Program-made: the position numbers and the translations under genes
Shown here: positions 1 to 64,000 of the stretch, in pieces
Numbering within the stretch: position 1 is the first letter of the stretch
How the letters are laid out: every line of letters begins with the position of its first letter
From: Thermococcus piezophilus
GTDB taxonomy: Archaea; Methanobacteriota_B; Thermococci; Thermococcales; Thermococcaceae
DNA length: 64,000 bases
Assembly: GCF_001647085.1 (NCBI RefSeq)
Contig: NZ_CP015520.1
Span: 1,508,219-1,572,218 of the forward strand
Direction of reading: 5' to 3'
Notes under the pieces: model-generated
The model's database searches: none
Seen by the model: the letters and a program-made list of their open reading frames with translations, nothing else
What the model was told of the DNA's origin: nothing

Positions 1-717
1 GAGAGCATCGAAGCCCTCAAGCATGGTCTCGAGCTGGGTATCAATCTCATTGACACGGCGGAGTTCTACGGTGCCGGCCACAGCGAGGAGCTAGTGAGAG
101 AAGCGATAAGGGAGTTTGAGCGGGACGATATGTTTATCATCAGCAAAGTATGGCCGACGCACTTCGGATACGAAAGCGCGAAGAAGGCCGCCAGAGCGAG
201 CGCCAAGAGACTCGGCACCCACATAGACCTCTACCTCCTCCACTGGCCAAGCAGCAGCTTTGAGAAAATCAGGGAGACGCTTCACGCCTTGGAGGAGCTC
301 GTTGATGAAGGATTAATTTGCTACATAGGAGTGAGCAACTTCGACCTTGAACTTCTCAAGCACTCCCAGGAAGTCATGAAAAAGTACGAGATAGTTGCTA
401 ACGAGGTGAAGTACTCCCTCAGAGACCGCTGGCCAGAGACAAGCGGCCTTCTCGACTATATGAAGAAAGAAACGATTGCCCTGATAGCATATACGCCACT
501 CGAGAAGGGTTCCCTCGCGAGGAACGAGTGCCTGGCAAAAATCGGTGAGAGATACGGCAAAACCGCCGCTCAGGTCGCACTGAACTACCTCGTCGGGGAG
601 GATAACGTCGTAGCCATCCCGAAGGCCGGGAGTAAAGACCACCTTGAAGAGAACTTTGGAGCCATGGGCTGGAGGCTCTCGAAAGAAGACCGTGAAAAGG
701 TCCGGAGGTGCGTCTGA
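1..717 (+). CDS. Aldo/keto reductase (5' end outside window)
   Basis: The reading frame is open from base 1, so the start lies upstream of the window. The visible part is the C-terminal three quarters or more of an AKR-fold NAD(P)H-dependent oxidoreductase that reduces aldehydes or ketones. The AKR tetrad is visible: Asp and Tyr in DTAEFYG near the window edge, Lys in IISKVWP, and His in YLLHWP. The later IPKAGSKDHLEENFGA stretch matches the usual cofactor-binding region. The TGA stop overlaps the ATG of the WOR4 gene, so the two are translationally coupled. The same AKR-WOR4 pairing is, from memory, found in Pyrococcus furiosus. A role in aldehyde/alcohol balance next to an aldehyde oxidoreductase is inferred; the substrate is unknown. 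Confidence 0.9.
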   Translation, partial: ESIEALKHGLELGINLIDTAEFYGAGHSEELVREAIREFERDDMFIISKVWPTHFGYESAKKAARASAKRLGTHIDLYLLHWPSSSFEKIRETLHALEELVDEGLICYIGVSNFDLELLKHSQEVMKKYEIVANEVKYSLRDRWPETSGLLDYMKKETIALIAYTPLEKGSLARNECLAKIGERYGKTAAQVALNYLVGEDNVVAIPKAGSKDHLEENFGAMGWRLSKEDREKVRRCV

Positions 718-2573
718 TGTATGGCTACCACAACAGGATAGCACGGGTGAACCTGAGCAGAGGTAAGGTAACCTACGAGAAGCTTGACGACGAGACGATC
801 AGGAGGTTCATAGGAGGAAAGGGGCTTGGCTACTACATCATCTACCGTGAGGTTCCGCCGGGAACCGATCCGCTCAGCCCGGCGAACAAGCTTGTCTTCG
901 CTCCAGGAGGAATGACGGGCTTAGTTCCGGGCTCGAGTAAGGTCATAGCCATGAGCAAGAGCCCAGAGACTGGGTTAATAAGCGACTCCAGCGGTGGAGA
1001 CGCCTTCGGGCCCAAGCTCAAGGGCCACTTCGACGCCCTGATAATCGAGGGGAAGGCAGAGAAGCCAGTATATCTCTATATCCATGATGGTGAGGTCGAG
1101 ATAATAGACGCCGAAGACCTGTGGGGCAGAGGGACTTACGAAGTTGCTAAGGAAATCTGGAAGGAGCACCCAAAGGCCAGCATGGCCATGATAGGGCCCG
1201 CTGGAGAAAAAACTGCCAGGATAGCGAACATAATCTATGACACCGAGAGGGCCAGTGGAAGGGGCGGTCTTGGCGCGGTTCTTGGAAGCAAGAAGGTTAA
1301 GGCAGTCGTTGTGGAGCCGGGCCAGAAACCGAATGTTGCTCATCCGGAAGAGTTTCAGCGGCTCTGGAAGGAGTTCTACAGTGAGTTCGCCACTAATCCG
1401 AAGTACGGGCACACGAGGAACTACGGAACCACCGATGCCCTCAGGAGCTCGGCGAGCCTCGGCATGAGTCCTGCCTACAACTTCTCGAGGCCTTACATCC
1501 CGGACGAGCTGGCGAGCAAATTAGCGGGCGACGAGGTCAAGAAGTATGAGATAGAGCCGGAATGGTTCGTGCACGGCAAGAGTTGTCCGATAAAGTGCGC
1601 TCGCTACGTCGAGGTAGAATACAAAGGAAGGAAGATACGCGTCAAGCCCGAATACGAGAGCATAGCCATGCTCGGAGCAGCAACGGGAGTCTTCAACTTC
1701 CAGGCTGTTGCGTACTTCAACTGGCTTGCCAACAATCTCGGGCTGGACAGTATAGCGGCCGGAGCTACAATAGCGTGGCTTTTCGAGATGGTCGAGAGGG
1801 GCCTAATCGGCGAGAACGAGATAGGCTTCCCCGTTAAAGGCTGGGGTGACGAAGAGGCCGAAGAGAAGATCCTCAAGCTCATGGCCGAGAGGAAGGGCAT
1901 CGGTGCGATCCTTGCCGATGGAGTAAAGCGTGCCTGCGAAAGGCTCGGAAGGGGCTGCGAGTTTGCAGTCCACGTCAAGGGCATGGAGTCACCGGCCTGG
2001 GACCCGCGTGGAAGGAGGACCTACGCCCTGAGCTACGCTACAGCCGACGTCGGAGCGAGCCACCTGAGGGGCTGGCCGAGGCCGCATCAGCTGCCCAACC
2101 AGGGGCCAGCTAAGGAGCTCGTGCCGTCCCTTATCGAGGGCAGGGATGAGAGCTACATCACCGACATGCTCGGCGTCTGTAAGTTCATACCCTACAAGAT
2201 GGAAGACCTAGCGAGGCTCTACAGCATCGTCACTGGCGAGGAGTGGACGGTCGAGAGGCTGAGGAAAGTTGCCCAAGCGGTGGAGAGCATCGCCAGAATC
2301 CACGACGCCCTTGACTGGATCACGCCGCCGTACGACGATACCATACCGCCGCGCTGGTGGGAGCCCGAGCCTGAGGGGCCAGCGGAAGGCAACGCGGCGT
2401 TTATAGACTACAGCGACTTCCTTGAGGCGAGGAGAGAGTTCTATAGGCTCCGGGGCTGGCATGAAGAGCTTGGGGTTCCACTGCCGGAGACCATGAAGGA
2501 ACTAGGCTATCCTGAGTTCAATGACGATGCTGGGAGGGCTTTGGAGGTCGTAAAGAAGAGAATGGGGCTTTGA
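717..2573 (+). CDS. wor4: Tungsten-containing aldehyde:ferredoxin oxidoreductase family, WOR4-like
   Basis: This 618-residue protein belongs to the AOR family (tungstopterin plus Fe-S cluster), which oxidises aldehydes and reduces ferredoxin. ATG 717 is chosen over an in-frame GTG at 708 because GGAGGTG at 703-709 is spaced correctly for it and the ATG overlaps the upstream stop. The N-terminal domain (FIGGKGLGYY, GPAGEKTARIANI) and the FNFQAV/MLGAATGV middle region are typical. AOR normally ligates its cluster with CxxCxxxC plus a distal Cys. Here only C290, C294 and C488 are seen; the first position is Gly287. Loss of one ligand and the length near 620 fit WOR4, reported in P. furiosus to carry about three Fe per subunit. 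The physiological substrate is unknown. Confidence 0.85.
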   Translation: MYGYHNRIARVNLSRGKVTYEKLDDETIRRFIGGKGLGYYIIYREVPPGTDPLSPANKLVFAPGGMTGLVPGSSKVIAMSKSPETGLISDSSGGDAFGPKLKGHFDALIIEGKAEKPVYLYIHDGEVEIIDAEDLWGRGTYEVAKEIWKEHPKASMAMIGPAGEKTARIANIIYDTERASGRGGLGAVLGSKKVKAVVVEPGQKPNVAHPEEFQRLWKEFYSEFATNPKYGHTRNYGTTDALRSSASLGMSPAYNFSRPYIPDELASKLAGDEVKKYEIEPEWFVHGKSCPIKCARYVEVEYKGRKIRVKPEYESIAMLGAATGVFNFQAVAYFNWLANNLGLDSIAAGATIAWLFEMVERGLIGENEIGFPVKGWGDEEAEEKILKLMAERKGIGAILADGVKRACERLGRGCEFAVHVKGMESPAWDPRGRRTYALSYATADVGASHLRGWPRPHQLPNQGPAKELVPSLIEGRDESYITDMLGVCKFIPYKMEDLARLYSIVTGEEWTVERLRKVAQAVESIARIHDALDWITPPYDDTIPPRWWEPEPEGPAEGNAAFIDYSDFLEARREFYRLRGWHEELGVPLPETMKELGYPEFNDDAGRALEVVKKRMGL

Positions 2574-2579
2574 CGCCCC

Positions 2580-3014
2580 TCACTTTTCCGTTGTATTCCA
2601 CACCCTCCCGCATTCCGATATTACTCTCTGGACGATGCCCTCTTCTGCCGGCTCAAACTTAACGACGCTCCAGTCGGTCGTGTTTATGACGACGCGGTAG
2701 TAGGTTCCATTGACGGAGTAACACGTTGAGCCGATGCATTTAATCGTGTAATTGGCGTAGACTATGGCCGTTGCCGTTCCGTTGGGCCAGGCGCAAAGAG
2801 TGATCCCTCTACACCGCCAATCTGGGTTCTGTTGGTAGCAGTGGTCAAGGGCCATGGAGGCTATCTTATTTTGGAAAATCACGTAAGCGGGAAGGGAGGT
2901 TTCTTGAGTACTATCTGTGGTTGGGTGTCTCCAGAACAGCCCTATGACTGTTACTAGTAGCATCAAGAAAAAAATGAAGAGAGCAAATGCATAATGTCGT
3001 TTTGAGTGTCTCAT
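2580..3014 (-). CDS. Membrane-anchored Cys-rich extracellular protein of unknown function
   Basis: This 144-residue protein has basic residues, one hydrophobic segment (about residues 9-27) and then an outward-facing domain. That domain holds seven Cys (for example CYQQNPDWRC and CIGSTC) and several N-glycosylation sequons (NGT, NYT, NTT). The start ATG overlaps the stop of the upstream secreted-protein gene as ATGA, so the two are probably co-translated. I do not recognise the family. An extracellular partner stabilised by disulfides is an inference from the Cys pairs and the coupling. Confidence 0.7.
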   Translation of the reverse strand: MRHSKRHYAFALFIFFLMLLVTVIGLFWRHPTTDSTQETSLPAYVIFQNKIASMALDHCYQQNPDWRCRGITLCAWPNGTATAIVYANYTIKCIGSTCYSVNGTYYRVVINTTDWSVVKFEPAEEGIVQRVISECGRVWNTTEK

Positions 3015-4063
3015 CCAACCTTCACCTGGACATTATTTGGATTTTTAATTAGGTATAATGGCTTATCCATCTTTGTGAAATGCTCTATCAGGTCATTCGG
3101 GATCCCAAGCAATTTTCCGTATTTTGCTAGTCCTTCTGGGGTAATTACATACAATTCAACGGATTGGCCTTTATATGACATTTTCTCTATGATTACCTTT
3201 CCGTGATACTTTGTGGGCACTTGCACCTTTACCCAGTCTATCCCCTCTGGAAGCATGCCCTTTTGGGACAATCTGCTGGTTGTCAGGCTCACCGGGTACT
3301 TAGGGATTGATGCTATGCTAATTGGCCTAGGATAGTCTGGATAGTCACCCATTATGTCCCACATTATAGTACTGTCTGGATTGTCATTTACTTTGCTTAT
3401 CAGCTTTATCTCAAAGAGCGGATCGCTTTTCGGTACTTCAACTTCAAATTTGAAATAGGTATGGGTCTCAGTTGGACCGCCACCAAAAAATGAACAAAAA
3501 TCCCATCTAACATCCCAATAAGTAGTGTCGGGATGGCTCGTCGAACTTACTCCTCTAGCAAGATCATACATTAGTTGACCAATGTCTTTTGCAGTTGTCA
3601 CATATGAATTGAGGAGGTCTAATGCTACACTTAGTGAATCATATGCAACCTGTTTAACCAAAGTGTAGTTATGATCTCCATTCCAAGGATCTGCGCCAGC
3701 ATAGCTTAGACTTTTAGGGTCAGAAAGAATGGCCATATACTTACTGCCACCAATTTTTTGGATTATATACTCTCCGTTACATATCGGTAATGGTTCTCCA
3801 TAAGTGGCAGTGGATTTGGCTGAAGTTGATGCAACAAAGATATATCTGGGATTTATACCTTCCTGTGGGGGTATATACCACTGAAGTTGGAGATTTCCGG
3901 AGTTATATATTTTGTACGTGATAGTATGACCCCAATTAGTTGCTGTGGCATACTTTATATATACCCAATTTTCATTGACATATACTGCTGCATTTACATT
4001 TTTTGATATTGTTCCAATCATTAGCAGTCCTAAAAGGACTGCCAACATATGCTTCCATCTCAT
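3011..4063 (-). CDS. Secreted protein of the RWKPLLAVLLGLL signal-peptide family (locus 1)
   Basis: Secreted protein, 350 residues, of unknown function. ATG 4063 is chosen because GGAGGAGA lies about 6 bases upstream and the product then starts MRWKHMLAVLLGLLMIG, a classical signal peptide ending near NVNA. The mature part is rich in Tyr, Trp, Asn and Thr and looks like an extracellular beta-rich domain. No catalytic motif is recognised. The leader (about 4075-4215) and signal peptide match those of the loci at 7.6 and 11.7 kb, whereas the mature domains look different. The gene is AT-rich compared with its neighbours. It is followed by the coupled Cys-rich gene. Confidence 0.8.
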   Translation of the reverse strand: MRWKHMLAVLLGLLMIGTISKNVNAAVYVNENWVYIKYATATNWGHTITYKIYNSGNLQLQWYIPPQEGINPRYIFVASTSAKSTATYGEPLPICNGEYIIQKIGGSKYMAILSDPKSLSYAGADPWNGDHNYTLVKQVAYDSLSVALDLLNSYVTTAKDIGQLMYDLARGVSSTSHPDTTYWDVRWDFCSFFGGGPTETHTYFKFEVEVPKSDPLFEIKLISKVNDNPDSTIMWDIMGDYPDYPRPISIASIPKYPVSLTTSRLSQKGMLPEGIDWVKVQVPTKYHGKVIIEKMSYKGQSVELYVITPEGLAKYGKLLGIPNDLIEHFTKMDKPLYLIKNPNNVQVKVG

Positions 4064-4064
4064 G

Positions 4065-4215
4065 CAGTTCTCCTCCAAGGGGTTTTCATGACACCTATGC
4101 ATGTTTTGATATATAAGCTTTTTCTTTTACCATTAGTAAAGCTTCTTTCTTTTTTTTCGGGTATAAATTTATTTAGAGTTGGGTTTTGCGATGGAGCTGG
4201 GTCAAAAGAAAGAAG
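4065..4215 (-). promoter_or_regulatory. Conserved leader/promoter region, copy 1
   Basis: Read on the minus strand, this region aligns with the leaders at 7671-7830 and 11566-11735. Shared elements in order are: an ACTCnnCTTTCTTTT block, an AAAACnnAACTCT block, a TATA-like AAATTTATAC (4160-4170 region), an A-rich tract, an inverted repeat TTAC-N5-GTAA (4127-4139), a second TATA-like element (about 4110-4120) and the ribosome binding site. This copy is the most diverged of the three. Two TATA-like boxes with an operator-like palindrome between them suggest regulated transcription. Confidence 0.6.
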
Positions 4216-4261
4216 AGTAATCGAGTAAGCTAGTGAATACATCGGAACAAAAATCGAAAGG

Positions 4262-4987
4262 TTATCCCTTCAAAAACACCTCTACAAGGTTCCTCGTCTC
4301 TTTGAATGCCTCGAGCGGGATTCCCTTCGGCAGGCCGCCGATCTCTCCCTTGACGTCCTTGAGGACGCCTTCACCGGCGCCGAGGAACATCCCCTCGCTG
4401 ACTATTCCGCGGAAGTTCGCCGGCGGGAGCAGGGCAACGGCAACGCGGTTACCCTCCTTAACGGTGAGGTCGTTGGTGACCACAGTTATTGCCCTCTCTC
4501 CGATGTTGACGTTCGTAACCAAAAGCCTGTCCGCGTTGGGGTGCTTCCCGACGCTCATGACCTCTCCGACCTTTATGTCCACCGCTATGACCGGATCGTT
4601 TATTTTGCCGAGAGCCAAGCGCCCTTCGAGGCCCAGTATAGTGTTCAGGAAGAACCTTATCTTCGCGATGGCCTCCTCAACCTTCTCGCGCTCGCTCTTG
4701 TCGGCCAGACTGAGGAACTTGTGGTGCCAGTCGTCTCCACCAAGAGCCTCGATTATGCCGTTGGCCTTCTCCTTCAGAGCCTGCATCTGCGGAGTCTCTA
4801 TGAGTTCCTTCGGCTCGACGTAGGAGTATCTCATCGCCTGTATCTCGGGAATCATCTCCTTTGCCAGCTGAATGGCCCTCTTCTTGTCCCACTTCCCCTT
4901 GAACTTGGCTCCTTCAATCGTCTTCAGAAAGAGCTCCACCGATTTCTCCGCCACAAGCAGGCGATAGTCCTTGCTCGTATCCCACAT
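4262..4987 (-). CDS. tRNA-binding OB-fold (EMAP-II/Trbp111-like) protein
   Basis: This 241-residue protein has an archaeal-specific alpha-helical N-terminal part. Its C-terminal OB-fold is of the EMAP-II/Trbp111/MetRS-beta type, seen in [19 protein letters not shown] and [20 protein letters not shown]. This domain binds tRNA non-specifically. The protein probably assists aminoacylation or tRNA channelling. ATG 4987 is preferred over GTG 4996 because GGAGGG sits at the proper distance. Its 5' end overlaps the upstream TPR gene by about 74 bases, which is unusually long. Confidence 0.8.
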
Positions 4988-6041
4988 CTTCTTCACCCTC
5001 CAGAGCTTTCAGAACGCGGTTCTTAACGCTTTCGTCCATTATACCCTCGGCTATCGAGCGGGCCTTAGCTTTGTCGTCCCAGCGCGCGTAGGCCATTGCT
5101 ATCTTCCCAAGGAGCTCCGAAGCACGCTTGTTGTCTCCAATAATCCCTGCGAGAACCAGCGGCTCCTCAAGGAGCCCTATGCGGAGGAGCCTATAAGCAA
5201 CGCGCTCAAGCTCCACATCAGTTGGTCTGAACTTGCCCACAAAGATTATCTCGAGAGCATCTTCAAAGACCCTTTTTCCAAGTCTTGGCTGCTCGTGAAG
5301 GAAAAGCCAGTAGGAGAGCTCCAGCATTGAGATCGCCCTGCTCTCAAGGGGCAGGAAGCGCATGGTTTCTATCGCCAGTTCGACCTCTCCCCTCTCGAGG
5401 AGCTCCTCAACGGCGACCTTGCCGCGCTTGAGGACGTCCCTTACGAGCTCTATTTTTTCCTCGAGATGTTTCGCCTGGAGCCTGAACCAGATGGACGAGT
5501 AAACATCTCTCGCCAGCTCGTAGAACTCGATGGCCATCGGATTAGGAATCTCATTCGCGCTCTTCTCCATGAGCCTTGCTATCCTTATCAACGATGAGAT
5601 CGCGGCAGAGGACAGTCCCCTCGAGGTCTGAAGGAGCTCGACGGCTCTTTTAAAAAGCTCCAAGGCGTCTTTGTATCTATCGGAAAGGACGAGGTTCCTC
5701 GCTATCCCTGCGAAGACTTCCCCCCTTATCCTCGGGGAGCCTATGGAGTTTGTCAGTGTGAGGGCCCGTTCGAAGTAAGCTTCGGCGCCTCTGTCCTTGT
5801 TGAGGGTGTAGAGGGCCCTACCGAGGAGCGAGTAGGCCAGTGCCCTCTCTGGAGTAGCGCTTATGGATTCCAGGGTGTCAAGCATGTTGGCAAGGACTTC
5901 GTCCCTTGGAAAAGCTGTCAGAACCTCCGTGAGAGCAATGAGTCTCTTTATTGGAGTATCTATCCTCAACGCGCTCTTGAGGGCACCTTTGTAATCCTCC
6001 TTCGATATGCGAAGCTCCACCACCTCCGCCACAAGAACCAC
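4914..6041 (-). CDS. TPR/helical-repeat protein
   Basis: A 375-residue all-helical protein built of TPR-like repeats, for example [36 protein letters not shown] and [18 protein letters not shown]. Such proteins act as protein-protein scaffolds; the partner is unknown. Several GTG codons compete as start (6041 to about 6020), with GGAGGTG-like sequence repeated in this stretch, so the N-terminus is uncertain. The last 20 or so residues (Gly/Ser/Asp-rich) run into the coding region of the tRNA-binding gene in another frame and do not look like TPR. A lost stop or a small frameshift near 4995 is possible. Confidence 0.75.
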
Positions 6042-6083
6042 CGACCGCTAAAAGATGTGGAACCAAAGTAAAAAAGAGTATCG

Positions 6084-6410
6084 CTAACCCTTTACTTTTT
6101 TGTCCCACTGCTCCAGCATCATGTCAAGAGCCAGAAGACTGTTTAGCCTGAGCCTTACCCTCCTTTTCTCCCAGTCTATCGAGCCGTTGAACTCGTTGAG
6201 AAGGTCGAAGACCTTTTCAGCTTCCTTCCGTGGAAGGTTTCCCCCGTAGAATTCATCCCCGCAGGTTGGACACTTGAAGACGAAGCTCTCAAAGGCCCCC
6301 ATAAAGCGCTCCTTGTCCTTGAAAATGGCCTGAGCGTCATCTATAGGGAGCATCTGCTCGATGAGCTCGGCCCAGTTTAAGGTTGTCCCACAGAGTGGAC
6401 ATTTAGCCAA
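6084..6410 (-). CDS. Small zinc-ribbon protein
   Basis: A 108-residue protein with two Cys pairs, CPLCG near the N-terminus and CPTCG about 40 residues later, which probably bind one zinc. The C-terminal part is helical and basic (WEKRRVRLRLNSLLALD). TTG 6410 is preferred as start because AAGGTGAT lies just upstream; GTG 6419 is the alternative. No specific family is recognised. It is upstream of, and in the same direction as, the TPR gene, about 40 bases apart. Confidence 0.7.
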   Translation of the reverse strand: MAKCPLCGTTLNWAELIEQMLPIDDAQAIFKDKERFMGAFESFVFKCPTCGDEFYGGNLPRKEAEKVFDLLNEFNGSIDWEKRRVRLRLNSLLALDMMLEQWDKKVKG

Positions 6411-6562
6411 TTTAATCACCTTAGATTCACTGATAAAATGACTATTTTAAATGTTTCCTAGCACATTTTACCACTTGGAATATCACGAGGTATATTTGGA
6501 CACTACAAGGACATCTCTAAAATTAATAAATATAAAGAGAATAAAAGAGAACTAGAAAATAC

Positions 6563-7662
6563 TCATCTTCTGATGTACCAGACGCTCTTGGGATTTGGTT
6601 TTATATAGACTACTATATCCACTCTTGGGGCTGATTTTACAGTTATATGTTGTCCATTAAAGTAGAATGACCCACTAAGTTTCTGCCTCAGTACTCCATA
6701 CTTGATATTTTTGTAACTTGCACTCATAGTAACTGCTAGGTACATGTAAAAGGACTCACCCCATGCGGGAGGGTCTGGGAAGAACCTTATGTTACGCTTG
6801 AAGTCATAGAAGTGAAAGTCCACGTAATCATTGGGGTTTAATGTGTGGGTATCTCCCCTAAAGTATATCCCATCGTTGGTATCTTTTGTGTATTCTCCAT
6901 GGGCTGGTATCCTTAGAGTTTTTCCGGAGTCGACTTCAATCATGAGTGACTCAGAGTAGCTCGTTGTGGGCCCTATATGACCATCAGGCAAGAAATCGCC
7001 AAGAGTTTCATGGGTATATCCATTCCTATCAACGTGAAGGTTTAGTTCTTTGAGTGCCACATCCTTAGAGTTCATGTCCCCACGGATTTTAATCTTTGCA
7101 TAATATTCTACTCTGTAATTGTCTACAAAGTAATAGTAGTACCATCCAGTCTGTTGTATTGTGCCAGTCCTTCCATTTCTTGTGACATGAGATGTCACAT
7201 AATCTATTCTCCCAGCATATTCCCAATTAACTTTAGGTTCCACATTTAGAACATCCCCCGGCATTATGAGAGGCTCCTTGGCCAAGGTTGCAGTGATCTC
7301 ATTGAACCTCTTTTGGAACTCTTGCCTGCTCATAGGAGTGCTCTTGTCCACAATATAATATGCGGGAAGGTAATATCCATTTTTGGTGGGTCTTAGTGAT
7401 ATACCTATGAAAGTAATGTTTTCAAGATTTCTGAGATCTACTTCAAGAGTGAGCCGTCCACGATATCTGGCAAGGAAGTTCATTGCCTCCAGTGACGCAT
7501 CTTTTCCGGAAAAACTTTTGTCAAAACGATATTCTTAAAGTTCGTTGGGGGTTCTATTGATTCCATTGTCTTAGGAGATGCGGGCTCCTCTAAGGAGGCC
7601 GTAGCCATGCTGGATATTACTAACAGTCCTAACAGGATCCCCAACAATGGTTTCCACTTCAA
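6563..7662 (-). pseudogene. Secreted protein of the RWKPLL signal-peptide family (locus 2), frameshifted
   Basis: Two frames together make one secreted protein. TTG 7662 (after GGAGGTG) starts MKWKPLLGILLGLLVIS, a signal peptide, but this frame stops at 7480. The mature domain (6563 to about 7510; Tyr-, Asn- and Asp-rich) is in another frame and has no signal peptide of its own. Adding one base in the AAAA run at about 7502-7505 (plus-strand TTTT) joins them as FPEKDASLEAMNFLARY. An alternative reading is two genes overlapping as ATGA at 7480-7483, but the GGAGG before that ATG is only two bases away. The function is unknown. Confidence 0.7.
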
Positions 7663-7830
7663 GTTGACACCTCCTATAAAGGTTCTGCATTCTCACTTGG
7701 ACAACTAACTCTTATAAACTTCTCCATTTACTATAAGTAAGTTTTCTTTGTTTTTTTCTGAGTATAAATTTTTTCAGAGTTTAGTTTTACAGGGAGAACA
7801 AACCAAAAGAAGCCCAAGTAAAAGAGTGGA
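7663..7830 (-). promoter_or_regulatory. Conserved leader/promoter region, copy 2
   Basis: Minus-strand leader that is nearly collinear with copy 3 (11566-11735) through the ribosome binding site and start codon (GGAGGTGnnCAACTTG). It contains TATA-like AAATTTATACTC (around 7760-7770), the perfect inverted repeat TTACT-ATA-AGTAA (7728-7740) and a second TATA-like GTTTATAAG (around 7712-7721). Both copies 2 and 3 use a TTG start. The palindrome between the boxes is a candidate operator. Confidence 0.65.
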
Positions 7831-7885
7831 CACCTAGGTACATGTGCCCAATAGGGAAAACACATCCAATAAGCACTAAATGGAG

Positions 7886-8869
7886 TTACTCTCTTTTCCT
7901 CAAAAACTTCTCAATCTCCTTCAAAATCAGCTTTATGGCCTCGTCAAGGTTGGCCTTCCCGTTCGCTCCGGCGGCACCAGCGTGGCCGCCACCAGAGCCT
8001 TCTATAATCGGCCCGACCTTCTCCATGATTTTACCGAGGTGAAGGCCTTTCTTTACCAGGTTTTCTTTGGCCCTCGCAGAGATTCTGACGTCCTTCTTCT
8101 CACTTCCGACTATTGCTATATCGGCTCCAAGCTGGATGAATGTCTTGCAGGCGAGGGATTCATATGCTGAAACCTTTGACACCGCTATGATGTACTTTCT
8201 GAACTTCCTCAGCTCGAGTCTCTGGCAGGCCTTCAGCACGGCCATCCTCTTCGCTTGGTCAATGTTCTCGTCGCTGACGGGGGCAACCAGGTTGTATATC
8301 TCTCCCATCTGGATGGGAAACCTCTCCAGAATCTCGTTCATGGTCTTGAAGGTTTTGGCATTGGAGTAGCGGAATGTCGCGGTGTCGGTGACTATTCCCG
8401 CCAAGAGGGCCTTAGCTGAGGTCTCGTCATAAAAGCCGAGATATTTAAACAGCTCCCAGACGATTTCAGCGGTCGAAGTTCTTGAGGAATCAACAATCAT
8501 TATATCAGCCCTTATTGGATTCTCCTTCTCGGCGTGGTGGTCTATCATGATTATGAACTTGTCCTTGGGAATTTCAATAGGTTCGAGCTGCTCAATTGAG
8601 GACGTGTCAAATATCACAACGACGTCCTCGCGAACCTGTGGATCCTTCTCGATGGGAACCGGGGAAAAGGTGAGTAGCCTTTTTGTGTAGGAGGAAACAC
8701 TCTGAGCCACGCCGATTCTGACCTTCTCTATTCCAATTGATTTAAGGTAGAGGGCAAAGGCTATAGCGGAGCCAAGAGAATCCGGGTCTGCATTGTGATG
8801 ACAGAGCAGGAGGAAGGATTTGTCCCCTGCATTCTCCATGAAACGCTTAAGCTTTATCTTTCCCCTCAT
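7886..8869 (-). CDS. DHH/DHHA1-family phosphoesterase (NrnA-like)
   Basis: A 327-residue protein of the DHH superfamily. The DHH motifs are seen as HHNADPDSLGSA near residue 25, VVIFDTSS near residue 87 and MIDHHAE near residue 110. The C-terminal DHHA1 domain has the GSGGGHAGAAG signature. Such enzymes are Mn-dependent and hydrolyse phosphodiesters in oligonucleotides, pAp or cyclic dinucleotides. It lies at the end of an informational operon and overlaps the upstream DUF3194 gene by 23 bases. Nano-RNase or pAp phosphatase activity is more likely than RecJ-type exonuclease activity because of the short length. The substrate cannot be told from sequence. Confidence 0.85.
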   Translation of the reverse strand: MRGKIKLKRFMENAGDKSFLLLCHHNADPDSLGSAIAFALYLKSIGIEKVRIGVAQSVSSYTKRLLTFSPVPIEKDPQVREDVVVIFDTSSIEQLEPIEIPKDKFIIMIDHHAEKENPIRADIMIVDSSRTSTAEIVWELFKYLGFYDETSAKALLAGIVTDTATFRYSNAKTFKTMNEILERFPIQMGEIYNLVAPVSDENIDQAKRMAVLKACQRLELRKFRKYIIAVSKVSAYESLACKTFIQLGADIAIVGSEKKDVRISARAKENLVKKGLHLGKIMEKVGPIIEGSGGGHAGAAGANGKANLDEAIKLILKEIEKFLRKRE

Positions 8870-9179
8870 CGGCTATCGCCCTCAGCCTCGTCTCCACTCT
8901 CTCGTAGGCTCTCTCCACGGCCTCATCTATGAGCTTATCAACGTCCACCTTCACAAAGATGGGAACCTCGAGATAGACTTCAATCTCCAGATCGAGGGTC
9001 TCCCCGCGGTTTATTCTCATCGTCACCTCTATGTCCTTGACCTCGCTCCGCGTGAGGTGGTCAAAGACGTAGTCTATTATCTTCTCCTGGGCAAGCTCGC
9101 CTATCTCTATGAGTTGCTCCTCGCTCAGCTCCGGAAGCCCAATGTGGATAACCCTTTTCCCACTGCTTCTCTCGTCCAT
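8847..9179 (-). CDS. DUF3194 family protein
   Basis: A 110-residue acidic alpha/beta protein of the kind found next to prefoldin beta in Thermococcales (DUF3194). Visible features are an N-terminal helix (LPELSEEQLIEIGELAQEKI) and alternating strands (DIEVTMRINRG, LDLEIEVYLEVPIFV). ATG 9179 follows GAGGTGATAGCG and is preferred over the in-frame GTG 9188. The function is unknown. Its position between pfdB and the DHH gene suggests a role in protein or RNA quality control, which is inference only. Confidence 0.75.
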   Translation of the reverse strand: MDERSSGKRVIHIGLPELSEEQLIEIGELAQEKIIDYVFDHLTRSEVKDIEVTMRINRGETLDLEIEVYLEVPIFVKVDVDKLIDEAVERAYERVETRLRAIADEGKDKA

Positions 9180-9210
9180 CGCTATCACCTCAAAGGAAAG
9201 AGAAGAGGAA

Positions 9211-9561
9211 TCAGCCAGCGGTCGGCCTGAGAGCGGCCTGAATCTTCTGGGTGAGCTCCTTGAGCTTCTCGTTGAGCTTCTTTTCCTGCCTCTCGAGGGC
9301 GTTGAGACGGACTTCGAGGGTTTCGACCTTCTCCTTCAGCTCCTCGAGGGCCTTGGCCTTGTCGGTCTCGACTATAAGCGTTCCCACGGTCTTGTAGATG
9401 ACGGTTCCATCCTCAACCTTCTCGATTTCCTCCAGAGCCTTCTTTGCCTCGGTGAGCTCGAGCTGAACCTTCTGCTTCTGCTGGATGACAAGCTGGAGCT
9501 GCCCCTGGTAGCTCTCGAGCTGGCCCAACATAGCCTGAACCTGCGGCGGAATGTTCTGCAT
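9211..9561 (-). CDS. pfdB: Prefoldin beta subunit
   Basis: A 116-residue protein with two long coiled coils (about 8-45 and 70-112) joined by a beta-hairpin region (DGTVIYKTVGTLIVETDK), the typical prefoldin beta layout. In archaea four beta and two alpha subunits form a jellyfish-shaped hexamer that captures unfolded proteins and passes them to the thermosome. ATG 9561 is chosen because GGAGGTG precedes it by about 7 bases. It lies between pcc1 and the DUF3194 gene. Confidence 0.93.
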   Translation of the reverse strand: MQNIPPQVQAMLGQLESYQGQLQLVIQQKQKVQLELTEAKKALEEIEKVEDGTVIYKTVGTLIVETDKAKALEELKEKVETLEVRLNALERQEKKLNEKLKELTQKIQAALRPTAG

Positions 9562-9624
9562 GACAAACACCTCCGTAATCGTAATGCCGGGTTAGAATAA
9601 GGGCGGGAGTTTAAGAATGTTGTG

Positions 9625-9849
9625 TCAGACTTCGAGAGAATCGATGGCCACCTTAATCCAGCGGAGGTAGGAGTTTAGGGTCCCCCTCAGGGCGGAGTTG
9701 TCCTTTGCCAGAAACCTGATTATCAGCCTGTTTCCTTCGAGGAGGAAATCGATCCTGCTCCTTCTGTAGGGAACGCTCTCGTGCTCGTAAAGGACACTCT
9801 CATAAACTACTCTGGCCGTCTCCTCGTTGGGGAGTTCCAGTTCAATCAC
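9625..9849 (-). CDS. pcc1: KEOPS complex subunit Pcc1
   Basis: A small KEOPS subunit; the complex makes the t6A37 modification of ANN-decoding tRNAs. The family core is clear: YESVLYEHESVPYRRSRIDF, then SALRGTLNSYLRWIKVA at the C-terminus. The GTG at 9849 overlaps the stop of the Brix gene (GTGA) and gives 74 residues, slightly short for the family. The frame stays open further upstream inside the Brix gene, so a longer N-terminus cannot be excluded. Pcc1 dimerises and contacts Kae1. Pairing with rRNA and prefoldin genes is usual in Thermococcales. Confidence 0.85.
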   Translation of the reverse strand: MIELELPNEETARVVYESVLYEHESVPYRRSRIDFLLEGNRLIIRFLAKDNSALRGTLNSYLRWIKVAIDSLEV

Positions 9850-10496
9850 TCCCTCGATTGGCCAGGCCTCTTCCTTATTCCCAGCGCCTCCTTGTAGTCC
9901 CATCTCCTGCCGTCCTCCATTATCCATATCTTGACGCTTATGAGCGGGCCGACGGCCCTCTCCTTCGTCACGTCGAGGCGGTAGAAGTTGACGGCCATTC
10001 CGCGCGGATGGCGTTCTATAACACCCAGAACGTCGGTGTTGTACCTGTCAGCGATTCCGAGGAGGCTCCTCTCCCTCCTTGGAACGAACTTGCCGCCCGT
10101 GAGCTCGGCAAATGCCTGGGCAAAGGCGACGTGATCAAGACCAACGCGCTTGGCTGTGGTTACTATGAAGGGCATTTCCTCGCGGATGGGCCTGACGTCC
10201 CTGAAACCAATCTCGCGCTGTAGCTTGATGCCGTGGAGGTAGAGGTAGCCGAGGTAGCCCCAGTCCTCCGGGTCGACCTTGATGAATGTCATCTTCAAGG
10301 GATTACCCTTCCAGACGTTGACTATCAAGAGCCTCTCGTAGTTCCTGTCATAGGCCTCCATCAGCAAGTCCTGGATAGTCTTCTTTCCCCGGGTCAAGTA
10401 AAGAGAGTTGGGGAACACCTTCTCCAGGTCGTGTCCGAAGCTCCTCGTCCTTCTCGTTGGTCTGTGTGAGGTCGTTATCAGCATCATGGCCCTCAC
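9846..10496 (-). CDS. Brix/IMP4-domain ribosome biogenesis protein
   Basis: A 216-residue archaeal Brix-domain protein. It begins MLITTSHRPTRRTRSFG, followed by LYLTRGKKTIQDL and VKIWIMEDGRRWDYKEALG, which match the archaeal Imp4/Brix family. These proteins bind rRNA during ribosome assembly. GTG 10496 or the ATGs at 10487/10484 can serve as start; GTGAGGG just upstream supports an ATG. It overlaps pcc1 by four bases. Confidence 0.88.
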   Translation of the reverse strand: MRAMMLITTSHRPTRRTRSFGHDLEKVFPNSLYLTRGKKTIQDLLMEAYDRNYERLLIVNVWKGNPLKMTFIKVDPEDWGYLGYLYLHGIKLQREIGFRDVRPIREEMPFIVTTAKRVGLDHVAFAQAFAELTGGKFVPRRERSLLGIADRYNTDVLGVIERHPRGMAVNFYRLDVTKERAVGPLISVKIWIMEDGRRWDYKEALGIRKRPGQSRE

Positions 10497-10542
10497 TCAA
10501 AACTCTGTTGATTAAATAAAAGCCTTTCGAAATTCAAAAGAA

Positions 10543-10692
10543 TCAGATCGCCTTGACACGCCTGGCCACTTTCGGCCTGGGCTTGTAAAGTATCTTGCTG
10601 CTGCAGTAGGGGCAGCGGACTTCCCTTGTGTTCTCGAGGTCAAGCTCGACCTCCTTTCCGCATTTCGCACAGCGGTAAACGGCCATCACCAT
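10543..10692 (-). CDS. rpoP: DNA-directed RNA polymerase subunit P (Rpb12)
   Basis: A 49-residue zinc-binding RNA polymerase subunit. The translation begins MVMAVYRCAKCGKEVELDL, continues with a second pair CPYC and ends KPRPKVARRVKAI, the family signature. ATG 10692 follows AAGGTGGT by four bases; ATG 10686 is possible. The second zinc pair reads CPYCSS where CPYCGS is usual. It lies between rpl37ae and the Brix gene, as is common in Thermococcales. Confidence 0.93.
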   Translation of the reverse strand: MVMAVYRCAKCGKEVELDLENTREVRCPYCSSKILYKPRPKVARRVKAI

Positions 10693-10726
10693 AGCTACCA
10701 CCTTAAACTAAGCAAAGGAAAGGGAA

Positions 10727-10987
10727 TCAGGCCTTCGAAGAGGTAACCCTCTTCGCGACCTTTCCTGCTGGAGTAACTGGCAGGTAAGCGCCGCCAGCGA
10801 ACGTTGCTCCGCACTTCTGGCACTGCCATATGCCGGTGCTTATCCTCCTGACGGCCTTCCTTCCGCAGACCGGGCAGACGTGCTTCTGCTTCATCTTGGC
10901 CTCAACGGCCGCGACCCTTCTCCTTATCTTGAGACCATACCTGGAACCGAACCTTCCAGCTGAGCCGACCTTAGTAGTCCTTCCCAT
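10727..10987 (-). CDS. rpl37ae: 50S ribosomal protein L37Ae
   Basis: An 86-residue large-subunit ribosomal protein. The start is [18 protein letters not shown], followed by the zinc ribbon CPVCG...CQKCG and the [12 protein letters not shown] tail. ATG 10987 has AGGGGTGAT about six bases upstream. It is the first gene of the operon here. In related genomes, from memory, exosome genes (rrp4-rrp41-rrp42) precede it, but here about 740 bases without a recognised gene and then a secreted-protein gene follow, so synteny appears broken. Confidence 0.95.
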
Positions 10988-11565
10988 GAGCATCACCCCT
11001 AAAGGCTACAATTTTCACGACTGAAGGGTTTTCCAGAGGACGTTTTATAAACCTTTGCATATACCTGGACACTCGGAGCGGGCTTGTCCCTAATAAACCT
11101 TTCGTGGGAAACTTTGCCCAGCAAAGTTTCATCAAAGATTGTGACCCCTATTATCCCTACAATGCTGAGTATGAGCGCAAATTAATTCTGAACACGGAGG
11201 TTGATTCCCTCGACACTTGTACGCCGTGGGATGTTCACAATTTTCTTTGACGCCCGTTGGGCGTCGGTCTTTTAGTGAACACCTAAAACTCCTGTGTGAC
11301 CGAATTCAACTGGAAACCGGCTGTTTACGAGGCGCTTCTTTCGAGCTTCCCCTTTTCGAGAGAGTCACGAACTTTGATCAAACTTCAGCGTAGGACGAAG
11401 TTCTCCGTGTGTTGGAGCGAAGCTCCAACATTGCTTGGCAAAAGTTTGTATAGGGGGCCTTTGGGATTGTCGGCCCCCTGGGGGCTCCGAGGTCATCGCA
11501 ACCCAATACTCCTCGGGCAGGAGGAAATGCGATAATAGTGATAAAAAGGTTGCTGAACAATAGAG
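10988..11565. other. Long non-coding interval rich in perfect inverted repeats
   Basis: No convincing gene is seen here. Four separate inverted repeats can be read. GAAACTTTGC/GCAAAGTTTC lies at 11108-11130 (10-bp stem, CCA loop). GACGCCC/GGGCGTC lies at 11249-11265 (GTT loop), nested in TGTTCAC/GTGAACA at 11233-11281. TGTTGGAGC/GCTCCAACA lies at 11410-11430 (GAA loop). AGGGGGCC/GGCCCCCT lies at 11452-11479. A 79-codon open frame (11296-11535) crosses several of them and looks spurious. This could be structured RNA or the remains of an element at a rearrangement point. Confidence 0.5.
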
Positions 11566-11735
11566 CGTAGTCTTTTACTCTGATTTCTTTTCGTTCATTC
11601 TAAGAGTAAAACTTAACTATAAAAAAATTTATACTTTAAAAAAGAAAAAAAAGAAACTTACTTATAGTAAAAAGAAAAATTTATAAATGTAAGTTGTTTA
11701 AGTGATAGTACAGAAACTTATAGGAGGTGAGCAAC
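11566..11735 (+). promoter_or_regulatory. Conserved leader/promoter region, copy 3
   Basis: Plus-strand leader that aligns with copy 2 over its full length. It carries CTTTTACT and TTCTTTT blocks, GTAAAACTTAACT, TATA-like AAATTTATAC (11627-11636), an A-rich tract, the inverted repeat TTACT-TAT-AGTAA (11658-11670), TATA-like AAATTTATAA (11677-11686) and AGGAGGTG (11722-11729). The conservation extends to the TTG start codon and beyond into the signal-peptide codons. Confidence 0.65.
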
Positions 11736-12917
11736 TTGCGATGGAAGCCGCTGCTAGCAGTCCTGATAGGACTGCTTATGATTGGAGTGACGGCCAGAAT
11801 TGGAATTGCTGGAGATTCCTACCTCCAGCAGAGGGATACGCCAAAGGAAACCATCTCGTTAGGTATTATACATACTATTTCTCCGGAACAGGCTGAGAAG
11901 TTGCTCAAGGAAGGACAGCTTATTTTAGTGGACTCCCATGGCCTTGAGGTGCTTAAAGATGCGAAACTTCTTCCATATATCATTAGATTTGGTAACGACA
12001 CGGTATACGCAGTCAAGATTCTCCCTGGAGGAAGATTTTTTATATATGCTGCTCCAGAAGAATCTGTTGAAAATGACATAAAAAAGTTCAAAGAAGAGGC
12101 ACTAACGGAGTTCAGGAAGGCTTATTTTGTTGAATATACGGTTCCAATAGAAATTCCCGTTGACTATTCCTGGAGGACAATGGCAAATGGAAAAGTTATC
12201 TCAAATTTTTCAGCAGAATCCGTTTCCACTTCAACGGATGCATATCTTGAGAGCAAGATAACCTGGACATCTGGTGATGAGTGGTATCCACGTGGTAGGT
12301 TACAGTTAATCTACTTGGTTTACAAGTTGGCGGACATGAATCCTGACTATGACTGGCGTGTCGTTGATATGCAGACGTATGTTTATGCCGGCCGTTATCT
12401 TTGGGGTTCAAAGCAGAACTCAAACAGGGTTCAAAAAATACAGCCTAACTCAGCGAGCATACTACCAATACGCAATTGGGAGTTCGAGAAGATCACAATC
12501 CAAGTCGACACAAGACCTGATGGGAATAGCGTCTTTTCGCTAGATTCATTTAAACCATCATATAATAATGTTGATTATTATAACGAAGAACATTCTCAGA
12601 CACTTCAGTATACCCTGGGCAATGGGGGAGCAAGTGTCACGATTACCAACATACTTAAAGCCGTCAAAATCACCGTTGATAATATCGGGGAAAATTGGGT
12701 TCGCTGGACTTACAAATTTAACAGAGATCTCGGAGTTGGGGATGAATGGGTCAATGTAGAGCCAGGATACATGTTTTCGCTGAGAATTCCAAACAAACAC
12801 GTCGAGGCTAGTCAGAAATTTACAATAACCGTCAATTGGGTCGATAACATACCTCTCTCTCCAGACATCCATGCATCAAATACCTTAGTCTATTATTGGG
12901 ACTGGAGCATAAATTAG
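11736..12917 (+). CDS. Secreted protein of the RWKPLLAVLLGLL signal-peptide family (locus 3)
   Basis: A 393-residue secreted protein of unknown function. TTG 11736 is preferred to GTG 11727 because the spacing from GGAGGTG and the sequence around it match locus 2, which also starts at TTG. The signal peptide is MRWKPLLAVLIGLLMIGVTA. Residues of about 40-130 are alpha/beta (SPEQAEKLLKEGQLILVDSH); the C-terminal two thirds is rich in Tyr, Trp, Asn and Ser and probably beta-structured. No enzyme motif is seen. The gene is AT-rich relative to flanking genes. Confidence 0.8.
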   Translation: MRWKPLLAVLIGLLMIGVTARIGIAGDSYLQQRDTPKETISLGIIHTISPEQAEKLLKEGQLILVDSHGLEVLKDAKLLPYIIRFGNDTVYAVKILPGGRFFIYAAPEESVENDIKKFKEEALTEFRKAYFVEYTVPIEIPVDYSWRTMANGKVISNFSAESVSTSTDAYLESKITWTSGDEWYPRGRLQLIYLVYKLADMNPDYDWRVVDMQTYVYAGRYLWGSKQNSNRVQKIQPNSASILPIRNWEFEKITIQVDTRPDGNSVFSLDSFKPSYNNVDYYNEEHSQTLQYTLGNGGASVTITNILKAVKITVDNIGENWVRWTYKFNRDLGVGDEWVNVEPGYMFSLRIPNKHVEASQKFTITVNWVDNIPLSPDIHASNTLVYYWDWSIN

Positions 12918-13051
12918 CATCCCTTTGGATTCATATTTTTGTTACAAGAGGATACTAGTGAATCGGTTGATTAGATGCATCCTATTTATCTTTTATCTTT
13001 ATGATGCCAAAGCCTTATAACTCCACTCCCAACTTCAATTAGGTGTGAGGT

Positions 13052-13552
13052 ATGCCCGGAACGATAAGCAAGATAATCCATTTCCAGGATGAAGAGGAGT
13101 TCCTTGAGGACATGATGGAGATAGTGGAGAGGTTCACGTATCTGGCGAGCCGCTACGGCCACAACGTCATAGAGGGTGTTCTTCTCTGGGACTACATAGG
13201 TATCCATGATGAGGGGGGAGTTAAGATATTCCGTGTTGGCGAGTTTCCCTACTTCGAGGGCACGCTGAAGCTCGACCTCGAGACGCTCAGGATAATGGAG
13301 CGCTACTTCGATGAAATGGAGAGCAAGTGGGACGAGCTCCGCGTGGAGGACATCGCCTACTTCGTGGAGATGCTGAACGAGGCTATTGGGAGGGAGATAG
13401 TCTTCTATGAGGCCTACGACCTTGGTCTCGACAGGAACACGGCCTATATAATACTCAACCTCCTGAACCTCCAGTACCTCGAGAGCGTCGTTGAAGGCAC
13501 GGACAGGGAGATATTCGAAGAAGCTGTGGGGATGCTCATGGAGTACGTTTAA
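13052..13552 (+). CDS. Conserved hypothetical acidic helical protein
   Basis: A 166-residue soluble, very acidic protein that I do not recognise. The ATG follows GTGAGG, and TATA-like TTATAA lies about 40 bases upstream (13014-13020). Segments such as DEEEFLEDMMEIVERFTYLA and LEYLESVVEGTDREIFEEA-like stretches predict helices; there are no Cys and no membrane segment. It precedes another small hypothetical gene and queE in the same direction, which may share its transcript. Confidence 0.75.
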   Translation: MPGTISKIIHFQDEEEFLEDMMEIVERFTYLASRYGHNVIEGVLLWDYIGIHDEGGVKIFRVGEFPYFEGTLKLDLETLRIMERYFDEMESKWDELRVEDIAYFVEMLNEAIGREIVFYEAYDLGLDRNTAYIILNLLNLQYLESVVEGTDREIFEEAVGMLMEYV

Positions 13553-13616
13553 TTCGTTAATTGTGCAAATATTGAATTATGTAATTATGTACTTGTAGAA
13601 AACAGGGGGGAGTTGC

Positions 13617-13874
13617 ATGCTCTTCAAGAAGAGGGGCCTCTTCACTGAGGAGGATGCCCGGAAGGTCATAGAGATTGTCAGCAGGGAGAACGCGGGGGAA
13701 ATCATAGTCATGTGCGAGGCCATTGAAGAGGCCGCCAAGAGGCGCCTCTGGGACTACGCGAGAGGAGTCCAGCTCATGGCCGACATGACGGGCGAAGATA
13801 GAAGCGTCCGCATTGAGATTCTCGAGGGCTATGTTAGCGAGCATGTGAAGGGAATCGACCTCGATGAGGTGTGA
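13617..13874 (+). CDS. Small hypothetical protein upstream of queE
   Basis: An 85-residue, mostly helical, charged protein (RGLFTEEDARKVIEIVSREN; AIEEAAKRRLWDYARGVQ). GGGGGGAG lies upstream of ATG 13617 at usable spacing. No known domain is recognised. The stop is two bases before the queE ATG, so it is probably in the queE operon. Confidence 0.65.
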   Translation: MLFKKRGLFTEEDARKVIEIVSRENAGEIIVMCEAIEEAAKRRLWDYARGVQLMADMTGEDRSVRIEILEGYVSEHVKGIDLDEV

Positions 13875-13876
13875 GC

Positions 13877-14638
13877 ATGAAGCTCATAATGGCCGAGGTG
13901 TTCAACAGCTGGCAGGGGGAAGGGGGGAGCGTTGAGGGTTCTGCATTTGGACGGAGGCAGATATTTGTACGATTCGCAGGCTGTGACCTGAACTGCATTT
14001 GGTGTGACTCGAGGGAGTTCATAGATGCCTACAAGGTCTTGCATTGGCGCTACGAGGTCGAGCCTTTCACCGGAAAGTTCAAATACAAACCTAACCCGGC
14101 GAGCTTGGATGAGATAGTCGATGCCATCCTGTGGCTTGACACAGGGGATATACATTCCATAAGCTACACCGGCGGCGAGCCAACGCTTCAGGTCAGGCCG
14201 CTCAAGGCTCTCATGGAGGGGATGAACGAGCTCGGCTTTTCAAACTTCCTTGAGACCCACGGCGGCCTTCCAGAGCTGATTAAGGAAGTAGCTCATCTCA
14301 CGGACTACGCCAGCGTGGACATAAAGGACGAAACGGCTAAGGCAACTGAAGACTGGAAATCTCTCGTTCTCCATGAGATAGAGAGCATAAGGATTCTGAA
14401 GGATGCTGGGGCAAAGACATACGCCAAGCTAGTGGTGACGAAGGACACAAAGATAGAGAACGTTCGCTGGTATGCCTCGCTCCTGAAAGGCCTAGCACCA
14501 CTTGTGATCCAGCCGCGAGAACCCATTGACATCTCCCAGCCAAAACTGATGGAGTTCTACCGCGAGGCGGCTCTGATAATGGGTCGCAAGAACGTCGGGC
14601 TGAGCTTCCAGGTGCACAAGTATCTCAACGTCTTGTGA
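13877..14638 (+). CDS. queE: 7-carboxy-7-deazaguanine synthase QueE (radical SAM)
   Basis: A 253-residue radical SAM enzyme that converts 6-carboxytetrahydropterin to 7-carboxy-7-deazaguanine, the base precursor of archaeosine in archaeal tRNA. The N-terminus has the QueE substrate/cluster region FNSWQGEGGSVEG followed by RFAGCDLNCIWCD, giving the CxxxCxxC [4Fe-4S] motif. SYTGGEPTLQ is the SAM-binding GGE motif. ATG 13877 follows GAGGTGTGA. The partner queC and queD genes are not in this window. Confidence 0.9.
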   Translation: MKLIMAEVFNSWQGEGGSVEGSAFGRRQIFVRFAGCDLNCIWCDSREFIDAYKVLHWRYEVEPFTGKFKYKPNPASLDEIVDAILWLDTGDIHSISYTGGEPTLQVRPLKALMEGMNELGFSNFLETHGGLPELIKEVAHLTDYASVDIKDETAKATEDWKSLVLHEIESIRILKDAGAKTYAKLVVTKDTKIENVRWYASLLKGLAPLVIQPREPIDISQPKLMEFYREAALIMGRKNVGLSFQVHKYLNVL

Positions 14639-14647
14639 GGTGGTGGC

Positions 14648-15081
14648 ATGAGAAAGGCCCTCGCGCTCGTGGGTTTTTCGGCGGTTTTTGTGCTTCTCTC
14701 CGCGTACACTCAGAACCCCAATCCAACAGCTCCTAGGTAAGCACTGTTCTATCTCTCGTCATTCTCATCATAGGCTCCTTCTACATCAACCGCGACGAGA
14801 GGGGAGATAAGATAGCCCCATGGGCAGGCTTGGCGCTGTCCCTTCTCCTCTTTCTGAACTACGGGAACCCGCTCTACCTGCTCGCCGGTCTTTTCCTCGG
14901 AATCGGTTTCCTCTGGAAATCGAAGCTCTCCGTAATTTCACTCGTTTTGGCAGGCTTTCTCCTCGGCTGGCTCGCCCTTCAGGAGGATGCATATCTCGCA
15001 AGAACCATCGGTACCTTTATCCTCGCAGCGAGTATAATCACGGGCGTCGCTTCGCTGTACTTTGTCCTCAAACCTAGGTGA
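14648..15081 (+). pseudogene. Small polytopic membrane protein gene with a frameshift
   Basis: ATG 14648 (after GAGGTGGTGGC) starts MRKALALVGFSAVFVLLSAY, a signal/TM segment, but stops at 14738-14740. From 14737 another frame is open to 15081 and encodes three or four more membrane segments (VLSLVILIIGSFYINRDERG; ALSLLLFLNYG; LLAGLFLGIGFLW; TFILAASIITGVASLYFVL). No start codon begins this second part, so one gene of about 143 codons with a single-base indel near 14737 is the simplest reading. It could be a sequence error. The function is unknown. Confidence 0.65.
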
Positions 15082-15109
15082 GTTTTTAAGTCCGCTCGCG
15101 AACTTCAAC

Positions 15110-15168
15110 TGGCGATGATGACATTGGCCTTTAGGGTGAGTGATGCCCGGGATCGACGGCCTGAGCCA
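15110..15168 (+). ncRNA. Box C/D guide sRNA candidate
   Basis: About 59 nt with the archaeal box C/D layout. Terminal stem TGGC (15110-15113) pairs with GCCA (15165-15168). Box C is ATGATGA (15115-15121), C' is GTGATGC (15140-15146, one mismatch from RTGATGA), and D is CTGA (15161-15164). D' is degenerate (TTAG, 15131-15134). The D guide is the stretch just before 15161. TATA-like TTTTTAA at 15084-15090 is about 20-25 bases upstream, consistent with its own promoter. Such RNAs guide 2'-O-methylation by fibrillarin with L7Ae and Nop5. The target was not determined. Confidence 0.6.
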
Positions 15169-15347
15169 CAAAAACTTTTGACCTTCAGCCAGCTAGCACA
15201 GACGTTTGAGCGAGTCACGGAGGATTTCGCTCCGGAGGAAGAGGCCTTTGGTGCGATAAGGCGATTCCTGAAGGCCATTTCTGAGCCGTCAAATTTTTAA
15301 AGCTCCCTTATTTTAGTAACTAGCGGAAAGATTAAGGGGGTGGTGCC

Positions 15348-16670
15348 ATGCCGGTCATCGAGGAGGTCGCCAAGGTATCCTTCGAGAGGGTCGGCATGCA
15401 CTCCCACATAAGGGGTCTTGGCCTCGACGAGAACGGAAAGGCGAAGTTCATGGCCGACGGCATGGTGGGGCAGGTTAAAGCGAGAGAAGCGGCTGGAATT
15501 GCCGTCGAGCTCATCAAGCGCGGAAAGCTTGCCGGGAAGGGAATCCTCCTCGTTGGCCCAACCGGAAGCGGTAAGACGGCAATAGCCATGGGAATAGCGA
15601 GGGAACTCGGCGAGGATGTCCCCTTCGTCCAGATGGCCGGCAGCGAGATTTACTCCGCCGAGGTCAAGAAGACCGAGTTCCTGAAGCAGGCCCTCAGGAG
15701 AGCGATAGGCGTTAGAATCAGCGAGGAGAGGAAAGTTTACGAAGGTGAAGTCAAGGAAATTGAGGTCAGAAAGACAAGGCACCCGTTCAACCCCTACGTG
15801 GAGATTCCCGAGAGCGTGATAATAACCCTCCGCACGAAGGACGATGAGAAGACCATAAGGGCCGGCAGGGAGATAGCCTACCAGCTCCTGGAACTGGGCG
15901 TTGAAGAGGGCGACGTCATACAGATAGACGCTGAGACGGGCAGGATTTCAAAGCTCGGAACAGTTAAGGAAGAGGAAGGCCTCTTCTTCAAGAGGAGGGT
16001 CAACCTGCCGAGCGGCCCGGTGCTCAAGATAAAGGAGTTCACTTACACCATCACTCTCCATGACCTCGATGTTGCGAACGCGAGGGGCAACATCTTCGGA
16101 CTGCTCTTTAGCTCTGGGGCAGAGATAAGCGACGAGATAAGGGAAAAGGTCGACGAGATGGTCAAGAAGTGGATAGAGGACGGAAAGGCCACCCTCGTCC
16201 CGGGAGTGCTCTTCATAGACGAGGTTCACATGCTCGACATAGAGGCCTTCTCCTTCCTGGCCAGGGCTATGGAGAGCGAGCTGGCACCGATTCTCATCTT
16301 GGCAACTAACCGCGGAAGGACGAAGATTAGAGGAACGGACATCGAGGCTCCGCATGGCATACCGATAGACATGCTCGACAGACTGCTCATCATCAACACC
16401 GAGCCCTACAAGAGGGACGAAATCCGGGAGATAGTCAAGATTCGTGCGAGGGAAGAAAAGATTGATATAAGCGAAGAGGCTATAGAATACCTCGCTGAGC
16501 TCGGCGAGGAGACCAGCCTGCGCTATGCCGTCCAGCTCCTGGCTCCAGCGAGCGTCATAGCGAAGGGCGGAAAGGTCGAGAGAGAGCACGTGGAAAAGGC
16601 TAAAGAGTACTTCGCGGACTTAAGGAGGAGCATAGAGTTCGTGGAAACGCTTGAGGGAATGCTGAAGTGA
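15348..16670 (+). CDS. TIP49/RuvB-like AAA+ ATPase
   Basis: A 440-residue archaeal homologue of eukaryotic RuvBL1/RuvBL2 (TIP49). It starts with the family segment VGMHSHIRGLGL. Walker A is GPTGSGKTAIA (about residue 71) and Walker B is VLFIDEVHMLD (about 288). Between them is the OB-fold insertion domain typical of TIP49 (KVYEGEVKEIEV to GRISKLGTVKEEEG). Sensor-type ATNRG and the C-terminal helical lid follow. Eukaryotic relatives work in chromatin remodelling and snoRNP assembly; the archaeal role is not settled. TATA-like AATTTTTAAAG at 15291-15301 fits its promoter. Confidence 0.92.
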   Translation: MPVIEEVAKVSFERVGMHSHIRGLGLDENGKAKFMADGMVGQVKAREAAGIAVELIKRGKLAGKGILLVGPTGSGKTAIAMGIARELGEDVPFVQMAGSEIYSAEVKKTEFLKQALRRAIGVRISEERKVYEGEVKEIEVRKTRHPFNPYVEIPESVIITLRTKDDEKTIRAGREIAYQLLELGVEEGDVIQIDAETGRISKLGTVKEEEGLFFKRRVNLPSGPVLKIKEFTYTITLHDLDVANARGNIFGLLFSSGAEISDEIREKVDEMVKKWIEDGKATLVPGVLFIDEVHMLDIEAFSFLARAMESELAPILILATNRGRTKIRGTDIEAPHGIPIDMLDRLLIINTEPYKRDEIREIVKIRAREEKIDISEEAIEYLAELGEETSLRYAVQLLAPASVIAKGGKVEREHVEKAKEYFADLRRSIEFVETLEGMLK

Positions 16671-16681
16671 TTCGCGCCTTT

Positions 16682-17692
16682 TTACCCCCTGCTCCTTTTC
16701 TCCCCCATTATCTCCATGAGCCTCCTGCACAGCTTGAGGTGGAACATAAACTCGTGGTAAATCCTGTTCTCCTCTGGGAAGAGCACCTTGAGCTCGTTCA
16801 GTCCGCGCTTGCCGCCGAACTCTCCGAAAACAATTACCCCGTTCACTTCAATGACCCCGAAAACGGCCGCCAAGTTGAATATCAGCGTCCTGAGTTGATA
16901 TGCGGTTACCTCGTGTTTTCCGAGTTTGGCAGTTGGGTAATCGAAGAGGAAGTATTCCAGCCCCTCTATCTCTGCAACGTCAGTTATTGCTATGTCTGCA
17001 GTCAGAAAGACTAAGAGAGTTGGGGTCATCTCGTCGTAGCGCTTGAGGGACTTAATGATTATCTCGTCGTTGTTGTGGGCTTCATCCTTGATGCTCTCCG
17101 CGATGATTATGCGCTCTTTTAGGCGCTCGAACTCCTTTAGGGCTATGTAGGCTGCTTTCCTCGACTTCTTCATGCGTCGGTTGCTGAACTCCTTCAGCAG
17201 GTGGGCGTTTCTGACGGCCTTTCCTATCTCGCTCAGCTGGCTGCGGTGGTACTTGTAGTTCATGGCGTTCTCTATTTCCTTCTTTACTTCCTCCGCCACG
17301 ACTATCTGATAACCGTCGAGCGGTCGGAAGCCCGAAATGAAGCGGTGGTAGAAGAGATTAGTGTCGGGAGCGAAGGTAACTCCCTTGCGAAGGTACTTGT
17401 AGAGCTCGAGGCTTTTCATGAACTCCTCTATGTTGTCGTAGCGGAGTATTCCGGCGGAGATAAATGCCTCGTAGAAGTCGACGTAGGTGGGCAGCTCATA
17501 GGACAGGTACTCCGGAACGGCTTCGCTGAACTCGTGGCGGCCGACTAGGACGTTCACTTCATAGCCAGCCTCTGATGGCCAAGCACGGAAGAGGGGCAGT
17601 TCGTAGAGGGGATAGCTAACCACTATTTCAGGAAGGACATTTATGAGTATCTGGAGCTCGGGCTTCTCGATTATCTCATATCTCACTGACAT
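16682..17692 (-). CDS. PIN-domain protein with extra N- and C-terminal regions
   Basis: A 336-residue protein with a PIN-like nuclease core between about residues 105 and 260. Acidic residues are at the expected places: Asp110 in FAPDTNLFYHRF, Glu near 139 in VVAEEVKKEIE, Asp near 209 in HNNDEIIIKSL, and Asp near 233 in VFLTADIAITD. PIN domains are Mg-dependent ribonucleases. The first 100 residues and the last 70 are not recognised. ATG 17692 follows GGTGATGAAA and overlaps the CARF-like gene by 17 bases, so the two are coupled. A role as effector of the upstream sensor-like protein is inferred. Confidence 0.75.
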   Translation of the reverse strand: MSVRYEIIEKPELQILINVLPEIVVSYPLYELPLFRAWPSEAGYEVNVLVGRHEFSEAVPEYLSYELPTYVDFYEAFISAGILRYDNIEEFMKSLELYKYLRKGVTFAPDTNLFYHRFISGFRPLDGYQIVVAEEVKKEIENAMNYKYHRSQLSEIGKAVRNAHLLKEFSNRRMKKSRKAAYIALKEFERLKERIIIAESIKDEAHNNDEIIIKSLKRYDEMTPTLLVFLTADIAITDVAEIEGLEYFLFDYPTAKLGKHEVTAYQLRTLIFNLAAVFGVIEVNGVIVFGEFGGKRGLNELKVLFPEENRIYHEFMFHLKLCRRLMEIMGEKRSRG

Positions 17693-18170
17693 TTTCATCA
17701 CCGAGGAAGTTCTTGAGCCTCTGCATGTGCCTCGGAATCATCATGTACGGCCTGTCCGGAAAGTCCATATCGAGGAGTGCCATGTAAATTATCCTGTCTA
17801 CCGGGAAGTCCCTTATCTGGACCACCGCCGCCGTTGCCAGTGCCTTCCTGCCCGAAGTTACGTCGAGTCCAATGGTATATCCCTCCTTCTCAAGCCTCTG
17901 AAAGAGCTCCTTGAACTTCTTATCCGCCTCTAAAAAGCTGTTGTCTGGGATTACTACGCTCTCTATCTCGGGCATGAAGTTGTAAGCCTCCGAGATTGCC
18001 CGTATAGCCTCAACCACCCGTGGAAGTTTGTCTCTGTAAGTCTTTTCTGTGAACACAAACACTCTCTTTGGCTTTCTTCCCTTGGAAGCTACCGCGTAGT
18101 AGGTGTTGACGAGTGCCCATTCTGAGCGGCCGAGCAGCGTTACGTATGCTATCTTCCTCGGGTTCACCAT
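17676..18170 (-). CDS. CARF-like Rossmann-fold protein
   Basis: A 164-residue alpha/beta protein. It starts with strand-helix KIAYVTLLGRSEWALVNTYY, then VFVFTEKTYRDKLPRVVEAI and a later motif LDVTSGRKALATAA (residues 102-115). This arrangement and the T-S-G-R-K turn resemble the ligand loop (TGGTK-type) of CARF domains in CRISPR ancillary proteins such as Csx1/Csm6/Csa3. No HEPN or HTH domain is attached. ATG 18170 overlaps the stop of the membrane-protein gene, and the 3' end overlaps the PIN gene. The CARF assignment rests on motif resemblance only; another Rossmann-type family is possible. Confidence 0.55.
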   Translation of the reverse strand: MVNPRKIAYVTLLGRSEWALVNTYYAVASKGRKPKRVFVFTEKTYRDKLPRVVEAIRAISEAYNFMPEIESVVIPDNSFLEADKKFKELFQRLEKEGYTIGLDVTSGRKALATAAVVQIRDFPVDRIIYMALLDMDFPDRPYMMIPRHMQRLKNFLGDENVSEI

Positions 18171-18613
18171 GTGAGATTCCCCCATGCGAATGCAATGATT
18201 CCATATAGCAATGCCAGCAGGATTGGTTTAACAGTTACTTTTCCCTCCACGGTCCTGTAGGCAAGCGTGAATGGTATTACCGGCATGAGGAAGTACTCGA
18301 GGCCATAGCTCTCGTAGATTCCCAAACCAGTAAGGGTAAAGAGAATGGGCAGGGTAGCGAGAACGCCGGCCGGTATGATCATCACCGTTATGAGAACCAT
18401 GTCTGCGGCGGTGCTCTTTTTGGCATGTGGACTGGCAACTATCCACAGCAGAAAGACGAGGAAGGAGAAGTTGAGGAGGAGCGTCCCGAAGGAGACCTCC
18501 AGAAAAGGCTCACCCTTCGCGGTTATGTAGTAGAACCACGCTGCAGCAAGAGAATAAACGAAGGATATCACGAGGGCTATCCCAAACTTCATGCGAAACG
18601 CTCTACTCCCCAC
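18164..18613 (-). CDS. Four-helix integral membrane protein in CARF-like/PIN operon
   Basis: A 149-residue protein with about four or five membrane segments (IALVISFVYSLAAAWFYYI; LLLNFSFLVFLLWIVA; MVLITVMIIPAGVLATLPIL; PILLALLYGIIAFAWG). GTG 18613 follows GAGGTGGGAGC. The stop overlaps the ATG of the CARF-like gene, so translation is coupled. No family is recognised. It could be a membrane effector or anchor for the two downstream proteins. Confidence 0.7.
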   Translation of the reverse strand: MGSRAFRMKFGIALVISFVYSLAAAWFYYITAKGEPFLEVSFGTLLLNFSFLVFLLWIVASPHAKKSTAADMVLITVMIIPAGVLATLPILFTLTGLGIYESYGLEYFLMPVIPFTLAYRTVEGKVTVKPILLALLYGIIAFAWGNLTW

Positions 18614-18622
18614 GCTCCCACC

Positions 18623-19084
18623 TCATTCTATTAGCACCATCCCATACAAAACGCTTTCGGAGAAGTCTATCCTCACCAGCTGTCCTATCTCTATCCCGAT
18701 GGCATCTATGGACGGTCTTACCTTTGTTGGCATCCTGCAGGGTTCGCCCTGTTCAAAGGGGCAGTCATCGCATAGGTTGCAACTTCCTGGGAAGAGAGCC
18801 ATCGCATACATCTTGCCCTCTTTGAATAACTCCTCTTCGCGCTTAAGAAGGTAGAGGATGGCTTTCCTTTTCTCGGCTTCGAAGTTGTTGTAGTCAATCT
18901 CAAACTTGATGAGGAGCGCCCGTTTGAATGAGCTGACCCAGTCCCTAGCTTCCCTCCAGTCCGGGACGTGGGGCGGACAGCTTGGCCTTTTACCGTACAT
19001 TGGACATGCCCTACACTTCCAGATGGGCCTCGGCGAGACGACTATATCATCCGTGCTAACTTCTTTCTCCCACAGCACCCTCAT
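18623..19084 (-). CDS. DUF2284 predicted metal-binding protein
   Basis: A 153-residue Cys-rich protein. The N-terminal CRACPMYGKRPSCPPHVPDW matches the C-x2-C-x2-YG-x4-CPP-x2-P signature of DUF2284. A second cluster CNLCDDCPFEQGEPC lies near residue 105. It probably binds iron or another metal; the role is unknown. It is the first gene of the minus-strand operon leading into the membrane, CARF-like and PIN genes, ten bases apart from the next gene. Confidence 0.8.
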   Translation of the reverse strand: MRVLWEKEVSTDDIVVSPRPIWKCRACPMYGKRPSCPPHVPDWREARDWVSSFKRALLIKFEIDYNNFEAEKRKAILYLLKREEELFKEGKMYAMALFPGSCNLCDDCPFEQGEPCRMPTKVRPSIDAIGIEIGQLVRIDFSESVLYGMVLIE

Positions 19085-19239
19085 GGTTCATCGTTGAACT
19101 TGAGGAATCCACCATTAAAATCTTTGCTAAGAAATGTTTTTACTGATGAGAACGTATATCTTTACCATGAAGTAGGTAGCTTGCTGGTGACCCTTACGGT
19201 GCTCGCGGCGGGTGCCTGTCTTCGAAAGGAGGTGCAGAT

Positions 19240-19719
19240 ATGTCATTTGAGAAGACCTTTGAGATATGATTCATATTCCACGACGGAGAATTCATTCCCG
19301 TTGAGTTTACTTGCGATGGGGAGAACATTAATCCGCCGATTTTCATTGGTTATATTGACCCGAAAGCCGAGATTGTGGCCATAATAGTTGATGACCTAGA
19401 TGCTCCTAGGGGGAACTTTTATCCACTGGAGGGCCTGGAACATTTCACCGCTCGGGGAGATACCTAGGGGAATCACTCCCAGGGCAAATGTTGAGCAGCC
19501 GGTTCACGTGATGCAGGGTATGAACGACTTTGGAAGGATAGGTTATGACGGCCCCTGTCCACCGAAGGGGCATGGCGTTCACTACTATCACTTCAAGGTC
19601 TACATCCTTGACAGGAAGCTGAATCTCAACCCCGGAGCCAGCAGGGAAGAACTGGAAAAAGCCATAAAAGGGCATGTCATCCAGTGCGGGAGCTTGTGGG
19701 GCTCTACGAGAGAAAATAA
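19240..19719 (+). pseudogene. PEBP/YbhB-family (Raf kinase inhibitor-like) gene, broken
   Basis: AGGAGGTG precedes ATG 19240. The frame is MSFEKTFEI, then TGA at 19267-19269, then FIPVEFTCDGENINPP, the PEBP start. Near 19410 a five-G run carries one extra base; the frame then continues as TFIHWRAWNISPL, YDGPCPPKGHGVHYYHFKVY and ASREELEKAIKGHVI. Near 19688 a missing G returns to the first frame and gives ELVGLYERK, stop at 19717-19719. So one nonsense codon and two compensating indels interrupt an otherwise complete gene of about 159 codons. PEBP proteins bind phospholipid-like or nucleotide ligands; the archaeal role is unclear. Confidence 0.8.
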
Positions 19720-19722
19720 AGG

Positions 19723-19974
19723 TCATGGGTAGAGCAGTTTCACCGCGAGGTTTATGGCACTCTGGAGTGCAGACAGGAAGTTCAGGGTAAAGAATATCCT
19801 GTCCCCTATTATGTGGGAGTATATCGTCAGCAGTGTTGCCGCTACAACGTAGATTATGATAAACTTCATGTTCAGCGGGCAGTGCTTTTTCTTCACGGTC
19901 TCGATGGTTTGAGGTAGCCACGAGCTGACCAGCAGTAGCATTCCTATGAGTCCTATTATCTCTCCACCGTTCAT
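19723..19974 (-). CDS. SemiSWEET/PQ-loop family transporter
   Basis: An 83-residue protein with three membrane segments (IIGLIGMLLLVSSWLPQ; MKFIIIYVVAATLLTIYSHI; FFTLNFLSALQSAINLAV). The PQ motif is in SSWLPQTIETVK. Size and motif match bacterial SemiSWEET half-transporters, which dimerise and carry sugars passively. ATG 19974 follows GGTGAG and is preferred over the in-frame GTG 19983. It is convergent with the broken PEBP gene, four bases apart. Confidence 0.78.
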   Translation of the reverse strand: MNGGEIIGLIGMLLLVSSWLPQTIETVKKKHCPLNMKFIIIYVVAATLLTIYSHIIGDRIFFTLNFLSALQSAINLAVKLLYP

Positions 19975-20074
19975 TTTTCTCACCCGAACGGGAAACGGGC
20001 GAGCCTAAAAAAGCCTTGTGGATGCATACATGTTAAAACCTGGGAATAGAATGCCTGAAATAGGCAAGTCTAAG

Positions 20075-20539
20075 CTAAAGCTGGCTCGCGAGCCGAGACA
20101 TCGCCCATGTTTTAACGTCTTCATCAAGGATACTGTTGATAATCTCCATTGCATCGGAGATCTTACCTGCTTTGGCGAGGGCTAATGCAACTTCAGCCTG
20201 TATCTTCGAGCGGTTTGAGAGGTCGGTTATGTAGTTGGCTATCTTCATGGCCTCCTCGGGTTTGTCAAGGTTCAGGAACTCAAAGGCGAGGCTCATTAAA
20301 GCCTTGGTGCTTTCGTCATGGTTGTCTATATCGAGGGCGGATTTTATGGCCCTTTCCAGGACTTCCCTATAATCGGCCCCCCTCTTTGCCAGCGCGACAG
20401 CGATGCGTGAGAGGGCCTTCGCTCTAATGCCTTTGTCGGGTATATCTTCCGTCATTTTGACGGCTTCGTCGAAGTTTCCAGAATCAACAAGCTTGAGGAC
20501 TGCCTCATAGAGCGCCCGAGAGCGATACCACTCCTGCAT
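20075..20539 (-). CDS. TPR/HEAT-like helical repeat protein
   Basis: A 154-residue protein of repeated helical pairs of about 35 residues, for example FDEAVKMTEDIPDKGIRAKA, ESTKALMSLAFEFLNLDK and SKIQAEVALALAKAGKIS. The repeat type resembles that of the larger TPR protein at 4.9-6.0 kb. It probably mediates protein contacts. The start is ATG 20539 or the upstream in-frame codon at 20551. No further function can be given. Confidence 0.75.
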   Translation of the reverse strand: MQEWYRSRALYEAVLKLVDSGNFDEAVKMTEDIPDKGIRAKALSRIAVALAKRGADYREVLERAIKSALDIDNHDESTKALMSLAFEFLNLDKPEEAMKIANYITDLSNRSKIQAEVALALAKAGKISDAMEIINSILDEDVKTWAMSRLASQL

Positions 20540-20631
20540 GATTATCCCCACAAGTCTTGGGCTTTGAAGGATTTAAGCTTTCCGCGGCCAAGGTTTATAA
20601 CCTCCCGCGAGAATTATCTGCAGGTGAGAAA

Positions 20632-21237
20632 ATGAAGAGGATTGCTTTACTGCTGCTTTTCCTCCTGACGGTTTCGACGCTCTCCTACGCAGCGGCTGAA
20701 ACCCAGATAGACCCAAACAAAATTCACTTCTACATGTATGGCATGGCCACATGTCCCCATTGCCAGAATATGAAAAAGCTCATCCCGGAAATCTATGGCC
20801 CCGAAAGTCTGACCTATTACGAGCTGGTGAACAACGAGGAGAATCAGAAGCTTTTCGGTGAACAGTACAAATACACCGGCATTATGGGGGTTCCAGCAAT
20901 AGGTGTAGCGTACGACGGGAAGCTCTACGCCATTATAGAGGGTGAGTTCAACGTTTCGGCAACGCCCAAGATAATCGAGGCTGCCATGCAGGAAGGAGGT
21001 CTCATACTGGTTGTTGGGGGACAGGCATACCTGATAAAAAACCAGACCGTCATTGAGGAACTTCAGGCGATCTACGTTGAGCACAGGCTTCCAGGGGCCG
21101 AATCCACTGAAGCGTCCAGCACTACCGCAGCTACAGATACCTATGGACAAGAGTCAGGGGATGATGGCAAGACCTGCGGCCCGGGAATAGTCGTGGTACT
21201 TGTTCTCCTGCCCCTCCTCGCCTTGAGAAGGCGCTAA
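20632..21237 (+). CDS. Secreted thioredoxin-fold protein with CGP-CTERM anchor
   Basis: A 201-residue exported protein. ATG 20632 follows CAGGTGAGAA and gives the signal peptide MKRIALLLLFLLTVSTLSYA. A thioredoxin-like domain follows, with the redox motif CPHC in GMATCPHCQNMKKL and cis-Pro in GIMGVPAIGV. A Ser/Thr-rich stalk (STEASSTTAATD) leads to CGPGIVVVL plus a hydrophobic stretch and LRRR. This is the CGP-CTERM signal known from Thermococcaceae, thought to be processed and lipid-modified at Cys. It probably acts in disulfide exchange at the outer cell surface, with the CcdA gene next door as electron donor. Confidence 0.85.
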   Translation: MKRIALLLLFLLTVSTLSYAAAETQIDPNKIHFYMYGMATCPHCQNMKKLIPEIYGPESLTYYELVNNEENQKLFGEQYKYTGIMGVPAIGVAYDGKLYAIIEGEFNVSATPKIIEAAMQEGGLILVVGGQAYLIKNQTVIEELQAIYVEHRLPGAESTEASSTTAATDTYGQESGDDGKTCGPGIVVVLVLLPLLALRRR

Positions 21238-21300
21238 CCTTTTGTTCTCAACTTTTTGTTTTAGAAAGCAACAAAAAAGTTTATGGCGGAAGTGGCTACC

Positions 21301-22029
21301 ATGAGGAGTGAAGTCAAGGCACTGGCTATCATCCTCATGGCTTCCTTTGGAATAAGCTCCTTGGCGCTCTGGGCACTCGATTTGACTCACTTCATCCCGC
21401 AGTTCTTCACACTTGCAATGAGCGACTCCATAAACCCGTGCACCTTCGTCATCTACACCATGCTCCTCATAGCACTCTCCGTTAGAGAGATTTCACGGAG
21501 GAGGCTCTATATCATTGGGGCCTCATTCATAGCGGCCGTCTATATCTCGTACTATCTCCTGGGCGTTGGCCTGCTCTACTTCGCTGGCTGCCTGCCCCTT
21601 TGGGTCGCGGGCGTTGCCGCGATAATATTCGGCTTGTATACCATCGTTACAGGATTGATGGAGAAGTCAAGGGTCTTTGGGAAGAGTGACCTGAGGAAAA
21701 AGATATTCAGGAGCGACGCGACGCTCCTTGGAGCTTTCACCCTTGGCATCATAGTCTCGACGACTCTCCTTCCCTGCTCTGCCGGCAGCTATCTCGTCTA
21801 CGCGATAATAATATCAAAGAGCGGAAAAACGCTTGCCTTTCTTCTGCTCGCCCTGTACAACCTCGTCTTTGTCCTGCCACTGGTAGTCATCCTCCTTGCC
21901 ATGGGTAGTGTAACGGAGAGCAAGCACTTCTCCCAGGCGATGGTGAGGCACAGCAGGGAGCTGTCCGTGATAGCGGGGATATTGCTCATAGCGATAGGGA
22001 TCTGGGTTCTCACGGGGGCCTCACTGTAG
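21301..22029 (+). CDS. CcdA/DsbD-like transmembrane thiol electron transporter
   Basis: A 242-residue protein with six or seven membrane segments. Two conserved Cys lie in SDSINPCTFVIY and TTLLPCSAGSYL, the paired Cys of CcdA/DsbD that pass electrons across the membrane. ATG 21301 or an in-frame ATG at 21283 can be the start. It lies 60 bases after the CGP-CTERM thioredoxin-fold gene and is convergent with a CPYC thioredoxin gene, overlapping it by nine bases. A relay from cytoplasmic thioredoxin through CcdA to the surface protein is inferred. Confidence 0.85.
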   Translation: MRSEVKALAIILMASFGISSLALWALDLTHFIPQFFTLAMSDSINPCTFVIYTMLLIALSVREISRRRLYIIGASFIAAVYISYYLLGVGLLYFAGCLPLWVAGVAAIIFGLYTIVTGLMEKSRVFGKSDLRKKIFRSDATLLGAFTLGIIVSTTLLPCSAGSYLVYAIIISKSGKTLAFLLLALYNLVFVLPLVVILLAMGSVTESKHFSQAMVRHSRELSVIAGILLIAIGIWVLTGASL

Positions 22030-22371
22030 GCCTAACAGCGCTCTTACTTTTCTCTCGAACTCCCCAAAGTTTGGCACGCCTATAAACTCCACTCTGTTGT
22101 TTATCAGTATGGTGGGAGTTCCGAGGATGTTGTGCTCCATAGCCTTTCTCTGTCCCTCTGGCGTTGCGACGCTTAGCTCTTTAGCTACCACACCCTCGTA
22201 CTTCCTCTCTAGCTCCTTTGCCATCTGGACTGCTATGGGACAGTAGGGACAGCCTGGGGCGGTGATGACCTCAATGAGGACTTTAGGTCTCTTTGGCTTG
22301 ACCTCTATCATCCCAGCCCTCTTCATCAGCTCAAGCATCTTTTTTCTCCTAATTATCTCCAGCTCGTTCAT
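22021..22371 (-). CDS. Thioredoxin/glutaredoxin-like protein (CPYC)
   Basis: A 116-residue protein with a charged N-terminal extension and a thioredoxin fold: VITAPGCPYCPIAVQMAKEL contains the CxxC, and NILGTPTILINN carries the cis-Pro. There is no signal peptide, so it is cytoplasmic. GGGGGTGAG precedes ATG 22371. It lies beside the CcdA gene and probably belongs to the same thiol-redox system, although it is on the other strand. Confidence 0.85.
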   Translation of the reverse strand: MNELEIIRRKKMLELMKRAGMIEVKPKRPKVLIEVITAPGCPYCPIAVQMAKELERKYEGVVAKELSVATPEGQRKAMEHNILGTPTILINNRVEFIGVPNFGEFERKVRALLGLQ

Positions 22372-22431
22372 GGCTCACCCCCAATAGAAGAGAAAAAACG
22401 GAGGCTTAAAAAGAAATTCTTGAAAAAAGCT

Positions 22432-23004
22432 TCAATCAACGGCGTTGAGGTGAATGATGAGCAGTATCGCGAATATTATCGCCAGTGCAATGTGCACCTT
22501 CTTCCAGTGCCCCAGTATCCTAACGAACTTCTTGGCCATGGTGCTGTCGTGCTTCTTTGCGGCTAGGGTTACTTTGCCGTGAATGTAGCGTCCAGCAAAG
22601 CCACTGACGTTCAGCAGAACCAGTGTTATGGCCATGCTGAGACCGGTTCCTCCAGCGAGGCCTGAGTAATTATCGCACGAGAAGAAGTGAACGAACACCA
22701 AAAGGGTACCTGTTATCGTGAGGACATGGTGGATGGTGAGGGGATGAACCGGCCCAAACACCGTCACGTAGGGCTGTTCAGGCTTTATCTCGAAGCCCCA
22801 CTCGCTCGATTTCTTGTGGATTATTAGAAGCTTTCTTTTGGTGAGCGAGTAATAGATCACTCCCACTGCTATCATGGCAACTCCAGCCACTGCAAAGGCC
22901 GTGTAGCCAGCCTCGTATTCGTCTTCTTCTCCCGCGTATTCGTCAGCGAGAACGAGTGGAGCCAAAAGAAGAATTAAAAGAACCAAAGCGAGGGCCCGTT
23001 TCAT
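22432..23004 (-). CDS. Multi-histidine membrane protein (cytochrome b561-like topology)
   Basis: A 190-residue protein with a signal-peptide-like first helix, an acidic loop (DEYAGEEDEYEAGY) and about four further membrane segments. His residues occur within or at the ends of the helices: PLTIHHVLTITG, FVHFFSCDN, GRYIHGKV, HWKKVHIALAIIF and LIIHLNAVD. Such spacing is typical of di-heme cytochrome b or ferric-reductase-type proteins. Thermococcales are generally regarded as lacking cytochromes, so a metal or quinone-like role is also possible. ATG 23004 follows GAGGTGAAGC. Confidence 0.6.
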   Translation of the reverse strand: MKRALALVLLILLLAPLVLADEYAGEEDEYEAGYTAFAVAGVAMIAVGVIYYSLTKRKLLIIHKKSSEWGFEIKPEQPYVTVFGPVHPLTIHHVLTITGTLLVFVHFFSCDNYSGLAGGTGLSMAITLVLLNVSGFAGRYIHGKVTLAAKKHDSTMAKKFVRILGHWKKVHIALAIIFAILLIIHLNAVD

Positions 23005-23015
23005 CAAGCTTCACC

Positions 23016-23831
23016 TCAGAAGGCTCCGCTTCCTAGCCCACATATCTTCGCGAAGGGACAGACGGCACAGTCCTCTGTGTACGGCTTGAGGTAGGGCTCA
23101 CCCTTTACAGCCTTCGTTATCTCCTTGGCCTTTTCCATGGCGTCGTCCTCTCCTTCAAGAACGAGCGTTACACTTCCCTCGGCCCCACCGGCGCCTCCTG
23201 CAGCTATTGGTATCGCTTCAACGTCGGAGAGTATCCTGTAGACTTCAACCTCCGTCACAGGGTGAGCATGGGGGATTGGAACGAGAGCCGCGTAGAGGCC
23301 CGTACCCCAGTCGAAGGAATATATACCAGTGAGCTTGGCGCTCTCCTCCACGGGCGTGGGAACGAACTTCTCCAGGCTTATGGGCGTTATCGTAAAGACC
23401 CCCTTGGCTATCGTCCAGCCGAAGGTCTTGCCTATCGTTCCTCCGTCTGGGGCGGCGGCAAAGACGGCCACGTTCCAGTTTACGTCTATCGCGTTTCCGC
23501 CCTTGATGAAGACGTCCTTCGGTCCCATCTCTCTCAGGGCTTCTATCGGCTCGCCCTCAAAGGGCTTCCCCTTGTATAGGACGAGGTGCTTCGGCCAGGT
23601 ATCCTTGGGGGTAACGCACGTTCTGCCTTTGCTTATTACTCCAACGGTCCACTTCTCCTTTTCGATTTTCTCCCCGAGGAGCTCCTCGGCTATGTAGGCT
23701 GCGGTCGTTCCAGTCGCGATGTAGACAAAGCCGTGCTTAAGGGCGTGCTGGACCTCTTCCATGGCCACTACCGCTTTGGCTATCAACCTCTTGCTCTCGG
23801 GGGGAGTAAGGGTTACAAGTGCCCTTTTCAT
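23016..23831 (-). CDS. Conserved protein with C-terminal Cys cluster, function unknown
   Basis: A 271-residue protein; ATG 23831 follows GGTGATTCTC. Glycine-rich segments (GFVYIATGTTAAYIAEELLG; FIKGGNAIDVN; PIAAGGAGGAEGSVTLVLEG) suggest an alpha/beta nucleotide- or substrate-binding fold. The C-terminus has CAVCPFAKIC (CxxCxxxxxC), which may bind Fe-S or zinc. I do not recognise the family. It lies 11 bases upstream of the multi-His membrane gene in the same direction, so the two may be co-transcribed. Confidence 0.7.
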   Translation of the reverse strand: MKRALVTLTPPESKRLIAKAVVAMEEVQHALKHGFVYIATGTTAAYIAEELLGEKIEKEKWTVGVISKGRTCVTPKDTWPKHLVLYKGKPFEGEPIEALREMGPKDVFIKGGNAIDVNWNVAVFAAAPDGGTIGKTFGWTIAKGVFTITPISLEKFVPTPVEESAKLTGIYSFDWGTGLYAALVPIPHAHPVTEVEVYRILSDVEAIPIAAGGAGGAEGSVTLVLEGEDDAMEKAKEITKAVKGEPYLKPYTEDCAVCPFAKICGLGSGAF

Positions 23832-23902
23832 GAGAATCACCAGGTTAAGATACACGTCGAAACATATTAAATGTTGTGTTAGTCTCGGCTGTAAACTTTC
23901 GG

Positions 23903-24289
23903 CTAACCGAACAGCTCTAGGCAGACCCTGCACTGGACAGGGTTCAACTCGGGGTCAATCTGGGAGTGGAAAGAACAGACGTAGCCTTTGCCCAGCATCT
24001 CCAGCGAGATTTGAACTAGCATCGAGTGGATTTCGTACTCGGCAGGTCTCTTCCTGATTATCTCCTCGGCGAGCTTTTTGAGGTCATCATCTATGTCTGG
24101 GAACTGGGCGACGTCTATTAAAGCTCCCCTGTCCATCCTCAGATATCGAGAAACGGCGGACTGAGTAATGTGCAAAAGCTCCGCTATCTGTGTCTGCTTG
24201 AGTCCCTTCTCCCTGAGTATCTCTACAAGTCTGCGCCTCAGCGAGGGGTAGACATAGCGTGAAGCAACTTCGAAAGCATTAGTTTTCAT
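23903..24289 (-). CDS. XRE-type HTH transcriptional regulator with C-terminal Cys
   Basis: A 128-residue regulator. Residues of about 17-55 form a helix-turn-helix (LVEILREKGLKQTQIAELLH, then QSAVSRYLRMDRG). The C-terminal part has conserved-looking CSFH, CRVC residues that could bind metal or sense redox. It is divergent from the hybrid cluster protein gene. Between its own TATA-like element and start lies TATGACGCACGGAATA (24299-24314), half of the palindrome found at the hcp promoter, which suggests autoregulation. It is therefore a candidate regulator of that gene set; this is inferred. Confidence 0.75.
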   Translation of the reverse strand: MKTNAFEVASRYVYPSLRRRLVEILREKGLKQTQIAELLHITQSAVSRYLRMDRGALIDVAQFPDIDDDLKKLAEEIIRKRPAEYEIHSMLVQISLEMLGKGYVCSFHSQIDPELNPVQCRVCLELFG

Positions 24290-24653
24290 GTAACCTTATA
24301 TGACGCACGGAATATTTAAGACTTTTGGTCGAACTTTGGCCAAGCTTCAGGTTGAATTAAATGAACATTTTCTTTGTTATGACTCGTGGTTTTCTGGAAA
24401 TTACAGTGTAATGATACGTATCATATACACCTTGAGAGAATGGGAAAGTTGAAAACATTCAATTCAAAAATTAGAACATAATATAACAGTTAATGAGACT
24501 GTATGTCTCAAATATTTTCTTTTCGGCTATGTAAATGTGGTCGTTTATGTTAAGAAACCACAAACTTTTTATGAAGGTATCTTCATCTATAGCTCGAGGT
24601 ATATGACACGTGTCATAGAGGGAATCGTGATGAAGTTGCCTGGAGGTGTTGGG
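24290..24653. promoter_or_regulatory. Divergent regulatory region with palindromic operators (HTH gene / hcp)
   Basis: A 364-bp AT-rich intergenic region. It holds perfect palindromes ATGATACGTATCAT (24411-24424) and TATGACACGTGTCATA (24602-24617), an inverted repeat TGAGAC-N5-GTCTCA (24494-24510), and the half-site TATGAC at 24299. A TATA-like ACTTTTTAT (about 24565-24572) lies about 30 bases before the second palindrome, which would place that palindrome near the hcp transcription start. No gene is seen in this stretch. Confidence 0.65.
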
Positions 24654-25994
24654 ATGCTCTGCAACCAGTGTTCGATGAGCCTGAGTGGTGGCTGTACCGT
24701 TAGGGGCGTGTGCGGAAAAGACCCGGACTTGAACTCCCTTCAGGAAGCGCTGCTCTATGGAATAAAGGGCACCGCCGCCTACTACTACCATGCGCTCGAG
24801 GTTGGCTATGACAATCCAGAGATTGGCCACTTCCTTGCCGAGGCCCTATACTCTACCCTGACTAACGTCAACTTCGACAAAAACCGCTTCCTTGGGCTCA
24901 TCCTTGAGAACGGAAGAATCCATCTCGAGGCCATGAAGCTTCTGGATAGGGCGTATGTTGAGACCTTCGGAAGGCCGGAGCCCGTGAAAGTGCCCACTGG
25001 CACCGAGGAAGGTCACGGCATCCTCGTCACGGGTCACAGCTATAAGGCGTTGTACGAGCTTCTCAAGCAGATTGAAGAGATGGGACTCGATGATGACATC
25101 AGGGTCTACACCCACGCAGAAATGTTCCCCGCCCACGCCTATCCCAAACTGAGGAAGTTCAAATCGCTCTACGGCAACTGGGGCGGGAGCTGGCTGTACC
25201 AGAGAAAGGAGTTTGCAGAATTCCCCGGTGTTATACTAGGAACGAGCAACTGCGTCCAGCAGCCGACAAAGGCCTACGCGGACAGAATATTCACAGTTGG
25301 AATAGCTGGCCTTGAGGGAGTCCCACACATTAGGGACTACGACTTCGAGCCTTTGATAAAGAGGGCTCTGGAAACCCCGAGGATGGAAAAAATTGAGGGG
25401 GGACAGCTTCTCACGGGCTTCCATCACACCAATGTGCTGGCCATGAAAGATAAGCTCATAGAGCTCATCCAAGAGGGCAAGATACGGCACATCTTCGTCG
25501 TCGGTGGCTGTGATACGCCCCACAAGGGCATGGGCTACTACGAGAGGCTCACAGAGCTCATTCCTGACGATGCCATAATACTCTCGGCCGCCTGTGGAAA
25601 GTTCCGCTACAACGCGAGGGACTACGGGACGATCGAGGGCATTCCAAGGTTCCTGGACTTCGGCCAGTGCAACAACGTCTACTCGATAATAGAGATAGCA
25701 CTAGCTCTGGCAAGCGAGCTCGGAACCGACGTTAACTCACTCCCCGTCAGCATAGTACTGTCGTGGATGGAGCAGAAGGCCATCGGCATACTTTACACCC
25801 TTCTGTACTTGGGAGTGAAGGGTATTTACATAGGTCCAAAAGCGCCAGAATTCCTAACGCCAAACGTTTTCGAAATCCTAAGGAAGCAGTTTGACCTTAG
25901 ATTAACTGGTGACCCAGAGAAGGATCTGAAAGACATGCTCAGCAAGGGAATAAGGGTGGAAGATTGGGCCATCTCAGTGGAGGAGGTGGATTAA
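24654..25994 (+). CDS. hcp: Hybrid cluster protein (Hcp, hydroxylamine/NO reductase family)
   Basis: A 446-residue protein. ATG 24654 is chosen because GGAGGTG (24642-24648) precedes it and the product then begins MLCNQCSMS. N-terminal Cys3, Cys6, Cys14 and Cys20 ligate the first Fe-S cluster. Hybrid-cluster residues lie in GHSYKAL, HAEMFPAHAYPKL, GTSNCVQQP, VGGCDTPHKG, SAACGKFRYN and LDFGQCNN. Hcp reduces hydroxylamine and NO and supports nitrosative or oxidative stress defence in anaerobes. The lack of the helical insert makes it the short archaeal type. The promoter has a perfect palindrome shared with the genes downstream. Confidence 0.93.
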   Translation: MLCNQCSMSLSGGCTVRGVCGKDPDLNSLQEALLYGIKGTAAYYYHALEVGYDNPEIGHFLAEALYSTLTNVNFDKNRFLGLILENGRIHLEAMKLLDRAYVETFGRPEPVKVPTGTEEGHGILVTGHSYKALYELLKQIEEMGLDDDIRVYTHAEMFPAHAYPKLRKFKSLYGNWGGSWLYQRKEFAEFPGVILGTSNCVQQPTKAYADRIFTVGIAGLEGVPHIRDYDFEPLIKRALETPRMEKIEGGQLLTGFHHTNVLAMKDKLIELIQEGKIRHIFVVGGCDTPHKGMGYYERLTELIPDDAIILSAACGKFRYNARDYGTIEGIPRFLDFGQCNNVYSIIEIALALASELGTDVNSLPVSIVLSWMEQKAIGILYTLLYLGVKGIYIGPKAPEFLTPNVFEILRKQFDLRLTGDPEKDLKDMLSKGIRVEDWAISVEEVD

Positions 25995-26468
25995 TTCCTC
26001 GCCTCCAGTTTTTCAATTCTTCTATCATGGCCTTGAACTTCTCGTCGCTCATACCGAGAAGCTTTTTGGCCTGCCTAAGGGCCACTGTTCTGACCAGGTT
26101 TTCCTCATCACAGGGTTATGGGGCGGAGAGAAGCCATACTTGACGAGTATCTCAAGGGACTGAGGATAGGCCTTGAGAAGCTTGGCCACGTTGGTGTCTT
26201 CTGTTATCTCATCCAGCCTATCGTCGCACTCTTTAACTTTCATCTTAAATTCCTTCGAGCTTTCGGTCTTCGTAACTTTGAGGACGAAGAAACCGCCGAC
26301 TTCCCTAACTTCAATGTCATATCCTGCCTCCTCCAACTTAGGAATCAAGTCAACGAAAGGTCTGCCGCCTATAACCTCAAGTGTATCCCCGACCTTGAGC
26401 TTCCCGAGGCTCTCGAGGATCATAACAGCTGGTTGGGGAGGTTTCAAGCCCCTAACATCAAGCATCAT
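25940..26468 (-). pseudogene. DUF2249 + DUF1858 protein gene with frameshift
   Basis: ATG 26468 (after GGTGAGCG) starts MMLDVRGLKPPQPAVMILES, a SirA/TusA-like DUF2249 domain (to about residue 55). A DUF1858 domain begins at about residue 88 (ITEDTNVAKLLKAYPQSLEI, VKYGFSPPHNPVMRK). The native frame stops at 26049 after an atypical tail. Shifting one base at the AAAA run near 26099 restores the normal DUF1858 end (LVRTVALRQAKKLLGMSDEK), read on into the hcp 3' end (stop about 25940). This looks like a single-base deletion, either real or an error. Such proteins accompany hemerythrin/DUF438 proteins and may handle NO- or sulfur-linked chemistry. Confidence 0.7.
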
Positions 26469-26488
26469 TTTCGCTCACCGTTCGAATG

Positions 26489-26504
26489 TATGACACGCGG
26501 CATA
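26489..26504 (-). promoter_or_regulatory. Palindromic operator upstream of DUF2249/DUF1858 gene
   Basis: TATGACACGCGGCATA differs at two positions from the perfect hcp palindrome TATGACACGTGTCATA. It lies 21 bases upstream of the DUF2249 start, close to the expected transcription start. It was found by comparing the three promoters of this gene group by eye. Confidence 0.55.
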
Positions 26505-26575
26505 TAATCTTTACTGGTCAGGATTGTTTAGTTTTCTATGTTCAGATATGTCCAGAAATACTTATAAGCGCCATC

Positions 26576-26591
26576 TATGACATATGTCATG
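26576..26591 (+). promoter_or_regulatory. Palindromic operator at DUF438 gene
   Basis: The perfect palindrome ATGACATATGTCAT (26577-26590) follows a TATA-like ACTTATAAG (26560-26568) by about eight bases and precedes ATG 26604. It resembles the hcp operator except for the central two bases (TA instead of CG). Its position overlapping the likely transcription start suggests repression. Confidence 0.6.
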
Positions 26592-26603
26592 AAGGTGACT
26601 AAG

Positions 26604-27938
26604 ATGACCGAGTTACTGAACAACAGGGAGTATAAGAAGGAGCAGCTCAAGAATCTGCTCAAAAAGATACACGAGGGAGAAGAGGTAAACAAGCTGAAGA
26701 CTGAGTTTAAGGCAGTCTTAAGTAGCATCTCCCCCCTTGAAATCCCGCTCATCGAGCAGGAGCTGGTGAAGGAAGGCATCTCCGCTAAGGAGATAGCCAA
26801 GATGTGCGACATCCATGTCGAGCTCTTCCGCGAGGCAGTTTCGGGTACTGACGAGCTCGAAGAGAAGGATCTTCCAGAGGGACATCCGCTCAGGACTCTC
26901 TACGAGGAGAACCATGAGATAATGAAGGACGCCGAAATGCTTAATCTTTACGCCTCGACACTGGTCAACACCAAGGACGATCTCATGAGGAAAGAAATCC
27001 TCGGCGTTCTTGAGGAGATAGTGGGCAACCTCAGGAAGGTCGGCTTCACCCACTACAACCGCGAAGAGATGCTCATTTTCCCATACATCGAGCGCCGCGG
27101 CCTGACGGCAATAGCAACCGTCCTCTGGATGAAGCATGACGAGATAAGGTTCATGATAAAGCACCTCACCGAGCTTTTAAGGAAGAGGGAGGAGATGCCC
27201 TGGGAAGAGTTCGTCACGAAGTTCAAGGAAAAGGCAAACGAGGCGGCTTTTGCCCTAACTGACATGGTCTTCAGGGAAAACAACATATTCTATCCCACCG
27301 TTAAGGCCCTGCTGAGCGAGGGTGAGTGGAAGGCTATAAGATTTCAGGAAGACGAGTTTGGCTACTACAAAGTCCAGCCAAAGGAGTGGAACCCCGACGT
27401 TGAGCCCCTTCACCCCTGGCAGATTGACCCGACGCTGAATGCAGAGCAGCTCCTCGGCCTTCCAAAGGAGGTTCAGCAGGCCCTTAAGGGACAGCCGCTG
27501 GAGTTTGACAAAGCTGAGCTCAAACGTGAGGACGACATAGACCTTGGAACCGGCTACGTTAACGTCGAGGAACTCAAGGCAATATTCGAGGCCCTTCCGG
27601 TTGATGTGACCTTTATAGACAAGGACGACCGCGTGAGGTTCTTTTCGCCAGGCGAGAGGATATTCACGCGCTCGTTGAGCGTCCTTGGAAGGCCCGTCCA
27701 TCTCTGCCATCCACCTAAGAGCGTCCACATAGTGAACAAAATCCTCGAGGCCTTCAAAGAGGGCAGGGAGAAAGAGTCCACCTTCTGGATACGCATGGGG
27801 CCGAAGTACGTTTACATCAAATACGTGCCGCTCTTCGATGATAACGGTGAATACCTCGGGACCCTTGAGATTACGATGGACATCGCCCCGTATAAGAAAA
27901 TTGAAGGCGAAAAGAGGCTTCTCGACTGGAGGAATTGA
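26604..27938 (+). CDS. DUF438-hemerythrin-PAS protein
   Basis: A 444-residue cytoplasmic protein. Residues of about 1-75 are DUF438 (REYKKEQLKNLLKKIHEGEE). About 85-225 is a hemerythrin-like HHE domain with His in LYEENHEIMKD, FTHYNREEMLIFP and WMKHDEIRFMIKHL, which may bind a di-iron site. The C-terminal PAS domain (about 325-440) has VDVTFIDKDDRVRFFSPGER and IKYVPLFDDNGEYLGT. It probably senses or scavenges NO or O2. ATG 26604 follows AAGGTGACTAAG and is preferred over upstream in-frame ATGs that lie inside the palindrome. It is first in an operon with a cupin and an M24-like gene. Confidence 0.88.
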   Translation: MTELLNNREYKKEQLKNLLKKIHEGEEVNKLKTEFKAVLSSISPLEIPLIEQELVKEGISAKEIAKMCDIHVELFREAVSGTDELEEKDLPEGHPLRTLYEENHEIMKDAEMLNLYASTLVNTKDDLMRKEILGVLEEIVGNLRKVGFTHYNREEMLIFPYIERRGLTAIATVLWMKHDEIRFMIKHLTELLRKREEMPWEEFVTKFKEKANEAAFALTDMVFRENNIFYPTVKALLSEGEWKAIRFQEDEFGYYKVQPKEWNPDVEPLHPWQIDPTLNAEQLLGLPKEVQQALKGQPLEFDKAELKREDDIDLGTGYVNVEELKAIFEALPVDVTFIDKDDRVRFFSPGERIFTRSLSVLGRPVHLCHPPKSVHIVNKILEAFKEGREKESTFWIRMGPKYVYIKYVPLFDDNGEYLGTLEITMDIAPYKKIEGEKRLLDWRN

Positions 27939-27939
27939 G

Positions 27940-28251
27940 ATGATTGTTGTTAACGTCGAAAACGCCGAAGGGGTCGAAAACCCTCACGGAGTGGACGTTA
28001 GAAAGCTCCTCGCGATGGAGAAAGTCAGCGTGCTCCACGTGAGCCTAAAACCCGGTGAAGAGCTCAAGAAGCACTCCACTTCAGTGGATGCCTTTCTCTA
28101 CGTGCTCAAGGGAAGGGGTGTGGTAGAAGTCGGTGAGGAGAGAGCAGAGGTTAAGAAGGGATACCTCGTATACTTACCTAAGAACATCCCCCACAGCGTC
28201 TCGAACGCTGGAAGCATGGAGATGTCCTTTCTCGTCGTTAAGGTGGTGTGA
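27940..28251 (+). CDS. Cupin-domain protein
   Basis: A 103-residue single cupin. Motif 1 is HVSLKPGEELKKHSTSVDAFLY with one clear His (the second usual His is replaced by Ser/Val context), and motif 2 is YLPKNIPHSVSNAG with His. Metal binding is therefore possible but reduced. ATG 27940 follows GGAGGAATTGAG and lies one base after the DUF438 stop. It probably acts with its operon partners in stress metabolism; the substrate is unknown. Confidence 0.8.
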   Translation: MIVVNVENAEGVENPHGVDVRKLLAMEKVSVLHVSLKPGEELKKHSTSVDAFLYVLKGRGVVEVGEERAEVKKGYLVYLPKNIPHSVSNAGSMEMSFLVVKVV

Positions 28252-28254
28252 AAA

Positions 28255-29331
28255 ATGAGGGGAAATCCCGAGATATTTCGGAAAAGGGTCGAGCGCTTCC
28301 AGGAGCTTTTAAGGGATAATGAGATAGACGGGGCAGTCATCAGAACTCTGTCGAGCTTTATCTACTTCACCGGCACCAAGTGGCTCCGTCCAAGCATCCT
28401 TATTCCGGCCGAAGGGGAACCGATCGTTTACGTCGTCAAGGGCGAGGCCGAGGAGTTCAAGCGGAGGAGCTGGATTGAGAATGTCGTCGAGTTCCGGAAG
28501 GTCGAGGACTTGATGGCCGGTGTGGTGAGCTGGATACACGGTAATGGCATGGAGCGTGTCGGTTTAGAGTTCGGCGTAGAGAGGGACGCCTACTTAATCT
28601 TCCTCAAGATATTCCAGCGGCTGAATCCAACGGTTGAGATAGTGGATATCCTTGATCTCACGATGGGCCTCAGGATTATAAAGGATGAATGGGAGCTCGA
28701 CAATATCAGGAAAGCTGGAAAGATAGCCCAGAAGGGTATGAAGGTTTCAGAGGATGTTATAAAGCCTGGCATGAGCGAGCTCGAGATAGCGGCCGAGGTT
28801 ATGCGCGAGCTCATGCTCAACGGCAGTGAAGATCCCAAGGTTTATGTCTCAACAACACCAAGGGCCCACGCAGAGCCCTTCAGGGACTTGAAAGTAAAGG
28901 AGAACGGTGTCGTTACGGTCGTCATAGGGGCAGACTGGAACCATTATTATGCGAACATGGCGAGGACTTTCGTGGTCGGCGATCCCGGTGAGAGTGTCAG
29001 AAAAGCCATTGAGGTCAAGGAAGAGGCTTACAGACTTGCGCTGGAGGAAACCAGAATCGGCGTTCCCCTTTCGGCAGTGGAGAAGAAGCTTACGAATTTC
29101 TTCAAGGAGAGGGGCTTTGGTGATGCCTACATAGCTGGCTACACCCACGGAGTCGGTCTGTTAATCGAGGAACCGCCGATAACGACCATCGTCGTTCCAC
29201 AGAGGGCCGCGAAGGTACAAGAGAATATGGTTCTCACAATAATCCACCCGCCGCTCATGATTACCGAAGGGGCCATAAAGAAGGAGGACACCTACATCGT
29301 AAAGGAAAACGGCATTGAGAGGGTCACCTAA
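28255..29331 (+). CDS. M24-fold (Xaa-Pro peptidase/creatinase-like) protein lacking metal ligands
   Basis: A 358-residue protein with a creatinase N-terminal domain (about 10-130) and a pita-bread M24 domain (about 140-358). The M24 metal ligands of prolidases are D, D, H, E, E. In the aligned stretches VVIGADWNHYYANMARTF and LTIIHPPLMITEG, both Asp (now Val and Asn) and one Glu (now His) appear replaced. The His of YTHGVGLLIEEPP and the late Glu of KKEDTYIV remain. It is therefore probably not a metallopeptidase. Creatinase, the metal-free relative, suggests a C-N hydrolase role. It is the third gene of the DUF438 operon, three bases after the cupin stop. Confidence 0.8.
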   Translation: MRGNPEIFRKRVERFQELLRDNEIDGAVIRTLSSFIYFTGTKWLRPSILIPAEGEPIVYVVKGEAEEFKRRSWIENVVEFRKVEDLMAGVVSWIHGNGMERVGLEFGVERDAYLIFLKIFQRLNPTVEIVDILDLTMGLRIIKDEWELDNIRKAGKIAQKGMKVSEDVIKPGMSELEIAAEVMRELMLNGSEDPKVYVSTTPRAHAEPFRDLKVKENGVVTVVIGADWNHYYANMARTFVVGDPGESVRKAIEVKEEAYRLALEETRIGVPLSAVEKKLTNFFKERGFGDAYIAGYTHGVGLLIEEPPITTIVVPQRAAKVQENMVLTIIHPPLMITEGAIKKEDTYIVKENGIERVT

Positions 29332-29789
29332 AACACCCTTGCGTAGCCCCACTTCCGGACGCTCGTCAGGATTGATGTTTCCGTGCTCCTTATTCCCTCG
29401 ATCTTTCCCAGCTTTTCTATTAGAAAGCTCTCCAGCTCCTGCAAATCCTTCACCGTTACCTGCATGAGTATGTCGTGCGCTCCTGTGGCTATGCCGAGAA
29501 CATCAACTTCAGGCAGCTTGCTTAGCTCTTCCGCTGCTTGCTTTATTTTGTTTGGCTCGATGTCAACGGCTATGAATGCCACTATGTTATAGCCCGCCTT
29601 GAATGGGTTTATCAGTGCCGCGAACTTTCTTATGATTCCCCTTTCCAAGAGCTTCTTCACGCGGAGCCTTACCGTCGATTCAGGTATTCTGAGCCTCCTC
29701 GCTATCTCCGAGTAACTCGCCCTCCCGTCCTCCTGGAGGATGTAGAGTATCATCCTATCGAGTTCGTTAAGGTGTTCATTCTCCCGCAT
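29328..29789 (-). CDS. Lrp/AsnC family transcriptional regulator
   Basis: A 153-residue regulator with an N-terminal HTH (LDRMILYILQEDGRASYSEI, RIPESTVRLRVKKLLERG) and a C-terminal RAM ligand-binding domain (VDVLGIATGAHDILMQVTV). Such proteins respond to amino acids. It is divergent from the broken aminotransferase gene and convergent with the M24-like gene, overlapping it by four bases. Control of the adjacent aminotransferase promoter is likely from position alone. Confidence 0.92.
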   Translation of the reverse strand: MRENEHLNELDRMILYILQEDGRASYSEIARRLRIPESTVRLRVKKLLERGIIRKFAALINPFKAGYNIVAFIAVDIEPNKIKQAAEELSKLPEVDVLGIATGAHDILMQVTVKDLQELESFLIEKLGKIEGIRSTETSILTSVRKWGYARVF

Positions 29790-29908
29790 TATGCAGCCAC
29801 CTATTCTGTTAATTCGACATTAAGGTCTTAAGCTTTTCTGCGAATTCACCAAAATTTGGGCGAAATTACTATTAAGTCTACAACGTGTATAGCATTGGAG
29901 GTGAGATT

Positions 29909-31174
29909 ATGGAGATGAAATAATCAGGAGGTATTCAATGGTATTTCCCAAGGCAGCGCGCGTTACCTATGCCCCTATAGTCGGAGTGAGGGCTGAAAAC
30001 GCCAAAGTGTGGGACATCGAGGGGAGGGAATACATAGACTTCCTGAGCAACGCTGCTGTCCAGAACGTCGGCCACAACAACCCGCGCGTCGTGAATGCCG
30101 TTAAAGAGCAGGCCGATAGGCTGATTCATTTCACCTTCATCTACGGCTTTCCAGTCGAGCCCCTGCTCTTGGCAGAAAAGCTCGCCGAGATTTCCCCCAT
30201 AGAGAATCCTAAAATCTCCTTTGGTCTCAGCGGAAGCGATGCCAAAGATGGGGCAATAAAGTTCGCGAGGGCCTACACTGGGAGACGTTACATCCTCAGC
30301 TACCTAAGGAGCTATTATGGGGCGATGAGTGTCATCGGTTTGGAACTTGAGGTCCGCTCCATCGCAGGAGAGCTAAGTGAAGTTCACTACATTCCTTACC
30401 CACACTGCTACCGCTGTCCCTTGGCAAGGAGCCGAGGACCTGCCACATGGAGTGTGTTGAGTATCTGAAAGAGAAGTTTGAGGGAGAGGTTTACGCAGAG
30501 GGAACGGCTGCACTCTTTGCCGAGCCCATACAAGGCGACGCCGGGATGGTAGTGCCGCCAGAGGGCTACTTCAAAAAAATCAAGCGCATCCTCGATGAGC
30601 ACGGCATTCTCCTCGTGGTGGACGAGATGCAGAGCGGACTGGGTAGGACTGGAAAGTGGTTCGCGATAGAGCATTTCGGCATTACGCCGGATATAATAAC
30701 CTCGCTAAGCCCCTCGGTGGCGGACTGCCCATAAGCGCGATAATAGGTAGGGCCGAGATAATGGACTCCCTGCTACCTCTCGGCCACACCTTCACGCTGA
30801 GCGACAATTCCGTGACGAGCAGGGCTGCTTTGGCAGTCATCGAGGAGATAGAGGAAAAAGAACTCCTCAAGAGGGTGGAAAAGCTTGGAGAGTACACCTA
30901 AAGGCGGCTCGAGAAAATGAAGGAAGAGCACGAGCTAATCGGAGATGTCCGCGGTCTCGGTCTGATGCTTGGGGTTGATCTCGTGAAAGACAGGGAGACA
31001 AAGGAGAGGGCCTACGATGAGGCGAAGAAGGTCGTCTGGCGTGCCTACGAGCTCGGACTCATCCTCGCGTTCCTTCAGGGCAATGTGCTGAGAATCCAGC
31101 CGCCGCTAACGATAGAGGAGGAGCTTTTGGAGGATGGTCTTAACAGGCTGGAACAGGCTATAGCAGAATGTTGA
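29909..31174 (+). pseudogene. Class III aminotransferase gene, decayed
   Basis: The remains of a PLP-dependent class III aminotransferase of about 440 residues, in the Thermococcales branch that includes omega-aminotransferases and amino acid racemases. Recognisable parts in order are [92 protein letters not shown] and [19 protein letters not shown]. Lesions include a frameshift after the first codons (ATG 29909, GGAGGTGAG before it), a frameshift near 30430, another near 30705 just before the catalytic Lys segment AKPLGGG, and TAA at 30899-30901. Several independent lesions make sequence error unlikely as the sole cause. Confidence 0.88.
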
Positions 31175-31302
31175 GAACGGTAAGGTCTCCGACAACGTGC
31201 TATCAAAGATGCAGGGCTGGTAAACTTTGACAAATTTTTGTTAATCTTGCGCTTTTCCGAAAACTTTTTAAACAAATTCTGACACAGCTCGAGCGGGCTT
31301 CA

Positions 31303-32604
31303 ATGGAGGCTGCGGAGTTTGAAAAGAAAGGTGCTTTGAAGTTTGGAATTGATGACAGGGTTGAGCCTTTGAAGGCTTTGGTTTTTGGTCTTCAGCATGT
31401 TCTGGCGATGTTTGGAGCAACTGTCACTGTCCCGCTGGTCGTGGGCGGTGCAATAGGTCTCAGCGGCGACCAGGTTGCCCTCATGATACAGGCGGTTCTT
31501 CTGGCCATGGGCATCGCGACACTTCTGCAGACGACGATAGGCTCGCGCTACCCGATAGTCCAGGGTTCGAGCTTCGCCTTCATCCCAGGGTTGATAGCGA
31601 TAGGCTCAACTAATGGCATGGCTGCCATACAGGGTGCACTTATCGTGGGGGGCTTGATTGAAGCGACTATAGGCTGGCTCGGTATAATCGGCAAGGTCAG
31701 AAAACTCTTCACACCTCTCGTCACAGGAGTTACAATAATGCTCATAGGCTTCAGCCTGGCGGACGTTGCCGTCAAGAACTTCTTCAACTTCTACGCCGAC
31801 CCAAGCGGGAGCACTATTGTAAGCTCCGTCATCGTCGCGGGGGTTACCTTCCTCACCACGGTGTTCGTCGCGCTGAAGGTGAAGGGAAGCCTCAGGGCCA
31901 TGCCAGTGGTGATAGGTGCGCTCGTTGGCTACGCCGCCAGCATCCCGCTCGGCTTAGCCAACTTCGACCTTGCGAAGAGCCTTCCGGCGTTCAGTCTGCC
32001 CAAGATTCTTCCCTGGGATGAGCCTATCTTTGACACGACGGTAATCGTCATCCTGCTCTTCGCCTTCATGGTGAGCATAATCGAGAGCGTCGGCGACTAC
32101 CATGCCATAGCGACCGTTACCGGCTCGGAGATAACGGAGAAGCACATAGCCCGCGGTATAGGCAGCGAAGGGCTAGCCTGCTCGATAGCCGGCTTTTTGG
32201 GTGCCTGCGGAACAACGAGCTACTCGGAGAATATCGGACTTGTGGCGCTCACCAAAGTGGCGAGCAGGCACGTTGTGCAGGTGGGGGCAGCTATACTGAT
32301 ACTCCTATCGCTGATTCCCAAGTTCGCAGGAGTCTTGGCCTCCATGCCCGCTCCAGTGCTCGGCGGCCTCACACTGGCGCTCTACGGCATGATAAGTGTC
32401 ACTGGGCTTAGATTGATAACCGAAAAAGTGGAGCTCAACGACAGGAACACCCTCATACTGGCAGCCGCACTTATAGCGGGCCTCGGTGCACCCCAGCTTC
32501 CTGCTGAGTTCTTGGCGCACTTTCCGAAGGTTATAGCCAACATACTTGAGTCAGGCATGGCCGTTGGAGCGTTGACGGCAATAATCCTTGACAGGCTCCT
32601 CTAA
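31303..32604 (+). CDS. NCS2 family xanthine/uracil permease
   Basis: A 433-residue transporter with about 12-14 membrane segments. The NCS2 signatures are clear: FGLQHVLAMFGATVTVPLVV near the N-terminus, YPIVQGSSFAFIPGLIAIG, SIIESVGDYHA, and GLACSIAGFLGACGTTSYSE NIG-type sequence near residue 290. The uncharged/glutamate-containing core (SIIESVGD) binds the nucleobase. It probably imports uracil or a purine. TATA-like ACTTTTTAAAC at 31262-31272 precedes ATG 31303. Confidence 0.9.
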   Translation: MEAAEFEKKGALKFGIDDRVEPLKALVFGLQHVLAMFGATVTVPLVVGGAIGLSGDQVALMIQAVLLAMGIATLLQTTIGSRYPIVQGSSFAFIPGLIAIGSTNGMAAIQGALIVGGLIEATIGWLGIIGKVRKLFTPLVTGVTIMLIGFSLADVAVKNFFNFYADPSGSTIVSSVIVAGVTFLTTVFVALKVKGSLRAMPVVIGALVGYAASIPLGLANFDLAKSLPAFSLPKILPWDEPIFDTTVIVILLFAFMVSIIESVGDYHAIATVTGSEITEKHIARGIGSEGLACSIAGFLGACGTTSYSENIGLVALTKVASRHVVQVGAAILILLSLIPKFAGVLASMPAPVLGGLTLALYGMISVTGLRLITEKVELNDRNTLILAAALIAGLGAPQLPAEFLAHFPKVIANILESGMAVGALTAIILDRLL

Positions 32605-32630
32605 GCCTCTATTATTTTTTCAAAAAAAGA
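32605..32630 (+). terminator. T-rich terminator after the permease gene
   Basis: The run TTATTTTTTC directly follows the permease stop codon. Archaeal RNA polymerase terminates at such T-runs without a needed hairpin. Only the sequence supports this. Confidence 0.45.
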
Positions 32631-32646
32631 TTGGGGAAGGAAACCC

Positions 32647-32858
32647 TCACCACGTGATGACCTCTTCGGCGCTCGGTGCAGGTTCCTCACCTATTTCTTC
32701 GGGCATCTTGCTGAAGCCGATGATTATGTATATCTGGGCGATCAGGAGCAAAAAAAGCCGATGAGGACTATGGAGGTTAAAGCCCCCCACCATACCCAGT
32801 TGGCAGCGTCTTTGGGTTCTTTTCACTCCGGACATTTATCCCCAGGAGAGTCCACCAT
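32647..32858 (-). pseudogene. Small single-span membrane protein gene, broken
   Basis: From ATG 32858 the frame reads MVDSPGDKCPE, then TGA, then KEPKDAANWVWWGALTSIVL, a clear start of a membrane helix. A seven-T run (plus-strand AAAAAAA near 32750) then lacks one base, and the frame continues as LLLIAQIYIIIGFSKMPEEI and PSAEEVITW to the stop at 32647. Restored, it would be a protein of about 70 residues with one or two membrane segments. Its role is unknown. One nonsense codon plus one frameshift suggest decay. Confidence 0.65.
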
Positions 32859-32920
32859 AAAGAATAATACCTAATGATCTAAAAAAAGTCCACGATTGGG
32901 AAGGAAAAAGGGAAAGGCTC

Positions 32921-33568
32921 TCACTCCTTCTTTTCCTCGGTCTTTTCAGCTGGTTTTGCGGCTACCTTCTGAGCAGGCTTTGTCGGTGGCTTCGGCGGCC
33001 TGATGCCGTAGCCGAGTATCTTGAACTTCATGACCTCTCCGTCTCTCAGGTAGTAGGTGACCTCCTTCGTTTCATTGTTGAACTTTATCTTCTCCACCGG
33101 GAACCTGTAGTCGGGGAACTTCTCGCTTATCTCCCTGAACTTGTCTGGATGGATTGGAACCCAGTCAAAGAGCTCCAGCTCCTCGTCCTTCCACTCGGTG
33201 GTGAGGATATAGTTCTCGATGAAGTCCAGCGCTCCAGTTGGACAGACGTCGACACAGAACTCACAGAAGGTACACCTGCCGTAGTCTATCTTTGGATGTG
33301 GCCTTTTCTCCATCTTGCCATCCACTTCTATCCAGGTCATCTCTATTGCCCTCGCCGGACATATCTGGCCGCAGAAGTTACAGCCGACACACTTCTTCCA
33401 GTCGAGGGTGTGGAACCCCCTGTAGTCCTTAGCTATCTGTACCCTCTCGTAGGGTATCTTGATGGTAACGGGCTTCTTGAAGAGGTACTTGAGGCCCATC
33501 CAGGGCTTGATGAATGATGGCTTCTTCCTGATTTTCTCCTCTGGGGCGACCTTAAAATCAACCTCCAT
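32921..33568 (-). CDS. mbxN: MBX complex ferredoxin-like subunit MbxN
   Basis: A 215-residue NuoI-like subunit with two [4Fe-4S] motifs, CVGCNFCGQICP and CTFCEFCVDVCP, that pass electrons from ferredoxin to MbxJ. The C-terminal tail is Pro/Lys/Ala-rich (PPKPPTKPAQKVAAKPAEK) and likely disordered. ATG 33568 follows AGGTGATGAAG; ATG 33574 is the alternative. It is the last gene of the 13-gene operon and overlaps mbxL. Confidence 0.9.
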   Translation of the reverse strand: MEVDFKVAPEEKIRKKPSFIKPWMGLKYLFKKPVTIKIPYERVQIAKDYRGFHTLDWKKCVGCNFCGQICPARAIEMTWIEVDGKMEKRPHPKIDYGRCTFCEFCVDVCPTGALDFIENYILTTEWKDEELELFDWVPIHPDKFREISEKFPDYRFPVEKIKFNNETKEVTYYLRDGEVMKFKILGYGIRPPKPPTKPAQKVAAKPAEKTEEKKE

Positions 33569-33573
33569 CTTCA

Positions 33574-34749
33574 TCACCTGTCGATGTCTGGTGGACAGTT
33601 GTCAAGGCTCATCAATATCACGGGGACGTCGGCTATTCTTGCTCCAACCAAGAGCTGCTCGAGAATCCTGACTCCGTGGGCTATACTTGGACCCCTTATC
33701 TGCACTCGGTACGGCTTGTGCTTTCCATCGCTGACGACGTAGGCACCAAAGTCGCCCTTCGTTGATTCCACGTGGGCGAACGCATCTCCTGCCGGAACCT
33801 TGAACCTCGGGAGGTTCTTGAGCCTGGGGTCTTCAACCTTGTACGGTCCGCTCGGCGGCCCCATCTCGAGGAGCTGGTCGAGGATGTAGAGATCTTGCTC
33901 GAGCTCGAAGCGCCTTATCAAAGCCCTCGCGAGGGCATCGCCCTCCTTCAGGACGGGGACCTCGAAGTCGAGCTCTGGATAAAGCAGGTATGGATCTGCC
34001 ATCCTCACGTCGTAGGGAACGCCGGTGGCTCTGAGGTTTGGTCCAGTGACGCCTTCGGCGAGGGCGAACTTCTTGTCCATCACTCCAATTCCCTCAAGCC
34101 TCCTGTGGGCGACGTAGTTCTCGAAGACGAGGTTGTCGAAGTCTGGTAACTTGCTCCTGATGTACTCGACGGTGTCTTTGAGCTGGCGGAGCCACTTGTC
34201 GCCCGGGATGTCCCTCCTGACACCGCCGGGGATGGTGTATATGTGGTAGACCCTGGCACCGGTCAGCTGCTCGAAGAGGGCCATCAGCCTCTCCCTGTAG
34301 GCAGCAGCCCACTGGCCGGCAGTGTAGACACCGAGCTTAAAGCTGAGACCCATTATCCAGAACAGATATGCGGAAACCCTCGCCATTTCGAGGACAGTTG
34401 TTCTAATCCACTGGGCCCTCTCTGGAACCTCCCAGCCGATTATCTCATCAACGGCCATTGAGTATATTGCCTCTGGGACGTCTGGCTCTGGAACACAGAT
34501 TCTAAGGAGGAGCGCTATGTTCGTGTGCCACGGCCTGTACTCGGCAAGCTTCTCAAAGCCCCTGTGGAGGAAGCCGGGGTTGGCTATGGCCTTCACAACC
34601 CTGTGGCCATCCATCTTGAGGATTATGCTGAAGTTCTCAGTGGCCATGTGCTGTGGACCGAAGAACAACTCGTAAGTGTCCTTATCGAGCGGGAACAGGT
34701 CCATCCCGTTTTCTCTCGCTTCCCGAATGAGCTCATTCTGCGAAACCAT
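33574..34749 (-). CDS. mbxL: MBX catalytic large subunit MbxL (NuoD-like)
   Basis: A 391-residue relative of the [NiFe]-hydrogenase large subunit and of NuoD. In true hydrogenases two CxxC motifs bind NiFe. Here each has only one Cys left: LLRICVPEPDV at about residue 85 and LDNCPPDIDR at the C-terminus. This pattern is that of MbxL of the membrane-bound sulfane reductase, which reduces polysulfide instead of protons. ATG 34749 follows GAGGTGAGAGTT. Confidence 0.92.
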   Translation of the reverse strand: MVSQNELIREARENGMDLFPLDKDTYELFFGPQHMATENFSIILKMDGHRVVKAIANPGFLHRGFEKLAEYRPWHTNIALLLRICVPEPDVPEAIYSMAVDEIIGWEVPERAQWIRTTVLEMARVSAYLFWIMGLSFKLGVYTAGQWAAAYRERLMALFEQLTGARVYHIYTIPGGVRRDIPGDKWLRQLKDTVEYIRSKLPDFDNLVFENYVAHRRLEGIGVMDKKFALAEGVTGPNLRATGVPYDVRMADPYLLYPELDFEVPVLKEGDALARALIRRFELEQDLYILDQLLEMGPPSGPYKVEDPRLKNLPRFKVPAGDAFAHVESTKGDFGAYVVSDGKHKPYRVQIRGPSIAHGVRILEQLLVGARIADVPVILMSLDNCPPDIDR

Positions 34750-34759
34750 AACTCTCACC

Positions 34760-35293
34760 TCAAATCACGTAGTTGTCCTTATCCTCATCGAACCTGTCGA
34801 GCAGTTTGTACTTCTTCTTCACGTAGGTCAGCATGTCGAAGTCTTTTCTGTGCGGGAAGAGCCCCTGCTCGGTGTCGTCGAGGATCCACGGCATCTCCAT
34901 CTTCTCGTTGCCCTCGAAGTAGACTCCAAAGAAGTCGTGGGAGTCCCTCTCATAAGTCTCAGCCACAGGGTAGATGTCCTTGACGGTTGGTATCCTTGCC
35001 TTATCGAGATCCCTCGGAATCCGTGTTCTGACCATGGCGTGGGTTCTGTGGGTCACGCTCCACATCTGATAGATGAGCTCAAGCTCGCCGTCGTTGGGCC
35101 AGTCGACGGTCGTTATCTGGAGCATGAGCTCGAAGTCGTTCTCCTTGAGAAGCATGAGGAAGTCCCTTATCCTGTCTGCCGGAATGCTGAACTCAATCCT
35201 CCGTTCGCGCCGCACCTTGCCCTCGGCGTAGGGGGCTTTTTCAAGGATTTTGTCAACGAGCATCTGCTCTCTCTCCCACTTGACTTCCCCCAT
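34760..35293 (-). CDS. mbxK: MBX subunit MbxK (NuoC-like)
   Basis: A 177-residue peripheral subunit like NuoC/30-kDa complex I. The family motif is in YPVAETYERDSHDFFGVYFE followed by MPWILDDTEQGLFPHRKDFD. It holds no cofactor and braces MbxL against the membrane arm. ATG 35293 follows GGAGGAGTGAACGAG. The upstream mbxJ stop is six bases before it. Confidence 0.9.
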   Translation of the reverse strand: MGEVKWEREQMLVDKILEKAPYAEGKVRRERRIEFSIPADRIRDFLMLLKENDFELMLQITTVDWPNDGELELIYQMWSVTHRTHAMVRTRIPRDLDKARIPTVKDIYPVAETYERDSHDFFGVYFEGNEKMEMPWILDDTEQGLFPHRKDFDMLTYVKKKYKLLDRFDEDKDNYVI

Positions 35294-35298
35294 CTCGT

Positions 35299-35871
35299 TC
35301 ACTCCTCCTTTTTCTTGTCCATCAGCCATGGGATCCACCTCCTGGCTTCCCTCTCACGCCATCCTTCGCCGAAGAGTTCGTCCTGGTTCTTCTTGTACCA
35401 CTCATAGTTCTCCTTGTACCTCTTCCATCCGTCTGCTGTTCCGTTCTCAATCATCTCCATTATCTTCTGGATTCCATCCATGACTGCCTCTGGCCTCGGC
35501 ATACATCCGGCTATGACGACATCGACCGGGATGTACTTGTCGAGGTGCTTGATGGCGTTGTAGGCGTCCCAGTAGATTCCACCGTTGAGCGGGCAGGAGC
35601 CGTGGGCCAGGACGTACTTTGGATCAGGTGCCATCTCGTAGGTGATTATGATTCTCTTGAGGGTCTTCGGCGTAACGTAGCCCGTGATGAGAAAGAGGTC
35701 GTACTGCCTTGGGCTCGGGTCTGGCATCATGCCGAATCGCTCTAGGTCATACCTTGACGTCATGAGGGGCGGCATCTCTATACCGCCGCATCCGGTACAG
35801 AACGACACAATCCAAAGGCTCTTCTTTCTCGCATAATTAAAGAGAGGTTCAAAGAGTCTCCAGTCCACCAT
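35299..35871 (-). CDS. mbxJ: MBX small subunit MbxJ (NuoB-like)
   Basis: A 190-residue subunit holding the [4Fe-4S] cluster next to the active site. Ligand motifs are FCTGCGGIEMP (CxGCG), GSCPLNGG and IAGCMPRPE, as in NuoB and the small subunits of membrane hydrogenases. ATG 35871 follows GAGGTGATGAAA; the mbxM stop overlaps this leader. Confidence 0.92.
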   Translation of the reverse strand: MVDWRLFEPLFNYARKKSLWIVSFCTGCGGIEMPPLMTSRYDLERFGMMPDPSPRQYDLFLITGYVTPKTLKRIIITYEMAPDPKYVLAHGSCPLNGGIYWDAYNAIKHLDKYIPVDVVIAGCMPRPEAVMDGIQKIMEMIENGTADGWKRYKENYEWYKKNQDELFGEGWREREARRWIPWLMDKKKEE

Positions 35872-35881
35872 TTTCATCACC

Positions 35882-36811
35882 TCACAGGCTTGCAAGTATC
35901 GCTCCGAGTGCGGCTATGATGGTCGGCCACTTCCAGTAGAACTTGGCCGCCTGGTCAATCGTGAACCTCGGGAATATCGTGCTGACGAATACCGCTATGA
36001 GAAGCACCGCTATCTGCTTGACGAGGAGTATTGCAAGGCTGGCGATGGTGTTCAGTATCGGGCTTGCAAAGGCAGTAATAACTGCTCCACCAAGGAATAT
36101 GTTGCTGAAGAACAGCGTCTCTGCGAAGAGGCCTATGGCGTGCTGTATTTGGAGTATTCCCATGTGTTTTCCGCCGAACTCGACCATCGGACCGAGGGAG
36201 ATTTCACCTGGTGCAATCATGATGTCGAAGGGCTCCTTGCCGAACATTGCCTGAAGGACGATGTCGTAGGCTATGGCGGCTAAGAGGAGCGGCAGGTGTA
36301 TTATACTCCATCCGCTGATCTGCTGGGCCATGACTATCTCGTAGGTACTGAAGGTTCCGTAAAACTCTGCGAGGGCTATTATTGCGAAGCCGAGAGGCAC
36401 CTGAATGGCGAGCATAGTAAGCAGGGCCCTCTGGGCACCTATTCCTGCATAGGGGTTCCCTGAGCTCATTGCAGCGAACATTATCCCCAGCATAGGTATC
36501 TCGAGGAGGAAGGTGATGAGGATGAGGTCACCGTAGGCCCTGAGTATGCTGACGCTTCCCAGCGGGATGAAGAACAAAGCCAGTATTGTGGCTCCAAGGG
36601 CGTAGATGATGCCGAAGTCGTAGATTAATCCGTGGGTAATGTTCTCCTTCTTGCCGAAGAACTTAATGGTGTCAAGTATGGGCTGATAGATTGGCGGTCC
36701 TACTCTTCTGTGTATCCTTGCGCTCACTTTCCTGATTATTCCCATGAACATGAACCCGACGAAGGTCGCATAAATTAGGATGAATAAAGCCTTCAGCGCT
36801 ACCTCGATCAT
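35882..36811 (-). CDS. mbxM: MBX membrane anchor MbxM (NuoH-like)
   Basis: A 309-residue protein with about eight membrane segments, homologous to NuoH/MbhM. The conserved loops RRVGPPIYQPILDTIKFFGK and GKEPFDIMIAPGEISLGPMV, which link the peripheral and membrane arms, are clear. ATG 36811 follows GGGGGGTGTGAAAA, just after the mbxH' stop. Confidence 0.92.
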   Translation of the reverse strand: MIEVALKALFILIYATFVGFMFMGIIRKVSARIHRRVGPPIYQPILDTIKFFGKKENITHGLIYDFGIIYALGATILALFFIPLGSVSILRAYGDLILITFLLEIPMLGIMFAAMSSGNPYAGIGAQRALLTMLAIQVPLGFAIIALAEFYGTFSTYEIVMAQQISGWSIIHLPLLLAAIAYDIVLQAMFGKEPFDIMIAPGEISLGPMVEFGGKHMGILQIQHAIGLFAETLFFSNIFLGGAVITAFASPILNTIASLAILLVKQIAVLLIAVFVSTIFPRFTIDQAAKFYWKWPTIIAALGAILASL

Positions 36812-36814
36812 TTT

Positions 36815-38677
36815 TCACACCCCCCACATCGCGAGGATTAGCAGGATTATGACGAGATACCAGGCGTAGTTCTGGACGTTTCCGTTGTAGACGTAGTTCC
36901 TCATGGTCTCGGCGAAGTCCTCAACGGTCTTTCCAACGTCCTTGTAGAACCTGTCGAAGCTCATCCTGAGCCAGAAGGACAGGGCCTCCTTGAGCGGAAG
37001 GAAGAAGTTCCTCCTGATGGTGAGGTTGTACTCCATCGTTACTGGGTTTCCTGACTGATATGTGTCAGTTATCGGAACCTTTCTGACCTTGGCACCCATG
37101 AAGTAGACTATGGCCGCGATGAGCATGCCGACCACGAACCAGACGGTGAGGAGGAGGCCGTTGTACTTACCGAAGCCGAGGTTCAGCTCCCAGATAGTTC
37201 CACCGATGACCTCTCTGCCGAATATTTTGTTCAGCTCTTGGGCCACAAGACCTGGAGCGACACCGAAGACGACATTGAGCACCGCAAGTATGCCCATGCC
37301 TATGGCGAGTGGCAATGGAGCGTCCTTGGTGTCGTCAAGGTCGGTTGGCCTCTGACCGAACCAGACTGCGTAGGTGAATCTGATGAGGTAAACGAAACCT
37401 ACGGCGCTTCCAAAGAACACCATCGCACCGAGTATTGGCATGTTCTGGCTTATGACCGACTCGAAGATTAGCCACTTGCTGGCGAAGCCGACCATCGGCG
37501 GAATTCCTGCGAGGCTGAGTATTGCTACGAAGGCCATCGCAAATGTTACTGGCATCTTCTCTGCCAGGCCGCCCATGTCCTTGAACTCCGTCTTTCCGGT
37601 GCGGTAGATTATGGTGGCCACTATGAGGAAGAACAGTCCCTTGAAGAGGGCGTGGCTGATGGCGTGGTAGATGGAGGCTTCAATGCTCAATGCCGTCCCA
37701 ACGCCTATGCCCACGAGGATGTAGCCGAGCTGGCTTATACTGGAGTAGGCGAAGAGCTTTCTGATGTCCTCCTGGAGCGCCGCGAGGATGCCGCCGACGA
37801 TAATGGTTAGACCGCCGAGGAATGCTATGATGTAGCCGAACTTGGGGACGGTTCTAATCGTTCCGAATTCGTAGAGCAGGCGGTAGCCTATGAGCATGTA
37901 GATGAGGATAAATCCGTAAACGCCTGTCTTGCTGAGGACGCCGCTGAACATCGCGGTGTAGCTCTGGTTGGTCTCGCTGTAGGCATCGGGTGCCCAGACG
38001 TGAAGCGGGAACATCCCGGCTTTAACGCCGAAGGCGACCAGGAAGAGACCGAAGATTAATGCAATTTCACCTCTACTGAAGAGGGGAGATGAGCCGACAG
38101 TCGCTAGTGCTGCGTCCTGTGAGAAAGCTCTGTAAACTTCTATAAAGCTGAAGGAGCCTACTTTGGCGTATATTATACTTATCGCTATGAGCATTGCGTA
38201 GGCTCCGATGACGCTGAGCACGAAGTATTTGAGTGATGCCGCTTTGTTGTACTTGAGCACCATCATGAAGCTTCCGAAGGTCATGATTTCCCAGAAGATG
38301 AAGAAGCCCAGCAGGTCGTAGGCTATGAATACTCCGTAGACTCCCGTGAGGCTCATGAGAGCGAAGAGCCACTCATAGCCCTTCTTGGCCGTTGAGACAA
38401 TGCCGAGGACCGCAGCCAGTCCGACGACGCCGGCTATCATGGCGAATACCCAGCTCAGGTGGGTAAGCATAAACTCAAAGCTGAACCCTGCAAAGTTGAG
38501 GGTGTAGTTTACCATTCCATCTGACTCGATGGTTGGGTATAGCTTGATGAGGTAAGCCAATGGAACCGCAGCTCCAGCGACGCCGAGCAGCTCTCTGATT
38601 CCCTTTATGTCGAGCGCCCAGGCGATGACTCCCGCAACGAGCGGCGCGAAAATGATTATGAAAAGTTCGTTAATCAT
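36815..38677 (-). CDS. mbxH': MBX antiporter-like subunit MbxH' (MrpD/NuoL-like)
   Basis: A 620-residue polytopic protein of the MrpD/NuoL/M/N family. It has a conserved core (FHVWAPDAYSE-type loop, read as MFPLHVWAPDAYSETNQSYT; RKLFAYSSISQLGYILVGIG; HALFKGLFFLIVA) and a long C-terminal extension. It is thought to form a second ion-translocating module. A second MrpD homologue in the operon distinguishes MBX from the MBH hydrogenase. It overlaps mbxH as ATGA. Confidence 0.92.
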   Translation of the reverse strand: MINELFIIIFAPLVAGVIAWALDIKGIRELLGVAGAAVPLAYLIKLYPTIESDGMVNYTLNFAGFSFEFMLTHLSWVFAMIAGVVGLAAVLGIVSTAKKGYEWLFALMSLTGVYGVFIAYDLLGFFIFWEIMTFGSFMMVLKYNKAASLKYFVLSVIGAYAMLIAISIIYAKVGSFSFIEVYRAFSQDAALATVGSSPLFSRGEIALIFGLFLVAFGVKAGMFPLHVWAPDAYSETNQSYTAMFSGVLSKTGVYGFILIYMLIGYRLLYEFGTIRTVPKFGYIIAFLGGLTIIVGGILAALQEDIRKLFAYSSISQLGYILVGIGVGTALSIEASIYHAISHALFKGLFFLIVATIIYRTGKTEFKDMGGLAEKMPVTFAMAFVAILSLAGIPPMVGFASKWLIFESVISQNMPILGAMVFFGSAVGFVYLIRFTYAVWFGQRPTDLDDTKDAPLPLAIGMGILAVLNVVFGVAPGLVAQELNKIFGREVIGGTIWELNLGFGKYNGLLLTVWFVVGMLIAAIVYFMGAKVRKVPITDTYQSGNPVTMEYNLTIRRNFFLPLKEALSFWLRMSFDRFYKDVGKTVEDFAETMRNYVYNGNVQNYAWYLVIILLILAMWGV

Positions 38678-40161
38678 GCTCCCACCCCCATCAGTGGAAC
38701 GTTCTTAACGTACTGTGTCACGTTGAAGATGTCCTCTCCAGCCTTCCTGGCGAGCTCCCAGACGTAGTCTGGATAGACGCCTATTGCCACCACAAGGGCC
38801 GCGAGGAAGAGCATCATGAGGCCGATGACAAAGCTCTCGTTGATCTTTTCTCCTTCTCCTTCGAACCATATCACGTGAAGTAGCCTGAAGTAATAGACTG
38901 CCTCCACGACGCTCGCTGAAAGAACGAGCACGGCCGCCCAGGTGTAGCCGACGTCTATGGTGGCCAGGATTATTCTGACCTTGCTCCAGAAGACGTTGAA
39001 GAGCGGTATTCCGACCGTGGCTATGGCACCGATTGAAATTGCGAAGGCCGTCCACGGCATCTTCTTTCCAAGCCCCTTAAAGTTCTCCATCTCTGCACCG
39101 CCGATAGTTATCGCCACGTAGCCGACGGCGAGGAACAGGAGGGCCTTGACTACCGCGTGGTTGATCATGTGAAACACTCCTGCATCAACGCCGGCCTGAG
39201 TTCCGAGGGCAAATGCAAGGGCTATTAAGCCGACCTGAGCAATGCTCGAGTAGGATATCATCCTCTTGACGTTCTTCTGCCTGAGCGCGGCAAGCTCGGC
39301 AACGACGACGGTGAGGGTGGCCATTATTATGAGCATCCTGAGCACGGAGTTCCAGCTTCCGACGTCGCTCATGAGATAGATTAGCCTCGCCATCGCGTAG
39401 AGGGCAGCCTTGACGACGAAGGCTGAGAACATGACGGTGATTGGGTGCGGTGCTGCCTGATAGGCGTCGGGTGCCCAGGTGTTGAGCGGAAATATCTCTG
39501 CCTCAACGGCCAAGCCGAAGATTATCAGCGCGAGGCCGACTTGGGCAACGGTCGGGTTCATAGTCGCAGCGAGCTGGGCTATCTGAGCCATGTTGAGGGT
39601 TCCAAGGGAGCCGTAGATTAAAGCGACACCGATGAGGAAGAAGCTTGAACCGATTCCACCGAGGATGATGTACTTCATTGAAGCCTCGGCCGCTTCGCCG
39701 GTCTTGTTGTAGGCGGTAAGTGCGTAGGCGCTTATTGCAGTTATCTCCATGAAGACGAAGAGGTTGAAGATGTCACCGGTCGCTATCATTCCAGTGGCAC
39801 CGAGCATCAGCAGGAGGAATAGCATGGCGTATTTGTCTATTGGCTCAGTTTTAACGGCGCTGATGCTGAAGACTGCCATGACGAGGCTGACGACCGCTAT
39901 TATGAGCACGAAAAGTGCCGCAAAGTGACCGATGTAGAGGTTTATTCCCACGGGTGGCTTCCAGCCGCCGGCGATGACTATAATGGGCTGACCTGTGGTG
40001 TAGACCTCCTTAAAAACCCACGCCGCTATTCCAGTCTGGAGGGCCGTGACGAGGAGGAGGAAGTACCTGACGGCGTTCTTTCCAATTCCCTTAAACACGG
40101 GGACGAAGAACGCGCTGATGAGGGGTAACGCTATGAGCAGAGCAGCGTACTGCTCGTTCAT
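38674..40161 (-). CDS. mbxH: MBX antiporter-like subunit MbxH (MrpD-like)
   Basis: A 495-residue protein with about 14 membrane segments. Family motifs are FPLNTWAPDAYQAAPHPITV, VKRMISYSSIAQVGLIALAF and HMINHAVVKALLFLAVGYV, with the Lys and His residues of the ion channel. It is expected to move Na+ or H+ during turnover. The start overlaps the mbxG stop as ATGA. Confidence 0.92.
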   Translation of the reverse strand: MNEQYAALLIALPLISAFFVPVFKGIGKNAVRYFLLLVTALQTGIAAWVFKEVYTTGQPIIVIAGGWKPPVGINLYIGHFAALFVLIIAVVSLVMAVFSISAVKTEPIDKYAMLFLLLMLGATGMIATGDIFNLFVFMEITAISAYALTAYNKTGEAAEASMKYIILGGIGSSFFLIGVALIYGSLGTLNMAQIAQLAATMNPTVAQVGLALIIFGLAVEAEIFPLNTWAPDAYQAAPHPITVMFSAFVVKAALYAMARLIYLMSDVGSWNSVLRMLIIMATLTVVVAELAALRQKNVKRMISYSSIAQVGLIALAFALGTQAGVDAGVFHMINHAVVKALLFLAVGYVAITIGGAEMENFKGLGKKMPWTAFAISIGAIATVGIPLFNVFWSKVRIILATIDVGYTWAAVLVLSASVVEAVYYFRLLHVIWFEGEGEKINESFVIGLMMLFLAALVVAIGVYPDYVWELARKAGEDIFNVTQYVKNVPLMGVGA

Positions 40162-40502
40162 CCTCTCAACCTCCTTATCTCTTCAACGTTAAGGGTTCCG
40201 TACTTTTCGTAAATCAGTATGGCAACGCTAAGAGCCATGGCGGTGGTAGCAACTCCAATAACTATAGCCGTGAGAACCAATGCCTGCGGAATCGGGTCAA
40301 CTGCCTGGCTCGGACCTATTCCTTCGCTCAGTATCGGGGCGCTCTTACCGCTCACGTAGCCAATGCTGATGAGGAGCAGGTTGACGCCGGTTTCCATTAT
40401 GCTTAGCCCAACGAGGATTTTGAGCAGGTTCCTCTTGATGAGTATGGCGTAGAGGCCTATCAGGATAAGCGCTATGGCTCCAAAGTAGTAGACGCTTATC
40501 AT
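40158..40502 (-). CDS. mbxG: MBX subunit MbxG (MrpC/NuoK-like)
   Basis: A 114-residue, three-helix protein of the MrpC/NuoK family: YFGAIALILIGLYAILIKRN, LVGLSIMETGVNLLLISIGY and ALVLTAIVIGVATTAMALSV. The Glu in SIMETGVNL matches the conserved ion-pathway Glu. It overlaps mbxF by four bases. Confidence 0.92.
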   Translation of the reverse strand: MISVYYFGAIALILIGLYAILIKRNLLKILVGLSIMETGVNLLLISIGYVSGKSAPILSEGIGPSQAVDPIPQALVLTAIVIGVATTAMALSVAILIYEKYGTLNVEEIRRLRG

Positions 40503-41209
40503 TCGCTCACCTCCTCTTTGACCATGTTGTCAATGATTCCGCTGAGTTCGGTTCCGACCTTGATGCCGATTATGGTGTAGATTATCGGTATGAAGCCGCC
40601 GCTGAGGAGCCTGCCGATGTTGTCGGTTCCAAACTGCCAGGTCTGCCATATCCAGTCGAAGAGGAAGTAGCCGCCTATCGCGAGGCCGATGAGACCAACG
40701 GTAACGTAGCCCATGCCGGCCAGTCCTTCTGTAACCTCAAAGCCCCTGTGCGGTATCTCGTAGGCGGTGTAGGCCAGGTAGAGCAGCAGGAAGGCAGTAG
40801 CCACCGTTGCTCCGCCCGGGAATCCTCCGCCCGGGGTGAGGTGTCCGTGGATGAAGATGTAGGCACCGAAGAGCATCACGAATGGGAAGAGCAGCCTCGT
40901 ACCTGTTGTGAGGACGATGCTTCCCTCTGTCTTGGCGGTTCTCTTCCTCTTTCTCTTCCAGAGCAGGGCACCGACACCGGTTGAGGCTATGAACAGGACG
41001 GTGACTTCACCGAGGGTATCGAAGCCACGGTAGTTGACAACTACCGCGGTAACGGCATTGACCGCTCCAGTCTGATCCTTCACGTTGTTGAGGTAGTACT
41101 GGCCGATGAGCATCTTGTCCTCGCCGAAGGGAACCTGAGACAGCCCAACGGCCAGCCAGTAACCGATGACTAGGAGGGTAATTATTGCCAAGGCCCGCTT
41201 GACTACCAT
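40499..41209 (-). CDS. mbxF: MBX subunit MbxF (MrpB-like, fused form)
   Basis: A 236-residue membrane protein that contains both the N-terminal part (NAVTAVVVNYRGFDTLGEVT) and the MrpB domain (HGHLTPGGGFPGGATVATAF) that are separate mbhE and mbhF products in the MBH operon. This fusion explains why MBX has no mbxE. ATG 41209 overlaps the mbxD stop. Confidence 0.9.
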   Translation of the reverse strand: MVVKRALAIITLLVIGYWLAVGLSQVPFGEDKMLIGQYYLNNVKDQTGAVNAVTAVVVNYRGFDTLGEVTVLFIASTGVGALLWKRKRKRTAKTEGSIVLTTGTRLLFPFVMLFGAYIFIHGHLTPGGGFPGGATVATAFLLLYLAYTAYEIPHRGFEVTEGLAGMGYVTVGLIGLAIGGYFLFDWIWQTWQFGTDNIGRLLSGGFIPIIYTIIGIKVGTELSGIIDNMVKEEVSE

Positions 41210-41487
41210 CTCACCCACCACCCGGGCTTTTCTTCATCCTCGGTCTCATACCTCTGGGTTCTCTTAATTGCGAATATGAAGATTGCACCGCTCAGCGCTG
41301 CACCTATGGCAGCCTCGGTCATGGCAACGTCTGGCGCCTGCAGGAAGAAGAACAGCAGTGAGGCGAACAGACTAACCGCTGCCATTCCGACGACCGCAGC
41401 TAGTAGGTCCTTCCACTCAACTGCTAGGATTGCGGAGACTACCATAATTGCAACTATTAAGTGGGGGATGTAATATGCGAGGTTCAT
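41203..41487 (-). CDS. mbxD: MBX subunit MbxD (MrpA C-terminal/DUF4040-like)
   Basis: A 94-residue protein with three membrane segments (LIVAIMVVSAILAVEWKDLL; VVGMAAVSLFASLLFFFLQ; AIGAALSGAIFIFAIKR). The motif QAPDVAMTEAAIGAALSG is that of the MrpA-type DUF4040 subunit. It overlaps mbxC as ATGA. Confidence 0.9.
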   Translation of the reverse strand: MNLAYYIPHLIVAIMVVSAILAVEWKDLLAAVVGMAAVSLFASLLFFFLQAPDVAMTEAAIGAALSGAIFIFAIKRTQRYETEDEEKPGWWVRW

Positions 41488-41864
41488 TCCTCACCACCCT
41501 CCTCCGTCTTTGCCTCAGCTTCGAGGTGTTCTTTGTACTTATCAACGACGCTACCCTCCCACAGCGGGATTCCGCTCTTGTACGCTGCCCTTATGAGCGC
41601 GTGGGCGCTTATTGGGTTGGTGAGCAGCAGGAAGACCGCTATCACTACCGTCTTGGTGAGCCATGCAATGCTTCCGTAGTCGGTTCCAAGGGCCCATATT
41701 CCAACGCCGACGAAGACACCAAGGGAGCCGAGGGTGGCGCTCTTGGTTGAGGTCTGCATCCTGTTGTAGACGTCTGGCATCCTGATTAGGCCCAACGCCG
41801 ACAGGAAGTAAAAGAACGTCCCCAACAGGACGAGAACTTCGCCGATTATTGTAAGGGCGCTCAT
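41484..41864 (-). CDS. mbxC: MBX subunit MbxC (MrpG-like)
   Basis: A 126-residue MrpG/MnhG homologue: three membrane segments with the motif ALGLIRMPDVYNRMQTSTKS typical of the family (RLPDxYxRxHAxTK in bacteria). It overlaps mbxB as ATGA. Confidence 0.9.
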   Translation of the reverse strand: MSALTIIGEVLVLLGTFFYFLSALGLIRMPDVYNRMQTSTKSATLGSLGVFVGVGIWALGTDYGSIAWLTKTVVIAVFLLLTNPISAHALIRAAYKSGIPLWEGSVVDKYKEHLEAEAKTEEGGEE

Positions 41865-42115
41865 ACTCCTCCCTCCAGGTAGCGCGCGAAGGCTATGACT
41901 CCTCCAAAGGCGAGGATCGCATACACGAGGGCAACGTCGAGGAATATCATCCTCTTGTAGTAGAGCGCGAAGAGCACCATGAGTCCGGTGGTTATGGTAG
42001 TCATGATGTCCACTGCAACGAGCCTATCGACGGTCGTGGGCCCTCTGAAGACCCTGTACATGCTCAGGAGCGTTGCTATGGTTATAAGGGTGAGGTATAT
42101 GTTAATCCCTATCAT
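41861..42115 (-). CDS. mbxB: MBX subunit MbxB (MrpF-like)
   Basis: An 84-residue MrpF/MnhF homologue with three membrane helices and the motif YRVFRGPTTVDRLVAVDIMT (RVIRGPxxxDRVVAxD in bacteria). It overlaps mbxA as ATGA. Confidence 0.9.
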   Translation of the reverse strand: MIGINIYLTLITIATLLSMYRVFRGPTTVDRLVAVDIMTTITTGLMVLFALYYKRMIFLDVALVYAILAFGGVIAFARYLEGGV

Positions 42116-42618
42116 CCGAAGATCACCTTCAGGAACTTTTCAAAGGGCTCGGTTATGTTCTTAGAAGCGCCTTCAATCGAGTCGTCCTTAACGTCTATCC
42201 AGTGAATAAAGTACCTGTCGCCCTTTACGTCGAGGGTGATGGTTCCCGGCGTAAGGGTTATTGAGTTCGCAAGGCTGAGCTTTCCAACGTCGCTCTTGAG
42301 AACGGTTCTGCACTCAACGATTCCCGGGTTTATGGGCCTCTTTGGGTGAAGAACCCGGTAGGCCACGTCGAGGTTGGCCATGATCATGGCCCAGAGGAAG
42401 TAGGGTATGTAGGCTATTGCGTAGGCGATTCTCTTTGGATGCAGGTTTGCGAGGCCATTGGTTGTGAATATCTCGTAAGTGAAGGCCCCAACGATTAGAG
42501 ACAGTAGCAGGCCGAATCCGAGTTCTTGTGGGTCTAAACTGGCCGTTAGAAACAGCCATATTGCAAACAACACGATAACCGTATACAGATAGCGGCTTAT
42601 CCTGCTTGCTTCTCCCAT
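42112..42618 (-). CDS. mbxA: MBX subunit MbxA (MrpE-like)
   Basis: A 168-residue MrpE/MnhE homologue with two or three N-terminal membrane segments and a soluble C-terminus (LANSITLTPGTITLDVKGDR). It is the first gene of the operon. AGGGTTGCTGA precedes ATG 42618. All thirteen mbx genes run in the order A-B-C-D-F-G-H-H'-M-J-K-L-N, mostly with stop/start overlaps. Confidence 0.9.
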   Translation of the reverse strand: MGEASRISRYLYTVIVLFAIWLFLTASLDPQELGFGLLLSLIVGAFTYEIFTTNGLANLHPKRIAYAIAYIPYFLWAMIMANLDVAYRVLHPKRPINPGIVECRTVLKSDVGKLSLANSITLTPGTITLDVKGDRYFIHWIDVKDDSIEGASKNITEPFEKFLKVIFG

Positions 42619-42680
42619 TCAGCAACCCTCCAGTGGTTGATGGACGTGTTCCGAACAGAGATAAATGCAGCTACTTTTTA

Positions 42681-42740
42681 GTTTTAAACAATTATTTATA
42701 AACCTTATCTGCGAAGAACAAAGGTTCAGAACTTTTGGTT
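42681..42740 (-). promoter_or_regulatory. MBX promoter with SurR binding sites
   Basis: TATA-like TTTATAAA (42695-42702, minus-strand sense) lies about 80 bases before mbxA. GTTCAGAACTTTTGGTT (42724-42740) matches the SurR consensus GTTn3AACn5GTT exactly. A core GTTTTAAAC (42681-42689) lies just downstream of the TATA box, where SurR binding would block initiation. SurR is the redox-sensing regulator of the Thermococcales sulfur response and is known to control mbx operons. Confidence 0.75.
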
Positions 42741-42890
42741 AAAATGGGGACAGCAGATTTGTTCTATGGTGCAAAGAAAAGTCCCTCAGGGCGCATGACT
42801 TTATAGAAGCCACGAATTTCCAAAATTTGTTTACCAAAAGTTGGGAAAGTTGAAGAAAACTTCAGCCAACAAATTAGTAAGAGAGAAGAT

Positions 42891-43391
42891 TCAATAAATC
42901 GAAATCCTCTTGACTCCCTCAAGCTTGGAGAGCTCGTTTATCAGGTCACCAGGGATGGGTTTCTCGGTGATTATCGTGAGTGTTGCCTCTGGGTAGAGCT
43001 CCGGATCTTCGGCAACCACCTGAACGATGTTGATGTCTCTCTCGGCTATCTTCTGGGCTATCTTGGCAAGTATTCCTATGGCCCTTGGCTCGGGTTCGAT
43101 TTCGATAACGCCGTAGCCGACGTGCCTTCCGACGTACTTCATGTGAACCGTGGGCTCTAGGTTGGTGTAAATCTCCTTCAGCTCGGGTATCTTGAGTATC
43201 ATCCCGACAGTCTCTTTCACAACACGCCTGTCGACGTCGAGGGCCTTGGCTATCTTTGTGTAGGGAACCTCGATGTCCCCGGCTTTAATCTTCATGTCGT
43301 CCGACACACGAAGGCCGTACTTGAGAAGGGTCTTGGCAATCTGCTTTCTGACGGGATATTCATCAAAGTAATGCTCAATCTTTCCCCACAT
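42891..43391 (-). CDS. ACT-domain regulatory protein with N-terminal HTH-like part
   Basis: A 166-residue protein. The N-terminal part (VRKQIAKTLLKYGLRVSDDM; VPYTKIAKALDVDRRVVKET) looks like a winged helix. The C-terminal part (IGILAKIAQKIAERDINIVQ; ATLTIITEKPIPGDLINELS) is an ACT domain, which usually binds amino acids. This fits an archaeal regulator family of amino acid metabolism. ATG 43391 follows GGGGGAGTGCAC. The next gene downstream is mbxA, more than 270 bases away. Confidence 0.8.
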   Translation of the reverse strand: MWGKIEHYFDEYPVRKQIAKTLLKYGLRVSDDMKIKAGDIEVPYTKIAKALDVDRRVVKETVGMILKIPELKEIYTNLEPTVHMKYVGRHVGYGVIEIEPEPRAIGILAKIAQKIAERDINIVQVVAEDPELYPEATLTIITEKPIPGDLINELSKLEGVKRISIY

Positions 43392-43576
43392 GTGCACTCC
43401 CCCACAGTAGTCCATCATTAGACTGTTTAATTCAATAATATTAAAATGTTTCCATGCCCGCATGATGGCAAAGGGTCTCCCTTTAAAAAATTTGGCAGAA
43501 TGGCCTTAAAGCTTCATTCCTGGCCGGATTTTTTATCCATCGGCGGATTTTTAAAAGAGTTTGGGAACTCGAGACT

Positions 43577-44836
43577 ATGATTGAGGTGAGGCTCCCACAT
43601 ACTATCTTTGAAGACCTCGGTGAGAGTGTGAGGTTAATCTGGAGGAGGACGCTCTACGCTGACTTCGAAAAAGATGAACTCAAGAGGGTTCTGGGGCGAA
43701 AGTATAGGGTTTTCCCGGACATAAGCGTGAGAGACGGGGCGCTCATCATTGATACTGATTATCCCGAAATAGAGAAGTACATCGTGATATACATCCAGAA
43801 CAACCTCGGTGCACTCCTCAGGAACCGCTACACCAAGAGAAAAGTCCTCTACGTTCACGAGGGGATGGACGTTCCCCTCCTTGGCTATAACGCCTTTGGT
43901 TTAATAGACAGGGGCACAAACCTTATTCAGGTAAGGGGAGTCAGCGGCTGCAACATGAGCTGCATCTTCTGCTCCGTTGATGAGGGGCCCTACTCTAGGA
44001 CGAGGAAGCTCGACTACGTGGTGGACGTTGACTATCTGATGAAATGGTTTGACTATGTAGCCAGAATCAAGGGTAAGGGCTTAGAAGCTCACATCGACGG
44101 CCAAGGAGAGCCACTTCTCTATCCTTTTAGCGTGGAGCTAGTTCAGGCCCTAAGGGAGCACCCGAATGTTAGGGTAATCTCGATGCAGAGCAACGGGACT
44201 CTGCTGAATGATAAACTCGTGGAAGAACTTGCCGAGGCAGGTCTCGATAGGGTGAACCTCTCACTCCATTCCTTAGACCCGGAGAAGGCCAAGATGCTTA
44301 TGGGGCGGAAGGACTACGACCTCCAGCACGTCCTGGACATGGCCGAGGCTTTGGTGAATGCGGGCATCGACGTCCTCCTCGCCCCGGTCATAATCTTTGG
44401 CATCAACGACAACGAGGCAGAGGCCTTTATTGAGTTCGCGAGGATGATTGGAGCTGGTAAGAGATGGCCCGCCCTTGGCTTCCAGAACTACATACCATAT
44501 AAGTTCGGCAGGAATCCAACTATAACCAAGCTCGTTCCGTTTAAGAAGTTCTACGAGTGGCTCCGCGAGCTGGAGATGAAAACTGGAATGAAGCCCCTCG
44601 TCCTGAAGCCTCACCACTTTGGCATGGAGAAGCGTGAGTTCATCCCCCTTGCCTTCAGGCCCGGGGAGATTGTAAAGGCTGAGGTTGTTCTGCCAGGCAG
44701 AATCCAGGGCGAGATGCTGGCTAAGGCCAGAAACAGGCTTATCGAGGTTATCAGCACGGATGCTGAGGTCGGTGACAGGATAAAGGTAAGGATAGTCAGG
44801 ACGAGGCACGGGATTTACATAGGGACGCCAGTTTGA
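43577..44836 (+). CDS. Radical SAM protein with C-terminal TRAM-like domain
   Basis: A 419-residue protein. It has an unassigned N-terminal domain (about 1-110), a radical SAM barrel with CNMSCIFC (CxxxCxxC) at about residue 126 and HIDGQGEPLL as the GGE-like motif, and a C-terminal beta domain (GEIVKAEVVLPGRIQGEMLA; VGDRIKVRIVRTRHGIYIG) that resembles TRAM. TRAM binds RNA, so an RNA- or tRNA-modifying role is inferred. The exact family and substrate are not recognised. TATA-like ATTTTTAAAAG at 43546-43556 lies close upstream. Confidence 0.8.
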   Translation: MIEVRLPHTIFEDLGESVRLIWRRTLYADFEKDELKRVLGRKYRVFPDISVRDGALIIDTDYPEIEKYIVIYIQNNLGALLRNRYTKRKVLYVHEGMDVPLLGYNAFGLIDRGTNLIQVRGVSGCNMSCIFCSVDEGPYSRTRKLDYVVDVDYLMKWFDYVARIKGKGLEAHIDGQGEPLLYPFSVELVQALREHPNVRVISMQSNGTLLNDKLVEELAEAGLDRVNLSLHSLDPEKAKMLMGRKDYDLQHVLDMAEALVNAGIDVLLAPVIIFGINDNEAEAFIEFARMIGAGKRWPALGFQNYIPYKFGRNPTITKLVPFKKFYEWLRELEMKTGMKPLVLKPHHFGMEKREFIPLAFRPGEIVKAEVVLPGRIQGEMLAKARNRLIEVISTDAEVGDRIKVRIVRTRHGIYIGTPV

Positions 44837-44850
44837 GTCCTCTTTTTTCA
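44837..44850 (+). terminator. T-run terminator after radical SAM gene
   Basis: CTTTTTTC follows the stop codon within about 10 bases, a typical archaeal T-run stop signal. No hairpin is needed or seen. Confidence 0.4.
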
Positions 44851-44897
44851 TAAAGTTATTTAAATTTATTTTCCATGCCCTACCTTTGCGGGTAGTT

Positions 44898-46092
44898 ATG
44901 AGAAGACACTAATGATAGTTTCTATCGTGCTCGTGCTCACTATACCCACACTGCTCATTGCATCCCAAAACACCCTTATTGCAGATTATTCAGGGAAAGA
45001 GGTGTTCTCTAACGACCCGATACTCATTAACAGTACTTTAAACGCCACAGAAATACATGTCAACCCAGATACGGTCTATATCGTCGTGATGGCCGGTGAT
45101 CCGCTGTACACCGAGCTGACGAACATGCTTGGGGAGACTGTCGGGAAATATGGACTAAAGCCCGTTGTCGTTTCGATGCCTTCGGAGAGGGATGAGCTGA
45201 CGAAATTCCAGTTCCAGTTTAGAGGTAGGGTGATTGCGGTATACGTGCGTTCAAAGGGAAAGAGTCTGGCCTGTTATCAAAAACCTATCGGATCGACGTC
45301 GTGGTCTATTACTCCTCCATCGGTGATATACAAAGCCTTCTAACAATATACTACCTTGATCATACCAGAGACCCAGAGATATTCGCTGAGAGACTTTTAG
45401 AGAACTCCAAGAGATATCTCGTTGAGAACCTGTTGGGGGGCACCGTTGGAATTTCCTAGTGGAAGAATCTGAAAGTATACAAGGGATACCTCGCGAAGAG
45501 GGATTCGTATCGGGAAAGTTTCCAACGGAACCGTCGTGGTCAGTATGCCCCTCAGCGTTGTGTGTCCCTCACTGTTCGGCGACGTGGACACCTGTAACCT
45601 TGAGAAAACCCTGAAGAACTCGATATCATTAACCCTTCAGGAGAGGGGCCTCAACGTGACCTTTACGAACCTTGAAAGCTCAGTTGAAATTCCCTTGGCA
45701 TTCGTTCACCCAACGAGGTGGATTCTCCAGTAATTATTATTTTAATTCCCTTTTACAGGCAGGGCAGCTACATTGTGTATCAAAAATGCTTCGCGAGCGT
45801 TCTGCTCTACATGAACTCCAATGGCGACGTCCTCAGCTTTAGAGCGACTGAGATAAAGTTTCGGGGAAGTTCTGATGAACTCCAACGGCTGGAACCCTTT
45901 GCCAGGGAACTGTACAACACAGCCATGCTCAGAAACGACCTGATGGGCGGAAACACCTCAACCGCCGTTGTTTACTGGGACGTGCTGACCGTTCGAACCG
46001 GTGCACTGAGTGGGGAGGACTGCTGGGCGCTGCTCTCAAAGGAAGTTGCAAAAGCGGTTGGGAGATGGGCTGAAACGCTAAATAAACCTTGA
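44898..46092 (+). pseudogene. Secreted or membrane-anchored protein gene, decayed
   Basis: ATG 44898 starts MRR but stops at once. One base later the frame LMIVSIVLVLTIPTLLIAS gives a signal/anchor helix, followed by VYIVVMAGDPLYTELTNMLG. Near 45280 the frame changes to YRIDVVVYYSSIGDIQSLLT and reaches TAG at 45462-45464. Later pieces are VVVSMPLSVVCPSLFGDVDT, read in yet another frame, and YIVYQKCFASVLLYMNSNGD to the end at 46092. At least three lesions are present. The original product would have been about 390 residues, extracellular and of unknown function. Confidence 0.7.
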
Positions 46093-47211
46093 GTTTCTGA
46101 CCCTTAGCTCTCCTTTTTTGTAAAGCTCAAGCAGAATTTCGGCTATTCTCTGTCCTGATTTTCCATTGCCGAAGGGATTTGGGGCATTTGCCATCTTCTT
46201 GTAGAACTCCTCATCGTTCAGAAGTCTCTCGAGGGAGCTCAGGGCTCTCTCCTTCTCGAGGCCAACGAGGACGTTGCCGCCGGCTTTCACAGTTTCCGGT
46301 CTCTCGGTGTTGTAGCGGAGGGTCAGGCAGGGCACGTTCAGGATTATGCTCTCCTCCTGAATCCCGCCAGAGTCTGTCATAACTATTTTCGCGTTCCTCT
46401 GGAGCTTTAAGAAGTCGAGATATCCAAGCGGCTTCGTGACAATAAGGTTCTCTATCGCCTCAACACGTCCCCATAGGCCAAAACTCTCGAGCCTCTTCCT
46501 CGTTCTGGGATGCATGGGATAGACAGCCTTAATCGGCAGCGCCTCAAGGATTTCCAAGAGCCTTCTCAGATTCTCCTTGCTGTCCGTGTTCTCAGCTCTG
46601 TGGGCTGTGATGAGGATGTATTCCCTGCTTTTGAGGCCAAGCCTCTCCAAAATATCGCTCTTCCTCTCGGCTATCTTGGCGTTCTGGAGGACTGCGTCAA
46701 CAACGGTGTTGCCCACGACGTAAACGTTCTCGGTTATGCCCTCACGCTCGAGGTTTTCCCTTGCCTCTTCCGTCGGGGCAAAGAGAACCTCACTTGCGTG
46801 ATCCGCTAAAATTCTGTTTACCTCCTCCGGCATTGTTCTGTCGAAGCTCCTCAATCCAGCTTCAACGTGGGCAACGGGGATTTTCAGCTTGACGCTTGCC
46901 AGTGCACCGGCGAGGGCTGTGTTTGTATCGCCTTGAACGAGCGTGACGTCGGGCTTTTCTTTCATCAGAACCTTCTCGATCTTAATCATTGCCGTTCCCG
47001 TCTGTTCGGCCTGCGTTCCAGAACCAACTTCAAGGTGGTAGTCTATCTTCCTGAGCTCTAACTCCTCGAGGAATACACTGCTCATCTCGTAGTCGTAGTG
47101 CTGACCGGTGTGAACCAGTAGAGGTTCGATGCCCATCTCTTCAAACGCCCTGATAACGGGAGCGAGCTTGATTATCTCCGGCCTGGTTCCGAAGACGAAG
47201 GCTGGCTTCAA
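46078..47211 (-). CDS. wecB: UDP-N-acetylglucosamine 2-epimerase
   Basis: A 377-residue non-hydrolysing epimerase converting UDP-GlcNAc to UDP-ManNAc. The family motifs are FGTRPEIIKLAPVIRAF, HTGQHYDYEMS, VQGDTNTALAGALAS, HVEAGLRSFDRTMPEEVNR, ITAHRAEN and TDSGGIQEE. The start is a TTG at 47211 that overlaps the wecC stop (TTGA). With WecC it supplies UDP-ManNAc uronate for surface glycans. Confidence 0.93.
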   Translation of the reverse strand: MKPAFVFGTRPEIIKLAPVIRAFEEMGIEPLLVHTGQHYDYEMSSVFLEELELRKIDYHLEVGSGTQAEQTGTAMIKIEKVLMKEKPDVTLVQGDTNTALAGALASVKLKIPVAHVEAGLRSFDRTMPEEVNRILADHASEVLFAPTEEARENLEREGITENVYVVGNTVVDAVLQNAKIAERKSDILERLGLKSREYILITAHRAENTDSKENLRRLLEILEALPIKAVYPMHPRTRKRLESFGLWGRVEAIENLIVTKPLGYLDFLKLQRNAKIVMTDSGGIQEESIILNVPCLTLRYNTERPETVKAGGNVLVGLEKERALSSLERLLNDEEFYKKMANAPNPFGNGKSGQRIAEILLELYKKGELRVRNSRFI

Positions 47212-48494
47212 TACTCTCCCCTCCCGATGCCCTTAAAGATGAATCCCTTGGGGGGTTCCTTGACCACGTGCCGGCCATCGATGAGGATCTTATTCCGCAT
47301 GATCTTTCCAAGCTCCTCCCAGTTTATGGCTTTGAAGGACGTGTGATCGGTGGCTATTACGATGGCGTCGGCACCACTGACGGCGGCTTCGAGGCTCTCG
47401 TGCGTTCCGCCCACGTAGGGGTCGTATGTTCTTACCTCCCCAACGTCCTCCCGTATAGCCTCTATGAGGGCAGATGCCGGGGAGTTTCTTGTGTCGTCTG
47501 AGTTTCCTTTGTAGGCGAGCCCTAAGATAGTTACAACGGTCTCTTCTGGGGGTAGGTTTATCTCTCTGAAGGCTTTGAAGAGCAAGTCCTTCGTGAAGAG
47601 AGGCATGCTGTCGTTTATCTCCCTTGCTAACCTTATCAAGCCGAAGTCCTCCTCGGCTGGCCAGATGAGTAAATGTGGGTCTTTGGGCAGGCAGTGGCCG
47701 CCGACACCTATGCCGGGGATGTGGATTCTGACCCTTGGATGGGTGTTCGCAAGCTCTATTGCCTCGAAGACGTTTATCCCATACTGGTAGGCAAGGAAGG
47801 CGAACTCGTTGGCTAGGGCGATGTTGACGTCTCTGAACGTGTTCTCCATAAGCTTAACGACTTCACTAACGGTTGAGCTCGTTTTGAACGTCTGTCCCTT
47901 TACGAAGGAGCGGTAGAGGAGTTCTGCAAGCTCGGCACTCTCGGGAGTTATGCCCCCAAAGATCCTTGAATTGTACACCAGCTCTTTGAAAATTCTGCCC
48001 GGCATTACTCTCTCTGGGGCGTGAACCATGTAGAAGTCCTCACCAGCTTTTAGACCGGTTAGCTCCTCTATCAGTGTGGCCATCTTGGCTGTTGTTAGAG
48101 GAGGAACGGTGCTCTCTATTATGACGAGTGAGCCTTTTTTCATGGCCCCAGCTACAGTTCTCACCGCGCTCTCGAGATAGCTCAGATTGGGAGTTTTGTC
48201 ATCCTTGAGCGGGGTCTGGACGCAGATTATGTAAACATCCTTCTCCTTTATATCCTCAGTATTTGAGGTCGCCCTCAGGTTGCCATTTTTGAGGGCACTC
48301 TGTAGAAGCTCGTCGATTTCAGGCTCAATTATATGGGCGTGACCGGAGTTTATTTTTTCAACAACGTCCTCCCGAATCTCTAGCCCTGTTACCCTGAAAC
48401 CAGCGTTGGCTAGCATTATGGCAGTTGGGAGTCCTATGTATCCTAGCCCTATCACGGCGAGTTCGGCGGTTCGATTCTCTATCTTTTCTCGCAT
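47208..48494 (-). CDS. wecC: UDP-N-acetyl-D-mannosamine dehydrogenase
   Basis: A 428-residue nucleotide-sugar dehydrogenase that oxidises UDP-ManNAc to the uronate with NAD+. Rossmann motif IGLGYIGLPTA is at the N-terminus. The catalytic Cys is in GIGVGGHCLPKDPHLL, and LGLAYKGNSDDTRNSP is typical of the C-terminal domain. ATG 48494 follows AGGTGAGAGAA and is preferred over GTG 48503. It is in an operon with wecB. Confidence 0.92.
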   Translation of the reverse strand: MREKIENRTAELAVIGLGYIGLPTAIMLANAGFRVTGLEIREDVVEKINSGHAHIIEPEIDELLQSALKNGNLRATSNTEDIKEKDVYIICVQTPLKDDKTPNLSYLESAVRTVAGAMKKGSLVIIESTVPPLTTAKMATLIEELTGLKAGEDFYMVHAPERVMPGRIFKELVYNSRIFGGITPESAELAELLYRSFVKGQTFKTSSTVSEVVKLMENTFRDVNIALANEFAFLAYQYGINVFEAIELANTHPRVRIHIPGIGVGGHCLPKDPHLLIWPAEEDFGLIRLAREINDSMPLFTKDLLFKAFREINLPPEETVVTILGLAYKGNSDDTRNSPASALIEAIREDVGEVRTYDPYVGGTHESLEAAVSGADAIVIATDHTSFKAINWEELGKIMRNKILIDGRHVVKEPPKGFIFKGIGRGEY

Positions 48495-48779
48495 TTCTCT
48501 CACCTATCGACGGTGGTACTCTTGGGAATAAAAGTCTTTTCCAAAAAACGATTTCTGGCCGGATTTCGGCCCTATGCAGGACGTCTGTAGTATTTTTGAC
48601 CTCTCACCATCTTTTGGTCCGTTCTAGGTTTTTCACAACTTCAATTTCATCGAAAGAAAGCGTTTTAAACGTTTTTTTGGCTCAAAACACCATACAAAAA
48701 CTTCAAAAAGAAGGCCCCACAACCGTTTTTGGGAAAGCCTTATAATTGAACAGGAATGTCCAATAGATAGGTGGGTGGG

Positions 48780-49910
48780 ATGAAGATATGGATAGACATT
48801 ACCAATGCTCCTCACGTTCACTTTTTCAAGGGTGTAATCTGGGAGCTGGAGAAATCTGGGCACGAGGTTCTTATAACAACCAGGGAGTTTGACGGGCTGA
48901 CGGATATCCTTGACATGTTTGGATTCGATTACTACATCATTGGTCGCCATGGGGGTTCTACTCTCGAGGGCAAGCTTCTCATGAGCGTAGAGAGAATGTA
49001 CAAACTCTCCAAGCTTATAATCGAGGAAAAGCCCGATCTGGCCCTATACAAACATTCCGCAGAGGCACCACGGGTTGCGTTCGGACTTAGGATACCCTCC
49101 ATCGGCTTCGTTGACAACGAGACTGCCGTGGCTCAGAACAAGCTCATCCTGCCATACACGAGCCTCTTGATTTACCCCATGGCCATAGACGCCTACGAGC
49201 TGCTCAGGTGCGGTGCAGATCCAAACGACATGCGCCCTGTGAAAGGCTTTTCAGAACTTGCACATCTCTACGGCTTTATTCCCGATAAAAAAGTCCTTAA
49301 GGAGCTGGGTTTAAAGAAAAACGGCTACATCGTGATGCGCACGGAGCCGATAAAGGCCAACTACTTCAACGGAGATTCTGAAAAGAGCATTCTCGAGGGC
49401 CTGATTCCCCTCCTGCCAGAAGTCCCGATAGTTCTCTTCCCGAGGACCGAGAGCCAGAGAAAAAGGTTCGAAAGATTTTCCAACGTTATAATTCCAGGAC
49501 ATGCCGTTGACAGCCTTAGCCTTCTTTATTATGCCAAGCTCATGATAGGCGCTGGCGGAACGATGAACAGGGAAGCTATCGCCCTAGGAACTCCCACAAT
49601 ATCCACATATCCCGGCAGGCTCTTGGCCGTCACAAAGTGGCTCGTGGAGAAGGGGCTTAAGTTCCACTCAACTGATCCGGTGGAAGTGGCAAGAATGGCT
49701 GAGCGCATGATGGAGCTCAACGGCAGTTACAGGGCCTACATAAGGAGCATTGTTAGCGGCTTTGAAAACCCGATGGACGTTATCCTAAGGGAGATAGAGA
49801 CCTACGAAGAGCTTGGAACATTCAAGACGATAAAAATTGGGGAATCAACCAATGCCAGCGATGCTAGGGGTTACATAGGCCTCGATGAACGCCGCAACGA
49901 TGAGAAGTAG
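48780..49910 (+). CDS. DUF354 family (glycosyltransferase-like) protein
   Basis: A 376-residue protein starting MKIWIDITNAPHVHFFKGVI, typical of archaeal DUF354. The fold is of the GT-B/MurG type: PDLALYKHSAEAPRVAFGLR, VLFPRTESQRKRF and MIGAGGTMNREAIALGTPTI, the last being a donor-binding-like glycine loop. It is divergent from wecC and may act in the same surface polysaccharide pathway. TATA-like CTTATAATT at 48737-48745. Its last 22 codons overlap the convergent SpoIIM gene. Confidence 0.82.
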   Translation: MKIWIDITNAPHVHFFKGVIWELEKSGHEVLITTREFDGLTDILDMFGFDYYIIGRHGGSTLEGKLLMSVERMYKLSKLIIEEKPDLALYKHSAEAPRVAFGLRIPSIGFVDNETAVAQNKLILPYTSLLIYPMAIDAYELLRCGADPNDMRPVKGFSELAHLYGFIPDKKVLKELGLKKNGYIVMRTEPIKANYFNGDSEKSILEGLIPLLPEVPIVLFPRTESQRKRFERFSNVIIPGHAVDSLSLLYYAKLMIGAGGTMNREAIALGTPTISTYPGRLLAVTKWLVEKGLKFHSTDPVEVARMAERMMELNGSYRAYIRSIVSGFENPMDVILREIETYEELGTFKTIKIGESTNASDARGYIGLDERRNDEK

Positions 49911-50431
49911 TACTGAGATTCCAAAAAGCTTAAGCGCCTTTAAAGCACCTATTTTAAATCTCCTTCCTATTTCACCTTCTCCGTGGACTATTTCCTGATA
50001 CCACATTATTCCAGCCGTTCCGGCAATGGCGAGCGCTGGAATTTCGACGATTCCGTGGGGTATCAGCCCGAGGAGTATCTGCGTCGCTGAAATGTTTCCC
50101 GTGAGCTGGACTGCCCTCACTACAACACCAACGATAAAGCCGTTGAAGGCCATTATGAACCATGGGCCGAGACCAAAGAGTAAGCCGGAGAGCACCATGA
50201 AGGCCACAACCATGGAGTTGTTGGTGAATATCATGACGAAGTTCTTGAAATCTGAGTCCGAAACGGGTCCTATCTCCTCCCCGATTTTTTGGGTTATGTT
50301 CACAGCCGCGTTGGGATTGCCTACAGCGAAGACGTATCCTATGAACGCCAGTCCCAGAAAAACGGAGAGAAGCATGATAAAAATACGGCGCGAAGATTTC
50401 TTTCCCAGTTTGAGGGTCAAAGGCATCACCC

Positions 50432-50435
<4 letters not shown>
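49845..50435 (-). CDS. SpoIIM-like integral membrane protein
   Basis: A 196-residue protein with about five membrane segments of the stage II sporulation protein M family. The motif LGLIPHGIVEIPALAIAGTA is typical. Archaeal members are not linked to sporulation; their role in the membrane is unknown. The start near 50435 is followed by several in-frame options (MRVMPLTL); ATG 50426 is also possible. Confidence 0.82.
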
Positions 50436-52709
<2,274 letters not shown>

Positions 52710-52753
52710 AAAAAGCTAAAATACCCCCTCTTTCTAACTTTTCTGGTGATGTC

Positions 52754-53635
52754 ATGCGCGGTGTTATAGTACCCCTTGTGACGCCCTTCAACGAAGATTA
52801 CTCCATTGGTGTCCCCGCCCTTGAGGAGCACATAGACTTCCTCCAGAAGGTAGGCGTCCACGGGATATTCATCAACGAAACCGCCGGTGAATTCACAAGT
52901 TTAAGCCTTGAAGAAAGAAAATTCTTGGCTGAAAAGGGACGTGAGCTTGTTAATTCCGCTTTCTACCTTGTGGGAGCAGCCTCTACGAACACCTTTGGGG
53001 TTATAGAACTAACTAACCACGCCCGAGACATCGGCGCGGACTACGTTGTAATAGCTCCACCCTACTACTGTCCACTAAAGGAAGAGGCCCTGTTCAGGCA
53101 CTACTCGATGGTGGCCGAGAGTACCGATATTCCGATAATTCTTTACAACATCCCGAGTTGTGCGAACCCTCTGAGCGTTCAGCTTATCAAGCGGCTTGCC
53201 CTCGAGTATCCGAATATAGCTGGCGTTAAGGAGACGATAGACAGCGTAAACCACGTCAGGGGCGTAATCCTGGAGGTTAAAGGCGAACGGGAGGACTTTG
53301 TGGTATTCACCGGCCTCGATCAGCACTTCTTGAACACCCTCATCATAGATGGAGATGGCAGGATAATGGCCTGCGCCAACTTTGCCCCGGAGCTGCACCT
53401 GGAACTCTATAAAACGTTCCAGGAAAAGCGTTTTGAGGATGCATTCCTTTACGCCCGAAAGCTAACAGAGCTTTCGAAGGTTTACGATTTGGCCTCTTTC
53501 TTCGGTTTGGCGATAAAGCTCGCGATGAACATCAGGGGATTCTCCATAAAGCCAGTTTTGAGGCCGCCATATGTGATTGACGGAGACAATATGAAAGAAG
53601 AGATAAGGAAACTCCTCAAGAAAGTGCTCTACTGA
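52754..53635 (+). CDS. Dihydrodipicolinate synthase/N-acetylneuraminate lyase family aldolase
   Basis: A 293-residue TIM-barrel aldolase. The Schiff-base Lys is in [13 protein letters not shown] and the catalytic Tyr in [15 protein letters not shown]. The pyruvate-binding stretch reads [19 protein letters not shown], where Thr-Thr/Ser-Ser of DapA is replaced by ETAGEF, common in archaeal paralogues. Thermococcales make lysine through other routes, so a 2-keto-3-deoxy-sugar acid or another aldol substrate is more likely than dihydrodipicolinate. ATG 52754 follows GGTGATGTC. Confidence 0.82.
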
Positions 53636-54876
53636 ATCTTGTACCTCAGGAAAGCTCCGAGTCCTCCAAAGGCCTTGTAAAACTGCTGGCCTTCCTCAGT
53701 GTCGAGGGAGATTATCTCCACATCGGAGCCGCTCTCCTCTGCCATCTTTATGAGCTCCTCTGCGACGTCCCACTTCTCGAAGCTTAGGTTCTGGCTGCCA
53801 CACTTAGGGCAGTGGGTGAGCTTTTTCTTGTAAACGTGGAACTCGCTCTCACTCATAGTTTTGAGCTCCTCCCAACCGCAGGCATTGCACTTTGCCCTAA
53901 CTCTGACCTTGTCGTAGCCCTCGCTGATGAGGAGAGTATCCACGGCTCCGAGCTCGAGGGCTTTCCTGATTTCCCTCTCACCGTAGGTTATTAGGCCAGT
54001 GTCCTTGACGAGATGCCTAAAGAACTCCTGAATGAGCTTTCTTTCTTTGACAGCCTCGTGCTCGCTCAGCATGTCGCTGGCCTTCTCAACGAGCTCCCTT
54101 AGGCCGTACTCGCCGTGGTAGCTAATGTCAACGACACCTATCACCTTCTTCCTCAGCTCGTGGTGCAAGTAGTCCCCATCAACGAACTCCTCCTTGGTCG
54201 GTCCAGGGCCACCGACAATGATGCCCCTCAGCTCTCCCTTCTCAAGGAGAGGCAAGAAAGCCTTGGTGGCGTGTTCGGCGATCCTCTTCATGAACTCATG
54301 GGTCTCCTGCTCCCTAATCCTCTCGTAACGCCTTGCTGACTGACCACCGGCACGGGTCTTTCCTGGAACGTTCGAGGTGAGCTCGTCAATAACTTCAATA
54401 CGTTTGCCTCTGAGCAGACCAATGGTGGCCTCGTTCTTCTCGACAGTGATGAGGCCGTAGGCGTCTTTGACACGGAGCATCTCCTCGAGGGGTTCAGTTA
54501 CAAACGTCTGGTCGCAGCGGTAGAGCCTAACCTTGAGCGGTTCTGGGGGAACTATTGCCCAGAGCTTGATGTCGCTGACTCCCTCTTGTTCGCTGACGTT
54601 TCCGACGAAGAGCGCGAGTCCCGTCTCCGGGGTCTTGCGGTAGAGTTTGAGGTGCTGCATGGCCCTTTCTAAGGCACCGAGAACGTTTTTCCTAGTTGAC
54701 TTTGACTTGATGTTCTGAGCCGTTCCGTACTCTTCCCTAAGCTGCTGCATGACCTTGTTTATATCATAGCCTGATGGTATGTAGAGGGAGACGAGCTCGG
54801 TCGCTCGACCTCGATACCTCTTCAGTTCCTCGACCTTCTTCTTGAGTTCGTACATTTCGGCTGATTTGTGAGACAT
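53629..54876 (-). CDS. prf1: Peptide chain release factor aRF1
   Basis: A 415-residue archaeal/eukaryal class I release factor. Codon-recognition motif NIKS lies in [20 protein letters not shown] (about residue 58), and the catalytic GGQ in [21 protein letters not shown]-terminal zinc-binding insert is seen as CNACGWEE and [12 protein letters not shown] 54876 follows AAGGTGATGCTC. Confidence 0.95.
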
Positions 54877-54950
54877 GAGCATCACCTTCCAAAGCCTTCT
54901 CTCACTCCAAGAAGGGCACGAAAAGGGTACTTATAAAGATTTAGATGTGG

Positions 54951-55187
54951 CTAGAGCCACGAGAGTATCATGAGAAGGATCACCCCGAAGACCCCTCCAA
55001 CGGCTACTATCAGGATATTTATGAAGGTGAACGGAACGTTCGCTATTCCGACCGCGTTCAGTATCCACAGGAGTATCAGGCCGATAACTGCGTTGGTAAT
55101 CAGGTACTTCAGGATGGCTATTGTCAGTTTAAAAACTAAGTACAGAACAAACGCAAGCAGGAACAAAAACAACAGCGTTTCAATCAT
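54951..55187 (-). CDS. BofA-family membrane protein
   Basis: A 78-residue protein with two or three membrane segments (LLFLFLLAFVLYLVFKL; NAVIGLILLWILNAVGI; FINILIVAVGGVFGVIL). Length and the NAVIGLILLWILNAVG motif match the BofA family (pro-sigmaK processing inhibitors in Bacillus); the archaeal role is unknown. ATG 55187 follows GAGGTGATCGT. It is in line with the HEAT-repeat gene. Confidence 0.75.
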   Translation of the reverse strand: MIETLLFLFLLAFVLYLVFKLTIAILKYLITNAVIGLILLWILNAVGIANVPFTFINILIVAVGGVFGVILLMILSWL

Positions 55188-55198
55188 ACGATCACCTC

Positions 55199-55759
55199 TC
55201 ATGAGATTTTTTCAAGGGTTTCGCGGGCAATTTGTCTGAGGGTAACCCACTTCTTGCCCTCAAATGGTAGTATGACTTTGTCTTCAACGTTGACGAACTC
55301 CTCAACATACTCTATGGCCTCTTTAGCCCCAAGCTCACCGAGCAACATCAATGCAAAGCCCCGGATGTTTTTATCTCCCTCTTCGAGTTCTTCGATTAGA
55401 TCACTGACAACTGTCCCTTTGAGCATCGATATTCTAGTTCGAAATCTGCGGGCAAGTTCATAGGACAGCACCATCGCATTTTCCTTTACGTAAGGGTTTC
55501 TGTTCTTTGTGAGCTCAATGGCTTTGGGAAAGACTTTCTCAAGGTAAGACTCAAGCACATCACTTTGCTGTTCTGCAATCATCCCCAGAATGAGAAGGGC
55601 ATCCCCTCGAATCCCGGGCACACTGTCGTCAAGGAGCTCAATAAGACCGTCAAGTGCCTTCTTATCTTTTAGAACCATTGTGATGATGTCATTAAAGCGC
55701 TCCTGCTCTATTAGTTTTTTTATTTTCTCTTTTTTTGAGCCGAATGAGAGGAAACCCAT
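55199..55759 (-). CDS. HEAT-repeat protein
   Basis: A 186-residue helical-repeat protein; repeats are seen at LIELLDDSVPGIRGDALLIL, KNRNPYVKENAMVLSYELAR and EEGDKNIRGFALMLLGELGA. Such folds mediate protein interactions. GAGGTGATACT precedes ATG 55759. It is followed by the BofA-family gene 12 bases later. Confidence 0.8.
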   Translation of the reverse strand: MGFLSFGSKKEKIKKLIEQERFNDIITMVLKDKKALDGLIELLDDSVPGIRGDALLILGMIAEQQSDVLESYLEKVFPKAIELTKNRNPYVKENAMVLSYELARRFRTRISMLKGTVVSDLIEELEEGDKNIRGFALMLLGELGAKEAIEYVEEFVNVEDKVILPFEGKKWVTLRQIARETLEKIS

Positions 55760-55974
55760 AGTATCACCTCTGGATGGGATTTATTGGGTTTTAGTGTATA
55801 AAGTTTTTTCGTGGGGAGGATACATGCTCATAAAGGATAAGTTCAGAAAGGGACACACGAGATACATTTCCAAGTGGAAGAGGCATTGATAAAGCGGTGG
55901 GATAGACTTAAGTAGTGTCGCGTTATGGGAACCTCTATATTCCTGTGTGGGTTATGAAACTGCAATAACAGGTA

Positions 55975-58331
55975 GTGAATAAATTTATAAGCTACTTGGA
56001 AACTAATGTTAAGCTGATGAGACGAGATGTAGCTTTGAATATCACAATTGGTGCAGCAATTTCAATCATTCTGCTGTTGCTAGGTAGAGTAAATCCCTAT
56101 TTTTCAGTATTGCTGCCGGTGTTTCTAGGCTTAAATCTAAGTTCGTATATTTTGATAGTTTCCCATACAGGATTGGAATTGCGGGAGCTATTGGATTCTC
56201 TGTCCTGATACTCGTGGCATACATACTTAGCATTCTTGGGACTGGCTTGTCGCCTCTAATCCATGTAATGCTAATAATAACTGCTCTAACATTTGATTTT
56301 CATAAATATGCAAAGATATCTAAGGACGAAGCTCTCACGTTGGGAAAACTAATGCTCATTGTGGGATTAATAGCGATTATAAAAGTTCTCATCCTAAAAA
56401 TGCCAACAGATACAGTGGACAGTGTATTCCACGCCTATAAAGTCCAGTATATATTGAAATATCAGTCACTATTTCCTCCAAAAGTCCCAGTTTTTAATGT
56501 GCTTTCATATCCTGCTGGATATCATACTATTGTAACGTGGGTAGTTTTATTGTCTGGGGACTTGATACCACATGCAATGCTCGTTGTCAGAGTATGGAGC
56601 TGGATTTTGATAGCACTTGGAACTTATTTGTTTGCCTCGGTTTGGTTTGATGGCAAAGTGGGCATATACTCCGCGATGGTGATCTTGGTAGCTAACATCT
56701 ACAACTATTATCTCATAATCTACATTCATCCAAACTTCTTAGGCTTCTATTTCTTTATGGCTACGTTGGCAATGTTTTACTTGGTTCTCAACAAAAAGGA
56801 TACTTCTCACTACAGTGATTGGACAATTATCACCATATTCTTCATTCTCATAGCAGCGGGTACTCTCTTTGTCCATCCCTACGAATTTCAAGCGTACGTT
56901 TTTATTGCCGCAGTTTATCTCTTGATAAGCATTTACTACAAAGAACTCACGCTAAAACATGCTATATTAAATGGATTGCTTTATTTTGTACTGCCTCTTG
57001 CTATTTACGCGGTTTTAAATCCATACTTTTGGTGGCCAGAACTTGCATCAAAAGTGGCTATTGAATATCCCTGGGCTTCATACATTGAAGTCGCAGTGAA
57101 TAACCTAGCTGTTTTCACTGGCAGAAATATCATGGATACCTGGGACAGGTTTAAGTTCATGGTTAATTGGGCAACTCTGAGAAATTACAGTTACTTTGCA
57201 TCCCTTCTTTTAGTAGCAAGTGTTGGGATTCCCCTTTCTAAAAAGTATAAGCTTAAGGAGTTGGCATCCCTATGGGGTTTTGTTCTGTTTGTTTTGCTCT
57301 TGATATTGAACCGACTTACCTACAACATTCCAATTCCCTTTTATGGAACCGCAGCCATGGAGCGCATGTTTTTGTGGTTGACTCCACTCTTTCCAGTCTT
57401 TATCGCAGTTGGATTAAGGACATTACTTGACACTTTTAATGAAGTGGTAGGTTCCAAGAAGCTTAAGGCAATTAAACTAATTTTCCTCGTGTTTCTGTTT
57501 ATAGTTCCCGCGCAAGGGATAGCATATGACATGATTTCTAATGAGGCGAATTATTATGTTAACGCTCATAATTTGGAAGATTTTGAATGGATTAACGAGA
57601 GGTTCTCAGGTATCACTGTGCTAAACTCCTGTGATGCGGATTCTGGGCAGTGGATTCCGTTTTTTACCTCGAACACTGTTCTTTTCTCTTACGTAAACTA
57701 TTGTAGGGTGTACAACTATACTCCAAAAGCTGTGGAAGCCTTGATTCAGGAAGGTATAGTTCCCCTAAATGCGACGTTGGCGTATATAGATACAAATTAT
57801 CCAAGTTTAAATCCTTTGATTTTTTACACTCGCTTTAAGCTTCTTAGATACAATAATGGAAATTGGATATTTGACATTACATCCAAAAACATATCTGAAA
57901 ACTATGATATCCTGAAGTCTCAAATTATGCTGTGTAAAAACACGATATCCGGCGACACATATGAAGATGGGCGGTACTACGTATATGGATTCATGAAAAA
58001 ATATGTCATGGTTGAATATTTCCATTTACACGGTCTCAATTATGCATGGCTCTCCGGCCAAAATGGCACCATCATCTTTGTGCCATGCAAAAATTATAAC
58101 AGGATTGCAATATCATTTATTTCCTTATCCCCGGATCCAATCAACACAACAATATTGATAAATGGTGTATCTCATACGATAATTGCGAATCCAGGCGACA
58201 ATATCTATGAATTACCAGCAGAAATCCAATCGGGAACCTTAAACATAATAGAAATAAAGAAAGAGAGAAATGGAGGATTGTTCCTAATAAAGTCCATTGA
58301 ATTTAGTGACTATAATTGGAGGATGGGATAG
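55975..58331 (+). pseudogene. Large polytopic membrane protein (glycosyltransferase-like), one frameshift
   Basis: GTG 55975 opens MNKFISYLETNVKLMRRDVA with two membrane segments and ends at 56208 after SYILIVS. From about 56163 another frame reads PYRIGIAGAIGFSVLILVAY and is open to 58331, giving a protein of about 780 residues with a dozen membrane segments and a C-terminal extracellular domain. A one-base indel near 56160 joins the two. The layout (VDSVFHAYKVQYILKYQSLF after the first segments) resembles oligosaccharyl/dolichyl-phosphate-sugar transferases, though no catalytic motif is certain. The 705-residue downstream part (GTG 56214) might still be translated. The region is AT-rich. 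Confidence 0.65.
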
Positions 58332-58335
58332 TATA

Positions 58336-60588
58336 ATGGGGAGAGCACGTCAGTGGGTGGGCATGTTATCAGTATTGTTTGTCTATCTCCTGATGCGGAT
58401 TTACTGTATCTCCACATTTATGAACGAATACTACGACTATGACGAGGGTACGTATCTCCTAATCGCCCGGCTGATTAACCATGGTTATCTTCCTTACAGG
58501 GATATTTTTGCGGTTCATCCTCCCCTCTATTATTATCTCCTTGCTGTCTGGCTAAGGGTATTTGGCGACAATTATATAACCGGACGAGCGCTATCAGTTT
58601 TCTTTGGTCTGCTATCACTGATCATAGCTTACTACATCGGCAAGGAGATTAAAGATTGGAAACTGGGCATTATCCTTTCGGGATTGCTGGCCCTCGATCC
58701 TCTTTTAATTCAAGTAAACTCCTTGGTTCTCCATGAATCTTCAATTGAATTTTTCACTCTGCTGTCTGTTTACTATTTTATCAGGTACTTAAAAACAGAA
58801 GATGAAAAATATGCGTATATTGCGTTATTTTGGGGAGGTCTCGGAAGCACATCCAAATTCACAATTCTTCCGTATGCACTTGCACTCTACGTCCTAATAC
58901 TATTCAACAAAAGTGAACGCATTATTTCACACTTACATGGTGCAATAGGAGTCATTTTTAACAAACGACAGGCCTTTATACTAGCGACAACATACCTCAT
59001 CATGATTCTCTTGGTTATGGCAACTGTTATCCTATGGCCAAGCTGGTATGTTAGGGCTGTTGTTGTGGTGCCGGGTATTCATAGGATCGTTTACTGGGAT
59101 CAGATAATCCCCATAGTGGTTCTCCTTGTCCTCTGGGGCAGTCTGACATTGAAAATATTCAACTGCTCATATTTTCCTCAAGTAAAAGACATTATTAGCT
59201 TTTCACTTCACCATCTAAGACGCGTTTTGATTCTGGCTTCAGCATTCTTTTTGCCTAAAATAATTGTGGAAGGATTGCTGGGAATTGCAATTAGTACTGA
59301 TTATCTCTCCCAGACATACTTGATACAGAGTGGGAGAAGCTTCCCGATAATAAACTTCTTCATATTCGTTAGCGATCTCTTCGAGGACATTTACAAGAAC
59401 ACTCTGGAGTTCTGGATGTTTATTCTTCCGGTTGTTCTATTAGCACTCCTAGTACTGGCTATCTGGGCATTTTCCAAGAAAGTTCCAATGTCTTCGTCGG
59501 GCAGATCCTTCCTTGTCTTGTCAACAATAACAGCGTTTATGTACTTTGCAGTGTCTCCATCTATTATCACAGGCAGGTTTATCCTACCCTTTCTATTGTT
59601 GATATATATTCTGCTTGCGGATGTTCTTTACAATCTTCCCTCCATCATTCAAAAAGGACATGTACGCACTCTGGGCTTTTTCCTCGTTCTATTGTTGTTG
59701 GTGGTTGATTTTGGAATTGTTTACCAGTATCCTCACGGCAATCTAAAGGTTATCTACGCGGTTCATACAAAAACGATGAGGGATGATCTTAAGGACTACC
59801 TCTCATCCGCCAACATAGCTCTGGGGACAACTTATTCCTTAAATCCCATGAATACTTACTATTTGGAGGCCAGTACGGTTCCATATTACATTGACGCATT
59901 TGGTTTACTTTTACTTGAAGACCTCAACGTTAGTACTATGCTTAATATCTTGGAAGAGGAGGAAGTTGAATATTTCGTCATTAGCACCTGGGCATATTAT
60001 AGCTGGGCTAACAAAGAACTCAGAGATCAACTTCAGAGCTTTGCATCGACAGTGAGGATGAGTTCAACTTTACTTTATGGAGAGTCTTACGATAACAAGG
60101 ATATCTTAGAAATGTATTCACGGTTGCTTACTCATAATCCCGCAGGGCCACTTTATATAAGCACTTACGATGGTAGGGTCGTTGTTTGGGTAAACTCAAT
60201 GGAAATTGCAAATTTCTACGCGGTTAATAACAACACCACTTTTAATTTCCGCACTCAGCTGAGCTATGATTTAGATAAGAATGACTATCTTGCGGTTCAG
60301 TACGCAAACGCTTCCAGCTCGGTTGCATTTAGATTGTTATTAAATGGGAGCCAATTAATATTTTTAGACGTGCCTACCCCTCTGGTATTCAATTTTACAG
60401 GGGATATAACAGTATTTGGCGAAGACAAATTCCTAAAACTTGGCGATGAATCTAACTCCCCAGTTGATGTCTATTGTGGAGACTTCCAATTGCTGATTGC
60501 TGGGAGGGACATCAAAGTTAGAAAAGTGTCCAATAACCAGATTGAAATAATCGGTGATAAAATAATCCTTGAGCTCAGAGATCCTTAA
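58336..60588 (+). CDS. ArnT/PMT-like membrane glycosyltransferase
   Basis: A 750-residue protein with about 12 N-terminal membrane segments and a soluble C-terminal region. The first extracytoplasmic loop has the acidic motif YDYDEGTYLLIARLINHGYL and then YRDIFAVHPPLYYYLLAVW, the pattern of GT-C enzymes (GT39/GT83) using dolichyl- or undecaprenyl-phosphate sugars. It probably glycosylates surface proteins or lipids. ATG 58336 follows GAGGATGGGATAGTATA and lies five bases after the upstream gene. It is AT-rich like its neighbour. Confidence 0.82.
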   Translation: MGRARQWVGMLSVLFVYLLMRIYCISTFMNEYYDYDEGTYLLIARLINHGYLPYRDIFAVHPPLYYYLLAVWLRVFGDNYITGRALSVFFGLLSLIIAYYIGKEIKDWKLGIILSGLLALDPLLIQVNSLVLHESSIEFFTLLSVYYFIRYLKTEDEKYAYIALFWGGLGSTSKFTILPYALALYVLILFNKSERIISHLHGAIGVIFNKRQAFILATTYLIMILLVMATVILWPSWYVRAVVVVPGIHRIVYWDQIIPIVVLLVLWGSLTLKIFNCSYFPQVKDIISFSLHHLRRVLILASAFFLPKIIVEGLLGIAISTDYLSQTYLIQSGRSFPIINFFIFVSDLFEDIYKNTLEFWMFILPVVLLALLVLAIWAFSKKVPMSSSGRSFLVLSTITAFMYFAVSPSIITGRFILPFLLLIYILLADVLYNLPSIIQKGHVRTLGFFLVLLLLVVDFGIVYQYPHGNLKVIYAVHTKTMRDDLKDYLSSANIALGTTYSLNPMNTYYLEASTVPYYIDAFGLLLLEDLNVSTMLNILEEEEVEYFVISTWAYYSWANKELRDQLQSFASTVRMSSTLLYGESYDNKDILEMYSRLLTHNPAGPLYISTYDGRVVVWVNSMEIANFYAVNNNTTFNFRTQLSYDLDKNDYLAVQYANASSSVAFRLLLNGSQLIFLDVPTPLVFNFTGDITVFGEDKFLKLGDESNSPVDVYCGDFQLLIAGRDIKVRKVSNNQIEIIGDKIILELRDP

Positions 60589-60762
60589 TCACCCATTTTG
60601 CAACTCTGTCAGAACCGAAACTAGACTGTCCCCCAACTCGACAAACTGCACGGCTGTATGATGCGGACGGTCCCTCAGTACCACGAGAACTATCAACACT
60701 AGGAGTAAACCAACGGAGAACATAAATACATACTCTAAGGAACTTTGTGCACGTTTTTTCAT
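60589..60762 (-). CDS. Pilin-like protein with class III signal peptide
   Basis: A 57-residue protein starting MKKRAQSSLEYVFMFSVGLL. The KRAQSSLEY motif is a class III (archaeal prepilin-type) signal cut before Gln, followed by the hydrophobic assembly helix. GAGGGAAGAGTC precedes ATG 60762. It is probably a minor pilin or surface filament subunit. Confidence 0.8.
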   Translation of the reverse strand: MKKRAQSSLEYVFMFSVGLLLVLIVLVVLRDRPHHTAVQFVELGDSLVSVLTELQNG

Positions 60763-60826
60763 GACTCTTCCCTCGTAAATTCCGACAATTAAATGTAGAT
60801 TGATAATAGAAAAAAGGGCCAAGGCT

Positions 60827-61003
60827 TCAACCGCTGGCACTCATCGAGCTAAGAACGTTGCTTATCTCTCCCTCAGCGCCTTCGATGGTCGTAGAGGCAG
60901 TCTTGCCCCTGTTCTGGAGCTGCCTGACAACAATCAGGATTATTATCAGAGCAGCTGCAATCATAAACAGGTACTCAATTGCACCCTGAGCCTTCCTCTT
61001 CAT
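60827..61003 (-). CDS. Pilin-like protein with class III signal peptide
   Basis: A 58-residue protein starting MKRKAQGAIEYLFMIAAALI. KAQGAIEY is a class III signal; after cleavage before Gln the hydrophobic helix forms the filament core. The short C-terminal domain (TIEGAEGEISNVLSSMSAS) is similar in size to the neighbour at 60589. GGAGGTGAGGAGA precedes ATG 61003. The two pilin genes are 64 bases apart. Confidence 0.82.
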   Translation of the reverse strand: MKRKAQGAIEYLFMIAAALIIILIVVRQLQNRGKTASTTIEGAEGEISNVLSSMSASG

Positions 61004-61120
61004 TCTCCTCACCTCCAGGGAATTACTCCATATATCAGCGCGCAGAAAAAGCTTATATAGCTTTCTACTCAAATTTAGGCTAGTTATACTTAATATTGCG
61101 GAAAGCATAGGGGTGATTGC

Positions 61121-61684
61121 GTGGAGTTAATGAATATACAATGTGAATCCTCAAATATTGGGGATTGTGTAAATAGCATAGTGCTTAAGTCAAGGAATCT
61201 ACTATCTCCAAAGCCTGGCTTCATATCGTCCTCAAAGATAACCCTGACTTTCGGTGCGTTTATGACCCTGACAGTAACTGTTCTTCTGGATACTGGTGTC
61301 AATATGAAAAAAGGCATCCTTGCGGAATATGCCGTCGGAAGAAACAAAGAGGAAGCAGTAGATAGAGTCCTAGAAAAAATCAACAGAGCCCTGCCAAGTG
61401 AGACACGGGTCGTGGACTTTGAGGTCGGGACCTATACCACTCCCATCACAAGGAGAACCTACGCTGTGGGCGTCGTCGTTTACAATGTCCCCCTGAAGAA
61501 GAGGCCTTTTAGAGAGTTCACGATAAAGGAGCGCAGAGAGCTTTTGGCCAACGTCCTAGAAATGTTCAACTACAACCAGAGGGTTCTCAACATATCTGAG
61601 ATAGCAAGAATATTCGGCGTCTCAAGGGACTCCATATACTACGACATAGAACAGATACTAAAAGAGAAGAAGGTCAGCCAGTGA
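61121..61684 (+). CDS. HTH-containing protein next to pilin genes
   Basis: A 187-residue protein in the longest form (GTG 61121 after AGGGGTGATTGC). The conserved-looking body begins at MTLTVTVLLDTGVNMKKGIL (ATG 61262, 140 residues), so the start is uncertain. The C-terminal part holds an HTH: LNISEIARIFGVSRDSIYYD. It probably regulates transcription and is divergent from the pilin genes, so these may be its targets. It overlaps the site-2 protease gene by 11 bases at the 3' end. Confidence 0.7.
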   Translation: MELMNIQCESSNIGDCVNSIVLKSRNLLSPKPGFISSSKITLTFGAFMTLTVTVLLDTGVNMKKGILAEYAVGRNKEEAVDRVLEKINRALPSETRVVDFEVGTYTTPITRRTYAVGVVVYNVPLKKRPFREFTIKERRELLANVLEMFNYNQRVLNISEIARIFGVSRDSIYYDIEQILKEKKVSQ

Positions 61685-62924
61685 CCCATAGGGGTCTTGG
61701 TGTCGCCGACACCAGGAAGATTATCACCGCTATGGCTACTAAGACAAGTCTTTTCTTTGATATTGGAGCAATTTCATCAAGTGCCCCGGGGTTCCCAATC
61801 GAGCCCATCAGGAGTATGAGCATGCCCCAAATAAGCCAGCCAACCCAGAAGTAGCTCATAGCTATAAGCATGATCCCTGTGCACATGGTAAGATAGCGGT
61901 GGGTTCTTTCGCTCAAGAAAGCCCGCGCTATGTGTCCACCGTCTAGCTGGGCGGCTGGTATGAGGTTTAGAAATGTTACAAGAATACCAACCCATCCTGC
62001 TATGGCAACGGGATGGAGGAAAACCACAGTGTTGTCGGGGAACGTGACCACATACTTTTCAAGGAGAGTAAAAATGAGGTTTTCCCCGAATGCTATACCG
62101 CCTTCCATTGATTGTATCTGGTCGGCGGGTATTGGAATGGAGAGCCTTAACCCGATTATACTCACCGGTATGGCAACTAAGAATCCTGTGATGGGACCGC
62201 TGACACCAAGGTCTATGGCGGCGTCCCTCGTGGGAAGAGGTGACTTTACCCGGATAACGGCCCCAAGGGTACCTAACATACTCGGAAATGGGATGAAGTA
62301 CGGCATGGTTGCCTTGACACCATGACAGGCCGCCGCTATTTTGTGCCCCAGCTCGTGAGTTCCAAGGATGGTCATAACGCTTATCGAAAACGCAACGGCG
62401 TGAATGTATGGATTCCGGATGCCTGGTAGGTTATAGTAGTTCAGTATTGCGATGTAACCTGTTGAGAGATAATATCCCGCCAGCAGAGTTGTGAATATGG
62501 TTGCGATGAGGAATATCCAAGGGAGCCACTTATTATTTTTCTTTACCTCTTGGGCGGGGAAAACAAACAGTATCACCTTACCCTCACGCTTTTTGAGCGC
62601 CCCCCAGTAGCCAAATTCTTCCAGTTCCCTCAGCACTCGCTCAAAGTTGTCCTCATGTATCTCACGAACCTCAAAAACGAAGACACTTCCCTCTACCCCC
62701 TTTAGTTCGAGCTCGTAGAAGGTTTTCAGCTTTGCTTCGAGGTCTTCTGGAAGGATTGGCCTCTCGATCTGAACTCCAAAAGGTGCACCCTCTTTGTCCT
62801 CTTGAAATCCAACGTGGAGCATGTCTCCGCCGCACTTCGGGCAGGCATTTTCAATGAAGGGCTTAGACGAGTCAAGAGCCTCCCTGTGGCCACAGTCAAT
62901 ACATTCGTAGATACCCTTCGGCAT
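61674..62924 (-). CDS. Site-2 protease family membrane metallopeptidase (M50)
   Basis: A 416-residue protein. An N-terminal zinc ribbon (CIDCGHREA...CPKCGGDM) and an alpha/beta domain (to about residue 130) precede about seven membrane segments. The zinc site is HELGH in MTILGTHELGHKIAAACHG, with the second ligand in PAAQLDGGHIARAF. Such proteases cleave substrates within the membrane. ATG 62924 follows AGGGAGTGCAGAAA and is preferred to GTG 62933. Confidence 0.88.
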   Translation of the reverse strand: MPKGIYECIDCGHREALDSSKPFIENACPKCGGDMLHVGFQEDKEGAPFGVQIERPILPEDLEAKLKTFYELELKGVEGSVFVFEVREIHEDNFERVLRELEEFGYWGALKKREGKVILFVFPAQEVKKNNKWLPWIFLIATIFTTLLAGYYLSTGYIAILNYYNLPGIRNPYIHAVAFSISVMTILGTHELGHKIAAACHGVKATMPYFIPFPSMLGTLGAVIRVKSPLPTRDAAIDLGVSGPITGFLVAIPVSIIGLRLSIPIPADQIQSMEGGIAFGENLIFTLLEKYVVTFPDNTVVFLHPVAIAGWVGILVTFLNLIPAAQLDGGHIARAFLSERTHRYLTMCTGIMLIAMSYFWVGWLIWGMLILLMGSIGNPGALDEIAPISKKRLVLVAIAVIIFLVSATPRPLWVTG

Positions 62925-62968
62925 TTTCTGCACTCCCTAAAAATGGATTGAGGAGCACCTTAAAAAGG

Positions 62969-63361
62969 CTACTCCTCAACTTCGATCAGTCCCTCCTCGG
63001 CTTTGACCCTGACCCTCTGTCCGCTCTTGAGCTTGGAGACGTCTATGCCATCAACCATAGGAATACCCGCTATTATAGCTCCTGTTGCCACTATTGTCTC
63101 GGCCTCACCGACGATTATTGCCTTTGGCGCCTTTCCGTTCTTTTTAAGGGCATAGATAACGTAAGAGCCAACGGTTGAGCCCTTACCACGTGGAAATGCC
63201 AGGATTTTTCCTGCTATGCTCTGGCCCCTTATATCGCTCTCGGCGTCGGTAACTATTCCTGTCTCGGGATCAACGCCGCCGAGGAAGGAAAGGGGCTTCT
63301 GAGAGACTATCAGTTCCCCCTTAGCCTCGCCACCGACTATCTTCCTGCCCTTGAGTTTCAT
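62969..63361 (-). CDS. Phosphomevalonate dehydratase small subunit (aconitase X, DUF126)
   Basis: A 130-residue swivelling-domain protein of the DUF126/aconitase-X small-subunit family: MKLKGRKIVGGEAKGELIVS, FPRGKGSTVGSYVIYALK and the substrate loop Ser in GKGSTVGSY. With the large subunit it dehydrates (R)-5-phosphomevalonate to trans-anhydromevalonate phosphate in the archaeal mevalonate pathway, supplying isoprenoid lipids. It is nine bases downstream of the large-subunit gene. Confidence 0.88.
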   Translation of the reverse strand: MKLKGRKIVGGEAKGELIVSQKPLSFLGGVDPETGIVTDAESDIRGQSIAGKILAFPRGKGSTVGSYVIYALKKNGKAPKAIIVGEAETIVATGAIIAGIPMVDGIDVSKLKSGQRVRVKAEEGLIEVEE

Positions 63362-63370
63362 TTTCTCACC

Positions 63371-64000
63371 TCAAGGTGCCTCATTTATGAGGTTCTCCTC
63401 ATCGTCGAGCCTAACCTTGAAGCCGAAGGACCGGAAGTAGAAGGCTGATTTTCCGCTGTTGGTGGCCACTCCTTTGTACCAGCCCTTTATCGGTGAGACT
63501 ACGAAGCATATGTCTGGAATAATCCTACCGTTGTAGCGCTCTATGATCTCAGTGTAGCCTAGAGAATCTGCCAATGCCTTGACCGCTCTGCTCGCCGTGA
63601 TGAAGAGCGGTATCTTCAGCGGCCTCCCGCGCATGCTCAGTAGCTCGGCGATTTCCTTAACTTCCGCTAGGGAAGTATGGGGGCAGCCAATCAAAATCAT
63701 GTCGATCTCGCTCCAGTCATCGGCGAACTGCTCCTTAACGGCTCTGATATCAGAATTTTCGATGGTTATCGTTTCGAGCTTCTCAGTTATAGCACCTCTA
63801 TATTCAGGGGTCTCACCTTCCACATGATACAGAGCTATAGAGCCGCTCGCGGCTATAGCGGCACCCATCTCTTTGAGATACTCAGTCATCTCGGGCTTCA
63901 GGCCTTTGATGTATGGCACATCGTTGCCGAGGGTTTTTCCAAGGTGATAACCCAAGGCCGCGTAGTCCACGAAAGTCCTGACATTTGCCTCAACGCTGAT
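63371..64000 (-). CDS. Phosphomevalonate dehydratase large subunit (aconitase X, DUF521), partial
   Basis: The C-terminal 209 codons of the aconitase-X large subunit. The frame stays open to the window edge (TFVDYAALGYHLGKTLGNDV), so the start is outside. MILIGCPHTSLAEVKEIAEL contains a Cys typical of the Fe-S site, and VVSPIKGWYKGVATNSGKSA the C-terminal motif of the family. It works with the DUF126 subunit encoded directly downstream. Confidence 0.88.
   Translation of the reverse strand: MSVEANVRTFVDYAALGYHLGKTLGNDVPYIKGLKPEMTEYLKEMGAAIAASGSIALYHVEGETPEYRGAITEKLETITIENSDIRAVKEQFADDWSEIDMILIGCPHTSLAEVKEIAELLSMRGRPLKIPLFITASRAVKALADSLGYTEIIERYNGRIIPDICFVVSPIKGWYKGVATNSGKSAFYFRSFGFKVRLDDEENLINEAP

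What the first reader, a model, noticed from the sequence alone, without database searches (positions are those of the whole stretch)
16682..18613. Membrane protein / CARF-like / PIN-nuclease operon with overlapping genes and no CRISPR nearby
Three minus-strand genes overlap each other at both junctions (7 and 17 bases): a four-helix membrane protein, a protein with a CARF-like ligand loop (LDVTSGRKALATAA), and a PIN-type RNase with all four acidic positions. CARF domains sense cyclic oligoadenylates made by type III CRISPR systems. Here the sensor-like, nuclease and membrane parts form their own unit. This could be a signalling defence or toxin-type module outside a CRISPR locus.
Basis: partly seen in the sequence, partly recalled or inferred. 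Interest (0 to 1): 0.7.

Follow-up and report, generated by a model that had tools for sequence, protein, structure and literature searches.

The report
Split CARF sensor–PIN ribonuclease gene pair
Two overlapping archaeal genes encode a CRISPR-type signal-sensing protein and an RNA-cutting enzyme that elsewhere are joined as one antiviral protein; here they stay together as a fixed part of the chromosome, usually in cells that lack the only enzyme known to make that signal, so an undiscovered signal may control them.

Summary
The 164-aa protein is a real CARF domain: profile hit to ring nuclease Crn1 (E=2.6e-6), model matches to Csm6, Cam1 and Csa3, and PADLOC family CARF_m1 (E=3.9e-77). The PIN protein keeps its acidic tetrad. 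Together the genes are the halves of a fused CARF-PIN protein found beside Cas10 in related genomes.

The conserved unit is the two-gene CARF→PIN pair. The pair is in 79/94 Thermococcaceae and in exactly the same 59/232 genomes of the Methanoculleus class. It does not track Cas10: 51/79 and 54/59 carriers have none, and 1/79 pairs lies within 20 kb of Cas10, against 14/16 fused homologues. Both genes are under purifying selection in all eight comparisons made, one of them between two single-contig Cas10-less genomes.

Best reading: a two-subunit, nucleotide-gated RNase, kin to a type III effector but uncoupled from Cas10, ligand unknown. Complex, gating and RNase activity are inferred. A new variant of a known kind.

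The parts
16682..17692 (-). PIN-domain ribonuclease gene (336 aa from ATG 17692): N-terminal linker domain, PIN domain about residues 105-250, C-terminal domain
   Evidence: Pfam PIN_4 E=1.5e-5, above cut-off; AF2 model pLDDT 92, pTM 0.90, best PDB match SiRe_0806 with cA4; aligns to the C-terminal half of fused CARF-PIN
17676..18170 (-). CARF-domain gene (164 aa)
   Evidence: PADLOC CARF_m1--CARF E=3.9e-77; Crn1/SSO2081 by profile E=2.6e-6; AF2 model pLDDT 84, matches Csm6, Cam1, Csa3, Crn1
17676..17692 (-). 17-nt CARF/PIN overlap, implying coupled translation
   Evidence: overlap of 1-29 nt in 39/40 Thermococcaceae loci
18123..18131 (-). CARF motif I, Gly14-Arg15-Ser16 (Gly-Thr-Ser in Crn1)
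   Evidence: alignments A3/A5; GRS/GRT in 39/40 Thermococcaceae loci
17844..17864 (-). CARF motif II, DVTSGRK (residues 103-109)
   Evidence: T105, G107, R108, K109 invariant in 18 sequences; equals Crn1 Gly104-Arg105-Lys106
17363..17365 (-). PIN catalytic Asp110 (by homology)
   Evidence: 89/89 sequences
17276..17278 (-). PIN catalytic Glu139 (by homology)
   Evidence: 89/89 sequences
17066..17068 (-). PIN catalytic Asp209 (by homology)
   Evidence: 88/88 sequences complete there
16994..16996 (-). PIN catalytic Asp233 (by homology)
   Evidence: 88/88 sequences complete there
18164..18613 (-). Four-helix membrane protein, optional lineage-specific insertion in the operon
   Evidence: 24/94 genomes, directly upstream of CARF by coordinates; 4 hydrophobic segments
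18623..19084 (-).
   Evidence: Pfam PF10050 E=2.1e-33; upstream of CARF in 40/40 Thermococcaceae loci

Best explanation
The CARF and PIN genes encode the two subunits of one ligand-gated ribonuclease. Proposed mechanism: a CARF dimer binds a small (cyclic or linear) oligonucleotide at the GRS/GRK pocket and, acting on the N-terminal domain of the PIN subunit, switches on RNA cleavage by the PIN active site, probably of host or viral RNA, giving dormancy or stress/defence control. The CARF may also slowly degrade its ligand. The system shares ancestry with the fused CARF-PIN effectors of type III CRISPR loci. The clade in this window has become a chromosomal fixture of Thermococcaceae and of Methanoculleus-class archaea that does not require Cas10, so its usual signal is probably not Cas10-made cyclic oligoadenylate. 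Shown: CARF and PIN identity, conserved active-site motifs, obligatory pairing, homology to a fused protein, purifying selection, independence from Cas10. Inferred: physical complex, ligand gating, RNase activity, target, biological role.
For: CARF identity. PIN identity and acidic tetrad. Fusion in other loci: colinear homology to fused CARF-PIN, hhalign E=8e-23 (CARF) and 2.8e-15 (PIN). Obligatory pairing: 79/94 Thermococcaceae, identical 59/232 sets in the class of G134, CARF next to every divergent PIN that could be checked, overlapping starts. No dependence on Cas10: 51/79 and 54/59 carriers lack it (Fisher p=0.25 and 1.0), and 1/79 pairs versus 14/16 fused homologues lie within 20 kb of Cas10. 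Purifying selection, dN/dS 0.04-0.14, including G015/G024, both single-contig and Cas10-less (0.046 CARF, 0.044 PIN).
Against: No binding, complex or RNase data, and no multimer model could be run. The genome of this window does carry a III-A Csm locus with Cas10, so cOA could be the ligand in this strain. Absence of Cas10 was judged with one profile (PF22335), and non-Cas10 nucleotide cyclases were not searched for. A chromosomal location does not by itself show a defence role.
Confidence: 0.62

Rival explanations
1. It is a type III CRISPR effector acting in trans: cOA from the Cas10 complex binds the CARF and activates the PIN RNase, with the gene merely outside the cas locus.
For: The fused homologues lie 4-17 kb from Cas10 in 14/16 cases, and five divergent split pairs lie 5-7 kb from Cas10. 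The best solved match of the PIN model is bound to cA4. This genome has Cas10.
Against: 51/79 Thermococcaceae and 54/59 carriers of the G134 class have no Cas10 palm domain, including 19 single-contig Thermococcaceae genomes. One genus (g28) has Cas10 in 6 of 9 genomes but no pair. This genome's Csm locus has its own Csx1.
Confidence: 0.17
2. It is a housekeeping RNA-processing enzyme, the CARF acting as an RNA-end or metabolite sensor, with no role in defence.
For: Present in nearly every member of most Thermococcaceae genera, fixed neighbours (DUF2284 in 40/40, TIP49 on the opposite strand in 24/40), purifying selection. RtcR is a precedent for a CARF domain regulating RNA repair in response to damaged tRNA (abstracts of PMC7790460 and PMC9650030).
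Against: Missing from a whole genus and some close relatives, and disrupted in G116, so not essential. The nearest homologues by architecture are antiviral effectors.
Confidence: 0.15
3. It is a toxin-antitoxin-like module: PIN is a toxic RNase and the CARF protein binds and restrains it, released by stress.
For: Overlapping small operon, PIN fold shared with VapC toxins. In G116 the PIN gene is broken by an insertion element while CARF stays intact, as expected if the PIN is the costly part.
Against: Stable presence across a family under strong purifying selection is unlike mobile TA modules. The partner is a ligand-binding CARF with a conserved pocket, not a VapB/AbrB-type DNA-binding antitoxin.
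Confidence: 0.1
4. The CARF gene is a stand-alone ring nuclease of the Crn1 kind and the neighbouring PIN gene is functionally separate.
For: Crn1 is the best sequence match among solved proteins; motif II GRK and the Ser of motif I are kept.
Against: CARF and PIN occur in exactly the same 59/232 genomes and are fused elsewhere. Crn1 NCBIfam score 14.5 against a cut-off of 125. The motif I Thr is replaced by Arg. Most carriers have no known cOA source to switch off.
Confidence: 0.05

Closest known systems
Fused CARF-PIN effectors (PADLOC CARF_m1--CARF_PIN, PDLC01973 / CARF_PIN PDLC01068) of type III loci
   Same: Both halves homologous and colinear; PIN acidic tetrad; GRK motif II
   Different: Here two genes instead of one; motif I GRS-W instead of GTS; not in type III loci; separate deep clade in the tree
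SiRe_0806 of Sulfolobus islandicus (PDB 9jxw/9jxx, with cA4)
   Same: Best PDB match of the PIN model (E=1.7e-7) and among the best for the CARF model
   Different: Single 429-aa chain; only weak sequence similarity (CARF profile E=0.013)
CARF_m1--CARF (PADLOC PDLC01971), minor CARF family
   Same: The window protein is a member, E=3.9e-77
   Different: The model covers only the CARF; our PIN protein matched no PADLOC model other than the two fused CARF-PIN ones
Crn1 ring nuclease SSO2081
   Same: CARF fold, motif II GRK, Ser of motif I (PMC10018336)
   Different: Thr10 replaced by Arg and Glu17 by Asn by the printed alignment; fails the family cut-off; paired with a nuclease gene
RtcR (CARF-AAA-HTH activator of RNA repair)
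   Same: CARF domain used outside CRISPR
   Different: Transcription activator, divergent CARF, no PIN

Membership tests
CARF superfamily | Rossmann-like fold matching solved CARF domains | tested here: met
   Foldseek matches to Csm6, Cam1, Csa3, Crn1, Card1, E down to 3.3e-7
CARF superfamily | S/T at end of strand 1 and [DN]x[ST]xxx[RK] after strand 4 (PMC4012209) | tested here: met
   Ser16; D103-V-T-S-G-R-K109
CARF superfamily | Binds an oligonucleotide ligand as a dimer | not testable with these tools
   Needs protein
PIN ribonuclease | PIN fold with conserved acidic tetrad | tested here: met
   Pfam PIN_4 above cut-off; PIN structures among fold matches; tetrad conserved
PIN ribonuclease | Metal-dependent RNase activity | not testable with these tools
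   Needs assay
Fused CARF-PIN effector | CARF and PIN in one polypeptide | tested here: not met
   Two overlapping genes
Fused CARF-PIN effector | Homology of both halves | tested here: met
   hhalign E=8e-23 and 2.8e-15
Type III CRISPR ancillary effector | Encoded in or near a type III locus | tested here: not met
   1/79 within 20 kb of Cas10; no array in the window
Type III CRISPR ancillary effector | Occurs together with Cas10 | tested here: not met
   51/79 and 54/59 carriers lack PF22335, although this genome has it
Crn1 ring nuclease | Score above the cas_Crn1 equivalog cut-off | tested here: not met
   14.5 bits against 125
Crn1 ring nuclease | Motif I Gly-Thr-Ser and motif II Gly-Arg-Lys | tested here: inconclusive
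   Gly-Arg-Ser and Gly-Arg-Lys; Thr10Ala had no noticeable effect on Sso2081 cleavage (PMC10018336), but Arg there has not been tested
VapBC toxin-antitoxin | DNA-binding antitoxin (AbrB, RHH, Phd) beside the PIN toxin | tested here: not met
   The partner is a CARF

The most novel reading that the evidence does not exclude
A stable archaeal CARF-gated RNase system, in two subunits and with its own pocket signature (GRS-W), that works with no Cas10 in the cell and therefore answers to a signal other than Cas10-made cyclic oligoadenylate, for example an RNA end or the product of an unrecognised nucleotide cyclase.
Probability: 0.45. Interest if true: 0.82.

Novelty: new variant of a known kind. 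Interest (0 to 1): 0.62.

Why it matters
CARF domains are almost always discussed as receivers of Cas10-made cyclic oligoadenylate. Here a CARF with a conserved pocket is tied to a nuclease gene and kept in dozens of genomes in which no Cas10 was found. That makes a direct test possible: find the ligand of this CARF. The answer would show either a second nucleotide signal in archaea or that CARF-nuclease pairs serve RNA surveillance apart from CRISPR, and it bears on whether type III effectors came from such systems or gave rise to them.

Tried and rejected
Unrelated Rossmann family: rejected. Three-gene unit with membrane protein: rejected (24/94). Virus-encoded relatives: none in viral contigs by the pattern scan. 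Pfam and NCBIfam gave no CARF call above threshold for the window protein itself; PADLOC did. TAL-effector hits of the CARF profile are artefacts of repeats summing weak matches. Papers: the 2020 CARF classification is not held; no held paper on SiRe_0806 or on a CARF-PIN protein was found; the searches for Thermococcales CARF proteins and for CARF domains outside CRISPR returned no title or abstract that describes this pair, but I looked inside only some of the papers listed (PMC4390880, PMC4012209, PMC12669027, PMC12409355, PMC10018336). Whether the two-gene arrangement was noted before therefore remains open. DUF2284 was not found near the Halobacteriota pairs, so it is not a core partner.

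Full report
WHAT IS THERE. On the minus strand the window holds four co-directional genes: DUF2284 (18623-19084), a four-helix membrane protein (18164-18613), a CARF protein (17676-18170) and a PIN protein (16682-17692). The AAA ATPase TIP49 follows on the opposite strand. A scan for regularly spaced repeats found no CRISPR array in the 64 kb.

CARF IDENTITY. Pfam is silent on the window protein and NCBIfam gives only a sub-threshold Crn1 hit. A 15-sequence profile finds the Crn1 ring nuclease SSO2081 in the PDB at E=2.6e-6. An AF2 model (pLDDT 84, pTM 0.80) matches Csm6, Cam1, Csa3, Crn1 and Card1, E down to 3.3e-7. PADLOC places it in CARF_m1--CARF at E=3.9e-77. Motif II is Gly107-Arg108-Lys109, equal to SSO2081 Gly104-Arg105-Lys106, where single mutations of Arg105 or Lys106 greatly reduced cA4 cleavage (PMC10018336); motif I is Gly14-Arg15-Ser16 where SSO2081 has Gly-Thr-Ser. 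By the printed alignment, SSO2081 Glu17, an adenine contact in that paper, corresponds to Asn22, which is invariant in our family.

PIN IDENTITY. Pfam PIN_4 scores above its cut-off. The AF2 model (pLDDT 92, pTM 0.90) has its five best PDB matches in SiRe_0806, listed in the PDB as a PIN domain-containing protein and solved with cA4; our CARF model also matches it. From those two matches I infer that SiRe_0806 is itself a CARF-PIN fusion; no paper on it was found. The acidic residues D110 and E139 are conserved in 89/89 sequences checked, D209 and D233 in 88/88, the remaining sequence being interrupted there.

ONE PROTEIN SPLIT IN TWO. Related genomes carry a fused protein of about 480-530 aa with CARF at the N-terminus and PIN at the C-terminus. 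Profile comparison aligns our CARF with its columns 3-156 (E=8e-23) and our PIN protein with columns 239-464 (E=2.8e-15). PADLOC scores our PIN protein against CARF_m1--CARF_PIN at 1.6e-16. In a tree of joined CARF+PIN sequences the fused proteins group together (support 79) within a deep clade that also holds split pairs of Halobacteriota; the other deep clade, with Thermococcaceae and Methanoculleus-class pairs, is all split (quick method, some long branches, root not inferred).

THE PAIR IS OBLIGATORY. In Thermococcaceae 79/94 genomes have both genes; 40/40 loci fetched have them adjacent, 39 overlapping by 1-29 nt. In the class of the Methanoculleus genome G134 the PIN profile and the CARF profile each hit 59/232 genomes, and the two lists are the same. 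Of 37 Halobacteriota loci fetched, 36 have a CARF gene upstream of the PIN gene on the same strand; the exception, L244, is cut off by its contig end. In one of the 36 (L260) a VapBC-like pair sits between them. The membrane gene is present in 24/94 Thermococcaceae only. DUF2284 precedes CARF in 40/40 Thermococcaceae loci, at -4 to +16 nt in most of those without the membrane gene, but was not found near the Halobacteriota pairs.

NOT TIED TO CAS10. The Cas10 palm domain (PF22335) is in 36/94 Thermococcaceae. Of the 79 pair carriers 51 have none; among single-contig genomes 19/27 carriers have none. In the G134 class Cas10 is in 5/59 carriers and 16/173 non-carriers (Fisher p=1.0). Many of these are draft genomes, where a missing gene can be a gap; hence the separate count for single-contig genomes. 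The pair lies within 20 kb of Cas10 in 1/79 Thermococcaceae genomes, the fused homologue in 14/16. Five divergent split pairs of Halobacteriota do lie 5-7 kb from Cas10, so the wider family spans both lifestyles.

SELECTION. dN/dS was computed for eight pairs of related Thermococcaceae loci with a Nei-Gojobori script: 0.037-0.144 for CARF and 0.044-0.090 for PIN. Of the eight, L123/L124 (G015/G024) is the comparison in which both genomes are single-contig and without a Cas10 hit (0.046 CARF, 0.044 PIN); L114/L116 (G130/G127) and L132/L133 (G041/G013) also join Cas10-less genomes, but G130 and G041 are multi-contig. The other comparisons include at least one genome with Cas10. Synonymous divergence exceeds 1 in several comparisons, where the ratio is rough.

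THIS GENOME. G000 has a III-A locus (Cas6, Cas10, Csm2-4) with a Csx1 CARF-HEPN gene and a repeat array at the contig ends, about 400 kb from the pair if the contig is circular. In this strain cOA is therefore probably available and could reach the CARF.

HOW IT LIKELY WORKS. Inference from the parts: CARF dimer as sensor, PIN subunit as effector, contact through the PIN protein's N-terminal domain that corresponds in position to the linker of the fused form. Ligand, target RNA and biological role are unknown. Rivals are listed with what would refute them.

NOVELTY. The CARF family is catalogued (CARF_m1) and fused CARF-PIN proteins are known; PMC4012209 already noted two CARF families associated with PIN. 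What I add is the strict two-gene pairing, its spread in two archaeal groups, its independence from Cas10 and the GRS-W pocket signature. The 2020 CARF classification could not be read, and only some of the papers found were looked into, so prior mention of the pairing cannot be excluded.

Noticed in passing
window 18623-19084: DUF2284 predicted metal-binding gene is the first gene of the operon in 40/40 Thermococcaceae loci; role with CARF-PIN unknown.
   Followed up: partly
L113 about 7580-8520 (G116:C4): The PIN gene is interrupted by an insertion carrying transposase-like ORFs while the upstream CARF gene is intact; natural PIN disruption in a Cas10-bearing genome.
   Followed up: partly
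L260 7406-8021 (G395:C1): An AbrB-like small protein and a small PIN-like protein lie between CARF and PIN, an apparent VapBC-like insertion into the operon (named by eye, not by a family search).
   Followed up: no
L224 1-8268 and L225 14393-16755 (G000 contig ends): Own genome's III-A Csm locus with Csx1 (CARF9-HEPN) and a CRISPR repeat array with 35 copies of a 20-mer.
   Followed up: partly
L245-L258: Divergent split CARF/PIN pairs of Halobacteriota; five of these genomes have Cas10 5-7 kb away, the others have no Cas10 hit.
   Followed up: partly
   Followed up: no
G014:C1:677265-698700: Only Thermococcaceae genome with the pair within 20 kb of Cas10 (15 kb), and it also carries the fused CARF-PIN there.
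   Followed up: no

Follow-up and report, generated by a model that had tools for sequence, protein, structure and literature searches.

The window analysed here is a stretch of 64,000 nucleotides of Thermococcus piezophilus (contig NZ_CP015520.1, positions 1,508,219 to 1,572,218), and its host genome (G000) has 1.93 Mb. The locus contains genes for a small helix-turn-helix (HTH) regulator, the hybrid cluster protein Hcp, a DUF2249/DUF1858 protein, and a DUF438 protein with hemerythrin and PAS domains. Their coordinates, and those of the promoter features, are listed in Table 1. Hcp has been linked to NO (PMC1274295, PMC10210160), and YtfE-type diiron proteins to O2/NO handling (PMC9052748). 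The likely DUF438 start lies behind a GGTGA, and the ATG within the adjacent palindrome is upstream of that start. The cupin and peptidase genes after DUF438 are probably the tail of its operon, if their order is taken to reflect co-transcription. The DUF2249/DUF1858 gene is out of frame at 26049-26110 (minus strand), and encodes 139 aa vs 158-159 aa in close relatives; the genome G063 has a different break in this gene. On the other side of the regulator, the region 20557-23831 encodes a group of proteins, some thioredoxin/glutaredoxin-like and others with no Pfam match. This redox context is partly kept in relatives.

Table 1. Genes and putative regulatory features of the locus (positions in the window).
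Feature	Position	Strand	Basis or remark
HTH regulator, 128 aa	23903..24289	-	HTH_3/HTH_5 over Pfam cut-off; invariant C-x2-H-x11-C-x2-C near C-terminus
Regulator's own candidate operator TATTCCGTGCGTCATA (left half degenerate)	24299..24314	-	joined to TATA box 24312-24319
Auxiliary palindrome AATGATACGTATCATA	24410..24425	+	between regulator gene and hcp; core ATGATACGTATCAT 24411-24424
Likely hcp TATA box TTTTTATG	24566..24573	+	position conserved upstream of hcp; predicted from sequence
hcp candidate operator TATGACACGTGTCATA	24602..24617	+	perfect palindrome, 0 mismatches
hcp, hybrid cluster protein, 446 aa	24654..25994	+	TIGR01703 651 bits, PF03063
TusA/DUF2249 + DUF1858 protein	26049..26468	-	profile matches; C-terminus out of frame vs relatives
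DUF2249 candidate operator TATGCCGCGTGTCATA	26489..26504	-	overlaps TATA box 26501-26508
Second element, two degenerate copies	26515-26530, 26539-26554	.	window copies of TGGGCA-N4-TGCCCA
DUF438 TATA box CTTATAAG	26561..26568	+	fixed spacing to palindrome
DUF438 candidate operator TATGACATATGTCATG	26576..26591	+	over expected transcription start; perfect core ATGACATATGTCAT 26577-26590
DUF438 + hemerythrin + PAS protein	26604..27938	+	Pfam; start predicted from orthologues
Cupin, then M24-type peptidase	27940..29331	+	order kept in several relatives; cupin by Pfam match, peptidase name presumptive

The palindromes named in the initial annotation are all present in the window sequence at the positions it gave. 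The DUF2249 palindrome, read as TATGACACGCGGCATA, has 2 mismatches. A half-site had been proposed before the HTH gene; the TATGAC at 24299-24304 is indeed there, but it belongs to a conserved, degenerate full site (TATTCCRCGCGTCATA, minus strand). The window contains 5 sites with at most 3 mismatches vs a shuffle mean of 1.56, and 5/100 shuffles reach 5. Across the genome, the 16-mer with at most 2 mismatches occurs at 6 places vs 5 for a reversed control: three are the hcp, DUF2249, and DUF438 promoters, and three lie inside long open frames. The near-matches L003, L004, L090, L135, and L136 of the same genome, all within long open frames, were rejected as chance. Because the raw window count is weak by itself, the significance of the palindromes rests on their conservation and position.

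A search of 37 genomes of the genus for the exact 14-mer ATGACANNTGTCAT gave 31 places in 23 of them (reversed control: one place). By coordinates, all 31 sit at hcp, at DUF438, or at a flavodiiron protein (FDP) gene inserted before DUF438. None was found in the 9 of these 37 genomes which lack the regulator. The exact site and the regulator thus co-occur (Fisher p = 1.6e-5, without correction for relatedness), and kinship of the genomes inflates counts of conserved sites. The regulator is full length in 44/61 genus genomes; some genomes retain it with one or two targets only. Promoters were scored over 160 bp upstream at a threshold of 11/14 or better. Sites were found at 27/27 hcp, 36/36 DUF2249, 37/41 DUF438, and 37/45 regulator promoters, vs 1/528 control promoters. 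At the four DUF438 promoters without a site, an FDP gene has been inserted and has the sites in front of it; G025 is arranged likewise. In many genomes, DUF2249 and the regulator form an apparent operon divergent from DUF438. The initial annotation had raised two doubts, that the motif might be common elsewhere and that orthologous promoters might lack it. On testing, the exact motif was not frequent outside the target promoters, and the orthologous promoters retain it.

The complete genome G018 has DUF438 and no regulator. At its DUF438 promoter, the TATA region CGTTTAAAAATG and the leader GTGAAGGTGATAAAA are still in place, and the palindrome has decayed to TTTAATGTGACTGTG. Three further loci contain decayed extra copies: a broken regulator (L082, G002), a regulator remnant beside hcp (L086, G021), and a fragmented hcp beside an intact regulator (L180, G096).

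The palindrome at 24411 had also been described as related to the motif; in the nearest relatives its place is taken by operators that are exact or nearly so. G063 and G067 have TATGACACGTGTCATT as the counterpart, and G068 has TATGACACGCGTCATT. In many genomes the auxiliary palindrome between the regulator gene and hcp reads TATGACTTATGTCATA. The window's ATGATACGTATCAT differs from the relatives' ATGACACGTGTCAT at two symmetric positions, which is consistent with recognition by a dimer.

Both flavodiiron proteins and diiron proteins of the hemerythrin/YtfE type have links to O2/NO handling. The search for the motif before hcp and flavodiiron genes, as the initial annotation had proposed, was positive for hcp, and for flavodiiron genes only where they are placed beside the locus. 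Ordinary FDP promoters of the genus contain no site at 10/14 or better (0/25). At L084, L107, L110, and the loci of G025 and G083, an inserted FDP gene of a second type separates the operator from DUF438. The second-type FDPs are 68-76% identical to one another, and about 32% to the ordinary FDP. Three g11 genomes have neither hcp nor DUF438 at the locus; in 2/3 of these, TATATGACATGTGGCAAA is joined to the TATA box of the ordinary FDP gene beside the regulator, and the third has lost it. That FDP genes have apparently been recruited to these sites counts in favour of a regulator-operator model.

For a held-out test, a motif defined beforehand from the window's genus was scored in 20 genomes that belong to five further genera of the family (241,520 bases; 12/14 or better). 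Of the strong sites, 57/58 stand at regulator, hcp, DUF438, DUF2249, or FDP starts, and the remaining one (L185, 3703) is before a DUF438 whose start aligned poorly. The regulator and the sites are also paired in three Thermoproteota genomes (L125-L127, metagenome-assembled contigs). In L125 and L127, hcp and the regulator diverge around the palindrome; L126 has the regulator and DUF438, with a site at each. The regulator's own site is a fuller palindrome in L126, L124, and L122. G048, a genome from outside the family, has two sites; the one at L005 is accompanied by neither regulator nor target, and the exact motif there was taken as chance.

The sites had been placed near TATA boxes or transcription starts, and at all four promoters they overlap or lie downstream of the TATA box. 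The TATA box and the palindrome are joined in 36/36 DUF2249 promoters and in 42/45 upstream regions of the regulator gene. At DUF438, the distance from the TATA box to the palindrome centre is 19.5 bp in 32/33 promoters measured, and the site therefore covers the expected transcription start. At hcp, the distance is mostly 31 or 37-41 bp, just past the expected start. The hcp site is farther from its presumed TATA box than the sites at the other three promoters, which counts against the model. Archaeal sites overlapping or downstream of the TATA box are repressor positions. The overlap thus makes repression likely, including autorepression. A sigma-70/terminator scan was set aside, since it does not apply to archaea.

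Another conserved element, TGGGCA-N4-TGCCCA, lies between the divergent DUF2249 and DUF438 TATA boxes, with 20/28 exact genus copies. In the window's own clade these two promoters are farther apart, and each side has one degenerate copy. G018 retains a partial copy despite the loss of the regulator palindrome. The location between the TATA boxes and the partial copy in G018 point to a separate factor. The element is probably the site of this other factor, which is perhaps an activator. Many genomes also have a conserved stretch, GGTTAAGAAACCGCAA, upstream of the hcp TATA box (about 24549-24573 in the window), possibly a BRE or a site of another factor.

The HTH_3 (PF01381) match of the regulator scores 26.9 bits vs a gathering cut-off of 23, and the HTH_5 match is short (residues 17-51). 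Alignment of 38 orthologues showed an invariant TQ-AVSRYL in the HTH, and an invariant C-x2-H-x11-C-x2-C. The Thermoproteota orthologues keep the C, H, C, C set; a distant homologue has CxxC...CxxC. The predicted structure has a mean pLDDT of 84, with a confident helical core and a C-terminal part of low confidence. Fold comparison of this model with the PDB gave no match at E <= 0.001, and the sequence search against the PDB gave weak HTH matches only. From the invariant C-x2-H-x11-C-x2-C, the regulator is proposed to sense NO/O2 through a metal or Fe-S centre. The C-H-C-C set likely holds a metal or Fe-S centre, and NO/O2 may be the signal. No published description of the regulator was found in the literature searched.

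The bacterial hcp regulators HcpR, NsrR, NorR, and DNR belong to other families than the archaeal regulator. HcpR (CRP/FNR family) controls a regulon of anaerobic bacteria (PMC1274295), and its NO response is haem-dependent (PMC12750200). Its regulon is likewise small and hcp-centred, and the HcpR gene is often beside hcp. A palindromic operator with hcp as the core target is an HcpR-type feature found at every hcp promoter scored here (27/27); this likeness concerns function, not homology. One HcpR consensus, TTGACnnnnGTCAA, and the archaeal site have a GAC-N4-GTC core in common. However, the outer bases of the archaeal site are ATGAC, not TTGAC, the archaeal sites lie on or after the TATA box, and the archaeal protein is a small HTH regulator whose tail carries the Cys3His set. 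The cNMP-binding domain PF00027 has no match in the whole genome nor in the regulator (the positive control matches in 10/14 genomes), and HcpR was rejected as the binder; PF13545 gave several generic winged-helix matches, which were uninformative. The shared core is thus taken as convergence or coincidence, because the genome has no HcpR-type protein. NsrR and IscR are Rrf2 Fe-S repressors (PMC2577008, PMC1274295). The proposed NO-released repressor with a Cys-based metal centre resembles them, and in some bacteria hcp is among the NsrR targets. However, the NsrR motif gATGyAT-N5-ATrCATc is unlike the archaeal palindrome, and, for the Fe-S cluster of that family, the archaeal regulator offers its conserved C, H, C, C as candidate ligands. 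NsrR was rejected, as the Rrf2 domain PF02082 has no match over the cut-off in the genome and none in the regulator.

Among archaeal proteins, the thiamine regulator ThiR (HTH-ThiN; PF0601 in P. furiosus, PMC10746257) has a related N-terminal half. A paralogue in the same genome, with HTH_3 and ThiN, shares about 35% identity over regulator residues 3-111. The ThiN domain is present in this paralogue but absent from the 128-aa regulator; the C-H-C-C set is complete in the regulator and partly kept in the paralogue. The short HTH_5 match recalls the ArsR/SmtB metalloregulators, but the family model NF033788 gave 23 bits, below its cut-off of 55.

Since the palindrome at these stress-gene promoters travels with one small HTH protein, the two are very probably operator and repressor. 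The first suggestion, of a local regulon controlled by a Cys-containing HTH regulator encoded within it, gains support: the motif co-occurs with the regulator, is lost with it, and recurs in five other genera and another phylum. With a probability of roughly 0.7, the HTH protein is a dedicated, autoregulated local repressor of the hcp/DUF2249/DUF438 set, released by NO/O2 attack on a metal centre. It would bind TATGACA-NN-TGTCATA, probably as a dimer. The palindromes cover or follow the TATA boxes of the regulator gene, hcp, DUF2249-DUF1858, DUF438-hemerythrin-PAS, and, where one is inserted at the locus, a flavodiiron gene. In anoxic, unstressed cells, the bound regulator would block loading of TBP/TFB or RNA polymerase. 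NO, O2, or derived species might then attack the metal centre held by the invariant Cys-His-Cys-Cys; the regulator would leave the DNA, and the genes for detoxification and repair would be expressed. The candidate operators, the gene set, the linkage to the regulator, the TATA overlap, and the ligand conservation are supported by the sequences; from these we infer direct binding, repression, a metal or Fe-S centre, and the NO/O2 signal.

It is possible, though rather unlikely, that the regulator binds these sites and uses its Cys3His set to hold a structural zinc. The signal would then enter otherwise, possible routes being thiol chemistry and the PAS-hemerythrin protein DUF438. In favour of this, C-x2-H...C-x2-C is a spacing like that of zinc sites, Cys3His is replaced by four Cys in the distant homologue, and DUF438 is a typical partner with PAS and hemerythrin domains. 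However, a structural site alone leaves the link to the redox gene set unexplained. The g11 genus, whose locus has no DUF438 copy, has retained both the regulator and the regulator's own site, and DUF438 is therefore not a required partner everywhere. The regulator might also be an activator, whose binding to the palindrome switches the genes on under stress. The perfect, strongly conserved sites would suit this, as would the DUF438 TATA region, which has no A-rich BRE in many genomes. Activation is nevertheless improbable, since the site positions relative to the TATA box suggest blocking rather than recruiting, and a separate conserved element occupies the upstream activator position. Still less probable is another, unlinked regulator at the palindromes, with the adjacent HTH gene a mere member of the regulon; against it stand co-occurrence, adjacency, the site at the regulator's own promoter, and the fact that regulator and palindromes are conserved together in Thermoproteota despite little else being shared. 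Chance AT-rich repeats, a reading favoured by a raw window count only modestly above shuffles, are refuted by conservation at fixed positions across genus, family, and phyla and by the controls.

More broadly, and tentatively, the repressor may represent an archaeal class of Cys3His metal/Fe-S NO/O2-sensing HTH repressors. Such a class would be unrelated to HcpR/NsrR, control an equivalent gene set, and be common to Thermococcaceae and some Thermoproteota, with a second factor at TGGGCA-N4-TGCCCA. The control of hcp, hemerythrin-PAS, and flavodiiron genes in hyperthermophilic archaea is undescribed in the literature searched. The present analysis offers a concrete candidate regulator-operator pair, a regulon of four to five genes, and specific residues and bases to mutate in Thermococcus or Pyrococcus, which are genetically tractable. 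It suggests that there might be an archaeal counterpart of the bacterial HcpR/NsrR control, and would tie the DUF438 and DUF2249/DUF1858 proteins to NO/O2 defence.
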